Part shown: piece by piece, positions 1 to 64,000 of the stretch
How the letters are laid out: each line of letters begins with the position of its first letter
Numbering within the stretch: position 1 is the stretch's first letter
NCBI RefSeq assembly: GCF_014252055.1
Contig: NZ_CP059208.1
Location: 124,001 to 188,000, forward strand
Length of the DNA stretch: 64,000 nt
Reading direction: 5' to 3'
Source: Blattabacterium cuenoti
Lineage (GTDB): Bacteria > Bacteroidota > Bacteroidia > Flavobacteriales > Blattabacteriaceae
Made by a program: the position numbers and the translations under genes
Notes under the pieces: model-generated
What the model saw: only the letters and a program-made list of their open reading frames with translations
Databases searched by the model: none
What the model was told of the DNA's origin: nothing

Positions 1-491
1 AATCTCAAGGTAGAGTACACACATCTGCTATTACAGTGGCCGTTTTACCTCAAGTAAAAGAAATAGAGGTAAAAATAAATTTATCTGATGTTAAAAAAGA
101 TACTTTTAGATCTAGTGGATCTGGAGGACAGCATGTAAATAAAACAGAATCTGCTGTAAGACTAACACACATTCCAAGCAAAATAACAGTAGAATGCCAA
201 GAAGAACGTTCTCAACATAAAAATTTTGAAAAAGCAATGAATGTATTAAGATCACGCATTTATCATAAAAGAATGGAAAAACAATTAAAAGAAAGATCTA
301 TAGAAAGAAAATCATTAGTCTCCACAGGAGATCGTTCCGTAAAGATAAGAACTTATAATTATCCTCATAGTAGAGTAACAGATCATAGAATACATAAGTC
401 TATCCATGATCTAACAAATTTTATGAATGGAGATATTCAAGAAATGATTGATTTATTAAAAAATTTCGATAATGATCAAAATAAATTTTAA
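1..491 (+). CDS. prfA: Peptide chain release factor 1 (RF1), 3' part only
   Basis: RF1 ends translation at UAA and UAG by triggering hydrolysis of peptidyl-tRNA in the ribosome. The gene is cut by the window edge; the reading frame is open from base 3 and shows the RF1-type stretch [14 protein letters not shown] before the catalytic GGQ loop (GGQHVN, around bases 123-140). RF1 rather than RF2 is indicated by TVAVLP and by the tail motif RVTDHRI, where RF2 normally has a different sequence. The tripeptide that recognises the stop codon lies upstream of the window. Its stop codon overlaps the convergent accC gene by 4 bp. Confidence 0.95.
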
Positions 492-1852
492 TTATTGTCA
501 GATAAAAAAGATTCTAAATTAATTCTATCTAGAAAATTTGTATTGTAACTTCCTTTTAAAAAATCATCATTCTGCATAAGTTTTTTATGAAAAGGAATAG
601 TTGTACCTATTCCTTCTATTACAAATTCATCTAAAGAACGTTTCATTTTTTCAATAGTTTCTTTTCTACTTTTTGCTGTAGTAATAACTTTAGCAATCAT
701 AGAATCATAATAATGAGAAACATAATACCCAGCATAAATATGAGTATCTATACGGACCCCTTTACCACCTGGTATATGCATATGCGTAATTTTTCCAGGA
801 ACTGGACGAAAGTTTTTATATGGTTCTTCAGCATTAATTCTACATTCTAGAGAACACATTTTTGGAAAAAAATTTTTGTTTTTTATAATTTTTTTTCCAC
901 AAGCTAAAAATATTTGTTCTTTAATCAAATCTAATCCTGTTACTTCTTCAGTAATAGCATGTTCTACTTGTATTCTAGGATTCATTTCCATGAAATAATA
1001 ATTTTTTTTATCGTCCACTAAAAATTCTATGGTGCCTACCCCTTCATAACGGATAAATTCCGCAGCTTTTACTGCTTCTGCTCCCATTTTTTTTCTAAGA
1101 GATGTAGTTAAAAAGGGAGAAGGAGCTTCTTCCACTAATTTTTGGTTTCTTCTTTGAATAGAACAATCTCTCTCAGATAAATGACAAGCTCTTCCATATT
1201 GATCTCCTAAAATTTGAATTTCTATATGCCTAGGATTTAAAACAAGTTTTTCCATATACATATCATTTTTTCCAAAACAGGCTAAAGATTCTTTTTTAGC
1301 TTCTTCCCAAGACATTTTCAAACAATTTTTTTCCAATACAGATCTTATTCCTCTTCCTCCTCCTCCAAAAACTGCTTTTATTATGATAGGATACCCTATT
1401 TTATCTGCAATTTTCTCTATCTTTTTGTAAGAATAATCAATAAAACAACCTGATCCAGGTAAACATGAAATACCAGCTTTTCTCATGGTGTTTTTAGCAG
1501 AAATTTTATTTCCCATTTGGATCATATGACTTGGGGTCCCTCCTATAAACTTTATTCCATGTTTATTACACATAGATGAAAAATAAGCACTTTCAGATAA
1601 AAACCCATATCCTGGATGGATAGCGTCTGCATTTGTTAATTCAGCCGCAGATATTAAATTTGGAACGTTTAAATAAGATTTATATGGAGAAGGAGGACCT
1701 ATACATACTGCTTCATCTGCAAAATAAACATGTAAACTATGTTTATCTACAGTAGAATAAACGGAGACTGTTTTTATCCCCATTTCTTTTGCAGTACGTA
1801 TGATCCTTAAGGCAATTTCTCCACGATTAGCTATTAATATTTTTTTAAACAT
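488..1852 (-). CDS. accC: Acetyl-CoA carboxylase, biotin carboxylase subunit
   Basis: AccC carboxylates the biotin on AccB using ATP and bicarbonate, the first half-reaction of malonyl-CoA synthesis. The 454-residue length is normal for the family. It opens with the N-terminal motif [12 protein letters not shown]; the glycine-rich ATP-grasp loop is at about residues 162-168 (FGGGGRG) and the metal/biotin signature [10 protein letters not shown] at 289-298. It starts 5 bp after accB, and rpmF-accB-accC read as one minus-strand operon. AccD lies about 44 kb away; AccA is not in the window. The 3' end overlaps prfA by 4 bp. Confidence 0.96.
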
Positions 1853-1857
1853 AGAAA

Positions 1858-2322
1858 TTAAGAATTAGGATCCAAAATAAATAAAGGTTGATCATAATCA
1901 ACTGGAGTAGAGTCTTCCACTAAAATTTTAATAAGTTTTCCATTAAATTCAGATTCTATGTCATTAAACAATTTCATAGCTTCTATTACACATACTTTTG
2001 TACCTATTTTTATCTTATCTCCTATTTTAACAAATGGTTCTTTATCTGGATGAGGTCTTCGATAAAACGTTCCTATCATAGGAGATTTTATTGTTAAATA
2101 TTGATTTTCATTTTCTTTTTCTGATTTCGAAAATCTATCTGAAAAATCAGAAACATAAGAAGATATTTTTGGATAAGATGTTTTCCACAATTTATTTTTG
2201 TTGCATTTACTATTTTTAATATGAATTTTAGTTCTACCTATCTTGATTTTTATTTCACTAATATCAGATTTTGAAATAAATTGAATCAACGATTTAATTT
2301 TTTCTAAATATTTTAAATTCAT
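1858..2322 (-). CDS. accB: Acetyl-CoA carboxylase, biotin carboxyl carrier protein (BCCP)
   Basis: BCCP carries the biotin that shuttles between AccC and the AccA/AccD carboxyltransferase. The C-terminal biotinyl domain has the EAMK site, with the modified lysine at about residue 117. N-terminal residues 1-30 form the usual helix (MNLKYLEKIKSL), followed by a lysine/serine-rich linker. I chose the ATG at 2322 because it starts exactly at the conserved N-terminus; a TTG three codons upstream is the alternative. It sits between rpmF and accC on the same strand. Confidence 0.94.
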   Translation of the reverse strand: MNLKYLEKIKSLIQFISKSDISEIKIKIGRTKIHIKNSKCNKNKLWKTSYPKISSYVSDFSDRFSKSEKENENQYLTIKSPMIGTFYRRPHPDKEPFVKIGDKIKIGTKVCVIEAMKLFNDIESEFNGKLIKILVEDSTPVDYDQPLFILDPNS

Positions 2323-2364
2323 ATACAACAAATATTATTTGATATGTGTTGTCTTTTATATTTT

Positions 2365-2565
2365 TTACTGTATATCTTCTTCTTTATTTTTATTATATAA
2401 AATTTTTCCTTTGTAATATAATTTATTATCCTTCCAATAAGCATGATGATACAAATGTTTTTGATTTGTTAAAGGACATTTCACTAATAAAGGTTCTTCA
2501 ACCTTTAAATGATTTCTTCTTTTATTTTTTCTAGATTTAGATTGTCTTCTTTTAGGATGTGCCAT
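2365..2565 (-). CDS. rpmF: 50S ribosomal protein L32
   Basis: This is a 66-residue protein of the large ribosomal subunit. It begins MAHPKRRQSKSRKNKRR, the unmistakable L32 start, and continues with a CPLTNQKHLYHHAYW core. The core holds only one cysteine where zinc-binding L32 proteins have paired CxxC motifs, so this is the cysteine-poor form, which I recall as typical of Bacteroidota. It leads the rpmF-accB-accC cluster, linking ribosomal protein and fatty acid synthesis genes as in many bacteria. Confidence 0.96.
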   Translation of the reverse strand: MAHPKRRQSKSRKNKRRNHLKVEEPLLVKCPLTNQKHLYHHAYWKDNKLYYKGKILYNKNKEEDIQ

Positions 2566-2676
2566 AAAATAATACCATTGAATTTAATCACTAATTTAGA
2601 AATAAATTCAAATGTGTTAATAAAAATTATTGTTATATATTGTAACTAATGTTAATACTCATTTTTTTATGATTTT

Positions 2677-4143
2677 ATGAATCGACTAACTAAACGAAGA
2701 GAAAACTATTCTAAATGGTATAATGAAATAATTAATAAATCTAAATTAGCTGAATTTTCTGGAATTCGAGGATTTATGATTATGAAGCCATATGGATATT
2801 CTATATGGGAAATAATAAAGAAAAAATTAGATAAAATACTTAAAGAAACTGGACATGAAAATGTATATTTTCCTTCGTTAATTCCTAAATCTTCTTTTTC
2901 AAAGGAAAAAGAACATACTGAAATTTTTTCTGAAGGATGTGCTGTTGTTACGCATTCTAAATTAATGAAAAATAAAGAAGAATTAATAATTGATCCTGAA
3001 TCCAAATTACAAGAAGAATTAGTAGTTAGACCCACATCTGAAAGCATTATATGGAGAACATATAAAAATTGGATTCAATCTTACAGAGATTTACCAATTC
3101 TTTTGAATCAATGGGGAAATGCTATTAGATGGGAAATGCGTCCTCGTCTTTTTCTTAGAACTAATGAATTTTTGTGGCAAGAAGGGCATACTGCACATTC
3201 AACAAAAGCTGAAGCGATAGAAGAAACCAAAAAAATATTAAATATATATACAGATTTTTCAGAAAAATTCATGGCTATTCCAGTATTACAAGGAATAAAA
3301 CCTTATATGGATAAATTTCATGGATCTGATACAACATATTGTATAGAAGCAATAATGCAAGATGGAAAAGCTTTACAGATAGGGACTTCTCACTTTTTAG
3401 GACAAAATTTTTCAAAAGCTTTTGATGTAAAATTTACTAACTCTTGTGGAAAAAAAGAATATGTTTGGTCCACTTCTTGGGGAATTTCTACTAGATTTAT
3501 AGGTGCTATAATAATGTCACATTCTGATGATAATGGATTAATACTCCCTCCAAAAATAGCTCCCATACAAATCATTATTGTTCCTATATATCATAATGAT
3601 GAAGAATATTCTAAAATAGATGAATTTTCAATAAAAATTTTAAATATTTTAAGAAAAGAAAAAATACGTGTAAAATATGATGATAGAAAAGTATTTACTC
3701 CGGGATGGAAATTCTATGAATATGAAATGAAAGGAATCCCTATCCGAATCAGTATAGGAAAAAATGAAATAAAAAATGAAAAATTAGAAATTTTTAGAAG
3801 AGATACATATCAAAAAATATCTATTTCTTTGAAAGATTTAAAAAAAAATATTCCTCAATTACTTAATGATATACAAAAAAATATTTACCAAAAAGCTTTG
3901 GATAGAACAAAAAAAATGACTATAAAATCAGATTATTATAATGATTTTAAAGAAAAAATATGTAATGTTGGTGGTTTTATTCTAGCTCATTGGGATGGAA
4001 ATAAAAATACAGCAAAAAAAATTCAAGAAGATACAGAAGCTACGATACGATTTATTCCTATTTCTTTTAAAAAAGAGGAAGGAAAATGTATTTATTCCGG
4101 AAATAATTCTTTCCAAAGGGTTGTATTTTCTAAATCATATTAG
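2677..4143 (+). CDS. proS: Prolyl-tRNA synthetase, short eukaryotic/archaeal-type
   Basis: ProS charges tRNA-Pro. The 488 residues contain a class II core with RPTSE (about 118-122), the motif 2 arginine region FLRTNEFLWQEGHTA (about 159-173), an anticodon-binding domain after the HSDDNGLILPP segment, and a C-terminal domain ending in Tyr (KSY). There is no room for the large INS editing insertion of the E. coli-type enzyme, so this is the short form used by many Bacteroidota. The ATG is 111 bp from the divergent rpmF. Its last 9 bp overlap the convergent pyrD gene. Confidence 0.95.
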   Translation: MNRLTKRRENYSKWYNEIINKSKLAEFSGIRGFMIMKPYGYSIWEIIKKKLDKILKETGHENVYFPSLIPKSSFSKEKEHTEIFSEGCAVVTHSKLMKNKEELIIDPESKLQEELVVRPTSESIIWRTYKNWIQSYRDLPILLNQWGNAIRWEMRPRLFLRTNEFLWQEGHTAHSTKAEAIEETKKILNIYTDFSEKFMAIPVLQGIKPYMDKFHGSDTTYCIEAIMQDGKALQIGTSHFLGQNFSKAFDVKFTNSCGKKEYVWSTSWGISTRFIGAIIMSHSDDNGLILPPKIAPIQIIIVPIYHNDEEYSKIDEFSIKILNILRKEKIRVKYDDRKVFTPGWKFYEYEMKGIPIRISIGKNEIKNEKLEIFRRDTYQKISISLKDLKKNIPQLLNDIQKNIYQKALDRTKKMTIKSDYYNDFKEKICNVGGFILAHWDGNKNTAKKIQEDTEATIRFIPISFKKEEGKCIYSGNNSFQRVVFSKSY

Positions 4144-5103
4144 GTTTTTTTTTAAATTTCCTTTAAAATTATCTATGGATAGGTAGTTTTTTTTCTCTAA
4201 AATAGAAATAAATTCTTTTTCCAGTCTATCAAAAACAGTAAGACCTTCTTCAATAAATTGAGTTCCTATTTGAACAGCAGAAGCACCACATAAAACATGA
4301 TCAAAAATATCTTTTCCATTAGTAATTCCTCCGCATCCTATAATAGAAATTTCTTTACGAAGATAAAGATAAAATAAACGAATATTTGCTAATGCAAATG
4401 GTTTGATTATTTTTCCTCCTATACCGCCAAATCCTTTTTTTGGAGATATAACTACTGATTCATTTGTAGAATTAATAAAAATCCCATTAGGGATACTATT
4501 AATACAAGTAACAAAATAAATAGGATATTTATTTAAAATAAAAGCAATATTTTTTATATCAATCTCATTAAAATAAGGAGGTAATTTTAATCCTAAAGGT
4601 TTTTCATATAATTTGAATACTTCTTTTAAAAATGACGATAATTTATAAGAATCATATCCTATATTTATCATATTATTCTTTTTATCTTTTACAAGAATAT
4701 TTGGACACGATAAATTTAATTCTACAGCAGAAATTTTTGAGGAAAGATTTGCTTTCCTAAGAAGGAAAAAATTTTCTTCTTCAGATAAACCAGATATAGA
4801 TAGAAAAATAGGTTTTTTAGTTTTCTTCTTTTCAAAGAAATCTAAATAAAAATCTATACCAAGATTAGGTAGTCCCATAGAATTTATACTTCCATATTTT
4901 TTACAATAAAAATATCTTGGGTTCATATTTCCTTTTCTAGGAAAAGAAGTACAACTTTTTGTAATAATTGCTCCTGAAGAACTTTTTAATAACTTATTCA
5001 GTTCTTGTTCTGTAGAACAAAGAGCGCCTGATGCATTCATTATACATGATGAAAGCTTTATTTTTTTTATACTGGTAGATATATCTATTTTTTTTGTATA
5101 CAT
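4135..5103 (-). CDS. pyrD: Dihydroorotate dehydrogenase, class 1A type
   Basis: PyrD oxidises dihydroorotate to orotate, the fourth step of UMP synthesis. The 322 residues match the soluble class 1A pattern: MNASGALC near the start, ITKSCT (FMN-site lysine), GSINSMGLPNLG, the active-site cysteine loop ELNLSCPN, GFGGIGGKIIKP, and the end LCGASAVQIGTQ. Class 1A enzymes, such as Lactococcus PyrDA and the yeast enzyme, pass electrons to fumarate rather than quinone. No membrane helix of the class 2 type and no class 1B partner gene is seen. I chose the start at 5103 because the promoter-like box at 5128-5135 would fall inside a longer version. It is divergent from the pyrEF fusion. Confidence 0.92.
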   Translation of the reverse strand: MYTKKIDISTSIKKIKLSSCIMNASGALCSTEQELNKLLKSSSGAIITKSCTSFPRKGNMNPRYFYCKKYGSINSMGLPNLGIDFYLDFFEKKKTKKPIFLSISGLSEEENFFLLRKANLSSKISAVELNLSCPNILVKDKKNNMINIGYDSYKLSSFLKEVFKLYEKPLGLKLPPYFNEIDIKNIAFILNKYPIYFVTCINSIPNGIFINSTNESVVISPKKGFGGIGGKIIKPFALANIRLFYLYLRKEISIIGCGGITNGKDIFDHVLCGASAVQIGTQFIEEGLTVFDRLEKEFISILEKKNYLSIDNFKGNLKKNLI

Positions 5104-5127
5104 GAATAGGTAAATTATAATAATATT

Positions 5128-5135
5128 CAAACTTA
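5128..5135 (-). promoter_or_regulatory. Bacteroidota-type -7 box upstream of pyrD
   Basis: On the minus strand this reads TAAGTTTG, an exact match to the Bacteroidota -7 consensus TAnnTTTG. It ends 24 nt before the pyrD ATG at 5103. A TTG-like -33 element is poor: the nearest, at about 5162, has a 26-nt spacer. Confidence 0.45.
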
Positions 5136-5176
5136 TAGAATTTTAAAATTTTTAACTTTACCAAAACAGTTTTTTT

Positions 5177-6538
5177 ATGGAAAAAAAAGAACATTTCTTC
5201 TTAAAAATTTATGATTTAGGAATCATAAAATTCGGTAATTTTACTTTGAAAAGTGGAATAAAATCTCCTATATATATAGATTTTCGTCCAATAGCTTCTA
5301 GACCAGATTTATTAATCAAATTATCTGATCTACTAATTAATGAAACTAATTTTACTGATTTTGAGCTAATTTGTGGAGTTCCATATGCGGCTCTACCTAT
5401 AGCTACTGCTTTATCATTAAGAACTAATGTTCCTTTAATAATTAAAAGAAAAGAAAATAAAGGTTATGGAACAGAACGAATGATAGAAGGTATTTATAAA
5501 AAAGGACAAAATTGTTTTCTTATAGAAGATGTTATTACAAGTGGAGATAGCTTATTAAAAACTATAATAGACCTAGAAAAAGAAGGTTTAATTATAAAAG
5601 ACATTATGTCAATTCTTGATAGAGAACAAGGAGGAATAGAAAACATAAAAAAAAGAGGATATAATATAAAAACCTTATTTCGAATAGGAGATATATTAAA
5701 TATGTTAAACAAAATAAATTTATTAAAAAAAAAGGAATTACATATGATTCAACTTTTCTTCAAAAAAAAGATAAAAAATGTTCAAGAAAAACGTCTTTCT
5801 TATGAGGAAAAAAGAAAAAAACTAAATCATCCTATTGGAAAAAAACTTATAGATATTTCATTGGAGAAGAAAACAAATTTAATATTTTCAGCAGATATAA
5901 TGTACTCTAATAAAATACTTGAATTAGTAAATTCAATTGGAGATATAATTTGTGGATTAAAAATCCACGCAGATATTATAAATGATTTTTCTTCATCATT
6001 TATTACTTCTCTAAAAAAAATATCATTAGAAAAAAAATTTTTATTATTTGAAGATAGAAAATTAAGTGATGTAGGTTATACCAATTATCTTCAACTTCAT
6101 TATGGTATTCATAAAATTTCTTCTTGGGCTGATATTATTACAGTTCATTTACTTTCTGGAAAAAATAGTATACAAAAATTAAATATTCCATGTAATATGG
6201 CTTTAATTACTATATCTGAAATGTCTTCTCATGATAGATTATCTGATGATAATTACATAAGAAATGTATTAAATATTTCTATAAAAAATCCAAAAGTAAT
6301 TGGAACTGTTGCACAACGAAAAGTAGATGATCGATTATTGTTATTTAGTCCTGGGATCCATTTTTCAAATAATAAAAATAATAAAAAAAAAGATTACATT
6401 CATCCTAGAAAAGCATTTGAAAAAAATAAAACTGATTTTATTATTGTTGGAAAAGCTATCTATCAATCAAAAAATCCAGTATTAGAAGCAGAAAAATATA
6501 GAAAAGAAGCATGGAATGCTTATGAAACAAAACTTTAA
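5177..6538 (+). CDS. pyrEF: Bifunctional orotate phosphoribosyltransferase / OMP decarboxylase (UMP synthase fusion)
   Basis: This 453-residue fusion carries the last two steps to UMP. Residues 1-180 are the OPRT domain with the PRPP loop LIEDVITSGDS (115-125). Residues 205-453 are OMP decarboxylase, with FSAD (237-240), LKIHAD (Lys262) and the catalytic FEDRKLSD segment (Lys295, Asp298). The decarboxylase half resembles eukaryotic UMP synthase (FEDRK, ISEMSS, the terminal YRKEAWNAY) rather than the DAKRGD-type enzyme I expect in Bacteroidota. The domain order OPRT-OMPDC is that of animals and plants. The linker at about 180-205 is lysine-rich and encoded partly by a 9-A run. It is divergent from pyrD. 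Confidence 0.93.
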   Translation: MEKKEHFFLKIYDLGIIKFGNFTLKSGIKSPIYIDFRPIASRPDLLIKLSDLLINETNFTDFELICGVPYAALPIATALSLRTNVPLIIKRKENKGYGTERMIEGIYKKGQNCFLIEDVITSGDSLLKTIIDLEKEGLIIKDIMSILDREQGGIENIKKRGYNIKTLFRIGDILNMLNKINLLKKKELHMIQLFFKKKIKNVQEKRLSYEEKRKKLNHPIGKKLIDISLEKKTNLIFSADIMYSNKILELVNSIGDIICGLKIHADIINDFSSSFITSLKKISLEKKFLLFEDRKLSDVGYTNYLQLHYGIHKISSWADIITVHLLSGKNSIQKLNIPCNMALITISEMSSHDRLSDDNYIRNVLNISIKNPKVIGTVAQRKVDDRLLLFSPGIHFSNNKNNKKKDYIHPRKAFEKNKTDFIIVGKAIYQSKNPVLEAEKYRKEAWNAYETKL

Positions 6539-6547
6539 AATGAAAAT

Positions 6548-6573
6548 ACTTAATTTATGTTAAGTTTTTTTTT
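6548..6573 (+). terminator. Probable intrinsic terminator after pyrEF
   Basis: A 6-bp stem, ACTTAA (6548-6553) pairing with TTAAGT (6560-6565), encloses a 6-nt loop and is followed directly by eight T residues (6566-6573). It lies 9 bp past the pyrEF stop codon. The stem is A+T-rich and weak, as expected in this genome. Confidence 0.5.
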
Positions 6574-6701
6574 AATAAATTAATGATACTGATTATAATT
6601 TTCTTTAATTTGTATAAAGAATATAAAATAATACTTTACTAGCAGTAACAATTTTTTATTTAATAAAAAAATAATTTTCAAATAAATTTTTAATTTTTAA
6701 T

Positions 6702-7277
6702 ATGGAATGGATTAATTCATTAATTAGTTGTTTTATGATACTTTTTAGTATTATAGATATATTGGGAAATGCTCCTATAATTATGGGATTTAAATCCAAA
6801 GGAAATATTATAGAGACTAAAAAAGTTGTAGTAACTTCTCTTATTATATTTTTATCTTTTCTATTTTTAGGACAACCTATGTTAAAAATTATAGGAGTAG
6901 ATGTTCACTCTTTTTCTGTAGCTGGATCTATTGTATTATTTTTAATTGGTTTAGAAATGATATTAGGAATTGATTTACACCAAGTAAAAGAAAATGCACA
7001 GACTTCTATTGTACCAATAGCTTTTCCACTTATAGCTGGTCCTGGATCATTAACTACTTTAATTTCATTGAGAACAACTTATGACGTCAATATCATACTT
7101 TTATCTCTAATACTCAATATGATTGTAGTTTATTTTGTTATAGATAGATGTGATTTTATAGCTGAAAAAATAGGAAATAATGGATTAGATATCCTAAAAA
7201 AAATATTTGGAATTGTTTTATTAGCTTTTGCAGTTAAAATTTTTGGAGCTAATGCTGGCCAATTATTTCAACAGTGA
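6702..7277 (+). CDS. MarC family integral membrane protein
   Basis: This 191-residue hydrophobic protein belongs to the MarC (UPF0056) family, inner-membrane proteins of unknown function. About six membrane segments are visible, with the family motifs LGNAPI near residue 22 and the central IAGPGSLTTL near residue 110. Despite the name, MarC has not been shown to confer antibiotic resistance, so no transport role is claimed. The 163-bp gap upstream holds the pyrEF terminator and nothing else that I recognise. The 3' end overlaps the convergent rnpA remnant by 29 bp. Confidence 0.9.
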   Translation: MEWINSLISCFMILFSIIDILGNAPIIMGFKSKGNIIETKKVVVTSLIIFLSFLFLGQPMLKIIGVDVHSFSVAGSIVLFLIGLEMILGIDLHQVKENAQTSIVPIAFPLIAGPGSLTTLISLRTTYDVNIILLSLILNMIVVYFVIDRCDFIAEKIGNNGLDILKKIFGIVLLAFAVKIFGANAGQLFQQ

Positions 7278-7615
7278 TTTTACGAAAGATTTCCTTTGTA
7301 GATTGATCTATTTCTTTAAAAGATGGTAAGTGATGAGCTTTATAAATAAGAATAATGTAAATTTTTTTGTTTATAATAAATTTATTCTTTGAAAAAGAAG
7401 ATCGTAATAATCTTTTGATTCTATTTCTGGAGACAGCTTTCTTAAAATTTTTTTTTTACTAAAGTTCCGATTAAAACTGGATATTTTTTATTATTTTCCT
7501 CTTTTATAAGGTTTTTTGGTGAAAAAATCACAGATAAAATAGGAAAAATAAAAATATATTTTCCATTTTTAATTATCTCTTCAAAAATTTTCTTTTTTTT
7601 TAATTTTATTTTCAT
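7249..7615 (-). pseudogene. rnpA: Ribonuclease P protein component, frameshifted in a 10-A run
   Basis: RnpA is the protein cofactor of the tRNA 5'-processing ribozyme RNase P. Reading from the ATG at 7615, the frame gives a plausible RnpA N-terminus (MKIKLKKKKIFEEIIKNG) and then stops at 7442, just after the A10 run (T at 7448-7457 on the plus strand). Dropping one A gives a continuous product of about 121 residues that runs into the signature KKAVSRNRIKRLLR and ends at a TAG at 7249-7251. Length and signature both fit RnpA. It is either a sequencing or assembly indel, a true pseudogene, or a gene rescued by transcriptional slippage on the A-run. The gene is normally essential, so the last option or an indel is more likely than loss. 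Confidence 0.85.
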
Positions 7616-7636
7616 AATTAAGATTGATATGTTTAA

Positions 7637-8638
7637 TTATTTATAATTAGCAATAAATTCCTCAAATTTTGAAACCATTTCTACAGACCCGCAAACAAAT
7701 GGAGTTCTCTGATGTAATTTAATAGGTTTTATATCTAAAATTCTATTTTCTCCATCAGATGCTTTTCCACCTGCTTGTTCTGTCAAAAAAGCTATAGGAT
7801 TACATTCATAAAGTAATCTCAATTTTCCATTTGGAGATGAATCAGTTTTAGGATAAATATATATTCCGCCTTTTATCATATTTCTATGAAAGTCCCCTAC
7901 TAAAGATCCTATATATCGCGCTGTATAAGGGCGATTTTCTTTTTTTTCTTGACAATACCTTATAAATTTTTTAATCTCACTAGAAAAATTAGCATAATTA
8001 CCATGATTAATAGAATATATACTTCCTACTTTAGGAAAGTGTAGATTTGGATGAGATAAATAAAATGTTCCTACTGAAGGATCTAAAGTAAATCCATGAA
8101 CCCCCTTCCCTATAGTAAATACTAATATAGTAGAAGATCCATAAATAATATATCCAGCCAAAATTTGTTTTTTCCCTTTCTGTAAAAAATCACTTATCGT
8201 TAAATCCATTTTAACAGAAGATTTTCTTAAATAAACAGAAAATATAGTACCTATAGAAACATTCACATCTATATTAGAAGATCCATCTAGTGGATCTATT
8301 AATACAATATATTGATTTTGATAAAAATTTTCTTTTTTTTCTTTTATTACTATGAAATCCTCACTTTCTTCAGAAGCAATTCCACAAACAACATTTCTAC
8401 TTTTAAAAGATTCAATAAATGCTTTATGAGCAAAATTATCTAATTTTTGTTGATTCTCTCCTTGGATATTAGTTATTCCAGAACTTCCTATTAATTCTTC
8501 TGTTAATCCAACTTTATTAACTTCCTTATGTATTGCTTTAGAAGCTAATTTTATGGAACTAAATAAACGTAATAAAGACTCTATAGAATATAAAAAATTA
8601 TCTCTATTTTTTATAATAAATTCTCCTAATGTATACAT
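7637..8638 (-). CDS. fbp: Fructose-1,6-bisphosphatase, class 1
   Basis: Fbp hydrolyses fructose-1,6-bisphosphate to fructose-6-phosphate, the committed step of gluconeogenesis. The 333 residues include the metal-binding IASEESED and the signature DPLDGSSNID of class 1 enzymes. The C-terminal CGSVEMV segment is also typical. I chose the ATG at 8638 (MYTLGEF); an upstream ATG at 8653 would add five hydrophobic residues. FbaA, the preceding enzyme in gluconeogenesis, is encoded at 46296-47366, so both are kept in this genome. Confidence 0.95.
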   Translation of the reverse strand: MYTLGEFIIKNRDNFLYSIESLLRLFSSIKLASKAIHKEVNKVGLTEELIGSSGITNIQGENQQKLDNFAHKAFIESFKSRNVVCGIASEESEDFIVIKEKKENFYQNQYIVLIDPLDGSSNIDVNVSIGTIFSVYLRKSSVKMDLTISDFLQKGKKQILAGYIIYGSSTILVFTIGKGVHGFTLDPSVGTFYLSHPNLHFPKVGSIYSINHGNYANFSSEIKKFIRYCQEKKENRPYTARYIGSLVGDFHRNMIKGGIYIYPKTDSSPNGKLRLLYECNPIAFLTEQAGGKASDGENRILDIKPIKLHQRTPFVCGSVEMVSKFEEFIANYK

Positions 8639-8752
8639 AATTATAAATATCAATCTTTTTAAGATAACTTTTTCAAGTGTATCTATTATTAGTATAGATA
8701 GTAGAATAAAATAAATAAACTTTATAATTTTATTATTTTAATTTTATTTTCA

Positions 8753-9517
8753 ATGAGAATAATACAAATATCATTAATATTGTTATGGCGTATGTGGTTC
8801 TTTCTTATTAATTTATTTTTAGTACCATTATTTGCTGCAGTGTCCATTCCATTTTTATTTAAAGATAAATATTATCCAATTGCATATTGGTTTCATCAAA
8901 TATGGGCAAGATGCAATCTTTTCCTTATGGGATTTTGGTACGAACTGGAAAAAGATGAAAAAGAGATCTTAGATAAAAAGAAACAATACATAATTATCAG
9001 CAATCACAGTTCTATCATGGATATCATGTTGATTTACTCTCTTATGAGAAACCATCCTATGGTATTTGTAGGAAAAGCAGAATTAGCTAAACTTCCTTTT
9101 TTTGGATTTGTTTATAAAAAGAGTAATATTTTGATAGATAGAAAAAGTTTATCTAGCTGTATTAAAGTCTTTAAAAAGATTCAAAAAAAAGTAGATTCTG
9201 GAAAAAGTGTTTGTCTTTTTCCAGAAGGAGGGGTACCTAATCCTTCAATCTTTTTAGATCGTTTTAAAAGCGGAGCATTCTTTATAGCTATTATAAATAA
9301 AATTCCTATTATTCCATTTACTATAGCAGATATAAAAACTAAATTTCCTAGTAATTCTATTATAAAAGGATTTCCTGGAAAAATAAGAATTAAACAACAT
9401 CATTCCATATCAACACTAAATTTATCATTAAAAGATAAAGATTCTTTAAAAGAAAAATGTTTTAATATAATAAAATATCAATTGAAAAAATTTGAAAAGG
9501 AAAATATAAATAAATAA
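8753..9517 (+). CDS. plsC: 1-acyl-sn-glycerol-3-phosphate acyltransferase
   Basis: PlsC adds the second acyl chain to lysophosphatidate to give phosphatidic acid, at the inner membrane. The 254 residues begin with a hydrophobic anchor (about residues 5-35), followed by the catalytic NHSSIMD box (His85, Asp90) and the FPEG box (156-159), both diagnostic of the acyltransferase family. It lies 3 bp upstream of rnhA on the same strand. Retention of this step fits an endosymbiont that still makes its own phospholipids, in line with the acc genes nearby. Confidence 0.93.
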   Translation: MRIIQISLILLWRMWFFLINLFLVPLFAAVSIPFLFKDKYYPIAYWFHQIWARCNLFLMGFWYELEKDEKEILDKKKQYIIISNHSSIMDIMLIYSLMRNHPMVFVGKAELAKLPFFGFVYKKSNILIDRKSLSSCIKVFKKIQKKVDSGKSVCLFPEGGVPNPSIFLDRFKSGAFFIAIINKIPIIPFTIADIKTKFPSNSIIKGFPGKIRIKQHHSISTLNLSLKDKDSLKEKCFNIIKYQLKKFEKENINK

Positions 9518-9520
9518 TCC

Positions 9521-10012
9521 GTGAATAATAATAGAAAAATTTATATTTATACCGATGGTTCCTCTAGAGGAAATCCAGGACCAGGAGGATATGGAGTCTT
9601 TATAGAAGAAATGATTACTGGATTTTCTTATACGAAAAAGATAACCTCTATATCTGAAGGATATCGTTATACTACTAATAATCGAATGGAATTGCTAGCT
9701 ATAATAGTTGGATTGGAAAAAATAGAAAAGAAAAAACAAAATGTTGTTGTCTTTACCGATTCTAAGTATATAGTAAATACTATTCAAAATAAATGGATTC
9801 ACAGTTGGGAGAAAAATAACTTTTACAAAAAAAAAAATGTAGATTTGTGGAAAAGATTTTTGTTTTCATTTTACCAGCATTATATCATTTTTCAATGGAT
9901 TAAAGGCCATAGCAATCATTATATTAATGATTATTGTGATAGATTATCTACAGAAGCATCTAAAAGAAAAAATCTAAAAATAGATTATGTTTATGAAAAA
10001 CAAAATAAATGA
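9521..10012 (+). CDS. rnhA: Ribonuclease HI
   Basis: RNase HI degrades RNA in RNA-DNA hybrids. All four metal-binding carboxylates are present: Asp12 (YTDGSSRGNPGPGG), Glu57 (NNRMELLA), Asp80 (FTDSKY) and Asp140, plus the catalytic histidine in IKGHSNH (about 130). The 163 residues match the usual length. The start is GTG at 9521, because the conserved domain begins only six codons later and no ATG is suitably placed. An 11-A run (9827-9837) is in frame in this gene. Its 3' end is 6 bp from the convergent methyltransferase gene. Confidence 0.94.
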   Translation: MNNNRKIYIYTDGSSRGNPGPGGYGVFIEEMITGFSYTKKITSISEGYRYTTNNRMELLAIIVGLEKIEKKKQNVVVFTDSKYIVNTIQNKWIHSWEKNNFYKKKNVDLWKRFLFSFYQHYIIFQWIKGHSNHYINDYCDRLSTEASKRKNLKIDYVYEKQNK

Positions 10013-10018
10013 AATTAA

Positions 10019-10807
10019 TTAGTTATAATATTTTTGTCTAATGATTTCATAAGTTATTATAGATACTGCGTGACTAACATTTAGTGAATTTATATTCCCA
10101 AACATAGGAATTTTTATTATCTTGTTAGCTTTTTCTAGCCAAATATCAGAAACTCCTTTATCTTCAGATCCAAAAATAATAGCTATACGAGGATAAGATA
10201 ATTTTGTACTATATATATTAGAACTATTATTAAACCCAGTCGTAAATATTTTTACATCATTTTTTTTCAACCAATGTAAAATAACTTCTATTTTTTCTTC
10301 TATAAAGATAGGAGTTATAAAAACACACCCTAAACTAGATCTAATTACATTGGAATTAAAAATATAAGTTTTCATATTACATATGATAATTATATTAATT
10401 CCAACTGCATTAGCTATTCTTAATATAGATCCTAAATTTCCAGGTTTTTCTATACCATCCAAAATAAGGATCAACGTATTATTATTAGAAATTTTAATTT
10501 TCTTTAATACGTTTTCTTTTTTTTCTTTAAATAAAGCAATAATCCCACCAGAATTTTCTCTATAAGATATTTTTTTAAATATATTTACGTTAATATAGAA
10601 AATTATTGATTTAAATGATTCAATCAAATTATATTCGTGAAATATTTTGTTGCATATAAAAATCTCTATTGGATAAAATAGACCTTTTATTGCCATTTCA
10701 AATTCTTTTATTCCTTCTACAAGGAAGACTTTATTTTTATTTTTTCCTTTATAATTTTTAATTAAATTTTTAATTTTCGTATTTTTCAAACTGTATATTT
10801 TTTTCAT
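10019..10807 (-). CDS. TrmH/SpoU-family RNA 2'-O-methyltransferase
   Basis: This 262-residue protein has an N-terminal RNA-binding region and a C-terminal SPOUT methyltransferase domain. The knotted SAM-binding motifs are present: LDGIEKPGNLGSILR near 118, IIFGSEDKGVS near 215, and the last motif NSLNVSHAVSI near 240. Such enzymes methylate ribose 2'-OH in rRNA or tRNA; the exact target (RlmB-like or other) cannot be told from sequence. Its ATG lies only 11 bp from that of the divergent deaminase gene, so their promoters must overlap the neighbouring coding region. Confidence 0.88.
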   Translation of the reverse strand: MKKIYSLKNTKIKNLIKNYKGKNKNKVFLVEGIKEFEMAIKGLFYPIEIFICNKIFHEYNLIESFKSIIFYINVNIFKKISYRENSGGIIALFKEKKENVLKKIKISNNNTLILILDGIEKPGNLGSILRIANAVGINIIIICNMKTYIFNSNVIRSSLGCVFITPIFIEEKIEVILHWLKKNDVKIFTTGFNNSSNIYSTKLSYPRIAIIFGSEDKGVSDIWLEKANKIIKIPMFGNINSLNVSHAVSIITYEIIRQKYYN

Positions 10808-10818
10808 TATCTTATTTT

Positions 10819-11235
10819 ATGATTAAAAAAAATGATGATATTGTCTATATGAATAAAGCAATTTTTGTTTCAAAATTTTCTTTTTGTAAAAAAAAAAAAG
10901 TAGGAGCTGTTATAGTAAAAGATAATAAAATTATATCTGATGGATATAATAATACACCAATTGGTTTTGATAATCTTTGTGAAGATATAAATGGAAAAAC
11001 TAAATGGTATGTATTACATGCCGAAGCTAATGCTATATTAAAAATATCGTCTTCATCTTTATCTTGCAATGGAGCTTCTATATATATCACTCATTTTCCA
11101 TGTAAAGAATGTAGTAAATTAATTTATTTATCTAGTTTAAAAAGAGTTATATATTTGCATAAAAATGATAAAAAAGATCATGAAAGTTTTTTTTTTCTTA
11201 AAAAATTGGAAATAGAAGTTGAAAAATTGAATTAA
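10819..11235 (+). CDS. Deoxycytidylate (dCMP) deaminase family protein
   Basis: This 138-residue zinc deaminase of the dCMP deaminase (ComEB) family probably converts dCMP to dUMP, the substrate of ThyA (18743-19546). The zinc site is HAEANAI (His68, Glu70) with PCKECS (Cys95, Cys98), and a further segment, NTPIGFDNLCED, resembles the nucleotide-binding loop of this family. A 12-A run (10888-10899), the longest homopolymer I found inside a gene here, encodes Lys24-27 in frame. The substrate assignment is from family resemblance only. Confidence 0.88.
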   Translation: MIKKNDDIVYMNKAIFVSKFSFCKKKKVGAVIVKDNKIISDGYNNTPIGFDNLCEDINGKTKWYVLHAEANAILKISSSSLSCNGASIYITHFPCKECSKLIYLSSLKRVIYLHKNDKKDHESFFFLKKLEIEVEKLN

Positions 11236-11259
11236 TTTTTCAAACATTTATAAAATAAA

Positions 11260-11341
11260 ACCCAGGTGGCGAAATTGGTAGACGCGTTGGACTCAAAATC
11301 CAATGATTTTTATCATGCGGGTTCAAATCCCGCCCTGGGTA
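11260..11341 (+). tRNA. tRNA-Leu (anticodon CAA)
   Basis: An 82-nt cloverleaf is visible. The acceptor stem is ACCCAGG (11260-11266) with CCTGGGT (11334-11340) and discriminator A at 11341. The D-loop contains TTGGTAGA. The anticodon stem TTGGA/TCCAA encloses CTCAAAA, giving anticodon CAA, which reads UUG. The long variable arm (TGATTTTTATCA) marks a class II tRNA, and the T-loop is GTTCAAATC. The 3' CCA is not encoded and must be added by the Cca enzyme (54585-56006). Confidence 0.97.
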
Positions 11342-11349
11342 TTTTATTT

Positions 11350-13053
11350 TTAAAATAAAAAATATCTTTGGGATAATGGTAAAATATCAGAAGGTTTAGA
11401 AATTATTTTCTCTCCATTTATATAAACATTATAAGTTTTTGGATCGATTTCTACATTTGGGGTTTTTTCATTTAGAATCATTTTTTCCTTTGAAATAGAT
11501 CTACATCCTCTTACTACTTTGATTTGTTTTTTTATTTCATTTTTTTCAAAAAAACAATTGTTAATAGCATTTATAGGAATAAAAACACTACTTATTTTTG
11601 GTTCAAAAAAACCAAACATTTTTCGATACATAAATGGTTGTGGAGTAGGAATAGTGGCATTTGGATCTCCAACACTAGCGTATGCAATCATTCCTCCTTT
11701 TATTACCAATTCTGGTTTAGCTCCAAAAAAAGAAGGTTTCCAAATAACTAAATCTGCCATTTTTCCAACATGAATTGATCCAACGTATTCTGAAATACCA
11801 TGTGTAATAGCAGGATTTATTGTATATTTCGAAATATATCTCTTTACTCTAAAATTATCATTTTTAGAATTATCCTCTTTAATGGGGCCTCTTTGCTTTT
11901 TCATTTTATCAGCTGTTTGCCATGTTCTTTTAACAATTTCCCCTATTCTACCCATAGCCTGAGAATCGGAACTAGTCATGCTTATTGCTCCTATATCATG
12001 TAATACTCCTTCCGCACTAATAGTTTCGGATCTTATACGAGATTTAGCAAAAGCAATATCTTCTGGAAGATTAGAATCTAAATGATGACAGATCATCAAC
12101 ATATCCAAATGTTCATCTATTGTGTTACAAGTATAAGGCATAGTAGGACTTGTAGATGAAGGTAATACATTAGAAAATGATATCACTTTTAATAAGTCAG
12201 GAGTATGTCCTCCTCCAGCTCCTTCTGTATGATAGGTATGAATAGTTCTACCTTTAAAAGTTTTTAAGGTATCTTCTATGTAACCAGATTCATTTAATGA
12301 ATCTGTATGTATATTTACTTGAATATCCAACTCCTCCGCAACATTTAAACATTGATCTATAACATGAGGGGTACTTCCCCAATCTTCATGAATTTTTAAT
12401 CCACCTGCTCCAGCTTCTATTTGTTCAATTAAAGCTTTTGAACTAGAACTATTTCCGCTTGCAAGAAAAATGAAATTTATAGGAATATGATCGGTGCTTT
12501 TTAACATTCTTTGAATATTCCAAACACCTGAAGTACAATTAGTTGCTATGCTCCCCGTAGCAGGCCCTGACCCTCCTCCTATGATAGTAGTTGTCCCATT
12601 TTCCAATGCTACTTCAAATAATTGTGGACATATATAATGTACGTGACTATCAACGCTACCTGCTGTAACTATCATGTTTTCACAAGAAATAACTTCTGTT
12701 CCTGCCCCAATATACATGTTGGGGTGTACACTATCCATAAAATATGGATTTCCTGATTTTCCTATTCCTACTATAATTCCATTCTTTATTCCAATATCTG
12801 CTTTTACAATACCCCAGTGATCGATAATAATAGCATTAGTCAATACTAAATCTAAAACTCTTTTTTTTGTTGCTAATGGATGTTGACCCATTCCATCTCT
12901 AATAACTTTTCCACCTCCAAAAACACATTCATCTCCATAAATAGTATAATCTTTTTCTATTTCAATCCATAGAGATGTATCACCTAAACGAATTTTATCT
13001 CCTTTGGTTGGACCATACATGCTAGCATAAGATTCTCTATCTATTTTTTTCAT
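11350..13053 (-). CDS. ureC: Urease subunit alpha
   Basis: UreC is the nickel-containing catalytic subunit that hydrolyses urea to ammonia and carbamate. The 567 residues carry every active-site residue at a constant +3 offset from the Klebsiella enzyme: His137/His139 (HVH), carbamylated Lys220 (GLKIHED), His249, His275, flap Cys322-His323 (CHH) and Asp363. The gene therefore looks fully functional. It overlaps ureAB by 4 bp (ATGA), so the two are translationally coupled. The accessory genes for nickel insertion (ureD, E, F, G) are not in the window. The role expected in a cockroach symbiont is recovery of nitrogen from host urea. Confidence 0.97.
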
Positions 13054-13673
13054 ATTTTCGTATTTTCTTTTCCTGAAAAACCATAAATTTTTTTATTTCC
13101 TCCTATTTCCACTAAAATTACTTCTTTTGTTTCTCCTGGTTCAAATCTAATGGACCTTCCAGAAGGTAAATCTAACTTATAACCCCTAGTTCCTTCTCTA
13201 TCAAAAATAAGAGCTGGGTTTGTTTCGTAAAAATGAAAATGAGAACCTATTTGTATAGGACGATTTCCAGAATTAGAAACTACTCTTTTTATACGAGATC
13301 TTCCAGATAGTAAAACAATTTCTTCTTTAAGAAGATCATATTGTCCTGGAATAACATTGGAAGTTCCTTTTTTTTTAATAGGATTGTGTATTGTTACTAA
13401 CTTTGTACCATCAGGAAAAGTAGCTTCTACTTGAACATTATTAAGCATTTCATGAACTCCATCCATAACTTGCTCATTTTTAAGGATATTTGCAGCTTCT
13501 TTCATAAGATTTTTTACTGTTTTTCCTTCACGAGCTCCTTCCATTACATAATTGGTGATCAATGCCAAAGACTCAGGATAATTTAGTTTTAATCCTCTTT
13601 TTAAACGTTTTTTTGCCAATTCTCCAGCCATATGCAGAAGAATTTTTTCCTTTTCATAAGAAGTTAAATGCAT
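13050..13673 (-). CDS. ureAB: Fused urease gamma/beta subunit
   Basis: One 207-residue protein joins urease gamma (about residues 1-100, ending in the [19 protein letters not shown] region) to beta (about 108-207, with [18 protein letters not shown] and RFEPGET). In most bacteria these are two genes (ureA, ureB); a gamma-beta fusion is known from Helicobacter and from Blattabacterium. It precedes ureC with a 4-bp overlap. No promoter consensus was found in the 328-bp space upstream that it shares with thrA. Confidence 0.96.
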
Positions 13674-14001
13674 ACTCTATTTTAATTATTTTTGTTCACA
13701 AACAAAATAAAAATATCATTATAACAATAATTCATTTGAATTTTTTAAAGTTATGAAATATTATTCTAAATAAATAACTCTTTATTTTTTATATATGAAA
13801 TATGAAATCATCCCATCATTTATTACATTTATCATTACAATAAAACAACAAAAATTGTTATCATATATCGTAAACATACAAAAAGAATTTTAATTTCTAT
13901 CTAATCTTTCAATGAATAAATAAATAAAAAAACACGCCTCCATAAATTATGATTATTTTTGCATCAATAGAGGGAAAATTGTTATTAAAAATAATTAAGA
14001 A
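13674..14001. other. Intergenic region between ureAB and thrA
   Basis: This 328-bp spacer, very A+T-rich, separates the divergent urease and threonine operons and must hold both promoters. The only signal I can name is a TAnnTTTG box at 13954-13961 for thrA. A short inverted repeat, AACAA/TTGTT, around 13847-13859 is too small to interpret. No ORF with recognisable similarity, tRNA or convincing attenuator was seen. Confidence 0.6.
13954..13961 (+). promoter_or_regulatory. Bacteroidota-type -7 box upstream of thrA
   Basis: TATTTTTG matches the consensus TAnnTTTG exactly and ends 40 nt before the thrA ATG. No TTG element is present at the usual -33 distance. It would drive the thrA-thrB-thrC operon. 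Confidence 0.45.
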
Positions 14002-16449
14002 ATGCAAGTTTTAAAATTTGGAGGAAGTTCCGTAGCTCATTCTAATGCAATAAAACGTATTTGTTCTTTATTAGAAAAAAAACCAAAAGGAAAATATGCA
14101 ATTGTTGTTTCTGCATTAGGAAATATTACGGATCAACTTATACAATGTGGTAAATTAGCTTCTGAAAGAAGAAATAGTTACAAAGATATATTAGAAGAAA
14201 TAGAAATTCGTCATATTAATATTATTAGAGAACTGTTTCCGATTACTTATCAAAGTCATTTAATTAGTTGGATAAAAAAAAATGTCAATGATTTAGAAAG
14301 TTTATGTGATGGAATTTTTCAAGTAGAAGAATTATCAAAACGTTCTTTGGATAAAATTATGAGTTTTGGAGAACTTAGTTCTTCTTATCTCATAGCAGAA
14401 AAATTAAAACAATCTGGACTAGACGCTGTCTGCAAAGACAGCAGAGATTTAATCATTACAGATTCTCAATTTGGATGTGCTCAAGTGGATTTCATTACAA
14501 GTAATCACAATATTATTCAATTTTTTCGTGAAAAAATATCAGAATATATTGTTTTACCCGGTTTTATAGGGGCTACATTAGAAAACGAAACAACTACTTT
14601 GGGAAGAGGGGGGTCTGATTATACTGCAGCTATTTTAGCCGCTGCTATATCTGCAAGTCTACTTGAAATATGGACAGATGTAAGTGGGATGATGACAGCT
14701 AATCCGAAAATAGTAAATCAAGCTTTTCCCATTAAAGAAATTTCTTATGAAGAAGCTATGGAATTATCTCATTTTGGAGCAAAAGTAATTTATCCTCCTA
14801 CAATACAACCTGCTATGAAAAAACACATCCCCATACAAATTAAAAATACTTTTTATCCTATGGACACAGGTACTTTAATTTATATTAGTAAAAATACAAA
14901 TATTAGTCAACCTGTTACCGGAATATCTGGAATTCAGAATATGGCTCTTCTTACTCTTGAGGGGAGTGGAATGATAGGAAATCCTGGATATTCTAAACGT
15001 TTATTTGATGCTCTATCACGTGAAAAAATAAATGTAATTTTTATAACTCAAAGTTCTTCAGAACATTCTATTACTACTGGAATTAATGAAATGGATGTTA
15101 TAAAAGCAAAAACAGTTATAGATAGTGAATTTTCTCAAGAAATACATCAAAGACGTATAGATCCATTAAGAATAGAAAAAGATCTTTGCATAATTGCAGT
15201 AGTGGGAGATAATATGAAAAATCTTCATGGAACTAGCGGTAAAATGTTTTCTTCTTTGGGTAGAAATAGTATTAATGTTAGAGCTATTGCACAAGGATCT
15301 ACTGAAAAAAATATATCAGCTGTTATTAGAAAAACTGATTTTAAAAAAGCATTGAATACTTTACATGAAGCATTTTTCGAAAGTCCTCCAAAACAAATTA
15401 ATCTTTTTATTTGTGGCGTTGGAAAAGTAGGTAGCAAGTTACTTGAACAAATAGATCAACAACAAAATTATTTATTAGAAGAATTAAAACTTCAAGTAAG
15501 AGTAATAGGATTGGCTAATAGTAGAAAAATGTATTTCCATAATCATGGAATAAATTTAGGTGAATGGAATAAATATCTTAATGAAAAAGGAGAAAAAATG
15601 AATATATATTCATTTATGGAAAAAGTTTGGAAATTTAATTTAAGAAATAGTTTATTTGTTGATAATACAGCTAGTGAAGAAATGGCTATGACTTACGAAA
15701 AATTCTTGAAAAATGGAATAGGGGTCATTACCTGTAATAAGATAGCTTGTTCTTCTGATTATGAACATTACAAAAAATTAAAGACTTTATCTAGACATTT
15801 TAAAGCTCCTTTTTTATTTGAAACTAATGTAGGAGCAAGTCTTCCAGTTATTAGTACATTAAATGACCTTATAAATAGTGGAGATAAAATAAATAAAATT
15901 GAAGCAGTATTATCAGGAAGTTTGAATTTTATATTCAATTGTTTTACGGGAAAAAAATCTTTTTTAGAAGTTGTAAAAGAAGCTCAATTAAAAGGATATA
16001 CAGAACCAGATCCTCGTATTGATCTAAGTGGATTAGATGTTATGAGGAAGATTGTTATTTTAGCAAGAGAATGTGGGGCCCCATTAGAATTAAGTGATAT
16101 ACATAAAAAATCATTTCTTCCTGAAACTTGTTTAAAGTCGAGTTCAATAGATAGTTTTTATCAAGAATTACATAAGTATAAAGATTACTTTTTTGATATT
16201 AGAAATGAAGCAGAAAAATTAAAAAAACGTTTACGTTTTATCGCACGTTATGAAAATGGGATAGCTTTTGTTGGATTGGAATCTGTTCAGCAAAATCATC
16301 CATTTTTTCAATTAGAAGGAAAAGATAATATGGTCTTATATAATACATATCGTTACGCTGAACAACCTCTTATCATAAGAGGTGCTGGAGCTGGAGCAGA
16401 AGTTACTGCATCAGGAGTTTTTTCTGATATTATTAAAGCTACTAAATAA
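14002..16449 (+). CDS. thrA: Bifunctional aspartokinase / homoserine dehydrogenase
   Basis: ThrA catalyses the first and third steps from aspartate to threonine. Residues 1-290 are the aspartokinase domain (KFGGSSV at 4-10, TLGRGGSDYTA near 205). Residues about 310-460 form the ACT regulatory region. Residues 465-815 are homoserine dehydrogenase (NAD(P) motif CGVGKVGSK near 470; catalytic GYTEPDPRIDLSG region near 670). The 815-residue length is that of the full E. coli-type fusion. It leads thrA-thrB-thrC, with 5 bp to thrB. Aspartyl phosphate from the kinase half could also feed lysine synthesis, for which dapD is at 56611. Confidence 0.96.
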   Translation: MQVLKFGGSSVAHSNAIKRICSLLEKKPKGKYAIVVSALGNITDQLIQCGKLASERRNSYKDILEEIEIRHINIIRELFPITYQSHLISWIKKNVNDLESLCDGIFQVEELSKRSLDKIMSFGELSSSYLIAEKLKQSGLDAVCKDSRDLIITDSQFGCAQVDFITSNHNIIQFFREKISEYIVLPGFIGATLENETTTLGRGGSDYTAAILAAAISASLLEIWTDVSGMMTANPKIVNQAFPIKEISYEEAMELSHFGAKVIYPPTIQPAMKKHIPIQIKNTFYPMDTGTLIYISKNTNISQPVTGISGIQNMALLTLEGSGMIGNPGYSKRLFDALSREKINVIFITQSSSEHSITTGINEMDVIKAKTVIDSEFSQEIHQRRIDPLRIEKDLCIIAVVGDNMKNLHGTSGKMFSSLGRNSINVRAIAQGSTEKNISAVIRKTDFKKALNTLHEAFFESPPKQINLFICGVGKVGSKLLEQIDQQQNYLLEELKLQVRVIGLANSRKMYFHNHGINLGEWNKYLNEKGEKMNIYSFMEKVWKFNLRNSLFVDNTASEEMAMTYEKFLKNGIGVITCNKIACSSDYEHYKKLKTLSRHFKAPFLFETNVGASLPVISTLNDLINSGDKINKIEAVLSGSLNFIFNCFTGKKSFLEVVKEAQLKGYTEPDPRIDLSGLDVMRKIVILARECGAPLELSDIHKKSFLPETCLKSSSIDSFYQELHKYKDYFFDIRNEAEKLKKRLRFIARYENGIAFVGLESVQQNHPFFQLEGKDNMVLYNTYRYAEQPLIIRGAGAGAEVTASGVFSDIIKATK

Positions 16450-16454
16450 TAATC

Positions 16455-17405
16455 ATGAAGGGGGTTAAAATACTTGCACCAGCTACCGTAGCTAATCTAG
16501 CTTGTGGATTTGATGTAATTGGATTGTCTTTAGGTATTCCAGAAGATGAAATTTTTTTATATAAATCTAATACCCCAGGAATACGTATTAATAAAATACG
16601 TGGGGCATCTCTACCTACCGATCCAAAAAAAAATGTAGCTTTTGTTGCTTTGCAATTTTTATTAAAAAAATATCAACAAAGAGAAAATTTTCAAGAAAAA
16701 AAAATAGGATTTGAAATAGAATTAATTAAAAATATCCATCCTGGAAGTGGGATAGGATCTAGTGCTGCTAGTGCAGCTGGAGTTGTTTTTGGAGCTAATA
16801 TTCTTTTAGGTAATCCTTTTAGTAAAAAGCAACTTATACGGTTTGCTATGGAGGGAGAACGAATAGCAAGTGGATCAGCTCATGCTGATAATGTTGCTCC
16901 TGCTATAATGGGGGGAGTAACTTTAGTAAGAAGTTATAAACCTTTAGATATTACTAATCTTCATGTTCCTAGAGAATTATGGGTTAGTATCATTCATCCT
17001 CAAATAGAGATAAAAACATCAGATGCTAGAGATATTTTGAAACAGAAAGTATTAATGACAGATGCCATTCATCAATGGGGTAATGTAGGAGCATTGGTTG
17101 CTGGATTATATCAAGAAGATTATGCTTTAATTAGTAGATCCTTAGAAGATGTAATTGTAGAACCGATAAGAGCTACACTTATTCCAGCATTTTATGAATT
17201 AAAAATAAAATGTAAAGAAATAGGAGCATTAGGTGGAGGTATTTCTGGATCTGGTCCATCTGTATTTATGTTAAGTAAAGGAAATTATACTGCAAAAAAA
17301 GTAACAGAAGAAATGAATCGTGTTTATTCTCCATTAAAAGTAGATTATAAAACTTATACCTCTCCTATTAACCAAAAAGGGGTGAAATGGTTTAAAATTA
17401 TTTAA
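16455..17405 (+). CDS. thrB: Homoserine kinase
   Basis: ThrB phosphorylates homoserine with ATP. It is a GHMP-family kinase of 316 residues. The N-terminal ATVANLACGFD motif and the phosphate-binding loop HPGSGIGSSAASAAG (about 95-109) are clear, as is the late GGGISGSGPS motif (about 260). It is the second gene of the thr operon, 5 bp after thrA and 20 bp before thrC. Nothing suggests decay. Confidence 0.96.
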   Translation: MKGVKILAPATVANLACGFDVIGLSLGIPEDEIFLYKSNTPGIRINKIRGASLPTDPKKNVAFVALQFLLKKYQQRENFQEKKIGFEIELIKNIHPGSGIGSSAASAAGVVFGANILLGNPFSKKQLIRFAMEGERIASGSAHADNVAPAIMGGVTLVRSYKPLDITNLHVPRELWVSIIHPQIEIKTSDARDILKQKVLMTDAIHQWGNVGALVAGLYQEDYALISRSLEDVIVEPIRATLIPAFYELKIKCKEIGALGGGISGSGPSVFMLSKGNYTAKKVTEEMNRVYSPLKVDYKTYTSPINQKGVKWFKII

Positions 17406-17425
17406 TAAATAAATTAGAAAAATTT

Positions 17426-18742
17426 ATGTTATATCGTAGTTTAACAAATGATAAGAATTTAATTTCTTTTGAAGAAGCTGTATTAAAAGGATTATCTCCA
17501 GATGGAAGTTTATACGTTCCAAAACGTATTCCTATATTAGATGATCAATTTATTAAAAATCTACCAAAACTTCAGATTTCTGAAATTTGTAAGTATATTA
17601 TAAAACCTTATATAGGAAAATCTATTCCAGATTCATTTATTTCTAATATTATCAATGATACTTTATCTTTTCCTTTTCCATTAAAAAAAATACATGATAA
17701 CATTTATGTATTAGAACTTTTTCATGGTCCTACTCTAGCTTTTAAAGATGTAGGAGTAAGATTTATGGCGGAATGTTTGAGTTTTTTCTATAAAAAAATA
17801 AAAAAAAAAATAACCATCTTGGTAGCTACTTCTGGTGATACGGGTGCTGCTGTAGCTCATGGGTTTTATAAAAAACCTGGAATAGAAGTGATTATTTTAT
17901 ATCCATATAATGGAATTAGTTCATTACAAAAAAAACAAATTACTTCTTTGGGGGAAAATATATTTTCTTTGGAGATAAAAGGAAATTTTGATAATTGTCA
18001 AAACATTGTTAAAAAGTCTTTTTTAGATAAAGAAATACGAAAAAAATATGTGTTAACTTCTGCTAATTCTATAAACGTAGCAAGATGGCTCCCTCAAATG
18101 TTTTATTATTTTTTAGCTTATAAGACAATAGAAAATCCTGTAGAACTAATTTTTTCAGTTCCTAGTGGAAATTTTGGAAATATTTGTGCAGGTCTGATGT
18201 CAGAAAAAATGGGGTTACCTATAAAATTTTTTATTGCCCCAACAAATATAAATGACACTATTCCTAGATTTTTGAAATATGAAAAATATCAACCGCTTCC
18301 TGTAAAGAAAACTATATCAAATGCTATGGATATATCTAATCCAAATAATTTTCCTAGAATATGGAATTATTTATATAAAGAAAATATTTTACAACTAAAG
18401 AAAAAACTATTTTCGTATCGATTCACAGACAAAGAGACTCTCTATATTATAGAAAAAGTATGGAAAAAATATAAATATATATTAGATCCACATGGTGCAG
18501 TAGGATATTTAGGAATAAAGAAATATTTTAAAAAAATGAATTATAAATCTTCATTAAAAGCTATTTTTTTAGAAACAGCTCATCCTATTAAATTCTTAGA
18601 TCATATGCCACTAATTTTACGAGATGAAATTATAGTTCCTAGTAACTTAGGAGTTTTCTTAAAAGAAAAAAGAAAAGAAAAAATTTTATCTATGTCCAAT
18701 GATTTTAATAATTTTAAAAGTTGGTTATTAGAAAGAATATAA
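17426..18742 (+). CDS. thrC: Threonine synthase
   Basis: ThrC converts O-phosphohomoserine to threonine using pyridoxal phosphate. The 438 residues start with the family pattern MLYRSLTN and GLSPDGSLYVP; the PLP-binding lysine is Lys107 in GPTLAFKDVG, followed by the phosphate-contact region ATSGDTGAAVAHG (about 134-146). It ends the thr operon. Its stop codon directly abuts the stop of the convergent thyA gene with no spacer. Confidence 0.96.
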   Translation: MLYRSLTNDKNLISFEEAVLKGLSPDGSLYVPKRIPILDDQFIKNLPKLQISEICKYIIKPYIGKSIPDSFISNIINDTLSFPFPLKKIHDNIYVLELFHGPTLAFKDVGVRFMAECLSFFYKKIKKKITILVATSGDTGAAVAHGFYKKPGIEVIILYPYNGISSLQKKQITSLGENIFSLEIKGNFDNCQNIVKKSFLDKEIRKKYVLTSANSINVARWLPQMFYYFLAYKTIENPVELIFSVPSGNFGNICAGLMSEKMGLPIKFFIAPTNINDTIPRFLKYEKYQPLPVKKTISNAMDISNPNNFPRIWNYLYKENILQLKKKLFSYRFTDKETLYIIEKVWKKYKYILDPHGAVGYLGIKKYFKKMNYKSSLKAIFLETAHPIKFLDHMPLILRDEIIVPSNLGVFLKEKRKEKILSMSNDFNNFKSWLLERI

Positions 18743-19546
18743 TTAAATAGCTACATCTCCCTTAATATGAGGAAAGGGATCATAATTTTTCAAATTAAAA
18801 TCTTTAAAAGAAAATTCAAAAATATTTTTTACAGATGGATTAATAATAATTTCTGGAAGTTTTTTTGGTTTTCTTTTTAATTGTAATTTAACTTGTTCTA
18901 TATGGTTTATATATATATGGGCATCACCTATTGTATGAATTAATTCTTTTTCTTTTAAATTTAAAACTCTGGATAACATCATAAGTAATAAAGCATAAGA
19001 TGCTATGTTAAAAGGTAGTCCTATAAAAATATCTGCGCTTCTTTGATATAAAAGTAGTGATAGTTTTCTTCCATTATCAGATACGTAAAATTGAAAAAGT
19101 ACATGACAAGGAGGTAATGCCATATCTTTAATCATCCCAACATTCCAAGAAGATACTATTAACCTTCTTGAATTTGGATTCAATTTTATTTCCTCTATAA
19201 CATTTGTTATCTGATCTATAGAATTTTTACCATTATAATCTGGCCACCTTCTCCATTGTAATCCATATATTGGGCCAAGATCTCCTTTTTCATCAGCCCA
19301 ATGATTCCAAATAGAAACATTATTATTTTTTAAGTATTGTATATTAGTTTTTCCTTTTAAAAACCATAGTAATTCATGAATAATATATCGTATGTTTAAC
19401 TTTTTAGTAGTTAAAAGAGGAAACCCTTTTCTTAAATCAAATCTCATTTGATAACCAAATAAACTTATAGTCCCTACACCGGTACGGTCTTTTCTTTTGA
19501 TTCCATTTTTTAATACATTTTTTAATAGATTTAAGTATTGTTTCAT
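18743..19546 (-). CDS. thyA: Thymidylate synthase
   Basis: ThyA methylates dUMP to dTMP with methylene-tetrahydrofolate. The 267 residues are the compact form of the family. The catalytic cysteine is Cys147 in [11 protein letters not shown], and dUMP-contact segments such as [19 protein letters not shown] follow. The C-terminus (IKGDVAI) is intact, ending in the usual valine-isoleucine region that closes over the active site. The dCMP deaminase at 10819 could supply its dUMP. It is convergent with thrC and divergent from prs (70 bp). Confidence 0.97.
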
Positions 19547-19588
19547 AATTTATATTTTAACACAATGATTTATTTTTAATTTAAAGAG

Positions 19589-19596
19589 TATTTTTG
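19589..19596 (+). promoter_or_regulatory. Bacteroidota-type -7 box upstream of prs
   Basis: TATTTTTG matches TAnnTTTG and ends 20 nt before the prs ATG, leaving only a very short leader. The flanking bases (TATTTTTGCAT) are the same as at the thrA box. No TTG was found at -33. Confidence 0.45.
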
Positions 19597-19616
19597 CATA
19601 ATAAAAAAACATAACT

Positions 19617-20549
19617 ATGAATCAGAAGGTACTCTTCTTTTCTACAAGAAGTGGGTTAGAATTATCAAAAAATATAGCTCACCATTATGGAAAGTTCTTA
19701 GGAAAAGTACGGTTTTTGGAATTTAGTGATGGAGAATATACTCCTTGTTTCGAACAATCTGTTCGTGGATCCAGAGTGTTTTTAATTGGATCTACTTTTC
19801 CTCCAGTAGATAATTTAATGGAATTATTATTGATGAGTGATGCAGCTCGTAGAGCTTCTGCACAAAATATAACATTGGTTATTCCATACTTTGGATGGGC
19901 TAGACAAGACCATAAAGATCAACCTAGAACACCTATCGCAGCAAAACTTGTAGCTAATCTAATGGTAGCATCAGGTGCTAGAAGAGTTATGACTATGGAT
20001 TTACATGCAGATCAAATTCAAGGTTTTTTTGACATTCCTGTGGATCATTTATATGCTTCTAGAATATTCATTGATTACATTAAAAAATTAAATATGGATC
20101 AATTAACGATTGCTTCTCCAGATATGGGGGGAGCAAAAAGAGCTAGAAGCTATGCTGGTTACTTGAGAACAGATGTTGTTATTTGTTATAAAGAAAGAAA
20201 AAAGGCAAATGAAATAGAATTTATGAATCTCATAGGAAATGTTAAAAATAAAAATATTATTCTTATAGATGATATGGTAGATACTGCTGGAACTTTAACG
20301 GAAGCAGCTAACCTAATAAAAAAACAAGGAGCTAAAAGTATTCGTGCTATAGCTACCCATCCAGTTTTATCAGGAAATTCGTATGATAAAATAAAAAATT
20401 CTGAACTTGAAGAATTAGTAATAACAGATACTATTCCTTTAAAAGAAAAAAATGATAAGATTAAAGTACTATCTTGTGCTTCACTTTTTGCTGAAGTAAT
20501 GCAATCTGTTCATAATGATGAATCTATTAGCAATAAATTTATAATTTAA
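19617..20549 (+). CDS. prs: Ribose-phosphate pyrophosphokinase
   Basis: Prs makes PRPP from ribose-5-phosphate and ATP. PRPP is used in this window by PurF and the OPRT half of PyrEF. The 310 residues show the FSDGE segment (36-40), the RQDHK flexible-loop motif (96-100), TMDLHADQIQGFF (126-138) and the PRPP-binding loop IDDMVDTAGT (217-226). It is followed by rplY (19 bp) and a tadA-like gene on the same strand, a common Bacteroidota order for prs-rplY. Confidence 0.97.
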   Translation: MNQKVLFFSTRSGLELSKNIAHHYGKFLGKVRFLEFSDGEYTPCFEQSVRGSRVFLIGSTFPPVDNLMELLLMSDAARRASAQNITLVIPYFGWARQDHKDQPRTPIAAKLVANLMVASGARRVMTMDLHADQIQGFFDIPVDHLYASRIFIDYIKKLNMDQLTIASPDMGGAKRARSYAGYLRTDVVICYKERKKANEIEFMNLIGNVKNKNIILIDDMVDTAGTLTEAANLIKKQGAKSIRAIATHPVLSGNSYDKIKNSELEELVITDTIPLKEKNDKIKVLSCASLFAEVMQSVHNDESISNKFII

Positions 20550-20568
20550 TTATGTAAAAAAAAAAGAT

Positions 20569-21174
20569 ATGAAATATGTAAATATTTACGGAAAGAAAAG
20601 AAATGTAGGAAAAAAAAATGTTCGTTTTATACGAATTTCGGAAAATATCCCGTGTATTTTATATGGAAAAGATATAAATATTCCATTTTATACTGCATCA
20701 GAAAACTTAAAAAAAGTAATGCGTTATGGAGATATCCATGGAGTAAATATTAAAATAGAAGGGTATGATAAAAATATAAAAGCTGTACAAAAGGAAATAC
20801 AATTTGATCCAGTTAGTGACGAAATTTTACATGTAGATTTTTATAAAATTGAAGAATCAAAACCTATAAAATTATCACTTCCAGTAAAATTTGTAGGGAG
20901 ACCAATTGGTGTTACCAAAGGAGGAGAGTATTATTCTTTAATTAGAAAATTAAAAATAAAAGCTTTTCCATCTGATATCCCAGAATTTATAAAAATAGAT
21001 ATTAGTTCTTTAGATATAGGAGATAGAATCATTGTTAAAGATTTACAAAATGTAAAATATTCTATTTTAGATCCTGTACAAACTCTTATAGCAAGAGTAA
21101 AAAATTCTAGAACAACTATTAAAGAAGAAGATAATAAAAATAAAGAAGATAAAAAACAACAAAAAAATAAATAA
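20569..21174 (+). CDS. rplY: 50S ribosomal protein L25 (Ctc-type, long form)
   Basis: This 201-residue 5S rRNA-binding protein has an N-terminal L25 domain (residues 1-90, with RISENIPCILYGKD and FDPVSDEILHVDFYKI) and the additional C-terminal beta domain of the Ctc/TL5 form (about 95-185, with LPVKFVGRPIGVTKGG). The tail is rich in lysine and glutamate. It lies 19 bp after prs, and its stop codon shares one base with the next start (TAATG), suggesting translational coupling. Confidence 0.93.
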   Translation: MKYVNIYGKKRNVGKKNVRFIRISENIPCILYGKDINIPFYTASENLKKVMRYGDIHGVNIKIEGYDKNIKAVQKEIQFDPVSDEILHVDFYKIEESKPIKLSLPVKFVGRPIGVTKGGEYYSLIRKLKIKAFPSDIPEFIKIDISSLDIGDRIIVKDLQNVKYSILDPVQTLIARVKNSRTTIKEEDNKNKEDKKQQKNK

Positions 21175-21638
21175 TGTCTTTTATTTCTTATAAAAAAAAA
21201 GATCATTATTTTATGAAAATAGCTTTTAATGAGGCTATTATTGCTTTTCATAAAAATGAAGTTCCTATAGGAGCGGCCATTACGTATGAAAATGCAGTTA
21301 TAGCAAAAGCTCATAATTTAACGGAAACATTAAATAATACTATTGCACACGCAGAAATATTAGTTATTAATTTAGCTTCCAAATATTTAGAAGAAAAGTA
21401 TATGAGAAAATGTACATTATACGTTACATTAGAACCATGTGTAATGTGCGCAGGAGCTTTATTTTGGGCTAAAATAGGAAGAGTTGTTTGTGGAGCAAAT
21501 AATAAAAAAGGATTTTTATATGCTGGAATTAAATTACATCCGAAAACAGAATTAATTTCTGGTATTATGAAAAATAGATGCAAATCTTTAATAAAAAAAT
21601 TTTTTCTTTTAAAAAGAAAGAAAACATACATAGACTGA
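21174..21638 (+). CDS. tadA: Nucleoside deaminase, probably tRNA adenosine-34 deaminase
   Basis: TadA converts A34 to inosine in tRNA-Arg(ACG), letting one tRNA read CGU, CGC and CGA. The 154 residues have the zinc site HAEI (His59, Glu61) and PCVMC (Cys89, Cys92), with NNTIAHAE and FWAKIGRVV typical of TadA rather than cytidine deaminase. The ATG at 21174 overlaps the rplY stop; a later in-frame ATG at 21213 would remove the first helix. Guanine deaminase is a less likely alternative. It ends 1 bp from the convergent DedA gene. Confidence 0.87.
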   Translation: MSFISYKKKDHYFMKIAFNEAIIAFHKNEVPIGAAITYENAVIAKAHNLTETLNNTIAHAEILVINLASKYLEEKYMRKCTLYVTLEPCVMCAGALFWAKIGRVVCGANNKKGFLYAGIKLHPKTELISGIMKNRCKSLIKKFFLLKRKKTYID

Positions 21639-21639
21639 A

Positions 21640-22293
21640 TTAAATCAATAATTTCTTTTTTTTACTTTTTTTTAATTTAATAATTACTGGTAATGTTGTT
21701 ATAAATAGTATCAATAAAACAATCCATTCAAGATGATTTTTCAATTCAGGAAAACTCTTATCTAGATAATGCCCTGCTAACATAATAGAATAAGTCCAAA
21801 TAATAGCTCCAATTACATTGTATATCATAAATTTTTTAAAATTCATACGAATAGCACCTGCTACAATAGGAGCAAAAGTTCTGAATAAAGGAAGAAATCT
21901 ACTCATTATTAATGCTGTAGCTTTATATTTATTATAAAATAATTTAGCTAGAATTAAATGTTTTTTCTTAAAAAAAAAGGAATCTTTTTTTCTATACAAT
22001 AATTCTCCAGATTTATACCCTAACCAGTAACCTTGAATATTCCCAAGAATAGCAAAAAATGCAACAATTAGTATTATAATAAAAAAAGGAACATTATAAA
22101 AATTTTTACATAAATCTTCTCCAAATATTCCAGCAGTAAATAATAAAGAATCTCCAGGTAAAAAAAAACCAATGAAAAAACCAGTTTCTGCAAAGACAAT
22201 TACTAAAAGAATAAATAATGCTGCATTTCCGAAATATAAAAAAATCCATCTAGGATTAAATAAATGTTGAATAAAATCCCAAAAATTTGACAT
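21640..22293 (-). CDS. DedA family membrane protein
   Basis: This 217-residue inner-membrane protein belongs to the DedA/SNARE-associated family, thought to move undecaprenyl phosphate or other lipids across the membrane. Visible features are the family motifs FFLPGDSLLFTAG (about 42-54), GYWLGYKSG and the conserved RFLPLFRTFAPIVAG (about 126-140), plus several hydrophobic helices. The role of this particular member is unknown. It is convergent with tadA, with 1 bp between the stop codons. Confidence 0.9.
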   Translation of the reverse strand: MSNFWDFIQHLFNPRWIFLYFGNAALFILLVIVFAETGFFIGFFLPGDSLLFTAGIFGEDLCKNFYNVPFFIIILIVAFFAILGNIQGYWLGYKSGELLYRKKDSFFFKKKHLILAKLFYNKYKATALIMSRFLPLFRTFAPIVAGAIRMNFKKFMIYNVIGAIIWTYSIMLAGHYLDKSFPELKNHLEWIVLLILFITTLPVIIKLKKSKKKKLLI

Positions 22294-22318
22294 GATACAA
22301 ATATGATGATAAAAAAAA

Positions 22319-22326
22319 CAAATTTA
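22319..22326 (-). promoter_or_regulatory. Bacteroidota-type -7 box upstream of the DedA gene
   Basis: On the minus strand this is TAAATTTG (TAnnTTTG), ending 25 nt before the ATG at 22293. A TTTG-like element lies upstream with a spacer of about 15 nt, shorter than usual. Confidence 0.4.
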
Positions 22327-22387
22327 AATATTTACATTTCTCAAATATATTCATGAATCTTTAAAATTCAAGTAAAAATATTTTTAT

Positions 22388-22507
22388 ATGGAATACATTT
22401 ACGAATTTATTAATACTTTAGGATGGATACCAAATATTATTTTTATAATAATAGGTTTTGTTTTTTTAATTTTCTGGTTACAGAAGATATTCTATTTCGT
22501 AGATTAA
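22388..22507 (+). CDS. Possible 39-residue single-pass membrane protein
   Basis: An ATG at 22388 opens a 39-codon frame ending at TAA 22505-22507. It encodes a short polar start (MEYIYEFINTLGW), one hydrophobic helix (about residues 15-33) and a short end (KIFYFVD). It lies in the space before aroB, co-directional and 49 bp upstream. Small single-helix proteins beside aroB occur in flavobacteria, to my recollection, and the WxxNxxFIxIGFVxxxxW pattern resembles them, but no firm family call is possible. It could also be chance in A+T-rich DNA. Confidence 0.45.
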   Translation: MEYIYEFINTLGWIPNIIFIIIGFVFLIFWLQKIFYFVD

Positions 22508-22556
22508 TTTTTTATAATAAAAATTACTACTTTTGTCTAGTAAACAAGATAAATTC

Positions 22557-23624
22557 ATGCAAAAAGAAAACGGAAAAAATATATATTTTAATGATGAAGC
22601 TTATCATGTCTTAAATAGTTATCTAGTTAATCAAAAATTTGATCCAAAAAATGTATTTATTTTAGTTGATAATCTAACTTACAAACATTGTTTTCCAATC
22701 ATACTATCTCATGTAAATTTTTTAAATAAATCTCATGTTATTAAAATAAGAACAGGAGAAAAAGAAAAAAATATTTATACATGTATCAAAATATGTAAAC
22801 TTTTGGAAAAGTTAAAAGCTACCAGAAATAGTTTGATTATAAATGTTGGAGGTGGAGTGATAACAGATCTTGGTGGTTTTGTTTCATCTATATTTAAACG
22901 GGGTATTCGTTTTATTAATATTCCTACAACTTTATTGGGAATGGTTGATGCATCTATAGGATACAAAACAGGTGTCAATTTAGATTATATTAAAAATGAA
23001 ATAGGAACTTTTCATATTCCAGAACTTTTAATTATTGATCCATTTTTTCTAAATACTCTATCTAGAACAGAAATTATTTCTGGAATGGCTGAAATGTTTA
23101 AACATGGACTTATAGCAAACAAAGACTTTTGGATTGATATGAATAAATTTAAATTGGAAATGGCAGAGAATAAAAATATATGTAATGATCTTATTAAGAA
23201 ATCTATATTTATAAAAAATAAAATAGTCACAAAAGATCCTAAAGAAAAAGGATTAAGAAAGATTCTTAATTTTGGTCATACTATTGGACATGCATTAGAA
23301 AGTTATTTTATGAATAAAAAAGAAAAAATACTACACGGGATGGCTATTGCAAGTGGAATGATTTATGAATCTTGGATTTCACATAAAATAAATGACTTAT
23401 CAATGATAGATTATGAAGAAATAGAATCTTCACTTTCTTCATTTTACCCTAAAAAATATGTTTTATCTGATTTAGATGTAGAAAAGTTGTTTATAATTAT
23501 GGAGCATGATAAAAAAAATGAAAAAAATAAAATACAATTTTCTCTAATAAAGAGAATAGGAGAATGTTCTTACAATTATGAAGTTCCTTTTTCTTTAATA
23601 AAAGAAAGTTTATTGAAATGTTAA
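22557..23624 (+). CDS. aroB: 3-dehydroquinate synthase
   Basis: AroB makes 3-dehydroquinate, the second step of the shikimate pathway to aromatic amino acids. It is an NAD- and metal-dependent enzyme. The 355 residues show the NAD-binding GGGVITDLGGFVSS, the motif RGIRFINIPTTLLGMVDASIG, and the metal-site histidine motifs GMAEMFKHG and LNFGHTIGHALE. I chose the ATG at 22557; a TTG at 22533 would add eight residues but fits less well. A small membrane ORF precedes it, and gyrA follows after 50 bp. Confidence 0.94.
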   Translation: MQKENGKNIYFNDEAYHVLNSYLVNQKFDPKNVFILVDNLTYKHCFPIILSHVNFLNKSHVIKIRTGEKEKNIYTCIKICKLLEKLKATRNSLIINVGGGVITDLGGFVSSIFKRGIRFINIPTTLLGMVDASIGYKTGVNLDYIKNEIGTFHIPELLIIDPFFLNTLSRTEIISGMAEMFKHGLIANKDFWIDMNKFKLEMAENKNICNDLIKKSIFIKNKIVTKDPKEKGLRKILNFGHTIGHALESYFMNKKEKILHGMAIASGMIYESWISHKINDLSMIDYEEIESSLSSFYPKKYVLSDLDVEKLFIIMEHDKKNEKNKIQFSLIKRIGECSYNYEVPFSLIKESLLKC

Positions 23625-23674
23625 TTTTAACTTATTTCTTAGTTTGATTATATTAAAAAAAATAAAATTTTATA

Positions 23675-26137
23675 ATGAGTGAAGGCGAAAAATTGATTCC
23701 TATTAATATTGAAGATGAAATGAAATCATCTTACATAGATTATTCTATGTCTGTAATTGTTTCTAGAGCTCTTCCTGATGCTAGAGATGGATTAAAACCT
23801 GTGCATAGAAGAGTCCTTTATGGAATGTATAAATTAGGAATTTTTTATAACAATTCTTATAAAAAATCTGCTCGTATTGTTGGAGAAGTATTAGGAAAAT
23901 ACCATCCTCACGGAGATGTTTCTGTTTACGATACAATGGTTCGTATGTCTCAAGAATGGACTTTAAGATATCCATTAATAGATGGACAAGGTAATTTTGG
24001 ATCTTTAGATGCGGATCCACCTGCAGCTATGCGTTATACAGAAGTAAAGATGAAAAAAATATCTGAGGAAATGTTATTGGATATTAAGAAGGACACAGTG
24101 GATATGAAATTAAATTTCGATGATTCTCTAGAGGAACCTACTGTTTTACCAACGCGTATTCCCAATCTTTTAATTAATGGTTCTTCCGGAATTGCAGTAG
24201 GTATGGCAACTAATATCCCTCCTCATAATTTAACGGAAACCATTAAAGCAATTTGTGCTTATATAGATAATAATAATTTATCTATAGAACAAATAATGAA
24301 ATATATTAAAGCTCCAGATTTTCCTACAGGAGGAATTATTTATGGATATGATGGTGTTAGAAAAGCGTTTCAAACTGGAAGAGGACGTATAGTATTACGA
24401 GCAAAAATACATTTAGAAGAAATTAATGGAAAACAATGTCTTGTGGTAGATGAAATTCCTTATCAAGTGAATAAAGCTGATATGATAACTAAAACAGTTG
24501 GATTGATGAAGGAAGGAAAAATGGAAGGAATTTATCAGATTCGTGACGAATCTGATAGAAACGGATTACGTATCGTTTATATTCTTAAACAGAACACAAA
24601 TCCTGATATATTGTTAAATAATTTATTTAAATATACATCATTAGAAACTTATTTTAACGTTAATAATATAGCATTAATTAACGGTAAACCAGCTCAATTA
24701 AATATAAAAGATCTTATTCATCATTTTGTTAATCATAGACACGATGTTATTATTCGTCGTACTAAATATGAATTAAAAAAATGCAAAAATCGCGTTCATA
24801 TTCTAACTGGTTTTTTAAAAATAGTGAATCAAATAGATATAATGATAGAACTAATTAAAAATTCTAGAAATCATAAAGAAGCGATCAATGAATTAATGAA
24901 TAAATTTGAAATATCTGAAGATCAATCAAAATCTATTTTAGATATGCGACTACAAAATCTTACTACCTTAGAAGTAGATAGATTAAAAAATGAACATAAA
25001 GAATTATTAAAGAACATAGATTTTTTGAAAAATGTATTAGATCAATATTTTATAAGAACTAAAATTATAAAAGAAGAACTCTTAGATATTAAAAGAAAAT
25101 ATCAAGATACTCGTCGTACACAAATTGATTATACAGGAAATAAAGTTGATATAGAAGATCTTATTGAAGATGAACAAGTTGTTTTAACTATTTCTCATGC
25201 AGGTTATATAAAAAGAACATCTTTATCAGAATATAAACGTCAAGGTAGAGGTGGAGTAGGAAATAGAGGAGCAACTGCTAGAGAATCTGATTTTTTTAAA
25301 CACTTACTTATAGCAACTAATCATCAGTATCTTCTTTTGTTTACAGAGAAAGGAAAATGTTTTTGGTTGAGAGTTTATGAGATCCCAGAAGGATCTAAAA
25401 TATCTAAGGGCAGAGCAATACAAAACATTATTCATCTTCAACAAGATGACAAAGTTAATGCTTATATTTTAACTGGAAATCTTACTAATAAGAAATATGT
25501 TAAAGATCATTATGTAATGATGGTAACTCAAAAAGGTATTATTAAGAAAACTTCTTTAGAAAATTATTCTCGTCCTAGAAAATATGGCATAAATGCTATT
25601 GTAATTCGTAAAGGAGATTCTTTATTAGAAGCTATTTTAACTAGAGGAGATAGTCATGTTTTTATAGCTTTAAAAAGTGGAAGAATCATTCGTTTTTCAG
25701 AGAAAAAAGTTCGTATAACCGGAAGAAATTCTTCTGGAGTAATAGGAATAAATTTTACCGTTAAAGAAGATATGGTTATTGGAATTATATGTGGTGTAGA
25801 TGGAGAAGAAAAAGGAAGTTTATTAGTGGTATCTCAAAAAGGATTTGGAAAAAGATCAAGTCTTGAAGAATATCGTCTTACTAATCGTGGAGGAAAAGGG
25901 ATTAAAACATTAAATATTACTCAAAAAACAGGAAGTTTAATTGCTATAAAACATGTTACAGATGAAGATGACTTAATGATTATTAAAAAATCAGGAATAA
26001 TGATACGTATTCCAGTCTCAGACATACGAGTAATGGGAAGAACTACTCAAGGAGTAAGATTAATTCATTTGAAAGAAAATGATGCTATAGCAGACGTAGA
26101 AAAAGTTTATAAAAAACCTATTATGGGATTTCATTAA
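23675..26137 (+). CDS. gyrA: DNA gyrase subunit A
   Basis: GyrA is the DNA-cleaving subunit of the supercoiling topoisomerase. The 820 residues include the winged-helix region, the catalytic Tyr121 (AAMRYTEV) and a six-bladed C-terminal domain with the GyrA box remnant NRGGKG near residue 742, which supports GyrA over ParC. At the position equivalent to E. coli Ser83 there is Val82 ([10 protein letters not shown]), a residue position linked with quinolone response; Asp87 is conserved as Asp86. Its 3' end overlaps the convergent protease gene by 17 bp. Confidence 0.95.
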
Positions 26138-28211
26138 AATCACGTAAAATATTTACATATTCTGATATATAAAAATCTTTGTTCAAATTTTCTATCCATT
26201 TTTTTTCTAATTCATTTTTATCGATAATTATTTTATAATTAATAGGGAACTTTCCATATACATTATTTAAATATTTTTTTAATTTCTGAAAATGCTTTTT
26301 CCTTTTTTTTGTTATTAAATTTTCATAGTACGAATCTCTCCAATTAAGAGAATATGTTTTTTTATTTAAAAATTTATTTTCTAATAATTGCATATTTTTA
26401 TAAATTTTATTTATTAATTTATTATTTTTTCTTAATCTATTAATACTTTTTATTTTAATTTTTTCTAATTTTTTTTCATCCCAAGTTTTAATAGATACAG
26501 GGTCAACCTGATCCCATTTCATAGAATTTTGATGATATTTTTCTATTAATTTTGATGATCTATTACTTGGAATAATAATATCTGAATTCACTCCTTTTAA
26601 TTGTGTAGAGTCCCCATTAATTCTATAAAATTTATTCATGGTAAATTTTAGAATTCCTAATTCTTCTTTTTTGTAAAAAAAATAAAATCTATTTAATGGA
26701 TAAATAGTTTGAACAGTTCCTTTTCCATATGTTTGTTCACTACCGATAATAATTCCTCTTTTATAATCTTTTATTGCTGCAGAAAGTATTTCTGAAGCAG
26801 AAGCTGATTGTTCATTAACAATAACTACAAGAGGACCTTCCCATAAAATTTTATGATTATTATTTTTTAGTATTTTTTTTATATTAGGAGATTTTCCTGT
26901 TTGTACAATAGGAACTTTTCCTAAAAAAAAACCAGCTATATCTATTACACTAGATAATGATCCGCCTCTATTGTTTCTTATATCTAGAATAATTCCTTTA
27001 ATATTTTCTTTTTTTAGTTCTTGAATAATTTTTTTTATATCATCTGTTGCATTTCTTCCATTTTTATTTTCAGGATTAAAGTAAAATTCAGGTAAAAAAA
27101 TTAAACCATATTTATATTTTTTATTATCTAAAATTAATACGCTTTTTGCAAAAATTTCTTTTTTTTCAACAATATCTCTAGTAAGAATTACTTCTTCTAC
27201 AAATCCATTATTTTTTTGTATTGTTAATTTTACTTTTGTTCCTTTTTTTCCTTTTATTAAACGTATAGAATTATCTAACAACATTCCTACAATGTTTTCT
27301 TCTGAATTTAAATCCTTTGATACCTTGATAATTTTGTCTCCCACATCTATTTTTTTACTTTTCCATGCAGGAGATCCAATAACAATATTTACTACTGTAG
27401 CATACCCTTTTTCATCTTTAAGTTCTATACCAATTCCTTCTGTTTGACCAGATACATTTAAATTAAATATTTCTTTTTCTTTCGGAGAAAAATAATTAGT
27501 ATGAGGATCATATTGAGATATGATAGTATTTACATATATTGAAAACCAATCAGATTTTTTTCTAATTTTTAATTTCCTAAAATATTCCTCTACATATTCT
27601 TTTACTTTTCTTCTTGATTCCTTTTCTGCATTGAAAAATATATCTTTCCATATCTTTCTATTTGATATTTTTTCTTTTTGTTTTATAGAATTTGTTATTT
27701 CTGATAGAGTTAAATATTTTAGATATTTTCTCCATTTATCAATGCATTCCGTCTTATTTTTAGGGTAAGAAAAATCTATTTCTCTAGAATAAACTTCCTT
27801 TTTGTTAAAATCAAAAGGATTTTTCAATATATCTAAACATATAGATTCAACCTCTTTTATTCTTTGATAAAAACATTGAATTATTATGTCAAAAAAAGTA
27901 GTATCTGCATGAATCCAAAAATCATCTATTTTATCTTTATACAAAGAAAGGCTATTAATGTCTTTTTGTAAAAAAAAACGTTTATTACTATCTAATTTTT
28001 CAAAATATTTTTTATACACTGTTTCTGAAAAATCATTGTTAACATTTATAGGATTTATATGAGAAAGACAAAGCGTTTTATATATTTTCTTAAGTATGAT
28101 TATGTTTTTTACATGTTCTTCTTCATTACTTGAAGAACAAAAACTAAATAAAAATAGGATAAAAACACCAATTATTATCCATTTTATTTTTCTAATTTTA
28201 CTATTTTCCAT
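26121..28211 (-). CDS. prc: Carboxy-terminal (tail-specific) protease, S41 family, probable lipoprotein
   Basis: This 696-residue Prc/Tsp-type periplasmic protease recognises C-terminal tails. The N-terminus is basic then hydrophobic and ends in FSFC, so Cys25 may be lipidated. A PDZ domain is at about residues 255-340 ([13 protein letters not shown]). The Ser-Lys dyad is Ser473 (SASASE) and Lys498 (YGKGTVQ), spaced 25 residues apart as in E. coli Prc (Ser452/Lys477). The N- and C-terminal helical regions typical of the long Prc form are both present. It is divergent from surE. Confidence 0.93.
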
Positions 28212-28292
28212 ATATATATTATTGGAATTTGGAATTGAGAATTATAATATAAAATATAAAAAATATATTTTATCTTTTTTTTCATAAAAAAA

Positions 28293-29123
28293 ATGAATAA
28301 TAAACCAATTATTTTAGTAACAAATGATGATGGAATTATAGCTCCAGGGATAAGATCTCTTATAGAAAGTATGAATTCCTTGGGAGAGGTGTATGTTGTA
28401 GCACCAAATAGCCCGAAATCTGGAACAGCACATTCTATAACTATGGATACAATATTATACTGTGATTCTGTTAAAATAGATAACGGAAAACAAAAAGAAT
28501 GGGAATGTTCTGGTACTCCAGTAGATTGTGTAAAACTAGCAATTAATAATATTTTACCAAGAAGACCAGATATTTGTGTATCTGGAATAAACCATGGATC
28601 AAATTCTTCTATAAATATTAGATATTCTGGAACTGTTTCTGCTGTAATAGAAGCTGGTATAGAAGGAATACCATCTGTGGGGTTTTCTCTTTTAGATTTA
28701 GAATGGAATGCTGATTTTTCATCATCAAAAAAATATGTATGTGAAATTGTAAAAAAAATATTATATAATCCTATTCCAGAAAAAACAATCACTCTAAATG
28801 TGAATATCCCAAAATTGAAAAAAGAAGAAATAAAAGGAATTAAAATATGTAGACAAGCAAAATCTAAATGGCAAGAAAGTTTTGAAAAAAGATCTAATCC
28901 AAAAGGAAGAACCTACTATTGGTTAGTAGGAAATTTTGTTAATTTTGATGAGGAAGAGGAAGATGACACAGATGAATGGGCTTTGAATAATGGATATATC
29001 TCCATTGTTCCTATTCAATTTGATTTCACAAACTATTCAATCTTAAATATTCTGAAATCTTGGAATTTTATGCTATTCTTTTTTAACATATTTAACATAT
29101 TTAACATATTTAACATATTTTAA
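28293..29123 (+). CDS. surE: 5'/3'-nucleotidase SurE, with a repeat-derived C-terminal tail
   Basis: SurE is a metal-dependent phosphatase of nucleoside monophosphates. The 276 residues have the NDDGI metal site (residues 11-15), the SGTPVDCV motif (about 74-81) and SGINHGSN (about 95-102). The normal domain ends near residue 258 (YSILNILKSW). The remaining residues are a hydrophobic tail made mostly of (Phe-Asn-Ile) repeats, encoded by a 9-bp tandem repeat at 29082-29120. The tail may be a recent addition to the protein or simply tolerated. ruvB follows after 41 bp. Confidence 0.93.
   Translation: MNNKPIILVTNDDGIIAPGIRSLIESMNSLGEVYVVAPNSPKSGTAHSITMDTILYCDSVKIDNGKQKEWECSGTPVDCVKLAINNILPRRPDICVSGINHGSNSSINIRYSGTVSAVIEAGIEGIPSVGFSLLDLEWNADFSSSKKYVCEIVKKILYNPIPEKTITLNVNIPKLKKEEIKGIKICRQAKSKWQESFEKRSNPKGRTYYWLVGNFVNFDEEEEDDTDEWALNNGYISIVPIQFDFTNYSILNILKSWNFMLFFFNIFNIFNIFNIF
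29082..29120 (+). repeat. 9-bp tandem repeat (4.3 copies) in the 3' end of surE
   Basis: The unit TTTAACATA is repeated four times perfectly, plus a final TTT, directly before the TAA stop. Since the unit is 9 bp, gain or loss of copies keeps the frame and changes only the number of Phe-Asn-Ile triplets in SurE. Confidence 0.9.
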
Positions 29124-29164
29124 TTAACATGATATAGTATAAGTTAGTTGTAGTATTTATTACT

Positions 29165-30181
29165 ATGATAGTAAAAGATAGTAAAAGTCATTTTTTTAAT
29201 TTAAACAATATTTTTGTGTCTTATTCTTCAGAAAAATCTTTAAATCCAAAAACTATTAAAGATTTTATTGGTCAAAACGAAATTTTAGAAAATTTAAAAG
29301 TATTTATTCAAGCAGCTAAAAAAAGAAAAGAATGTTTAGATCATATTTTATTTCATGGACCTCCTGGTTTAGGAAAAACAACATTAGCTTATATTGTTGC
29401 CAATGAATTATGTGTTAATATAACTGTTACCTCAGGATCTGTTTTGGATAAACCAGGAGATTTAGCTGGATTACTTATTCATTTAAAATTAAATGATGTT
29501 ATTTTTATCGATGAAATTCACCGTCTTTCTCCAATAGTAGAAGAATATCTATATTCTGCTATGGAAAATTATAAAATAGATATTATTATAGATTCTGGTT
29601 CTAATGCTAAATCAGTACAAATAGATTTATCTCCTTTTACTTTAATAGGAGCTACTACAAAATCTGGATTACTTACAGCTCCTATGCGTTCTAGATTTGG
29701 AATAAATTTCCGTCTTAGTTATTATCAAAAAGAATTACTGAAGAATATTGTAAATCGCAGTGCAAAAGTATTAAATATTCCAATAACAGAAGAAGCTTGT
29801 CACGAAATTGCTAATAGAAGTCGTGGTACTCCACGAATAGCTAATGCTTTACTTCGTAGAATTCGTGATTTTGCACAAATAAAAGGAAATGGAACTATTG
29901 ATCTTAATATATGCAATACCGGATTGGAGTCTCTTCATGTAGATGAATATGGGTTAGATGAAATGGATCATAGAATACTTCAATCTATTATTGATTACTT
30001 TAAAGGTGGACCAGTAGGAATAAATACTATAGCTATATCTGTTAATGAAAATCCAGAAACTATAGAAGAAGTTTATGAACCTTTTCTTATACAAGAAGGA
30101 TATCTCATAAGAACTCCAAGAGGAAGAAAAGTTACAAGGTTAGCATATCAACATATGAAACGAAAATCTCAAAAAAAATAA
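29165..30181 (+). CDS. ruvB: Holliday junction branch migration helicase RuvB
   Basis: RuvB is the hexameric AAA+ motor that moves Holliday junctions together with RuvA. The 338 residues include Walker A GPPGLGKTT (65-73), Walker B FIDEIHRL near 117, the sensor GATTKSGLL near 163, and the winged-helix C-terminus ending in RTPRGRKVT. The N-terminus begins with about 28 less conserved residues before the conserved KDFIGQ. RuvA and RuvC are not in the window; the RuvX-like protein is at 57489. purA follows after 71 bp. Confidence 0.96.
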   Translation: MIVKDSKSHFFNLNNIFVSYSSEKSLNPKTIKDFIGQNEILENLKVFIQAAKKRKECLDHILFHGPPGLGKTTLAYIVANELCVNITVTSGSVLDKPGDLAGLLIHLKLNDVIFIDEIHRLSPIVEEYLYSAMENYKIDIIIDSGSNAKSVQIDLSPFTLIGATTKSGLLTAPMRSRFGINFRLSYYQKELLKNIVNRSAKVLNIPITEEACHEIANRSRGTPRIANALLRRIRDFAQIKGNGTIDLNICNTGLESLHVDEYGLDEMDHRILQSIIDYFKGGPVGINTIAISVNENPETIEEVYEPFLIQEGYLIRTPRGRKVTRLAYQHMKRKSQKK

Positions 30182-30216
30182 GATAAAATATTTTTTCTTA
30201 TCTCTATAAGAAGGCT

Positions 30217-30224
30217 TAACTTTG
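30217..30224 (+). promoter_or_regulatory. Bacteroidota-type -7 box upstream of purA
   Basis: TAACTTTG matches TAnnTTTG and ends 28 nt before the purA ATG. It may be the start of transcription for the purine block that runs to guaA. No TTG was seen at the -33 distance. Confidence 0.45.
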
Positions 30225-30237
30225 TTCTAAAATGTAA

Positions 30238-31536
<1,299 letters not shown>

Positions 31537-31559
31537 CGATTTTTTCATAAATATTAAAT

Positions 31560-32996
31560 ATGGAAAAATATAGTAACCCATTAATAGAAAGATATAGCAG
31601 TAAAGAAATGTTATATAATTTTTCTCCAAAAAAAAAGTTCTCTACTTGGAGAAAATTATGGTTGTATTTAGCAAAATATCAAAAAGAATTAGGATTAAAT
31701 ATTAGTGATGAACAAATACAGGATTTAAAAAAAAATTTATTAAACATCGACTGGAAAAGAGTTAGTTTCTTTGAAAAAAAGTTTCGTCATGATGTAATGG
31801 CACATTTATATGCTTTTGGAGAAAAAGCTGTTATAGCAAAACCTATTATTCATCTTGGGGTTACTAGCGCATTTTTAGGGGATAATACCGATATTATTCT
31901 TATTCGAGATGGATTAGAAATTTTACTTAAAAAATTGATTAACATTATTTTTCGCTTTAGAAATTTATCTATAGAATATCATGATATTCCAACTTTAGCT
32001 TTTACTCACTATCAACCTGCTCAATTAACAACTGTTGGGAAACGTATTGCATTATGGATACAGAGTCTTCTACTAGATATAAATGAATTGGAATTCAGGT
32101 TGAAAAGTATTTGTTTTAGAGGAGTAAAAGGAACAGTAGGATCTGCAGCAAGCTTTAAAGAATTATTTAATGGTGATTTACAAAAAACGAAATTTTTGGA
32201 AGAAAAAATATCCAATAAATTTGGATTTAAAAATGTCTTTCCTATTACAAGTCAAACTTATGATAGAAAAATTGATGCACAAATATTAAATTTGTTGTCA
32301 AACATAGCACAATCTGCTCATAAGTTCAGTAATGATTTACGACTTTTGCAAAATTTAAAAGAGATGGAAGAACCTTTTGAAAAAGAACAAATAGGATCTA
32401 GCGCTATGGCATATAAACGTAATCCAATACGAAGTGAAAGAATGTCTTCTCTAGCAAAATTTGTAATTTCTTTATCAAATAGTTCAGCTATGGTAGCAGC
32501 AACTCAATGGTTAGAAAGAACTTTAGATGATTCTGCAAATAGAAGGTTAGTTCTAGCACAATCTTTTTTATCTATAGATGCTATTCTAATAATTTGGAAT
32601 AATATCTTAGAAGATATAGTTATATACCCTAAGGTTATAGAAAAACACATAAGAGATGAACTACCATTTTTAATTACAGAATATCTTATAGTAGAATGTG
32701 TTAGAAAAGGATCAGATAGGCAAGAAATTCATGAAAGAATACGAATTCATTCTATGGAAACAACTTCTAGAATGAAGTTAGAGGGAAAAGAAAATGATTT
32801 TATTCAAAGAGTATTAAATGATGCCAAAATACCAATTGATAAAAAAACAATGGATAAAATATTAAATCCTAAAAATTTTATAGGTTTTTCTTCAGATCAT
32901 ACTTTAGAATTTATTGATAAAAAAGTTAATCCAATATTAAAAAAATATCATTATTTAATTGATTCTGACTTATCAAGTATAGATATACAAGTTTAA
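31560..32996 (+). CDS. purB: Adenylosuccinate lyase
   Basis: PurB removes fumarate at two points: from SAICAR to AICAR and from adenylosuccinate to AMP. The 478 residues belong to the fumarase/aspartase superfamily, with the signature GSSAMAYKRNP (about 279-289) and the earlier LGVTSAFLGDNTD and TLAFTHYQPAQ segments. The fumarate it releases could serve the class 1A PyrD, which is an inference. It ends 3 bp before purL. Confidence 0.96.
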   Translation: MEKYSNPLIERYSSKEMLYNFSPKKKFSTWRKLWLYLAKYQKELGLNISDEQIQDLKKNLLNIDWKRVSFFEKKFRHDVMAHLYAFGEKAVIAKPIIHLGVTSAFLGDNTDIILIRDGLEILLKKLINIIFRFRNLSIEYHDIPTLAFTHYQPAQLTTVGKRIALWIQSLLLDINELEFRLKSICFRGVKGTVGSAASFKELFNGDLQKTKFLEEKISNKFGFKNVFPITSQTYDRKIDAQILNLLSNIAQSAHKFSNDLRLLQNLKEMEEPFEKEQIGSSAMAYKRNPIRSERMSSLAKFVISLSNSSAMVAATQWLERTLDDSANRRLVLAQSFLSIDAILIIWNNILEDIVIYPKVIEKHIRDELPFLITEYLIVECVRKGSDRQEIHERIRIHSMETTSRMKLEGKENDFIQRVLNDAKIPIDKKTMDKILNPKNFIGFSSDHTLEFIDKKVNPILKKYHYLIDSDLSSIDIQV

Positions 32997-32999
32997 TCC

Positions 33000-35900
33000 A
33001 TGAGTTTTAGAATTTATATACAGAAAAAAAATTCTTTCAATGTTGATTCTATAAAAATGTTTCGGGAGATAAAAAGAATGAATATTTCACTAAATGAAAT
33101 TATTATTTATCATATATATGATATTTTTAATATAGATAAAAATATTTTTTTAGATAGTTTGTTAAAAATTTTCGTAGATCCTGTTACAGATATATTTTTT
33201 TATGATAAGATAAGAATTAAAAACCCACATTTTTACATAGATAATTTTGATGATAGAGCAGAAGCTGCTATACTATGCATGAAAATTTTGTATCCTAAAT
33301 TAAATCCTATTATAAAAACAGGTCAGTTAATAGAGCTGATTGGAGTAGATAAGAAAAATAATAGAAAGGATTTTAATAAAATTAAAAGGTATTATCAATA
33401 TCAAAAATTTGATAACTGTAACAAAAAAATTGAAATAAAAGATGATTCTGATCTAAGGATAGATCAATTTATTAATTTTTCTTATGAAAAACTTAAAAAG
33501 TTTCATAAATTATGGAGTCTTTCTATGGGAATTGAAAATTTAATTTTCATACAGAAAAATTTCATAAAAGAAAATAGAAATCCAACAAAAGAAGAAATAC
33601 GTATTTTAGATGCTTACTGGTCTGATCATTGTCGTCATACAACCTTTTTTACAACACTTTCTAAAATTACATTTGATGGAAAATTTAAAAAATTATATCA
33701 AGATATATTTATAAAATATTTAAAGGATAGAGAAAAAATAGGTTTTTCCAAAAAACCCATAAATTTTATGGATTTATCTAATATGCCTTATAATATTCTT
33801 TATCGGAAAGGAAAATTAAAAAATTTTGTTTTATCTAATGAACATAATTCTTGTCTCATTAAGATAGATGTAGACATTATAAAAAAAGATAAAATTGAAA
33901 AAGAAAAATGGTATCTTTTGTTTAAAAATGAAACTCATAATCACCCAACTGAAATAGATCCATTTGGAGGTGCTTCTACATGTATAGGAGGGGCTATTCG
34001 TGATCCTTTATCTGGAAGGGGGTATGTTTATCAAGGAATAAGGTTAAGTGGAGCAGGAAATCCTATAAAACAAAAAATTATTAATGAAAAATTATCTCAA
34101 CATAAAATTTGTTTAGAATCAGCTATGGGTTATAGTTCTTATGGAAATAAGATAGGATTAGCTACTTCTCATGTTCATGAAATTTATCATGATAGATATG
34201 TAGCAAAAAGAATGGAAGTAGGAATGGTTATTGGAGCAGTTCCTATTAATTTTGTAAAACAAGAAAAACCAGAGAAAGGAGATGCAGTTTTATTAATTGG
34301 AGGGTTAACAGGAAAGGAGGGAATAGGTGGAGCTACAGATTCATCTAAAGAATTTTATGATAATTCGAAAAAAAATATAGTAGAAAAAGGAAACCCATTA
34401 ATAGAACGTAAAATACAAAGATTTTTTAGAAGAAAAGAGGTTATTTCATTGATAAAAAAGTGTAATGATTTTGGTGCAGGAGGCGCTGCAGTAGCTATAG
34501 GTGAACTAAGTAATAGTATAGAACTTTATTTAGATAAAATTCCTATTAAAAAAAAAATAACAGATACAGAGATGGAGGCTATAGATATTGCTCTTTCCGA
34601 ATCACAAGAACGTATAGCTGTAGTATTAGATTCTAAAAATGTCAAAAAATTTATTTGTTTAGCTAATGAAGAAAATATTATAGCTGTATATATAGCTAAA
34701 ATAACTGATAATAAAAGAATTATATTTTCTTATAAAGATCATAAAATTCTTAATTTGGATAGTTATTTTTTGAATACAGGAGGAGTTAGAAAAAAACAGG
34801 ACGTTAAAGTAGTTTCTCCAGTTTCAATTTCTCCTTTCAAAAAAAAAATAAAATTTAGTGAAAAAAAATTTATAAAAACCATTTCTGAATTAAATATAGC
34901 TTCTCAAAAAAGTCTTGTAGAAATGTTTGATAGTACTGTAGGTGGAACTACTGTTTTAATGCCTTTCGGAGGAAAATATCAAATGACCCCATCTGAAGGG
35001 AGCGTTCATAAAATTCCCGTTCATGATGAAAAAATAACTAATACAGTTAGTTTTGCTGCTTGGGGTTTTCATCCTGAAATTTCTATTTGGAGTCCATTTC
35101 ATGGAGGCATGTATGCAATAGTGGAATGTATTTCTAAAATTGTTTCTATGGGAGGATATTATAAGAATATCTATTTTAGTTTTCAAGAATATTATCAGAA
35201 ATTGGGGAATAATCCAGAAAATTGGGGGGAACCTTTTTCTGCTTTATTGGGAGCTTATCATGCACAAATGAATTTGGAATTGGCTTCTATAGGAGGAAAA
35301 GATTCAATGTCAGGAACGTATAAAAATATACATGTTCCTCCTACATTTATAGCCTTTGGGGTAGCTAAAGGTTCATATTTTAATGTAATTTCTCCTGAAT
35401 TAAAAAAAGTAGGAAATAAAATATATTTATATGATCACAAGCTGTTAGAAAATGAAATGCCTGATTTTAATTCTATAAAAAATGCTTATGATCAGATTTA
35501 CAAAGGAATCTGTTCTAAAACTATTGTTTCTATAAAAACGATAAAAGATGGAGGTATTTCTATTGCTATTGCAAAAATGGCATTTGGAAATCGTTTAGGA
35601 GCAATTATAAATTGTAAAAAAAATTTGTTTGAAACTCATATAGGATCTTTAATTATAGAAACTAATTCTAATATTTCTTCAGATAATTTTATTCTAATAG
35701 GAGAAGTGGTCTCTGATAAATATTTATTTTTTAATGAAATACAGATTAAAATCGATAAAGCAATCGAAAGTTGGTCAAAAACTTTAGAACCAATTTACTC
35801 CTATAATGAAAATGAAGAAAAACAAAATTTCGATTCTAATAATTTTTTAGAAAAAAAATTATTAGATAAAAAACATATACCTATTTCATCATATAATAAA

Positions 35901-36722
35901 AATAAATATAAGTACAAAAAAAAAGGAACTCCACATGTTTTTATTCCAATATTTCCAGGAACAAATAACGAGTTTGAATCTATTAGAGCCTTCAAAAAAG
36001 AAGGAGCTGTAGTAGATAGTTTTGTTTTCAAAAATATAAATGATCAAGATGTAACAGAATCTATCCTTTATATTAAAAAATACATAGAATCTACACAAAT
36101 ATTTATGCTTTGTGGAGGATTTAGTGCTGGAGATGAACCAGATGGAGCTGGAAAATTTATCGCAACTGTATTACAGAATAAACTTATTAAAGATGCTATC
36201 ATAGATTTTCTTGAAAGAGATGGATTAATATTAGGTATATGTAATGGGTTTCAAGGATTGATAAAATCTGGATTGTTACCTTATGGAAAAGTAAGTTTAA
36301 GAAATCATAAATCTCCTACGTTAACCTATAATAAAATAGAAAAGCATATATCACAATGTGTACATATTAAGATAATTTCAGACAATTCTCCATGGTTAAA
36401 TGGCATGAAAAATAAAGTATACACCTTTCCTATTTCTCATGGAGAAGGTAGATTTTACGCTAGTAAAGAAATAACGAATTCTCTATTTAAAAAAAGTCAG
36501 GTAGCATCGCAATATGTAGATTTACAAGGCAATCCTAGTTTAGAAAGATCTTATAACCCCAATGGGTCTATTAGATCTATTGAAGGATTATTAAGTGAAG
36601 ATGGAAAAATCTATGGAAGAATGACACACCCAGAACGTTGTAATAATGGATTATTAAAAAATATTCCTAACATTTATCATGAAGAATCCATTTTTAAAAA
36701 TGCGGTAGAATATTTTTTATAA
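33000..36722 (+). CDS. purL: Phosphoribosylformylglycinamidine synthase, single-chain form
   Basis: PurL converts FGAR and glutamine to FGAM using ATP. At 1240 residues this is the large single-chain form, not the split PurS/Q/L form. It has an N-terminal PurS-like region, a linker with AYWSDHCRHTTF, two AIRS-like halves (KNETHNHPTEIDPFGGA; GGKDSMSGTY), and a C-terminal class I glutaminase with the cysteine in GICNGFQG (near residue 1081) and HPERCNN near the end. The N-terminal third is more diverged than the rest. purE follows after 19 bp. Confidence 0.96.
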   Translation: MSFRIYIQKKNSFNVDSIKMFREIKRMNISLNEIIIYHIYDIFNIDKNIFLDSLLKIFVDPVTDIFFYDKIRIKNPHFYIDNFDDRAEAAILCMKILYPKLNPIIKTGQLIELIGVDKKNNRKDFNKIKRYYQYQKFDNCNKKIEIKDDSDLRIDQFINFSYEKLKKFHKLWSLSMGIENLIFIQKNFIKENRNPTKEEIRILDAYWSDHCRHTTFFTTLSKITFDGKFKKLYQDIFIKYLKDREKIGFSKKPINFMDLSNMPYNILYRKGKLKNFVLSNEHNSCLIKIDVDIIKKDKIEKEKWYLLFKNETHNHPTEIDPFGGASTCIGGAIRDPLSGRGYVYQGIRLSGAGNPIKQKIINEKLSQHKICLESAMGYSSYGNKIGLATSHVHEIYHDRYVAKRMEVGMVIGAVPINFVKQEKPEKGDAVLLIGGLTGKEGIGGATDSSKEFYDNSKKNIVEKGNPLIERKIQRFFRRKEVISLIKKCNDFGAGGAAVAIGELSNSIELYLDKIPIKKKITDTEMEAIDIALSESQERIAVVLDSKNVKKFICLANEENIIAVYIAKITDNKRIIFSYKDHKILNLDSYFLNTGGVRKKQDVKVVSPVSISPFKKKIKFSEKKFIKTISELNIASQKSLVEMFDSTVGGTTVLMPFGGKYQMTPSEGSVHKIPVHDEKITNTVSFAAWGFHPEISIWSPFHGGMYAIVECISKIVSMGGYYKNIYFSFQEYYQKLGNNPENWGEPFSALLGAYHAQMNLELASIGGKDSMSGTYKNIHVPPTFIAFGVAKGSYFNVISPELKKVGNKIYLYDHKLLENEMPDFNSIKNAYDQIYKGICSKTIVSIKTIKDGGISIAIAKMAFGNRLGAIINCKKNLFETHIGSLIIETNSNISSDNFILIGEVVSDKYLFFNEIQIKIDKAIESWSKTLEPIYSYNENEEKQNFDSNNFLEKKLLDKKHIPISSYNKNKYKYKKKGTPHVFIPIFPGTNNEFESIRAFKKEGAVVDSFVFKNINDQDVTESILYIKKYIESTQIFMLCGGFSAGDEPDGAGKFIATVLQNKLIKDAIIDFLERDGLILGICNGFQGLIKSGLLPYGKVSLRNHKSPTLTYNKIEKHISQCVHIKIISDNSPWLNGMKNKVYTFPISHGEGRFYASKEITNSLFKKSQVASQYVDLQGNPSLERSYNPNGSIRSIEGLLSEDGKIYGRMTHPERCNNGLLKNIPNIYHEESIFKNAVEYFL

Positions 36723-36741
36723 AAAAAAATTTATAAATAAA

Positions 36742-37245
36742 ATGAACATAAAAATAGCCATTTTTCTAGGAAGTAGTTCTGATAAACCAATCATGAAAAA
36801 AGGAGTAGATATTTTAAATAAATTTAACATAGGTTATAAATCTTATATTATATCTGCTCATAGATTACCAGATATATTATCAAATACTATAAAAAAAGTA
36901 GAATCGAAAGGAATAGATATAATAATATCAGGAGCTGGATTATCTGCTCATTTACCTGGAATAATTGCATCAAAAACAATTATTCCTGTTATAGGAATTC
37001 CTTTTCATAATTGTAAAAATAAAAATGGAGAAGGATCATTAGGTGGATTGGATGCTCTTTTTTCTATAATACAAATGCCAAAAGATGTTCCTGTTGCTAC
37101 AGTAGGCATAAATAATTCATACAATGCAGCTTTATTAGCTGTTCATATTTTAGCTATGAAATATGAGAATATAAAAAAATTATTAGTAGAATTCCGAATG
37201 GAAAAAAAAGAAAGATTACTATCTGAGATAGAGCAACATTTATGA
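36742..37245 (+). CDS. purE: 5-(carboxyamino)imidazole ribonucleotide mutase, class I PurE
   Basis: PurE supplies CAIR in purine synthesis. The 167 residues have the class I motifs GSSSDKPIM, SAHRLPD and GAGLSAHLPGIIASKT. A short insertion of about seven residues (around 93-99, near HNCKNKNGEG) is present relative to the E. coli enzyme. Class I PurE normally works on N5-CAIR made by PurK, but no purK lies next to it or anywhere in the window. purK may be elsewhere, or the enzyme may use AIR plus abundant CO2. It sits 3 bp before purC. Confidence 0.95.
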   Translation: MNIKIAIFLGSSSDKPIMKKGVDILNKFNIGYKSYIISAHRLPDILSNTIKKVESKGIDIIISGAGLSAHLPGIIASKTIIPVIGIPFHNCKNKNGEGSLGGLDALFSIIQMPKDVPVATVGINNSYNAALLAVHILAMKYENIKKLLVEFRMEKKERLLSEIEQHL

Positions 37246-37248
37246 TTT

Positions 37249-37989
37249 ATGAGTTTAAAAAAAACAATTAAAAAAAATCTTCTTTTAGAAGGAAAAACAA
37301 AAAAAGTTTATCTTTCTGAGAATCCATTTGAAGTAATTATTCATTACAAAGATGATATAACATCCTTAGATGGATTAAAAAGAAATATTATTCCTGATAA
37401 AGGAATTTTAAATAATGAAATTACTATATTTATATTTAATTTATTAAATAATTCTGGAATAAAAACCCATTTTATACGGAAGATCAATAATAGAGAACAA
37501 TTATGTCATAAAGTAAACATCTATCCTTTAGAATTTGTTGTTCGTAATATAGTTTCAGGAAGTATTTCTAAACGTTTGGGAATGAAGGAAGGAATGCGTA
37601 TTTCAAATCCAATATTTGAAATTTTTTACAAAAATGATAATTTGAAGGATCCGTTAATTAATGATCATCATGCTGTATTTTTACAGATAATTTCTTATAA
37701 AGAATTAAGTGGTATTTATAAAATTATATCAAATGTAAATAATATTCTTAAAAAGTATTTATTTGATAAAAACATTATATTAGTAGATTTTAAAATGGAA
37801 TTTGGAAAAGATAAAAAAAATCAAATTTTGCTTTCTGATGAAATCAGTCCTGATACTTGTAGATTATGGGATAAAAAAACTATGAAAAAACTAGATAAAG
37901 ATCAATTTAGAATGGGGGTTAAGGAAGAAAAAATCATTGATGTTTATATGGAAGTATTAAAAAGATTAAATATAAGTTCATCTAACTAA
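37249..37989 (+). CDS. purC: SAICAR synthase
   Basis: PurC condenses CAIR with aspartate using ATP. The 246 residues include LLEGKTKKVYLSENP at the N-terminus (nucleotide loop), the aspartate-site region PLEFVVRNIVSGS, and the metal/ATP-site stretch VDFKMEFGKD with LSDEISPDTCRLWD. Length and motifs are those of the compact bacterial enzyme. It lies between purE (3 bp) and purF (29 bp). Confidence 0.96.
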   Translation: MSLKKTIKKNLLLEGKTKKVYLSENPFEVIIHYKDDITSLDGLKRNIIPDKGILNNEITIFIFNLLNNSGIKTHFIRKINNREQLCHKVNIYPLEFVVRNIVSGSISKRLGMKEGMRISNPIFEIFYKNDNLKDPLINDHHAVFLQIISYKELSGIYKIISNVNNILKKYLFDKNIILVDFKMEFGKDKKNQILLSDEISPDTCRLWDKKTMKKLDKDQFRMGVKEEKIIDVYMEVLKRLNISSSN

Positions 37990-38018
37990 TGTAATGATAT
38001 TGATTTTATAGATATAAG

Positions 38019-39437
38019 ATGATATCTCAATTATTCCTTCATAAGGATGATGATAAATTTCATGATGAATGCGGTATTTTCGGAGTTTATTCTCCTGAAA
38101 AAATCGATACCTTTTCTTTGATTCAATTTGGACTTTTTGCATTACAACACCGCGGACAGGAAGCTTGTGGATTTTCTGTTCTTCGAGATGGATTTATTTT
38201 ATCTCATAAGAGCGAAGGTCTTGTTTTAGATTGTTTTAGAAAAATTTATAATTCCAAATGTTATCAAGGTAATGCGGTAATTGGACATACGCGTTATTCT
38301 ACAGAAGGAGGACAAAGTAAAAAAAATATTCAACCTTTTTTCGGAAAAGATTCTTATGGAAAAAGTACTATATCTATAGTACATAATGGAAATGTAGTTA
38401 ATGCAAAATCTATTAGAAAAAAATTGGAATCTGAAGGAATAAATTTTATATCTGAATACTCAGATTCAGAAGTAATATTACGTTTAATTCAAAAATATTT
38501 GTTGAAATATGATGGTGACTTAGAAAAATCTATAAAAAAAACATCCTTAAATATTAAAGGAGCTTATTCAGTTATAGTACTTATGGATAATAAAATTGCA
38601 GCTTTTCGAGATCCAAATGGAATAAGACCTCTATGTTATGGAATGCTTGATGATAAAAGTTATATATTTAGTTCAGAAACTTGTGGAATAGATTCTGTTG
38701 GAGGATTTTACATAAGAGATTTATTTCCAGGAGAAATTATAATAGCATATGAAAGATCAATTAAATTTTCTATAATAAGAAAAAAAGAATATTTAAATAA
38801 AAGAATATGTTCTTTCGAATATATTTACTTTTCTCGTCCAGATTCATTGATTGAAAATATGAATGTTTATGAAATTAGAGAAAAATGTGGAGAAAAACTT
38901 TATGAACAACATCCAGTCAAAGCAGATGTAGTAATTGGAGTCCCAGATTCTGGAGTTCCAGCTTCCATTGGATATTCTAAAGTATCTGGAATTCCATTCA
39001 AACCAATATTAGTAAAGAATAAATATATCGGAAGATCTTTTATTCTTCCAAAACAAGAAATGCGAGAAAAAATGGTTAATTTAAAACTTAACCCAATATT
39101 ACATGAGATAAAAGGAAAACATGTAGTTATTATAGATGATTCTATCGTTCGTGGAACGACCAGTCGTAGACTAGTATATATTTTGAGAAAAGCAGGAGCA
39201 AAAAAAATTCATTTCAGAAGTGCTTCTCCGCCTATTATAGCTCCATGTCATTTAGGGGTGGATACTCCAAGTAGAAAAGATCTTATTTCATATAATCATA
39301 TGAAAAAAAATATACAAAAAATCTTAGATGTAGATAGCTTAGAATTTTTAAGCATGGAAAATTTAATAGAAATCCTAGGAGGATATAATTATTGTTTTGG
39401 ATGTTTTACTGGATATTATCCTGTGTATAATAAATAA
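38019..39437 (+). CDS. purF: Amidophosphoribosyltransferase
   Basis: PurF makes phosphoribosylamine from PRPP and glutamine, the committed step of purine synthesis. The 472 residues start with a 17-residue propeptide before the nucleophile Cys18 (DECGIFG), as in the Bacillus-type enzyme. Cysteines in ICSFEYIYFSRPDS, APCHLGVDT and YCFGCFTG match the four ligands of the Bacillus [4Fe-4S] cluster, so an oxygen-sensitive iron-sulfur form is likely. The PRPP loop is VVIIDDSIVRGTT. purM follows after 55 bp. Confidence 0.96.
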   Translation: MISQLFLHKDDDKFHDECGIFGVYSPEKIDTFSLIQFGLFALQHRGQEACGFSVLRDGFILSHKSEGLVLDCFRKIYNSKCYQGNAVIGHTRYSTEGGQSKKNIQPFFGKDSYGKSTISIVHNGNVVNAKSIRKKLESEGINFISEYSDSEVILRLIQKYLLKYDGDLEKSIKKTSLNIKGAYSVIVLMDNKIAAFRDPNGIRPLCYGMLDDKSYIFSSETCGIDSVGGFYIRDLFPGEIIIAYERSIKFSIIRKKEYLNKRICSFEYIYFSRPDSLIENMNVYEIREKCGEKLYEQHPVKADVVIGVPDSGVPASIGYSKVSGIPFKPILVKNKYIGRSFILPKQEMREKMVNLKLNPILHEIKGKHVVIIDDSIVRGTTSRRLVYILRKAGAKKIHFRSASPPIIAPCHLGVDTPSRKDLISYNHMKKNIQKILDVDSLEFLSMENLIEILGGYNYCFGCFTGYYPVYNK

Positions 39438-39492
39438 AAAAAATGACTGTATATAATAATATATGGGGAATAACAATAACTAACTACTATAT

Positions 39493-40479
39493 ATGAAAGA
39501 AAGTAATAGGAAGAAAATAGATACAATTAGCAAAATCTTGAAAAAAACTTATAATAATAGAGTTCTTAGTACTTTGGATCATTTTTCTGGATTCTATAAA
39601 ATATCTAGATTAGGATATGAAGATCCTATTTTAATTTCTGGAGTAGATGGAGTTGGTACAAAATTACGTTTAGCTTTAGATCATAAAAAATATGATCTAA
39701 TTGGAATAGATTGTTTTGCTATGTGTATAAATGATGTTTTATGTCATGGAGCAACTCCTTTATTTTTTCTAGATTATTTAGCTTGTGGAAAACTTGATAA
39801 TTCTATTATAAATAAAATAATACATGGTATAGCTTTATCTTGCAAAAGTACAAATACATGTCTTATTGGAGGAGAAACTGCGGAAATGCCTGGAATATAC
39901 AAAGAAAATGATTATGATGTTGCAGGGTTTTGTGTAGGAATTGTAGAAAGAAATAAAATTATAGATGGAAAAAAATCCATTCTAAAAGGAGATATTCTAG
40001 TAGGACTTCCTTCTTCAGGAATCCATAGTAATGGATTTACTTTAATCAGAAAGATCTTTTCTAAAGATGATTTGATGGTTGATTTTCAAAAAAAGCCTTT
40101 TTTTGAAACTCTTTTAAAACCTACAAAAATATACTATTCTTCTATTCATACTTTATTCAAAGAATTTAATATACATGGTATAGCTCATATTACAGGAGGA
40201 GGAATATTAGAGAATATTTATAGAATTCTTCCAAATAATTTATCTTCTATAATAATGAAAGACAAAATACCTATTCAACCTATTTTTAACTATATTCAAA
40301 AAAAAGGAAATTTACTGGATAAAGAAATGTGGAATACTTTTAATATGGGAGTAGGTATGGTATTAGTGATTCCCCTTTATCAAAAAAATTCTATTCTACA
40401 TAGATTACGAATGTTAGGAGAAAATCCTTTTATATTTGGGAATATTGTTGTAGGAGATAAAAAAGTATTATTAAAATAG
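39493..40479 (+). CDS. purM: Phosphoribosylformylglycinamidine cyclo-ligase
   Basis: PurM closes the imidazole ring to make AIR, using ATP. The 328 residues show ISGVDGVGTKLRLA, the signature DCFAMCINDVLCHGATPLFFLDY and GGETAEMPGIY, then HITGGGILENIYRILP in the C-terminal half. The protein is complete. It lies 9 bp before purN in the purine block. Confidence 0.96.
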   Translation: MKESNRKKIDTISKILKKTYNNRVLSTLDHFSGFYKISRLGYEDPILISGVDGVGTKLRLALDHKKYDLIGIDCFAMCINDVLCHGATPLFFLDYLACGKLDNSIINKIIHGIALSCKSTNTCLIGGETAEMPGIYKENDYDVAGFCVGIVERNKIIDGKKSILKGDILVGLPSSGIHSNGFTLIRKIFSKDDLMVDFQKKPFFETLLKPTKIYYSSIHTLFKEFNIHGIAHITGGGILENIYRILPNNLSSIIMKDKIPIQPIFNYIQKKGNLLDKEMWNTFNMGVGMVLVIPLYQKNSILHRLRMLGENPFIFGNIVVGDKKVLLK

Positions 40480-40488
40480 AAATTTTTC

Positions 40489-41061
40489 ATGAAAAAAATT
40501 TCTATTTTAGTTTCTGGAAAGGGGACAAATATGAAACATATATTATTAGCTATAAATAATGGGGTACTTACTAATATAAAAATAAATATAGTCATTTCTG
40601 ATCGTTGGTGTCCTGCTATTAAATACGCATTAGAAAAAAATATGAAAGCTTTTTCTTTAGAAAGAATTAAAAGAAAATTTCTTTCTGAAGAAATAAATCA
40701 TTTACTTATGAAAGATCCTCCAAATTTGATAGTTCTTTCTGGATTTCTTTTTATTCTTAATAAAGAATTTTGTGAAAAATGGAATGGAAAAATTATAAAT
40801 ATTCATCCTTCTCTTTTACCTAAATATGGAGGTAAAGGAATGTATGGAATGAAAGTACATCAAAAAGTTATTAATAATAAAGAAAAAATATCTGGAGCAA
40901 CAGTTCATTACGTAACAAAAAACGTAGATTTAGGAAGTATAATTTTGAAAAAATCATGTTCAATTTCTTTGGGAGAAACTCCTATTTCTTTATCGAAAAA
41001 AATATCTATTCTAGAAAAAGAAATACTAATAAAGTCAATTATTAGTATTTTGAATAAATAA
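40489..41061 (+). CDS. purN: Phosphoribosylglycinamide formyltransferase
   Basis: PurN transfers a formyl group from 10-formyl-tetrahydrofolate to GAR. The 190 residues carry the N-terminal VSGKGTNMKHIL loop, the catalytic Asn and His in INIHPSLLPKYGG, and the catalytic aspartate in VDLGSII. The folate-dependent route is therefore used at this step; no formate-dependent purT was seen in the window. purH follows after 35 bp. Confidence 0.95.
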   Translation: MKKISILVSGKGTNMKHILLAINNGVLTNIKINIVISDRWCPAIKYALEKNMKAFSLERIKRKFLSEEINHLLMKDPPNLIVLSGFLFILNKEFCEKWNGKIINIHPSLLPKYGGKGMYGMKVHQKVINNKEKISGATVHYVTKNVDLGSIILKKSCSISLGETPISLSKKISILEKEILIKSIISILNK

Positions 41062-41096
41062 AATAATATTATTGAGTTAGTTGTATTCTATGTGTT

Positions 41097-42617
41097 ATGA
41101 AAAGAGCTTTAATCAGTGTTTATAATAAAAACGAAAAATTACTTGATTTTTCCTATTTTTTAGAGAAAAAAGGATATCAAATAATATCTACCGATGGTAC
41201 TTACCAATATTTAAAAAAAAATGGGATATCCAATATAATAAAAGTTTCTGATGTTACTTGTTTTCCTGAAATATTAGATGGACGACTGAAAACTATTCAT
41301 CCGAATATTTTCGGAGGTATTTTAGCTAATCGTTCTATTGAAAAACATATTAAATCTATTCAATCTAAAAAAATTTTTCTTATCGATATAGTAGTAATTA
41401 GTTTTTACCCATTTTTTGAAAAAAAAAATGAATCTATTGATTTCAATTCAATTATTGAATTTATTGATATAGGAGGTCCATCCTTACTTCGTGCAGCTGC
41501 TAAAAATTTTTTACATGTTACCGCTATAACAGACAATGACGACTACAGTTCAGTACAAAAAGAAATTTGCCATTATGGAACAACATCATTAAGTTTAAGA
41601 AAAAAATTAGCTGGAAAAGTATTTAATTTTACTGCAGCTTATGATTCTGCTATTTCTCAATATCTTTTAAATGATAAATTTCCAGTTTATTTACACTATT
41701 CTTATAAAAGAAGAATAAATCTCCGTTATGGTGAAAACCCTCATCAAGAAGCTGCTTATTATGTAAGTAATATTCATCGGGGTGCAATGCGAAATTTTAG
41801 TCAATTACATGGAAAAAAACTTTCATTTAATAATATAAAAGATATGGATGTTGCTTGGAAAGTAGTGTCTCAGTTTTCTGAACCTGCTTGTTGTACTGTA
41901 AAACATTCTACTCCATGTGGAGTAGCATTAGGTAAAAATGTGGTTGAAGCATTTCAAAAAACTTATTATGCAGACTCTATTTCTTCTTTTGGAGGAATAA
42001 TGGCTTTTAATACTTCAATTACAAAAGAATTAGCAAAAGAAATTAATCATATTTTCTTAGAGGTTCTTCTAGCTCCAGGAAAATATGAAGAAGACGTATT
42101 AAGAGTACTTAAATTAAAGAAAAATATTAGAATAATTAGCATCAATGAACCAATATCAAATCAATTAGAATATATTCAAATAGATGGAGGTATTTTAGTA
42201 CAAGATCCAGATATAAATAATAATGAAGATTATAAAATAGTAACCAAGAAAAAATTCTTAGATAAAGAAATAAGATCTTTATTTTTTGCTCAAAAAGTGG
42301 TAAAATATGTTAAATCAAATGCTATTGTTGTAGCAAAAGGAATACAAACTTTAGGAATTTCAGGGGGGCAAACTAATAGAATATGGGCTGCACGGCAAGC
42401 TATAGATAGAGCATTAGAAAAAAGTAAAGAAGATTTAGTTCTTGTATCTGATGCTTTTTTTCCTTTTCGTGATGTTGTAGATGAAGCAGCTCGTTCTGGA
42501 GGAATACGTGCTATTCTTCAACCTGGGGGATCTTTACGTGATGAAGAATCAATTAAAGCTTGTGATGATTATGGAATAGCTATGGCGTTCACAGGAAAAA
42601 GACATTTTAAACATTAA
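41097..42617 (+). CDS. purH: Bifunctional AICAR formyltransferase / IMP cyclohydrolase
   Basis: PurH carries out the last two steps to IMP. Residues 1-195 are the IMP cyclohydrolase (MGS-like) domain with ISTDGTYQYL and DGRLKTIHPNIFGGIL. The rest is AICAR transformylase with the catalytic Lys-His pair in CTVKHSTPCG (about 268-277) and the late SDAFFPFRD and RHFKH end. The 506-residue length is normal. purD follows after 12 bp. Confidence 0.97.
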   Translation: MKRALISVYNKNEKLLDFSYFLEKKGYQIISTDGTYQYLKKNGISNIIKVSDVTCFPEILDGRLKTIHPNIFGGILANRSIEKHIKSIQSKKIFLIDIVVISFYPFFEKKNESIDFNSIIEFIDIGGPSLLRAAAKNFLHVTAITDNDDYSSVQKEICHYGTTSLSLRKKLAGKVFNFTAAYDSAISQYLLNDKFPVYLHYSYKRRINLRYGENPHQEAAYYVSNIHRGAMRNFSQLHGKKLSFNNIKDMDVAWKVVSQFSEPACCTVKHSTPCGVALGKNVVEAFQKTYYADSISSFGGIMAFNTSITKELAKEINHIFLEVLLAPGKYEEDVLRVLKLKKNIRIISINEPISNQLEYIQIDGGILVQDPDINNNEDYKIVTKKKFLDKEIRSLFFAQKVVKYVKSNAIVVAKGIQTLGISGGQTNRIWAARQAIDRALEKSKEDLVLVSDAFFPFRDVVDEAARSGGIRAILQPGGSLRDEESIKACDDYGIAMAFTGKRHFKH

Positions 42618-42629
42618 AAATGAATAATA

Positions 42630-43868
42630 ATGAAAATTTTGATTATTGGAAGTGGGGGACGTGAGCATGCTATTGGAAAAAAATTACTAGAAGATAATAT
42701 GTCTATAAGTCTTTATTTTTACCCTGGGAATGGTGGAACAAAAATCATAGGAAGAAATATAGATCACATTCATTCTACTTTAGAGTTAGGATTTTTTGCT
42801 AAGAAAAATGCAATAGATCTTACAATTGTAGGATCGGAAATTTTTCTATTGGATGGAGTTGTAGATATTTTTCAAAATTTTGGTTTAAAAATATTAGGTC
42901 CTCATTATTTAGCTGCTAAACTTGAAGTAGATCGTATTTTTGCAAAATATTTTATGAAAAAATATGGAGTTAGAACACCTGAATATAAAGTTTTTTCTTC
43001 TTATGAAAAAGCAATAAATTTTATAGAAAAAAAAAATAACACTTCATTAGCAATAAAAGCTAATGGATTAGCTTCAGGAAAAGGGGTTTTATTATCTCAT
43101 AGTAAAAATGAAGCAAAAAAAGCATTAAAAACTATTATGATAGAAAAAAAATTTGGAAATTCTGGAAATAAGGTGATTATAGAAGATTTTTTAAAAGGAA
43201 AAGAGGTTTCTATCATCTCCATATTTAATGGAAAACATATTATACCTTTTTTATCCGCTAAAGATTACAAGAAAATTGGAGAAAATGAAACAGGAATGAA
43301 TACTGGAGGAATGGGTAGTATAGCTCCTAATCCTTACATGACAAAGGATCTTTGGAACGATTTTAAAAAAAATATATTAAATCCTACTTTAGTAGGTTTG
43401 CTTTCAGAAAAGTTGACTTTTTTCGGATTTATATATTTTGGATTGATTATTTTTTCTAATAAAATATTCTTATTAGAATATAATACTCGTATTGGAGATC
43501 CTGAAGCTCAATCATTATTTCCATTAATGGATAGTAATTTTTTACATATTATCCATTCATCCTTCCTACAGGAAAAAGTATCCATTCTTTGGAAAAAGAA
43601 ATATTCTTGTTGTGTCGTTTTATCTTCTAAAGGATATCCAGGAAAATATGAACTTGGAAAAGTTATAAAAGGATTTAATAATTTAATAGAACCATTTTAT
43701 ATTGCTGGTGCTGATAAAAAAGATAAAAAATGGGTAACATCAAGTGGACGTGTTTTGAATGTAGTTGGAACAGGAAATTCTATTGAAGAAGCAAGAAATA
43801 AAGCTTATGATAAAGTAAAAAAAATTCATTTCGATAATATTTATTATCGAAATGATATTGGATTTTGA
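42630..43868 (+). CDS. purD: Phosphoribosylamine-glycine ligase
   Basis: PurD joins phosphoribosylamine and glycine with ATP. The 412 residues begin with IIGSGGREHAI and contain an ATP-grasp domain with IKANGLASGKGV (about 141-152), GMNTGGMGS (near 222) and the metal-site EYNTRIGDPE (near 282). All catalytic segments are intact. It lies 18 bp before guaA. Confidence 0.96.
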   Translation: MKILIIGSGGREHAIGKKLLEDNMSISLYFYPGNGGTKIIGRNIDHIHSTLELGFFAKKNAIDLTIVGSEIFLLDGVVDIFQNFGLKILGPHYLAAKLEVDRIFAKYFMKKYGVRTPEYKVFSSYEKAINFIEKKNNTSLAIKANGLASGKGVLLSHSKNEAKKALKTIMIEKKFGNSGNKVIIEDFLKGKEVSIISIFNGKHIIPFLSAKDYKKIGENETGMNTGGMGSIAPNPYMTKDLWNDFKKNILNPTLVGLLSEKLTFFGFIYFGLIIFSNKIFLLEYNTRIGDPEAQSLFPLMDSNFLHIIHSSFLQEKVSILWKKKYSCCVVLSSKGYPGKYELGKVIKGFNNLIEPFYIAGADKKDKKWVTSSGRVLNVVGTGNSIEEARNKAYDKVKKIHFDNIYYRNDIGF

Positions 43869-43886
43869 ATTTAGAAATTTTTCAAA

Positions 43887-45431
43887 ATGAAAAAAAATTT
43901 CATACTTATATTAGATTTTGGTTCTCAATATAGTTATCTAATTGCAAGAAGAATTAGAGAAATGGGAATATATACTGTTTTGCAGTCCTGTTATGATATT
44001 TCTATATCTAGAATTTTATTAAACAAACCTAATGGAATTATTTTATCAGGAGGGCCTTTATCTGTTTATGATAAAAATATTAAAAATCCTCTAATAATAA
44101 ATAAAGATCTTTTTAAATTAGATATTCCAATTTTTGGAATTTGTTATGGAATGCAGATTATTTGTCATATTTTTGGAGGAAAAGTTGAAAAATCTAAAAT
44201 AAAAGAATATGGAAAATCTAACCTAATAATAGATTTTCATTCCAAAATATTTCATGGAGTACAAAAAAAGTCAATTGTTTGGATGAGTCATTTTGATGAA
44301 GTTACAAAAATTCCTAAAGAATTTTTAATCATAGGACATACGGAATATTGCGCTATCGCAGCATTAATTCATAAAAAAAAAGATATTTATGCTGTTCAAT
44401 TTCATCCAGAAGTAAAGAATACAGAATTTGGAGAAACTATCTTAAAAAATTTTGTTATTAATATATGTAAATGTCCAAAAAATTGGAAAATTCATGATTT
44501 TGTAAAAAAAACAGTATATAATATAAAAAAACGTGTTTTAAAAAAAAAGGTAATTCTTGGATTTTCAGGTGGGATAGATTCATTTGTAACGGCTATTATT
44601 ATCTATAAAGCTATTGGAAATTCTCTAAACTGTATTTTTATAGATACAGGTCTTCTTTTAAAAAAAGAAAAAGATAGAATAACATTCTTATGCAAAAAGG
44701 AAAATTTACCTATTAAAATAATAGATGCAAGAAATAGATTTTTATCGAAATTGACTGGAGTTTCTGATCCAGAAAAAAAAAGAAAAATTATAGGAAAAGA
44801 ATTTATTTCTATTTTTCAAGAAGAATCTGAAAAAATTAAAGATGTTGAATTTTTAGCTCAAGGGACTATTTATACTGATGTTATTGAGTCATCTTCAAAG
44901 AATGGTTTTTATATTAAATCTCATCATAATGTAGGAGGGGTTCCCAAAAAATTAATGAAATTAAAATTAATTGAACCATTAAAAAAATTGTTTAAGGATG
45001 AAGTAAGAAAAATAGCAATACAATTAGAATTACCGAAAGAAATTTTGAAAAGACATCCATTTCCTGGACCTGGATTAGGCATTAGAATTATTGGAGAAAT
45101 AAATGAAAATAAAATTTCTATTCTTAAAAAAGCTGAAAGTATTCTTATGCAAGAACTCATAAAAGAAAATATTTACGATTCTGTTAGCCAGGCATTTATA
45201 GTTTTATTACCTATTAAATCTGTAGGAGTAATGGGGGATAAAAGAACATATGAATATACAGCTGTATTGCGGATAACTAATACAGAAGATTTTATGACGG
45301 CTACTGTTCCACATTTATCATACAATTTTTTGGAAAAAATTTCAAATAGGATAATTAATGAAGTAGACGGAATAAATCGTATGGTATATGACATTACTTC
45401 TAAACCTCCATCTACGATAGAATGGGAATAA
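43887..45431 (+). CDS. guaA: GMP synthase (glutamine-hydrolysing)
   Basis: GuaA aminates XMP to GMP. The 514 residues comprise an N-terminal class I glutaminase (Cys86 in GICYGMQ; VQFHPEV), an ATP-pyrophosphatase domain with the PP-loop GFSGGIDSF (about 224-232), and a C-terminal dimerisation domain (HPFPGPGLGIRI; ending STIEWE). It ends the purine run purA-B-L-E-C-F-M-N-H-D-guaA. guaB, which makes XMP, is not in the window. Its stop is 8 bp from the convergent accD. Confidence 0.97.
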   Translation: MKKNFILILDFGSQYSYLIARRIREMGIYTVLQSCYDISISRILLNKPNGIILSGGPLSVYDKNIKNPLIINKDLFKLDIPIFGICYGMQIICHIFGGKVEKSKIKEYGKSNLIIDFHSKIFHGVQKKSIVWMSHFDEVTKIPKEFLIIGHTEYCAIAALIHKKKDIYAVQFHPEVKNTEFGETILKNFVINICKCPKNWKIHDFVKKTVYNIKKRVLKKKVILGFSGGIDSFVTAIIIYKAIGNSLNCIFIDTGLLLKKEKDRITFLCKKENLPIKIIDARNRFLSKLTGVSDPEKKRKIIGKEFISIFQEESEKIKDVEFLAQGTIYTDVIESSSKNGFYIKSHHNVGGVPKKLMKLKLIEPLKKLFKDEVRKIAIQLELPKEILKRHPFPGPGLGIRIIGEINENKISILKKAESILMQELIKENIYDSVSQAFIVLLPIKSVGVMGDKRTYEYTAVLRITNTEDFMTATVPHLSYNFLEKISNRIINEVDGINRMVYDITSKPPSTIEWE

Positions 45432-45439
45432 TATTTTTT

Positions 45440-46279
45440 TTACATCATCATAGAAATTAAATTATAAATGTTTCTTTTCAATTCTTTTCTAGAAGAAATT
45501 AAATCTATAAATCCATGATCCATAAGGAATTCAGAAGTTTGAAATCCTTCCGGTAAGTCTTTTCCAATTGTTTCTCTAATAACTCTAGGGCCTGCAAATC
45601 CTATTAAAGCACCTGGTTCAGCTATATTAACATCTCCAAGCAAAGCATAAGAAGCTGTAACCCCACCTGTAGTAGGATCTGTAAGAACAGATATATAGGG
45701 AATATGATATTCACGTAATTGTGTCAAAATGGCTATTGTTTTAGCCATTTGCATCAGTGAAAAAGAAGATTCCATGATTCTAGCTCCACCAGATTTAGAT
45801 ATCAAAATGTATGGTATTTTTTTTTCTATACAATATTTTATTGCTCTATGAATTTTTTCTCCTACTACTGACCCCATAGATCCTCCTATAAATGAAAAAT
45901 CCATACAAGATATGACCGTATTTATTCCTTTTATTTTTCCTACCCCTGTTCTAATAGCATCGTATAAGTTTGTTTTTTTTATTGTTTCTTTAACTCTATC
46001 TTTATATTTTTTACAATCTTCCCATTGTATAGGATCTTTACTAATCATTTTTATATTTTTCTCTGAAAATTCACCGTTATCGAAAAGAATTTTGAAATAT
46101 TCTTTACTATGAATTCTTACATGATATCCATCTTCTGGGCTAACATAAGCGTTTTTTTTTAGTTCTTCTGTATCTATAATTTTTCCACTAGGTGTTCTAT
46201 ACCAAAGTCCTTTTGGTAAATCTTTTCTATCATCTATAGATGTTAAAATCTTCTTTTTTTTTCTTAAAAACCAAGCCAT
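45440..46279 (-). CDS. accD: Acetyl-CoA carboxylase carboxyltransferase subunit beta
   Basis: AccD, with AccA, moves the carboxyl group from biotin to acetyl-CoA. The 279 residues keep the crotonase-like core ([41 protein letters not shown]). The N-terminal zinc ribbon of the E. coli-type enzyme has no cysteines here: the two expected CxxC pairs read TPSG (near 29) and SPED (near 47). I recall the same cysteine loss in free-living flavobacteria, so it is probably a lineage trait. It lies downstream of fbaA on the same strand (16 bp). Confidence 0.95.
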
Positions 46280-46295
46280 GGTTTATTTTTTTTTA

Positions 46296-47366
46296 TTATA
46301 AAGTATTAATATTATTCATGTATTCAAAGTATTTTATAAGACGAATTTTGAATGATTTTTCTCCTTCTCTTAACCAAATTCTTGGATCATAATATTTTTT
46401 ATTAGGTAGATTTTTCCCTTTTGGATTACCTATTTGTTTTTTTATATATTCTTTATATGTTTTCATATAATTTCTTACTCCACAAGTAAAAGCATACTGT
46501 AAATCAGTATCTACATTCATTTTGACAACTCCATAACTAATTGACTCTTGTATTTCACTTTTTGATGACCCTGATCCTCCATGAAATACTAAAGAAACTG
46601 GTTTATTTTTTTTAATATGGAATTTCTTTTGTACATAATCCTGTGTTTTTCTTAATATATCTGGACGAAGAATGACATTACCTGGTTTATAGACTCCATG
46701 GACATTCCCAAAGGAAGCTGCTATAATAAAATTTTTGCTTATTTTACTCAACTTATCATAAGCATATCCTACTTCTTCCGGTTGAGTGTAAAGTTTGTGA
46801 TTTTCTATATCAGAATTATCAATACCGTCTTCTTCTCCTCCTGTAACTCCTAATTCTACTTCAATAGTCATTTTATATTTATTTATCTTTTCAAAATATT
46901 TTTCACAAATACTAATATTTTCTTTTAAAGGTTCTTGAGATAAATCTAACATATGAGAACTGAATAATGTTTTTCCAAAACGACGATAATATTCTTTGTT
47001 AGCTTTAATTAATCCATCTATCCATGGTAAAAATGGTTTTGAACAATGATCTGTATGAAGAATAACTGTAGCTTTATATGTTGACGCTAATTCATGAACA
47101 TGCATAGCACATGCTATCGATCCTTTTATTGCAGCTTCTTGTTCATAATTACTTACCCATTTTCCTGCATTGAAAACTGCACCACCATTAGATAATTGAA
47201 TAATTACAGGAGAGTTAATCTCTGCTGCAGTTTCCATAACAGAATTTATTGTGTTAGATCCAATTACATTTACAGCAGGTATAGCAAAAACATTTTCTTT
47301 AGCATATTCAAATATCTCTTCAACAAGATTACCAGTGGCTACTCCAGTAGGAAATTTTCTAGACAT
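46296..47366 (-). CDS. fbaA: Fructose-bisphosphate aldolase, class II
   Basis: FbaA is the zinc-dependent aldolase of glycolysis and gluconeogenesis. The 356 residues fit the longer E. coli FbaA subgroup. Zinc-site motifs are visible as LHTDHCSKPFLPW, the acidic loop VELGVTGGEEDGID, FGNVHGVY and FHGGSGSS. The glycine-rich phosphate loops are intact. It precedes accD on the minus strand, and a TAnnTTTG box lies 35 nt upstream of its ATG. Confidence 0.96.
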   Translation of the reverse strand: MSRKFPTGVATGNLVEEIFEYAKENVFAIPAVNVIGSNTINSVMETAAEINSPVIIQLSNGGAVFNAGKWVSNYEQEAAIKGSIACAMHVHELASTYKATVILHTDHCSKPFLPWIDGLIKANKEYYRRFGKTLFSSHMLDLSQEPLKENISICEKYFEKINKYKMTIEVELGVTGGEEDGIDNSDIENHKLYTQPEEVGYAYDKLSKISKNFIIAASFGNVHGVYKPGNVILRPDILRKTQDYVQKKFHIKKNKPVSLVFHGGSGSSKSEIQESISYGVVKMNVDTDLQYAFTCGVRNYMKTYKEYIKKQIGNPKGKNLPNKKYYDPRIWLREGEKSFKIRLIKYFEYMNNINTL

Positions 47367-47401
47367 GTATTGTATTATATTTAATTTATATTAAGGATGA
47401 A

Positions 47402-47409
47402 CAAATGTA
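47402..47409 (-). promoter_or_regulatory. Bacteroidota-type -7 box upstream of fbaA
   Basis: The minus strand reads TACATTTG (TAnnTTTG), ending 35 nt before the fbaA ATG at 47366. No TTG lies at the preferred -33 distance. The surrounding 193-bp spacer to the helicase gene shows no other signal. Confidence 0.4.
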
Positions 47410-47559
47410 AAAAAAAAGTATTTTTTCATTTCATCGAAAGAATCAATGTAAAATTAAAATTTTGTATTTTATTCATATACAATAATAATTGTTACAGTTT
47501 AAATTACAACAATATTATTTCCAAAAATATGCATAAATTTTTATTTAAAGTATCTACAA

Positions 47560-50145
47560 ATGTTATTCCCAGCTACATTAAAAATATATAACGCTTCAGC
47601 AGGATCAGGGAAAACTTTTTTTTTAGTAAAAAATTATCTTCATATTTTGTTAAGAAGTCCTAATTCTGATGAGTTCAAAAAAATTTTAGCTTTAACATTC
47701 ACAAATAAAGCTTCTGAAGAAATGAAAAATAGAATACTTGAGTGTATTAAAGAATTTTCTAAAAAAAAGGTTAAAAAAGAATATTCTTATTTATTTTTTT
47801 TTCTATCAAAAGATTTGAAATTAACTAATGATCAGTTACATTATCGTTCTAAAAAAATATTAGATGAAATATTAAAAGATTTTTCTTCTTTTACTATAAG
47901 TACGATAGATAAATTTACTTATAACATTATCAGATCTTTTTTTTCTATCGAAAAAAAATTAGAAATGGATACCAACAATTTTTTATCTGAAATTGTAAAA
48001 AATTTATTATACAGATTAAAATCTTCAGAAAAGTGGTCTACTATTTTAGTAGAATCATCTTTAGATAAATTAAAAGAAGGGAAAAATTGGGATCTAAGCA
48101 AAGAGTTATATAAACTTACTAAGATTATGATAGATGAAAATAGTTTTTTTCCTTTAAAAAAAATTAAAGATTATTCTTTATATGATTTAATGAAATTAAA
48201 AAAAATACTTATAAAAAGAACTATAAGATTTGAAAATAAATGTAAAAAGCAAGGAAATACATTTTTTAATATTTTGAAAAAAAATTCTATTAAAAAAGAA
48301 TCATTTATTCACTTAGATTTGCCAAGATTTTTTCAAAAAATGAAAATTGGAAATATATTTTTTAATCCATTGAATAAACGTTTAGAAAAATATATGCAAT
48401 CTAATATTTTTTTTTCTAAAGGTTTTAGAGAAAAAAATAAACAAATAAAAGAGATTAATAAAATACAATCCTTATATTATAAAACAATTAGTATATATGA
48501 GAAAAATATATCTTCTTATATTATAGATAAACTTTTATTGAAAGATATCAATATTTTTTCAACAATACATGAAATAGAAAAAGAATTATACATTATAAAA
48601 AAGGAGAGAAAGATTCTCTTAAACGCAGAATTAAATAAAATTCTTCATGAAAAAATTATAAAAGGTTTATTTCCTAAAATATATGAAATGATGGGGATGC
48701 AATATAAATACTACTTCATAGATGAATTTCAAGATACTTCTTTTTTACAGTGGCAAAACATAAAATTTTTAGTAGAAAATGCATTATCAGAAAATGGATC
48801 AGCTATGATTGTAGGAGATCCTAAACAATCTATCTACAGATGGAGAGGTGGAGATGTTAATCAATTCATTAATTTATTCAATTATAAATCAAAAAATTAT
48901 CATACAAAACCTAAGACTATAGATATCAACTATAGAAGTTTAGAAGAAATTGTTAAATTTAATAATTCGTTTTATAAATATGTATCAAAATTTTTTGATT
49001 CTTTTATTTATAAAAATATATATGAAAAATCTGAACAAAAAATATATAAAAAATATGGTGGATATGTGGAATTAAATTTTTTTAGTAAAAAAAAAGTTTC
49101 CAATTATAAAGAATACATTTATTCAAATCTAAAAAAAAAAATAGAAAAATTTGTAAATCTCAATTATTTATTATCTGATATAGCTATTTTAGTTAGAAAT
49201 AATGAAGAAGGAAATTTTTTATCAGAAAAACTTATTAAAGATAATTTTTTTATAAATACATCAGTCTCTCTTTTAATAAAAAATCATATAGAGATACAAA
49301 TCATTATAAATTTATTTTATATAATTTCTTATCCTTTTTATTACAAAAAAAGAATATTTTTAATATGGATTTTATTAAAAAATAAATTTTTTATTGAAAG
49401 AATAGATCATGATTTTATCATGAAAGTTGTATTTATGCCGTTAGATATTTTCATTAAAAAAATTATTGAAAATTTAAAATATTCAAATTCAAAAAAATCA
49501 TTTTCAATAAATAATATATTGTATAATAATAAATCAATATATGATCTTTCTGAAAGTGTTATAGATGTATTTCAATTATTAAATAATAAAAATAATGTTT
49601 CATCTATTTACTCTTTTTTAGATTTTGTTTATAGATTCATGAAAGATAAAGGTGGTTCCATTATTGATTTTTTGGATTATTGGGAATTAAAGAAAGATAA
49701 AGAAAGTATTATAATTTCTGATAACACAAATGCCATTCATGTAATGACGATTCATAAATCTAAAGGATTACAATTTCCTATTGTAATTATTCCTTTTGCA
49801 GACTGGAAAATTTATTCCAATAATAAAGAAGGGGGATGGATAAAAGTAGATCCACATTTATATCATGGAATAAGTTACTTTTACTTAGAAATAAAATCAT
49901 ATTTAAAATATGTAAATAAAGATAGTAAAATCTATAGTTTTTATGAAAAAAACCTATCCGAAGTAATATTTGATAATATAAATTTATTATATGTATCTAC
50001 AACTCGTTCTATAGAAAAATTAATTTTATTTTCTGATATGGACAACACTAAATCTGTTTCTTCTTATATTAAAGGATTTCTTCATGAAAAGAAAATATGG
50101 AATGAAAAAAAACAAAAATATTCATTTGGAAACGAAGAAAAATAA
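47560..50145 (+). CDS. UvrD/RecB-like superfamily 1 helicase lacking the C-terminal nuclease domain
   Basis: This 861-residue protein has all main SF1 helicase motifs: Walker A NASAGSGKTF (11-20), LTFTNKASEEM, Walker B FIDEFQDTS (about 387), GDPKQSIYRWRGGD (about 421), HVMTIHKSKGLQFP (about 727) and LLYVSTTRS (about 808). The order and the opening sequence match the RecB/AddA-like exonuclease subunit of Bacteroidota. That protein normally continues for roughly 200 residues with a PD-(D/E)xK nuclease. Here it ends about 45 residues after motif VI and 4 bp before lipA, so the nuclease appears deleted. No RecC/AddB partner is in the window. It may act as a helicase only in recombination repair. 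Confidence 0.85.
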   Translation: MLFPATLKIYNASAGSGKTFFLVKNYLHILLRSPNSDEFKKILALTFTNKASEEMKNRILECIKEFSKKKVKKEYSYLFFFLSKDLKLTNDQLHYRSKKILDEILKDFSSFTISTIDKFTYNIIRSFFSIEKKLEMDTNNFLSEIVKNLLYRLKSSEKWSTILVESSLDKLKEGKNWDLSKELYKLTKIMIDENSFFPLKKIKDYSLYDLMKLKKILIKRTIRFENKCKKQGNTFFNILKKNSIKKESFIHLDLPRFFQKMKIGNIFFNPLNKRLEKYMQSNIFFSKGFREKNKQIKEINKIQSLYYKTISIYEKNISSYIIDKLLLKDINIFSTIHEIEKELYIIKKERKILLNAELNKILHEKIIKGLFPKIYEMMGMQYKYYFIDEFQDTSFLQWQNIKFLVENALSENGSAMIVGDPKQSIYRWRGGDVNQFINLFNYKSKNYHTKPKTIDINYRSLEEIVKFNNSFYKYVSKFFDSFIYKNIYEKSEQKIYKKYGGYVELNFFSKKKVSNYKEYIYSNLKKKIEKFVNLNYLLSDIAILVRNNEEGNFLSEKLIKDNFFINTSVSLLIKNHIEIQIIINLFYIISYPFYYKKRIFLIWILLKNKFFIERIDHDFIMKVVFMPLDIFIKKIIENLKYSNSKKSFSINNILYNNKSIYDLSESVIDVFQLLNNKNNVSSIYSFLDFVYRFMKDKGGSIIDFLDYWELKKDKESIIISDNTNAIHVMTIHKSKGLQFPIVIIPFADWKIYSNNKEGGWIKVDPHLYHGISYFYLEIKSYLKYVNKDSKIYSFYEKNLSEVIFDNINLLYVSTTRSIEKLILFSDMDNTKSVSSYIKGFLHEKKIWNEKKQKYSFGNEEK

Positions 50146-50149
50146 TTTT

Positions 50150-51004
50150 TTATTTTACATGTTTATCAGCATGATAAGAAGATCGAACTAATGGTCCGCT
50201 TTCTACATATTTGAATCCCATTTTCAATCCTATATATCTAAATTTTTTAAATTGTTCAGGATGTATAAAAGAATGAACTGGATAATGTTTTAAAGAAGGT
50301 TGTAAGTATTGTCCTATTGTTAAAATATCTACCTTGGACATTTTTATATCTTCCATGGTTCTTATGACCTCTTCTCTTGTTTCACCTAATCCTAACATAA
50401 TTCCTGTTTTTGTACGAATATTGTTGTTTCTATTTTTTATATACTGTAATACTTCTATACTACGATTATATTTAGCCTGAACACGTACTTTTTTTGTTAA
50501 TCTAGGAACAGTTTCCAAATTATGAGAAATTACTTCTGGTTTCACATTTATTATTTTTTCTATTATTTTCTTTTCTCCTTTAAAATCAGGTATTAAAGTT
50601 TCTATCGTTACATGTGGATTAAAAAAACGTATCTTATTTATAGTTTCTACCCATAGAGATACCCCCATGTCTTTTAAATCATCTCTGTTAACAGAAGTTA
50701 ATACAGCATGTTTGACGTTCAAAATTTTTATAGATTCTGCTACTTTTTTGGGTTCTTCCCAATCTATTTTTTCAGGACGTCCTGTTTTTACTCCACAAAA
50801 TTTACAAGATCTTGTACAAATATTCCCTAGTATCATAAAAGTAGCTACTCCTTTACCCCAACATTCAGCTATATTAGGGCAACTTGCACTTTGACAAATT
50901 GTATTTAATTTATGAGTAGAAACAAGTCTTTGTAACTTATTATATTCTCCCCCCATTGGTAATTTAACCTTTATCCAACTAGGTTTTTTTTGTCTATTAT
51001 TCAT
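50150..51004 (-). CDS. lipA: Lipoyl synthase
   Basis: LipA is a radical-SAM enzyme that inserts two sulfurs into octanoyl groups bound to 2-oxoacid dehydrogenases or GcvH. The 284 residues have both iron-sulfur cluster motifs: the auxiliary Cys37-x4-Cys42-x5-Cys48 and the radical-SAM Cys63-x3-Cys67-x2-Cys70 (CTRSCKFC). The C-terminal RSSYHA supplies the serine ligand near residue 276. Retention implies working 2-oxoacid dehydrogenases in this cell. It is convergent with the helicase gene and divergent from the Nif3-like gene (87 bp). Confidence 0.96.
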   Translation of the reverse strand: MNNRQKKPSWIKVKLPMGGEYNKLQRLVSTHKLNTICQSASCPNIAECWGKGVATFMILGNICTRSCKFCGVKTGRPEKIDWEEPKKVAESIKILNVKHAVLTSVNRDDLKDMGVSLWVETINKIRFFNPHVTIETLIPDFKGEKKIIEKIINVKPEVISHNLETVPRLTKKVRVQAKYNRSIEVLQYIKNRNNNIRTKTGIMLGLGETREEVIRTMEDIKMSKVDILTIGQYLQPSLKHYPVHSFIHPEQFKKFRYIGLKMGFKYVESGPLVRSSYHADKHVK

Positions 51005-51058
51005 CTAATTATTAAATTATTTATCTTTGATTTTGATAAATATCAATTTATTTTTCGA

Positions 51059-51066
51059 TAAATTTG
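51059..51066 (+). promoter_or_regulatory. Bacteroidota-type -7 box with -33 TTG, upstream of the Nif3-like gene
   Basis: TAAATTTG (TAnnTTTG) ends 25 nt before the ATG at 51092. A TTTG at 51032-51035 lies 23 nt upstream, within the published flavobacterial spacing range for TTG and TAnnTTTG as I recall it. This is one of the two most complete promoters seen in the window. Confidence 0.55.
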
Positions 51067-51091
51067 CAAATAATTGTATATTTTCAAAATT

Positions 51092-52195
51092 ATGGAAGTA
51101 TTAATAAAAGATATAACTTCTGAATTAGAAAAAATAGCTCCTACAGAATATGCAGAACATTATGATAACATAGGACTAATTGTAGGAAATTTTAATCAAA
51201 AAGTAGAAAATATATTAATTACTTTGGACCTAACTGAAGAAGTTATTTTTGAATCCGTAAATAAAAAATGTAATCTTATAATATCATTTCATCCTATTAT
51301 ATTTCAACCATTAAAAAATATTACTGGAAAAAATTACTCCGAAAAGGTTATAATTTATGCATTAAAAAATGACATATCTATATATGTTATTCATACAAAT
51401 TTAGATATTTCTTGGAATGGGACATTTTCCTATATATGTAAATTATTAGAAATAAAAAGAAAAAAAGTTTTGTTTCCAAAACATAGAACTATAAAAAAAC
51501 TAATAACATATGTTCCAAGTAATTATGCAGATAAAGTAAGAAATTCTTTATTTCAAGTAGGAGCAGGAAATATTTCTAATTATAGTAACTGTAGTTATAA
51601 TATAGATGGATTCGGAAGTTATATGGGAAATGAGAAAACGAAACCTTTTATTGGTAAAAGTAAAGTATTTCATATGGAAAAAGAAACTTGTATTAATGTT
51701 CTTTTTCCTTCTCATAAATTAAATATCATAAAAGAAACTCTTTTTAAAAATCACCCATATGAAGAAGTAGCTTATGAAATTCATAATATAGAAAATGAAA
51801 ATAATTATGTAGGAATAGGAATTATAGGGGATCTTAAAGAAGAGATGAACGAATATGATTTTCTTCTTTTCCTAAAAGGAAAAATGAATTTTTCTTGTAT
51901 TAGGCATTCTAATTTTGTGGGTAGGAAAATAAATAAAATTGCAATGATAACAGGATCAGGAAGTTTTGGTATTGAAAAATCCATAACAGAAGGAGTTGAT
52001 GCTTTTATCTCTTCTGATTTTAAATATCATGATTTTTTTAAGGCTGAAAAAAAAATATTGATTGTAGATGTAGAACATTATGAGTCTGAGAAATTTAACA
52101 AGAAATTATTAAAATCTTTTTTAGAAAAAATTTTTACTTCTATCTCAATTTATGAATCAAAAATTTGTACCAATCCAATTAAATATTTTTATTAA
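51092..52195 (+). CDS. Nif3-like (DUF34/YbgI family) dinuclear metal protein
   Basis: This 367-residue protein of the Nif3 family forms ring-shaped hexamers with a two-metal site; its substrate is debated (a GTP cyclohydrolase-like role has been suggested). Metal-site segments include HYDNIGLIVGN (about 22-32), ISFHPIIFQP, VIHTNLD and the late VDVEHYESE. A CutA-like insert (about 125-235) separates the two halves, as in the long bacterial form. I chose the ATG at 51092 because it starts the conserved MEVLIKDI and lies 25 nt after a promoter box; an upstream TTG would overlap the leader. Confidence 0.9.
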   Translation: MEVLIKDITSELEKIAPTEYAEHYDNIGLIVGNFNQKVENILITLDLTEEVIFESVNKKCNLIISFHPIIFQPLKNITGKNYSEKVIIYALKNDISIYVIHTNLDISWNGTFSYICKLLEIKRKKVLFPKHRTIKKLITYVPSNYADKVRNSLFQVGAGNISNYSNCSYNIDGFGSYMGNEKTKPFIGKSKVFHMEKETCINVLFPSHKLNIIKETLFKNHPYEEVAYEIHNIENENNYVGIGIIGDLKEEMNEYDFLLFLKGKMNFSCIRHSNFVGRKINKIAMITGSGSFGIEKSITEGVDAFISSDFKYHDFFKAEKKILIVDVEHYESEKFNKKLLKSFLEKIFTSISIYESKICTNPIKYFY

Positions 52196-52217
52196 AAAAA
52201 CAGAATATTATTATGTT

Positions 52218-53018
52218 ATGGAAAATAAAATAGAAGAAACTATATCTGTAGTAGATAAATTAAGAGTATTATATAATCTTCAATTGATAGATTCTAGAAT
52301 AGATGAAATATGTAAATTTCGTAGTAATATTCCTATGGAAATAAATTCTTTAGAAAAAGAATTACATGAAATTAAAAAAAAATTAGAAAATATTTATGAG
52401 GAAATTTCATCTTTAAAGAAAGATATAGATAAACAAAATAAAGATATAAAATCATCAGAGTTGATCATAAAAAAATATGAAAAACAAAAAGATGGCGTAA
52501 GAAACAATAAAGAACTATATTCTCTAAATAAAGAAATTGATTACCAAAAACTTGAAATACAATTATCAAAGAAAAAAATAAAAGAATTCAACGCAAAAAT
52601 ACAAAAAAAAGAAGATTTATTAAATAATAGTAAAAATATATTAAAAAATAAAGAGGAACATCTTTTTCACAAAAAAAAGGAATTAAATAAAATTTTATCG
52701 GAAAATGATAAAGAAGAAAAAATTCTTTTAGAAAAATCTAAGATGTTTTCTAAAAAAATAGATAATGTTTTATTAAAAACTTATCAAAAAATAAGAAATA
52801 GAGTTAAAAATGGAGTAGCTATAGCTCCAGTTCAAAGAGGTGCTCCATTAGGTTCTTATTTAGCAATAACACCTCAAAAATATTCTGAACTTATCCAAAG
52901 AAATAAACTTTTAATAGATGAACACAGTGGTAGAATATTAATAGATGCTGAATTAGCTGAAGAAGAAAAAAAAAAATCTCTTATTTTTTGCATTAAAAAA
53001 AATAAAATTAATAATTAA
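52218..53018 (+). CDS. Coiled-coil protein of the zf-RING_7 (C4 zinc-ribbon) family, without its cysteines
   Basis: This 266-residue protein of unknown function is mostly a long coiled coil (about residues 35-190, rich in Lys, Glu and Leu), ending in a conserved DEHSGRILIDAELAEEE tail. The family usually carries two CxxC pairs around this tail; here the equivalents read GAPLGS and DEHSGR, so no zinc site remains. I chose the ATG at 52218 (MENKIEET), 22 bp after the Nif3-like gene; a longer version would overlap that gene. Pairing with Nif3-like proteins is common in bacteria, suggesting a shared but unknown role. Confidence 0.85.
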   Translation: MENKIEETISVVDKLRVLYNLQLIDSRIDEICKFRSNIPMEINSLEKELHEIKKKLENIYEEISSLKKDIDKQNKDIKSSELIIKKYEKQKDGVRNNKELYSLNKEIDYQKLEIQLSKKKIKEFNAKIQKKEDLLNNSKNILKNKEEHLFHKKKELNKILSENDKEEKILLEKSKMFSKKIDNVLLKTYQKIRNRVKNGVAIAPVQRGAPLGSYLAITPQKYSELIQRNKLLIDEHSGRILIDAELAEEEKKKSLIFCIKKNKINN

Positions 53019-53025
53019 TTCTCTT

Positions 53026-53583
53026 ATGGTAAGTAACTCTTCTTCTGAAAAAGTGCAAATTAAACTTAAAAATTTTAAGTTATTAGAAATTTATTCAGGA
53101 AAAAAAAAATTTATGAAAGAATTTTTTTCCGATAAAGCAACTGTTATTATGTTTATTTGTAATCATTGTCCATACGTAAAACATATTAACAATGAATTAG
53201 TTCGTTTAACAAAAGAATATCTATTAAAAGGAGTTTCATTTTTAGCTATTAATTCTAATAATGTAGAAAAATATCCGGAAGATTCTCCAAAAAATATGAA
53301 AAAAACATATGATAAATTAGGCTATGTTTTTCCTTATTTTTTTGATGAAACACAAGAAGTAGCAAAATATTATAAAGCAGAATGTACTCCAGAATTTTTT
53401 ATTTTTTCTGGGAAAGGAGACTTATATTATCATGGACAACTAGATGATTCTAGACCTGGAAATAAAATTCCCGTTACAGGAAAAGATATAAGTAATATTT
53501 TAAAAAGAATTCTAAATGGAGATTCTTTTAAAGAAATACCTATTGTAAAAGTAAGTAGTGGGTGTAATATTAAATGGAAGTAA
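53026..53583 (+). CDS. Thioredoxin-fold (AhpC/TSA redoxin-like) protein
   Basis: This 185-residue cytoplasmic protein has a thioredoxin fold and a redox motif CNHC (Cys45, Cys48) followed by PYV. Other family marks are AINSNNVEKYPEDSP, YFFDETQEVAKYY, the cis-proline region CTPEFFIF and the end SSGCNIKWK. The family is annotated as thioredoxin/redoxin-like; the partner is not known. It follows the coiled-coil gene by 7 bp, likely in the same operon. The last 14 bp overlap nrnA on the opposite strand. Confidence 0.85.
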   Translation: MVSNSSSEKVQIKLKNFKLLEIYSGKKKFMKEFFSDKATVIMFICNHCPYVKHINNELVRLTKEYLLKGVSFLAINSNNVEKYPEDSPKNMKKTYDKLGYVFPYFFDETQEVAKYYKAECTPEFFIFSGKGDLYYHGQLDDSRPGNKIPVTGKDISNILKRILNGDSFKEIPIVKVSSGCNIKWK

Positions 53584-54577
53584 TAAGACTACTATAATAA
53601 TCTGGAATTATACTCAAAAAATATTTAATGGATTCTGATAGACTTTTTTCTGATATTCCTCCTGCTGCATTTTTATGTCCACCACCTTTAAAATGTTTTC
53701 TAGCAAATAAACTAACATCAAAATTTCCTTTAGATCTAAAGGAAATTTTGATCGGTTCTTTTATTTTTTCTTCAAAAAAGAAAACAGAAAATATTATATT
53801 TTCAATACCTAATCCATAATAAATAACCCCTTCAGTATCTTCTTTTTTACAAGAAAGAATATTAAGATCCGAAGCATCTATACTTGTATATGTAGTATGA
53901 TATTTTTTTAAAACTCTTAGTCTATTTAAAGCCTTAGATAATAATTTTAATCTATTTTCATTATATTTTTCTTGTAATAGATTATATATATTACTTACAT
54001 GAATACCTTTTTCTATTAATTTACCAGCAATAAAATGAGTTTCTGAAGTTATAGATGGAAAACGAAAAAAACCTGTATCAGTCATTAACCCTACATATAA
54101 ACATGTAGCAATTTCTTTATCTATTTTATTCAAGTTATTCATATTAGATATAAATCTGAATACCAATATGCTAGTAGCTGATACTTTTGGATCTGAAAAC
54201 ATAAAATCAAAATAAGATGGATGAGGATGATGATCGATAAGAACTTTTTTAGCTCTTGAAGAAACTAAAAAATTTCTTAAATTCTTTATTCTTGAAATAT
54301 TGTTAAAATCTATTAAAAATATATAATCGGAATTTTCAATTTTTTTTCTTATTAAAAATTTATTTTTTTCTGAGAAAACGATAATATCTTTGATTCCTGG
54401 TAGCCATTGAAAAGATTTTGAGTATTCTGTAGAAGATATTAAATCTACATTATGTTGAAGTTTTCTTAAATAAAATAATAGTGCTAAAGATGAGCCTAAA
54501 GCATCTCCATCTGGATGATCATGTGGTAATAGTACTATTTTTTTTTTATTTATTCCATTAATATTAGAAAATAACAT
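53570..54577 (-). CDS. nrnA: DHH-family phosphoesterase, NrnA-like (nano-RNase / pAp phosphatase)
   Basis: NrnA-type enzymes degrade very short RNAs and 3'-phosphoadenosine phosphate using manganese. The 335 residues have PHDHPDGDALGS (18-29), LIDFNN (near 90), the DHH motif DHHPHPS (near 116) and the DHHA1 domain motif GGGHKNAAGG near 300. The early codons include a 10-A run (54538-54547) in frame. It lies downstream of cca, 7 bp apart, in the minus-strand group dapD-tsaC-cca-nrnA. Confidence 0.9.
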   Translation of the reverse strand: MLFSNINGINKKKIVLLPHDHPDGDALGSSLALLFYLRKLQHNVDLISSTEYSKSFQWLPGIKDIIVFSEKNKFLIRKKIENSDYIFLIDFNNISRIKNLRNFLVSSRAKKVLIDHHPHPSYFDFMFSDPKVSATSILVFRFISNMNNLNKIDKEIATCLYVGLMTDTGFFRFPSITSETHFIAGKLIEKGIHVSNIYNLLQEKYNENRLKLLSKALNRLRVLKKYHTTYTSIDASDLNILSCKKEDTEGVIYYGLGIENIIFSVFFFEEKIKEPIKISFRSKGNFDVSLFARKHFKGGGHKNAAGGISEKSLSESIKYFLSIIPDYYSSLITSI

Positions 54578-54584
54578 ATTATAT

Positions 54585-56006
54585 TCATTGTTTTTTTTTA
54601 AATCCTAATTCTTCTCCTTTTTTTAACATAAGAAGATATGCAGAATTAAATTCATTGGGAATTTTCCCTTCTAAAATGGAATCTTTAATAAAATTTTTTA
54701 TAATTCCTATTTTTTTGCACGGATGAACATTAAAAACATTCATAATATCATTTCCAGATATAGGAGATTTCCAATTTTTAATACGATCTCTTTCTTCTAA
54801 TTTCTTTATTCTATCCATTAGAACAAAAATATTTCTTTTATAACGATCTTTTTTTTCTTTATTTTTTGTAGTGATGTCTGCTATACACAATTTTATTAGA
54901 TCTTCTATATCTTCTCTCATATCAAATAATAATCTACGAATAGCAGAATCACTGGTTTCATCTTTAATCAAAGCAACAGGCCTATAACTATTTTTAATCA
55001 TTTTTTTGACATATTTCATAATCATTCCTTTTGGAAGCTTTAATCGTTGAAAAATGTTTGGAATCATTTTCGATCCTACAAATTCATGAGAATGAAATGT
55101 CCATCCTATTTCTGGAACAAATTTTTTTGTATGACTTTTTCCTATATCATGAAGTAATGCAGCCCATCTCAACCAAATAGAATTACTTTTTTCTTTGCTT
55201 ATATTATCTATAACTTGTAAAGTATGGTCAAAATTATCTTTATGTTTGTATCCATTTAGTTCTTCTATTCCTTGTAATGATGTTAATTCTGGTAATATTA
55301 TGGATAATAATCCTGATTTATATAATAATGATAGGCCTATAGAAGGTTTTTTAGATAATAGAATTTTATTAAATTCATCTATAATTCTTTCTTTAGAAAC
55401 AATATTAATTCTATTTTTATTTTTTTTAATAGATTTAAATGATGACTTTTCTATCATGAACTGAAGTTCAGTAGAAAATCGTATAGCACGCATCATTCTT
55501 AATGGATCATCAGAATAAGTGATATCTGAATCTAAAGTAGTTCTTAATATTTTTTTTTTCAAGTCTAACATCCCCCCAAATGGATCTATTAATTCTCCAT
55601 AATTATCATTATTTAAACTAATAGCTAAAGAATTAATCGTGAAATCTCTTCTTTTTTGATCCTCTTGTAAGGATCCTAATTCTATAATAGGTTTTCTACT
55701 ATAAAAATGATATGATTCTCTTCTTGCTCCAACAAACTCTATTTTTTGATTATTATATTCTAACATAGCAGTTCCAAAACGTTTAAATACCTGAATTTTA
55801 GGAATAGGAATAATATATCTAGAAACTTCTTTAGCTAATCTAATTCCTTCTCCTATAGTTAAAATATCTAGATCTCTAGAATTTTTTTTACCTAGCAAAA
55901 AATCTCTTACATAACCACCTATAACATAGGATTCTTGTTTTATTTTATTAGAACAAATGTTAACAATATGAAATATTTTACTATGAAGAGCCGATGACAA
56001 ATTCAT
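54585..56006 (-). CDS. cca: CCA-adding tRNA nucleotidyltransferase with HD domain
   Basis: Cca adds or repairs the 3' CCA of tRNAs, needed here because the tRNA-Leu gene does not encode CCA. The 473 residues begin with the class II nucleotidyltransferase core (GGYVRDFLLG 30-39, RDLDI 44-48) and the basic motif DPLRMMRAIRFS. An HD phosphohydrolase-like domain (LLHDIGKSHT near 287) follows. A related poly(A) polymerase cannot be excluded by motifs alone, but the HD form fits tRNA processing. A 10-A run (55550-55559) is in frame. Confidence 0.91.
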   Translation of the reverse strand: MNLSSALHSKIFHIVNICSNKIKQESYVIGGYVRDFLLGKKNSRDLDILTIGEGIRLAKEVSRYIIPIPKIQVFKRFGTAMLEYNNQKIEFVGARRESYHFYSRKPIIELGSLQEDQKRRDFTINSLAISLNNDNYGELIDPFGGMLDLKKKILRTTLDSDITYSDDPLRMMRAIRFSTELQFMIEKSSFKSIKKNKNRINIVSKERIIDEFNKILLSKKPSIGLSLLYKSGLLSIILPELTSLQGIEELNGYKHKDNFDHTLQVIDNISKEKSNSIWLRWAALLHDIGKSHTKKFVPEIGWTFHSHEFVGSKMIPNIFQRLKLPKGMIMKYVKKMIKNSYRPVALIKDETSDSAIRRLLFDMREDIEDLIKLCIADITTKNKEKKDRYKRNIFVLMDRIKKLEERDRIKNWKSPISGNDIMNVFNVHPCKKIGIIKNFIKDSILEGKIPNEFNSAYLLMLKKGEELGFKKKQ

Positions 56007-56010
56007 GTTA

Positions 56011-56589
56011 TTACGTACGTAATATTTTTATCTCTTTTGAAATAATTTTAATAATAGAAGAACTAGTATAATTAGATTTCTCATTTCTTCTAATATTTAC
56101 AGCATAATCTATATTTTTTAATATACAAGAACTTATTTCATGAAAATATTTAGGAGTAGAAAATCCAGAAATATTAGCAGAAGTAGAAATGATTGGTCTA
56201 TCTAATTTTTTAATTAAATGTGTACAAAATGGATCGTTTGTTAAACGAACAGCTAAAGAATCTTTACCAAAAAAACTTGATATTCTTTTTTCACTAACAT
56301 AATCATATATTATAGTAATAGGCTTTTTTCTATATCTAATATTATCGGAAATCATTTTTATATTAAAATCAGATATTTTACCTACTAGATTAAATAAACG
56401 ATCAATGCTTTCCACTAAAAGAATCATAGGTTTAGATATTTTTCTATTTTTTATTTTATATATCTTTTTTATAGCATTAATATTAAAAGCATCACATCCC
56501 AATCCCCAAATTGTATCTGTAGGATATAGTAGTATTTTTCCATTTTTTAATATTTCTGCACTTATTTGTATTTCTTCATAAAAAGACAT
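56011..56589 (-). CDS. tsaC: L-threonylcarbamoyladenylate synthase (Sua5/YrdC family)
   Basis: TsaC makes threonylcarbamoyl-AMP from threonine, bicarbonate and ATP for the t6A modification of tRNAs reading ANN codons. The 192 residues contain the YrdC-domain features KILLYPTDTIWGLGCDA (17-33), KNRKISKPMILLV (near 48) and PIISTSANISG (near 133). It is the short form without the Sua5 C-terminal domain. It lies 4 bp after cca's start, upstream in the same operon. Confidence 0.92.
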   Translation of the reverse strand: MSFYEEIQISAEILKNGKILLYPTDTIWGLGCDAFNINAIKKIYKIKNRKISKPMILLVESIDRLFNLVGKISDFNIKMISDNIRYRKKPITIIYDYVSEKRISSFFGKDSLAVRLTNDPFCTHLIKKLDRPIISTSANISGFSTPKYFHEISSCILKNIDYAVNIRRNEKSNYTSSSIIKIISKEIKILRT

Positions 56590-56610
56590 GAAAAATAAAA
56601 AGTTTTAATT

Positions 56611-57441
56611 TTAAATTACTAAACCATGAGTCCTTAAAGCCTCATTTAATGAAGTTTTTTTATTTGTACTTTCTTTTCTCTTTCCTATAATCATAGCACA
56701 TGGAATATGATATATCCCAGAAGGGAATTTTTTAGGATAAGTTCCCGGAATGACAACAGAATATTTAGGAATAACTCCTTTACTTTCAATAGGTTGGTCA
56801 TTAGTTACATCAAAAATTTTAGTAGAGGAAGTTAAGACAACATTTGCTCCTAACACAGCTCCTTTTTCTATTAATACACCTTCTACTAGAATACATCTAG
56901 AACCAATGAAAACATCGTCTTCTATAATTACTGGATAACTTTGTATAGGTTCTAAAACTCCTCCTAATCCAACTCCCCCACTTACATGAACGCGACTCCC
57001 AACTTGTGCACAACTACCCACTGTCGCCCATGTATCTATCATTGTATTTTCTCCTATATAAGCTCCTATATTTACGTATGAAGGCATGAGTATAACACCA
57101 GGAGATATATAAGAACCATATCTTGCTACAGCAGGAGGAACTACACGTATTCCTTTTTCTTTAAAATTTTTTTTTATAGGTATTTTATCATAGAATTCTA
57201 AAGGACCTAATTCTATTGTATTCATTTTTTGAACAGAAAAAAACATAATAATAGATTTTTTTATCCATTCATTGACTCCCCATTTTCCATTAGAAAAATT
57301 TGTAACCCTTACTAAACCTTTTTCTATAAGATCAATAACTTCATTGACTAATTTTTTTATATTTTTTTCAGTAGACCATAAATCTTTTTTCTTCCAAGCT
57401 TCTTCTATTTCCAATTTTATTCTATTTACTCTCATTATCAT
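56611..57441 (-). CDS. dapD: Tetrahydrodipicolinate N-succinyltransferase
   Basis: DapD succinylates tetrahydrodipicolinate in the succinylase route to meso-diaminopimelate and lysine. The C-terminal half is a left-handed beta helix of hexapeptide repeats (about residues 100-215, e.g. IGAYIGENTMIDTWATVGSCAQVGS), preceded by an N-terminal helical domain with NEWIKKSIIMFF. I chose the ATG at 57441, because the promoter box at 57463 lies inside a longer version; 57435 is equally possible. This gives about 276 residues, normal for the family. It heads dapD-tsaC-cca-nrnA. Confidence 0.94.
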   Translation of the reverse strand: MIMRVNRIKLEIEEAWKKKDLWSTEKNIKKLVNEVIDLIEKGLVRVTNFSNGKWGVNEWIKKSIIMFFSVQKMNTIELGPLEFYDKIPIKKNFKEKGIRVVPPAVARYGSYISPGVILMPSYVNIGAYIGENTMIDTWATVGSCAQVGSRVHVSGGVGLGGVLEPIQSYPVIIEDDVFIGSRCILVEGVLIEKGAVLGANVVLTSSTKIFDVTNDQPIESKGVIPKYSVVIPGTYPKKFPSGIYHIPCAMIIGKRKESTNKKTSLNEALRTHGLVI

Positions 57442-57462
57442 AAAATATAATATATTTAAAAA

Positions 57463-57470
57463 CAAAAGTA
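57463..57470 (-). promoter_or_regulatory. Bacteroidota-type -7 box with -33 TTG, upstream of dapD
   Basis: On the minus strand TACTTTTG (TAnnTTTG) ends 21 nt before the dapD ATG. TTG (plus-strand CAA at 57493-57495) lies 22 nt further upstream, inside the first codons of the divergent ruvX. The spacing fits the flavobacterial pattern and helps to fix the dapD start. Confidence 0.55.
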
Positions 57471-57488
57471 GTAAAAATAAAAATAAAA

Positions 57489-57899
57489 ATGTCAAAAATA
57501 TTGGGAATAGATTATGGAAAGAAAATGACAGGATTATCTATTACAGATTCTAAAAAAAAATTTGCTTTTGGACTAGATGTTATCCCTACTAACAAATTAA
57601 TGAATTTTCTAAAATCATTTAAAATTGAAAATTCAATAGAAAAAATAGTTATAGGTTTACCAAAAAACCTAAATAATGAAGAATTTTCAATAGAAAAATA
57701 TATTAAAAAATTTATTTTCAAATTTAGATTACAATATCCTAGAATTAGGATAGATAGATTAGATGAACGTTTTACATCTAAAATTGCATTTCATGCTATG
57801 ATAGAATCAGGGATAAAAAAGAAAAAAAGAAGAAAAAAAGAAATATTACATAAAATAAGCGCTATAATTATTCTACAATCTTATCTTAAAAAAAATTAA
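57489..57899 (+). CDS. ruvX: RuvX/YqgF-type putative pre-16S rRNA nuclease
   Basis: This 136-residue protein has an RNase H-like fold of the YqgF family, implicated in 16S rRNA 5' maturation and also named putative Holliday junction resolvase. The first acidic motif is GIDYGKKMTGLS (Asp7), followed by IVIGLPKNL and the DERFTSK motif (near 93). The C-terminal region is lysine-rich. It starts 47 bp from the divergent dapD and lies 5 bp before def. Confidence 0.91.
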   Translation: MSKILGIDYGKKMTGLSITDSKKKFAFGLDVIPTNKLMNFLKSFKIENSIEKIVIGLPKNLNNEEFSIEKYIKKFIFKFRLQYPRIRIDRLDERFTSKIAFHAMIESGIKKKKRRKKEILHKISAIIILQSYLKKN

Positions 57900-57904
57900 T
57901 TTTT

Positions 57905-58417
57905 ATGATATTACCTATAGTTCTTTATGGTAACCCAATTTTAAGAAAAAAAAGTATAGATATTGATTTACAAAATTCTTGCAAGAAAGAAATTAATCGA
58001 TTGATAAAAGATATGTTTGAAACAATACATAAAGTCCAAGGGATAGGATTAGCTGCTCCTCAAATTGGAAAAAATGTTAGACTTTTTATCGTTGATACTC
58101 CTTTTATGGAAGGAAAAAATATCAATACATATAAAGAAGTATTCATTAATGCTAGAATATTAAAAATTAATGGAAAAAATTATGAATTTAACGAAGGATG
58201 CCTAAGTATTCCTGGAGTTATGGAATATGTAAAAAGAAGATCAAATATATTAATCGAATATTATAATCACAATTGGGAAAAACAGAAAAAATACATTACT
58301 GGTATACGTTCACGAGTTATTCAACATGAATATGATCATATTGAAGGGAAATTATTTATTGACTATTTACCATATTTAAAAAGAAAACTAATCGTAAATA
58401 AAATTATTAATAGGTAA
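57905..58417 (+). CDS. def: Peptide deformylase
   Basis: Def removes the formyl group from nascent protein N-termini. The three family motifs are present: GIGLAAPQIG (46-55), EGCLSIPG (97-104, metal ligand Cys99) and QHEYDHIEG (140-148, His141, Glu142, His145). The 170-residue length is normal. It follows ruvX by 5 bp. Its 3' end overlaps rplT on the opposite strand by 11 bp. Confidence 0.96.
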   Translation: MILPIVLYGNPILRKKSIDIDLQNSCKKEINRLIKDMFETIHKVQGIGLAAPQIGKNVRLFIVDTPFMEGKNINTYKEVFINARILKINGKNYEFNEGCLSIPGVMEYVKRRSNILIEYYNHNWEKQKKYITGIRSRVIQHEYDHIEGKLFIDYLPYLKRKLIVNKIINR

Positions 58418-58769
58418 TATTTTTCGAATATACAAAATCAAATATTTTTTTGAAACTATTTGGATCATTCATTGAAATATCGGAAATAATTTTTCTATTT
58501 ATTTTAATTTTCTTTTCTGATAATTTCTTCATAAACTCCGAATATGATTTACCATATTGTCGAACTCCTGCATTAATACGTTGAATCCAAAGTTTTCTAA
58601 AATCTCTCTTCCTTTTTTTTCTTCCAGAAAAAGCATAAAGCAAAGATTTTTCTACTGCATTTTTAGCTACTGTATAGACTTTACTTCTTGATCCGTAAAA
58701 ACCTTTTGCTAACTTTAATATTTTCTTTCTTCTTCTTCTGGAAGAAACAGAATTTGTAGACCTAGGCAT
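58407..58769 (-). CDS. rplT: 50S ribosomal protein L20
   Basis: L20 binds 23S rRNA early in large-subunit assembly. The 120 residues begin MPRSTNSVSSRRRRKKILKLAKGF and include GSRSKVYTVAKNAVEKSLLYAF and DFRKLWIQRINAGVRQYG, all family hallmarks. It is a few residues longer than the usual 115-118. It ends the translation cluster thrS-infC-rpmI-rplT, 5 bp after rpmI. In many bacteria L20 represses this operon; no such leader was examined here. Confidence 0.97.
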   Translation of the reverse strand: MPRSTNSVSSRRRRKKILKLAKGFYGSRSKVYTVAKNAVEKSLLYAFSGRKKRKRDFRKLWIQRINAGVRQYGKSYSEFMKKLSEKKIKINRKIISDISMNDPNSFKKIFDFVYSKNITY

Positions 58770-58774
58770 AAATT

Positions 58775-58963
58775 TTAAATTTGTTTTATTATATTTTTTT
58801 TATCTGATCTATTCAATAGAGAAAATTTAGATAGATTTCGTTTTCTCTTTTTTGATTTTTTAGTTAGTAAATGATTTTTAAAAGCATGTTTTTTTTTTAT
58901 ATATCCATTAGCTGTTTTTTTAAATCTTTTTTTCGATCCTGATTTTTTTTTTAATTTCGGCAT
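58775..58963 (-). CDS. rpmI: 50S ribosomal protein L35
   Basis: This 62-residue, very basic ribosomal protein starts [17 protein letters not shown] and has the family segment [22 protein letters not shown]. It lies between infC (14 bp) and rplT (5 bp), the standard bacterial order. Nothing unusual is seen beyond its high lysine content, which is common in A+T-rich genomes. Confidence 0.97.
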
Positions 58964-58977
58964 AATTTTTTTAGTAA

Positions 58978-59553
58978 TTATAACTTTTTAGGTGCTAATA
59001 TCATGTACATTCTTTTACCCTCCATTACAGGCATTTGTTCTACTTTTCCATATTCTCCAATTTCTTCTGCAAACTTTAACAATTTCATTTTTCCTTGATC
59101 TTTGTATACTATAGAACGTCCTTTAAAAAAAACAAATACTTTTACTTTATCTCCACGCATTAAAAATTTTTCAGCACTTTTTATTTTTACTTTTCCATCA
59201 TGATCTCCTATTTGTGGTCCGAATCTAATTTCCTTGGTATTTATTTTAATTTGTTTAGCTTTAAATTGTTTTTTTCTTTTTTTCTGCTCATACAAAAATT
59301 TTTTGTAATCAAGTATCTTACACACAGGTGGAGATAATTTAGGATTTATTTCAATCAAATCTAATCCTCTATCTTTAGAAAATTGAACAGCTTTTTCTAT
59401 AGGATAAATTCCATTTTCTATAATAGAATCACCTACTAAACGAACTTTGTTTGATGTGATATTATTATTTATGCGATATCTTTCTTTTTTTTCTTGTAAT
59501 GGTCGGGATATTCTTTTTTTTCTTTTCCCTCTTGGAAATTTTTTTTTTATAAT
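58978..59553 (-). CDS. infC: Translation initiation factor IF-3, probable AUU start
   Basis: IF-3 checks start-codon choice and keeps the 30S subunit apart from 50S. The reading frame is open from an in-frame stop at 59566, and the conserved N-domain ([16 protein letters not shown], then [28 protein letters not shown]) is intact, followed by the C-domain ([24 protein letters not shown]). No ATG, GTG or TTG occurs before the TTG at 59358, which lies inside the conserved domain. The best start is AUU at 59553-59551, giving 191 residues, a normal length. AUU is the autoregulated start of E. coli infC. It overlaps the thrS stop by 7 bp. Confidence 0.88.
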
Positions 59554-60809
59554 AGCTTTAAAGTTTTAATATTTATTTCATTAAAAATTTTATCTACTCC
59601 ATGAGCAATAGAAAATATCCCAAGATCTCCAATTCCATGACGTCGTATTGAAATCAATTCATTTTTTTTTTCTTTTTCTCCTAATATTACCATATAAGGA
59701 ATTTTATTGTCCTCAGCGTCTCTAATTTTTTTGGAAATATTTTCATTTCTACTATCAGTAGATACACGAATATCGTATTTTAGCATCAAATTTAAAATTT
59801 TTTTTGCATAAATTATATATTTATCACTTATAGGAAGTATAATAACTTGTAATGGAACTAACCATAAAGGAAAGTTACCTTTTGTATGTTCTATCATAAT
59901 AGCTATAAGACGTTCTAAAGAACCAAAAGGAGCTCTATGTATCATTACTGGACGATGTTTTTTATTATTCTTTCCTTTGTAAAATAAATCAAACCTTTCA
60001 GGTAAATTATAATCGACTTGAATTGTCCCAAGTTGCCATTTTCTTCCTAAAGAATCTTTAATAAGAAAATCTAATTTTGGACCATAAAATGCAGCTTCTC
60101 CATAATTTATGGACGCATTTATTTTTTCTTGTTCTACTGCTTTTAATATAGCATATTCAGCATTTTTCCAATTTATTTCGGATCCTATATAATTTTCTTT
60201 TTTTTTTGGGTCTCTTAAAGAAATTCTTACTGTGTAATCTAAAAAACCTAAATAACGAAATACATAAAAAACTAGATTTATTACTTTCTTAAATTCTTCC
60301 AATAATTGATCATATGTACAAAAAATATGCGCATCATCTTGAGTAAAAGATCTAACTCTTGTTAATCCATGAAGTTCTCCACTCTGTTCGTAACGGTAAA
60401 CTGTTCCAAATTCAGCAAAACGTACAGGTAAATCTCTATATGACCACTCTTGAGAACGATAAATTTCACAATGATGAGGACAATTCATAGGTTTTAAAAT
60501 AAATTCTTCCCCTTTTCTAGGGGTTCTAATAGTTTTAAAACTATCTTTTCCATATTTATCCCAATGTCCACTTTTTATATATAACTTTTTGTGTCCAATA
60601 TGTGGTGTTATAACCGTCTCATATCCTGATTTTTCTTGAATATTTGTTAAAAATTCTTCTAATTTTTTTCTAAAAAAAACCCCCTTTGGTAACCATAATG
60701 GTAATCCACTTCCAACTCTATCAGAAAAAACAAAAAATTTCAATTTTTTACCTATTTTTCTATGATCGTGATTTTCATTTTCTTTTAAAAAATGAACTGA
60801 TTTATCCAT
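59547..60809 (-). CDS. thrS: Threonyl-tRNA synthetase lacking TGS and editing domains
   Basis: ThrS charges tRNA-Thr. From the ATG at 60809 the protein is 420 residues, compared with about 640 in most bacteria. It starts at the catalytic domain (HDHRKIGKKLKFF, 14-26) and keeps the class II core, all three zinc ligands (Cys110 in MNCPHH, His161 in DDAHIF, His291 in MIHRAPFG, each 220-224 below the E. coli number) and the anticodon domain. The N-terminal TGS and SAD editing regions are absent; the sequence upstream is glpF, whose stop overlaps the start (TAATG). Mischarged Ser-tRNA-Thr could not be cleared by this protein. A longer frame to 60896 reads only out-of-frame glpF. Confidence 0.93.
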   Translation of the reverse strand: MDKSVHFLKENENHDHRKIGKKLKFFVFSDRVGSGLPLWLPKGVFFRKKLEEFLTNIQEKSGYETVITPHIGHKKLYIKSGHWDKYGKDSFKTIRTPRKGEEFILKPMNCPHHCEIYRSQEWSYRDLPVRFAEFGTVYRYEQSGELHGLTRVRSFTQDDAHIFCTYDQLLEEFKKVINLVFYVFRYLGFLDYTVRISLRDPKKKENYIGSEINWKNAEYAILKAVEQEKINASINYGEAAFYGPKLDFLIKDSLGRKWQLGTIQVDYNLPERFDLFYKGKNNKKHRPVMIHRAPFGSLERLIAIMIEHTKGNFPLWLVPLQVIILPISDKYIIYAKKILNLMLKYDIRVSTDSRNENISKKIRDAEDNKIPYMVILGEKEKKNELISIRRHGIGDLGIFSIAHGVDKIFNEINIKTLKLL

Positions 60810-61570
60810 TACAAAATTTTTATAACTAAATATAAATATGCAGCCATTATACACCCAATAATAGGACCAAATATTGGAATAAATGCGTAATTCCAATCAC
60901 TTTTCCCCTTACCAGTAATTGGAATTATAGAATATATTATTCTTGGCCCTAAATCACGTGCAGGATTTATGGCAGCTCCTGTTGCACCTCCTAAAGATAA
61001 AATAATTCCTAATACTAATAAAGAAGATGGAACTGCACCTAAAGATCCTAATCCTAGGATACATTTTTCTCCTTTAAAAAAAAGGACTCCCTCTGTTGTT
61101 AGAGATAAACAAATAAATATAAAAATAAAAGTAGCTAAAACTTCACTCAAAAAATTATAAAATAAATTTCTTATAGAAGGAACAGTAGAAAAAATTGCTA
61201 GTAATTTATTTTCTTCATTTTTAGTATTATTAAAATGATCTTTATATAAAACCCATACTAATAAAGATCCCAACATAGATCCAATTAATTGAGAAATAAT
61301 ATAAAAAGGAACAAGATTCCATTCAAATTTTCCTACTATAGCAAATCCTATCGTAACACATGGATTTAAATGAGCTCCACTATACGGTGATGATACAATA
61401 ATTCCCATAAAAACAGCTAAAGCCCATCCTATAGCAATTATAAGCCATCCTATATTACTATTATTATTTATAGATCCTTTAGTTTTTTTTAATAGAACAT
61501 TTGCTACTACTCCATTTCCTAAAAATACTAAAATTGTCGTTCCTATAATTTCTGCAGATATTCCTGTCAT
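60809..61570 (-). CDS. glpF: Glycerol uptake facilitator (aquaglyceroporin)
   Basis: GlpF is an inner-membrane channel for glycerol. The 253 residues have six membrane helices and the two pore half-helices. The first reads SGAHLNPC (Asn69-Pro-Cys71), where the usual motif is NPA; the second is normal, INPARDLGPR (Asn202, selectivity Arg205). It is preceded by glpK (18 bp) and followed by thrS with a 1-bp overlap. Together with glpK and glpD it lets the cell use host glycerol. Confidence 0.94.
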   Translation of the reverse strand: MTGISAEIIGTTILVFLGNGVVANVLLKKTKGSINNNSNIGWLIIAIGWALAVFMGIIVSSPYSGAHLNPCVTIGFAIVGKFEWNLVPFYIISQLIGSMLGSLLVWVLYKDHFNNTKNEENKLLAIFSTVPSIRNLFYNFLSEVLATFIFIFICLSLTTEGVLFFKGEKCILGLGSLGAVPSSLLVLGIILSLGGATGAAINPARDLGPRIIYSIIPITGKGKSDWNYAFIPIFGPIIGCIMAAYLYLVIKIL

Positions 61571-61588
61571 TTTATTTTTTTTATTTTT

Positions 61589-63079
61589 TTATTTATTAGA
61601 CCAAGAACGAGTAGTTTTTATAGCTCTTTTCCATCCTTGAATCATTTCTAAACGACTAGACATTCCTTTTGGTTCAAAAATTTGTTCTAATCGCCATTTA
61701 TCTTGAATTTCTTCTAAACTAGTCCAATAATTTACTGCTAATCCAGCTAGATAAGCTGCTCCTGCTGCTGTTAATTCTGAAATTTTTGATTTTACAACTT
61801 TAACATTTAATATATCAGATTGAAATTGCATTAGTAACTTATTTACAGTAGCACCTCCATCTACACGAAGTTCTTTTATAGAAATCCCAGAATCTGCTTC
61901 CATTGCTTTTAAGACATCCATATTTTGAAAAGCAATGCTTTCTAACGCTGCACGTACAAAATGAGCAGAAGAAGTTCCTCTTGTGATTCCAACAATAGTT
62001 CCTCTTGCTTTTTGATCCCAATAAGGAGCTCCTAATCCGGAGAATGCTGGAACCATATATAATCCTTCTGTATTTTCTACTGATGAAGCTAAAATTTCAG
62101 CTTCATTTGAAGATAATATAAGACCTAATCCGTCCCTAAGCCATTGTACAACAGCTCCTGCAATAAAAACACTTCCTTCTAAAGCGTATTGAACTTTATT
62201 TTTTATTTTCCAAGCAATTGTAGTTATTAAATTATTTTGAGAAAATACTGGATTTTCCCCAACATTCATTAACATAAAACATCCTGTTCCATAAGTATTT
62301 TTTACCATCCCAATTTTAGTACACATTTGACCAAAAAGGGCAGCTTGTTGATCTCCTGCAATACCAGATATTGGAATTTTATGAGATAAAATATTACCCG
62401 TTGTGTAACCGAATATTTCACTTGACGATTTTACTTCTGGAAGCATTGTTTTTGGAATATCAAATAAATCAATTAATTCTTGGTCCCAATTAAGGGTATG
62501 AATATTAAAAAGCATAGTACGAGATGCATTAGTAACATCTGTTACATGAATTTCCTTTCCAGTCAAATTCCATATTAGCCAAGAATCTATCGTTCCAAAA
62601 GCTAAAGATCCAGAAAAAGCTTTTTTCTTTGCTCCTGGAACGTTATCTAATATCCACTTAATTTTTGTAGCAGAAAAATAAGGATCTATGATTAATCCAG
62701 TTTTTTTTCTAATCATTTCAGTTAAACCTTCTCCTTTTATTCGATCGCAGTATTTTGATGTTCGTCGATCTTGCCATACTATGGCATTAAAAATTGGTTC
62801 TCCTGTTTTTTTATCCCATACTACAGTAGTTTCTCTCTGATTGGTAATTCCTATTGATTCAATATTTTCTCCTTCTAAATTTGCTTTTAATATAGCCTCT
62901 AATGCAACTGATGCTTGCGTAGACCATATCTCTTCTGCATTATGTTCTACCCATCCAGGATAAGGATAAATTTGTGTAAATTCTCTTTGAGCTACGGATA
63001 TAATATCCCCACTCCTATCAAAAATAATAGCTCTAGAACTAGTAGTTCCTTGATCTAATGATAGTACATACTTTTTCAT
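61589..63079 (-). CDS. glpK: Glycerol kinase
   Basis: GlpK phosphorylates glycerol that enters through GlpF, trapping it as glycerol-3-phosphate. The 496 residues belong to the FGGY kinase family, starting with [18 protein letters not shown]. The glycerol site has [10 protein letters not shown] and ATP-site segments [13 protein letters not shown] and GTGCFML; the late signature [13 protein letters not shown] is also present. Length matches E. coli GlpK closely. It lies between glpD (44 bp) and glpF (18 bp). Confidence 0.97.
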
Positions 63080-63123
63080 ATGATGATAATAAATAAAGGT
63101 ATTACGACATTTTTTTATCTAAT

Positions 63124-64000
63124 CTAAGTCTGTGGATAATGATATTGCATAGCTAATTCTTTGAAAGAAGTTATTTGTGATTTCTCCCATTTTTCATCTC
63201 TAGATAGTTCCTTCGCCATTAATTTTGCTATTTTTGGTGCTATCTCTACTGCTTTTTTAGCGTTTAAAAATAAAAGACGAAATCTTCTTGCTAAAACATC
63301 TTCAATAGTTCTAGCCATTTCATTACGAACCATCCATATAACTTCAGCCTTAGTCGAATAATAAGAACAATTGGATATTAACGGTTCTCCTAATAGAGGA
63401 TTTTCTTCAATTAATTTTCTAATATAATATTCATCTTCTCCATATTTTTTCCAACGGAAATTTTTATTTTCATATGAAGAATAAGATCCATAAATCTTAA
63501 GATTTTTTGTTATAGATGGCATTTTATTAAATTTTCCTATTTCAATAGCTTTGTTTACCGTTTCTTCCGCCATTTTTCTATATGTTGTCCATTTTCCACC
63601 TATAATACTTATCAGCCCAGAAGCACTAATCATAAGTTTATGAGACCTTGAAATATCTTTGGTTTTAGTTATAGAAGATGAATTTTTAGGTAAAACAAGA
63701 GGTCTTAATCCAGAAAAAACGCTCAGTATATCACTTTTTTTTGGATTAAAAATAAAATATTTTTTGAAGTTTTGTAAAATAAAATCTATTTCTTCTTCTA
63801 AAGGTTTTGGCTCTAGGACACTTTTTTCTAAACAAGTATCTGTTGTTCCAACTAAAACATGATCATACCATGGAACGCAAAACAAAACTCTACCATCAGT
63901 AGTTTTTGGAATCACTATAGCATCTGAACTACTAAAAAACGATTTATTTAATATAATATGTGTCCCTTGGCTTGGTTTTATTAATGTTGGCCAAGTAGAG
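63124..64000 (-). CDS. glpD: Glycerol-3-phosphate dehydrogenase, FAD-dependent, C-terminal part
   Basis: GlpD oxidises glycerol-3-phosphate to dihydroxyacetone phosphate, passing electrons to the quinone pool. The gene is cut by the window edge; the frame is open to base 64000 and shows the family segments KPSQGTHIIL, LFCVPWYDHVLVGTTDT, FSGLRPLV, SASGLISIIGGKWTTYRKMAEE and the C-terminal helical domain with EMARTIEDVLARR. The N-terminal FAD-binding GxGxxG lies outside the window. The product links glycerol use to FbaA and Fbp. Confidence 0.95.
   Translation of the reverse strand, partial: STWPTLIKPSQGTHIILNKSFFSSSDAIVIPKTTDGRVLFCVPWYDHVLVGTTDTCLEKSVLEPKPLEEEIDFILQNFKKYFIFNPKKSDILSVFSGLRPLVLPKNSSSITKTKDISRSHKLMISASGLISIIGGKWTTYRKMAEETVNKAIEIGKFNKMPSITKNLKIYGSYSSYENKNFRWKKYGEDEYYIRKLIEENPLLGEPLISNCSYYSTKAEVIWMVRNEMARTIEDVLARRFRLLFLNAKKAVEIAPKIAKLMAKELSRDEKWEKSQITSFKELAMQYHYPQT

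Follow-up and report, generated by a model that had tools for sequence, protein, structure and literature searches.

Can a bacterial gene whose two halves lie in different reading frames still supply its protein, and by which route? The question is raised by rnpA, the gene of the RNase P protein, in a stretch of 64,000 nucleotides of DNA of the cockroach symbiont Blattabacterium (hereafter the window). The symbiont genome has 622,023 bp and a single copy of rnpA; the gene order of the window is common to all 49 genomes of the genus, and the named records of these loci are Blattabacterium cuenoti. As a preliminary description of this DNA stated, the frame of the ATG at 7615 stops directly behind exactly ten A's (7448-7457), and a run of nine would give an rnpA of about 121 residues ending at 7249; indeed, removing one base from the run joins both halves into 121 residues. 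The N half translates as MKIKLKKKK...LIGTLVKKKF up to the stop at 7442, and the C-half frame opens only inside the A-run (about 7455), with no ATG, GTG or TTG ahead of the signature KKAVSRNRIKRLLR in the window. The features are listed in Table 1.

Table 1. Positions in the window of the two rnpA halves, the A-run, the upstream neighbor and two control genes
Feature	Position	Strand	Remarks
rnpA N-terminal half	7442..7615	(-)	57 codons; ATG at 7615; TAA stop directly behind the A-run
A10 run, proposed slippage site	7448..7457	(-)	context GGAACTTTAGT-A10-TTTTAAG
rnpA C-terminal half, other frame	7249..7455	(-)	signature KKAVSRNRIKRLLR at 7443-7402; stop 7249-7251
Fructose-1,6-bisphosphatase (FBPase) gene	7637..8653	(-)	directly upstream of rnpA; synteny anchor
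DHH phosphoesterase gene	53570-54577		control gene
Poly(A) polymerase/CCA-adding gene (pcnB)	54585-56006	(-)	control gene; intact in the window

In many bacteria rnpA sits beside rpmH. Here the FBPase stop lies 21 bases ahead of the rnpA ATG, and the order FBPase-rnpA is kept in 49/49 genomes; the expression of rnpA may be coupled to that of FBPase. The rnpA start overlaps the FBPase stop in many of these genomes.

Family searches revealed that the C half matches Ribonuclease_P (PF00825) with 39.5 bits against a gathering score of 22.3. No other PF00825 match exists in the whole genome; a second intact rnpA, which the preliminary description had named as a finding that would overturn its reading, is absent. 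Taken by itself, the N half matches nothing in Pfam; it aligns with in-frame orthologs that share the segment IxNGKY...LIGTLV. One such in-frame ortholog covers positions 6-107 of the 109 in PF00825, and its alignment with B. subtilis 1a6f includes both halves, albeit as a weak match (E 0.004). The locus thereby presents what identifies an RnpA, namely a PF00825 match above the gathering score with the RNR signature, and the N-terminal half upstream of it.

An alignment of orthologs, which the preliminary description had proposed as a check, was carried out by extracting rnpA from all 49 Blattabacterium genomes and scoring the frame class at the A-run. In 39 of the 49 genomes the gene lacks a continuous open frame, always at this run: 18 belong to the +1 class, 20 to the -1 class, and one (G042) has an in-frame stop. 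The remaining ten are in frame at the run; three of them, G002, G006 and G015, which are separate lineages on the tree, have no long run, and the other seven carry 9 to 13 A's. In total, a run of that length is retained in 46/49 genomes. It measures at least nine in all 39 broken genomes, and none of the three run-less genomes is out of frame (hypergeometric p 0.0065). Among the genomes with the run, 7 are in frame versus 18 and 20 out (chi-square p 0.04); these counts treat the lineages as nearly independent, which is supported by the absent phylogenetic signal described below. The damage is otherwise confined: 38 of the 39 broken genomes are broken only once, at the run of at least nine A's, with open frames elsewhere, G042 needing more than one event, and all 49 genomes have the RNR motif and a C frame without interruption. 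In several genomes the class is set by fixed changes outside the run, such as T5 or T6 behind it. With host names assigned indirectly (PMC6039017), the Mastotermes (G043) and Nauphoeta (G046) genomes are +1, that of Blaberus (G044) is -1, that of Blatta (G045) is in frame, and that of Cryptocercus (G041) is in frame at the run with a shifted tail. Both G041 and G035, in frame at an A12 run, show apparent frameshifts near the 3' end, where the RnpA tail is unlike that of their sisters. The extra base is therefore real, and to see in it a single surplus base of a single gene was too narrow a view, as it represents a genus-wide state in which the frame is free in both directions.

A tree of the 49 genomes, built from the FBPase, MarC-like and PyrEF genes (30 of its 46 inner branches starred), requires at least 24 changes of frame class, compared to a mean of 22.8 for shuffled labels (95% range 19-26). 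The frame class carries no phylogenetic signal, the 24 changes being indistinguishable from shuffled labels, and sister genomes differ in the pairs G019/G046, G033/G021, G016/G017, G045/G020, G041/G001 and G006/G014. Among 30 same-order outgroup loci checked, the 20 that could be parsed by motif scan are all in frame with A-runs of at most 8, and so is rnpA of G064, a 345-kb genome of the same family. Blattabacterium is thus marked by both a long run and a lost frame. Judging from the aligned residues, the lengthening of the run arose by a codon change to lysine, from VSKKNFKKAV to VKKKNFKKSV. No account of the genus-wide pattern was found in the full-text literature, a coverage that mostly leaves out subscription papers.

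An A10 run is error-prone for some read types. As an explanation for the genus, an error of sequencing or assembly is practically negligible: the same site is broken in 39/49 genomes, including published ones of differing years and methods, the shifts go in both directions, and the classes are also set by flanking substitutions. Moreover, in six genomes the region of the window, about 60 kb or one tenth of the genome, contains 70 other gene groups with 103 in-frame runs of at least ten A's, against one gene broken, pcnB of G027. We followed two control genes with similar conserved A-runs, mostly A10-A11, through the 49 genomes, pcnB and the DHH phosphoesterase gene. Only 2/98 cases are broken; the consensus is in frame in 47/49 genomes for pcnB and in 48-49/49 for the DHH gene, whose frame is broken in none and which has a stop codon in one genome. 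Neither sequencing error nor a general tolerance of run indels, therefore, explains the 39/49 in rnpA.

Some details of these control genes deserve a record of their own. In G027 (G027:C1:183799-185210) the break in pcnB lies at an A11 run close to the 3' end, and in G046 (G046:C1:458696-460107) it lies close to codon 150, at the place of a conserved A10-A11 run; it is possible that pcnB is another RNA-processing gene with slippage rescue. The one TAA in the DHH gene occurs only in G029 (G029:C1:157415-158392). An rnpA run of at least nine is kept in 4/5 relatives, and only 3/33 of the other fully scored runs are kept in at least 4. Such conservation is no clear-cut evidence that the run itself is selected, since most genomes retain the runs of the two control genes too.

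If the breaks are real, rnpA might be a pseudogene, with RNase P relying on its RNA without the protein, or being less active, a suggestion made for strain Bge (PMC2768785). Consistent with that, the RNase P RNA gene is intact in the genome of the window (191 bits), and bacterial RNase P RNA is cited as active alone in vitro (PMC2768785). The selection analysis points the other way. Under the MGK codon model, the N half had an omega of 0.35 and the C half one of 0.27 in the 38 frame-shifted genomes, and omega=1 was rejected for both (2dlnL about 121 and 213, respectively). Likewise, 16 sister pairs of out-of-frame genomes gave a pN/pS of 0.61 (CI 0.50-0.75) for the N half and 0.44 (CI 0.37-0.52) for the C half. 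The faster evolution of rnpA relative to FBPase, with an omega of 0.09 in the same genomes, is compatible with decay; RnpA is under weaker constraint than FBPase, yet clearly constrained. Purifying selection thus acts on both halves in genomes where the frame is broken, the RNR motif and the open C frame persist in every genome, no other stops or indels have accumulated in 38/39 broken genomes, and the run-less lineages are all in frame. Relaxed constraint together with further disabling changes, by which a pseudogene would be recognized, was not observed, and we hold this explanation to be improbable.

The suggestion for strain Bge has its origin in the 2009 genome, where no pseudogene other than the RNase P protein gene was reported; its stop at codon 53 was explained as a possible A-T point mutation, and an RNA-only RNase P was suggested (PMC2768785). 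The G042 chromosome has 636,850 bp, equal to published Bge (PMC2768785), and its rnpA carries that stop, although the strain match is indirect. In the genus comparison, the TAA of Bge is the stop found behind the A-run in many relatives. In G042, five A's replace the relatives' six just behind the run, so that the halves share a frame with the TAA between them. One slip cannot rescue this gene, as its downstream half lies in the upstream frame behind the TAA. Either the gene has recently suffered true damage, or the 2009 sequence contains an error here. In the light of the other genomes, the published pseudogene view of rnpA in strain Bge is unlikely.

We also considered whether the two halves are separate proteins. 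An ATG, GTG or TTG for the N half lies 44-55 codons upstream of the GTLV motif end, near the FBPase stop, in 49/49 genomes. By contrast, a start codon ahead of the RNR signature occurs in only 1/39 broken genomes and is absent in the other 38, indicating that the C half is not ordinarily made by itself. A split gene of two proteins was rejected on this ground.

Altogether, it is very probable that the cell repairs the frame as rnpA is copied or read, and that the DNA frame is no longer protected by evolution. From the comparison of genomes, we propose with a probability of about 0.7 that rnpA is a functional single-copy gene whose DNA frame would be nearly irrelevant to fitness, owing to rescue by RNA polymerase slippage and a low need for RnpA. 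In this mechanism, the polymerase would slip on the 9 to 13 A's and produce mRNAs with A's gained or lost, some of which would always connect the N half with the RNR half, which binds RNA, whatever the frame in the DNA. The joint would accept one lysine more or less, and several run lengths could give a working protein. If the cell can do with part of its normal RnpA dose, run indels would be nearly neutral and the frame would random-walk between species, whereas lineages that lost the run must be in frame, and are.

Two features expected of slippage rescue are present at this locus, a single break at an A-run of at least nine and purifying selection on a frameshifted gene. In bacteria, slippage occurs efficiently on 9 A's or T's (PMC5009743), and in frameshifted genes of aphid and ant endosymbionts it corrects the frame in 12-50% of transcripts (PMC5009743; also PMC3017870). 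Slippage on at least nine A's makes both insertions and deletions, and hence any frame can be served. The control genes with similarly long runs stay in frame, and slippage alone is therefore insufficient, so that low dosage must be added; we infer transcription as the step of rescue, and a low dose need as the reason why rnpA, unlike other genes, tolerates shifts. Counting against slippage, a transcriptome-wide survey of Buchnera found a restored frame in no case (PMC5574713). Insertions are also reported to prevail in homopolymer slippage (PMC5574713), and because of this the rescue may be weak in +1-class genomes with A10, which need one A deleted or two added. Of the three options left by the preliminary description, slippage is well supported by the genome comparison, a sequencing indel fails as a general cause, and decay conflicts with the purifying selection on both halves.

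The main rival to polymerase slippage places the frame change at the ribosome, which would slide or shift on AAA codons in both directions and reach the C-half frame. Ribosome sliding on homopolymeric A in lysine codons is known in E. coli (PMC4363877), the -1 move needed in about half of the genomes is compatible with A_AAA_AAA, and sliding could act together with polymerase slippage. However, 18 genomes need the opposite direction, whereas programmed sites keep one, and neither a conserved 3' structure nor a fixed zero-frame heptamer was found. Past the run, the RNA is no more stably folded than shuffled sequence (mean z 0.15 over 49 genomes; z = 0.97 in G000, the handle of one of them). Stimulatory 3' structures at programmed frameshifts are frequent, not obligatory. 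With 18 +1 and 20 -1 genomes, the direction is not fixed, and together with the missing downstream stimulatory structure this led us to reject a programmed ribosomal frameshift. Ribosome sliding at large we regard as a minority prospect, though a serious one. A further rival locates the variation in the DNA itself: chromosome copies within a cell or host would differ in run length, and the in-frame copies would supply the protein. Long A-runs mutate fast, and assemblies give only a consensus, the commonest length. Nevertheless, the control genes with similarly long runs have an in-frame consensus (see above), and the class of several genomes is due to fixed changes outside the run, as noted above, which makes mixed DNA quite improbable.

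Returning to polymerase slippage, a bolder version of it may be put forward tentatively, and we consider it rather doubtful: the reading frame of an essential gene would have become selectively neutral genus-wide, as a long-lived, memoryless frame-shuffling site served by the polymerase, possibly even favouring out-of-frame DNA to keep RnpA low, for which the small share of in-frame genomes among those with the run would speak. In any case, about 24 frame changes in one gene provide a natural experiment on the dose need for RnpA and on the efficiency of slippage rescue. The selection on rnpA argues against the published suggestion of a protein-free RNase P for Blattabacterium, and annotation pipelines may label the gene a pseudogene in most of the genus although selection indicates function.

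Poly(A) frameshifts rescued by transcriptional slippage have been described for cell-wall genes of Buchnera and a his gene of Blochmannia (Tamas et al. 2008, Wernegreen et al. 2010, as related in PMC5009743 and PMC3017870). The rnpA gene resembles these cases in having at least nine A's at the break, an otherwise intact gene, purifying selection and persistence across species. It differs in that their frameshift is kept in some species, whereas rnpA, which codes for the RNase P protein, flips both ways at one site in most of the genus without phylogenetic signal. Similarly, nine T's in Thermus thermophilus dnaX cause slippage, so that the mRNAs are mixed and the products vary in length (PMC5009743); there the DNA frame is intact and slippage adds a shorter product, whereas rnpA would need slippage for its full product. 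Strain Bge represents the same gene broken at the same place, with a differing explanation, a point mutation (PMC2768785). Finally, programmed frameshifting such as that at A_AAA_AAG of E. coli dnaX shares with rnpA an A-rich slippery stretch and a C half that needs a frame change, but rnpA has neither a fixed direction nor a 3' stimulator structure.
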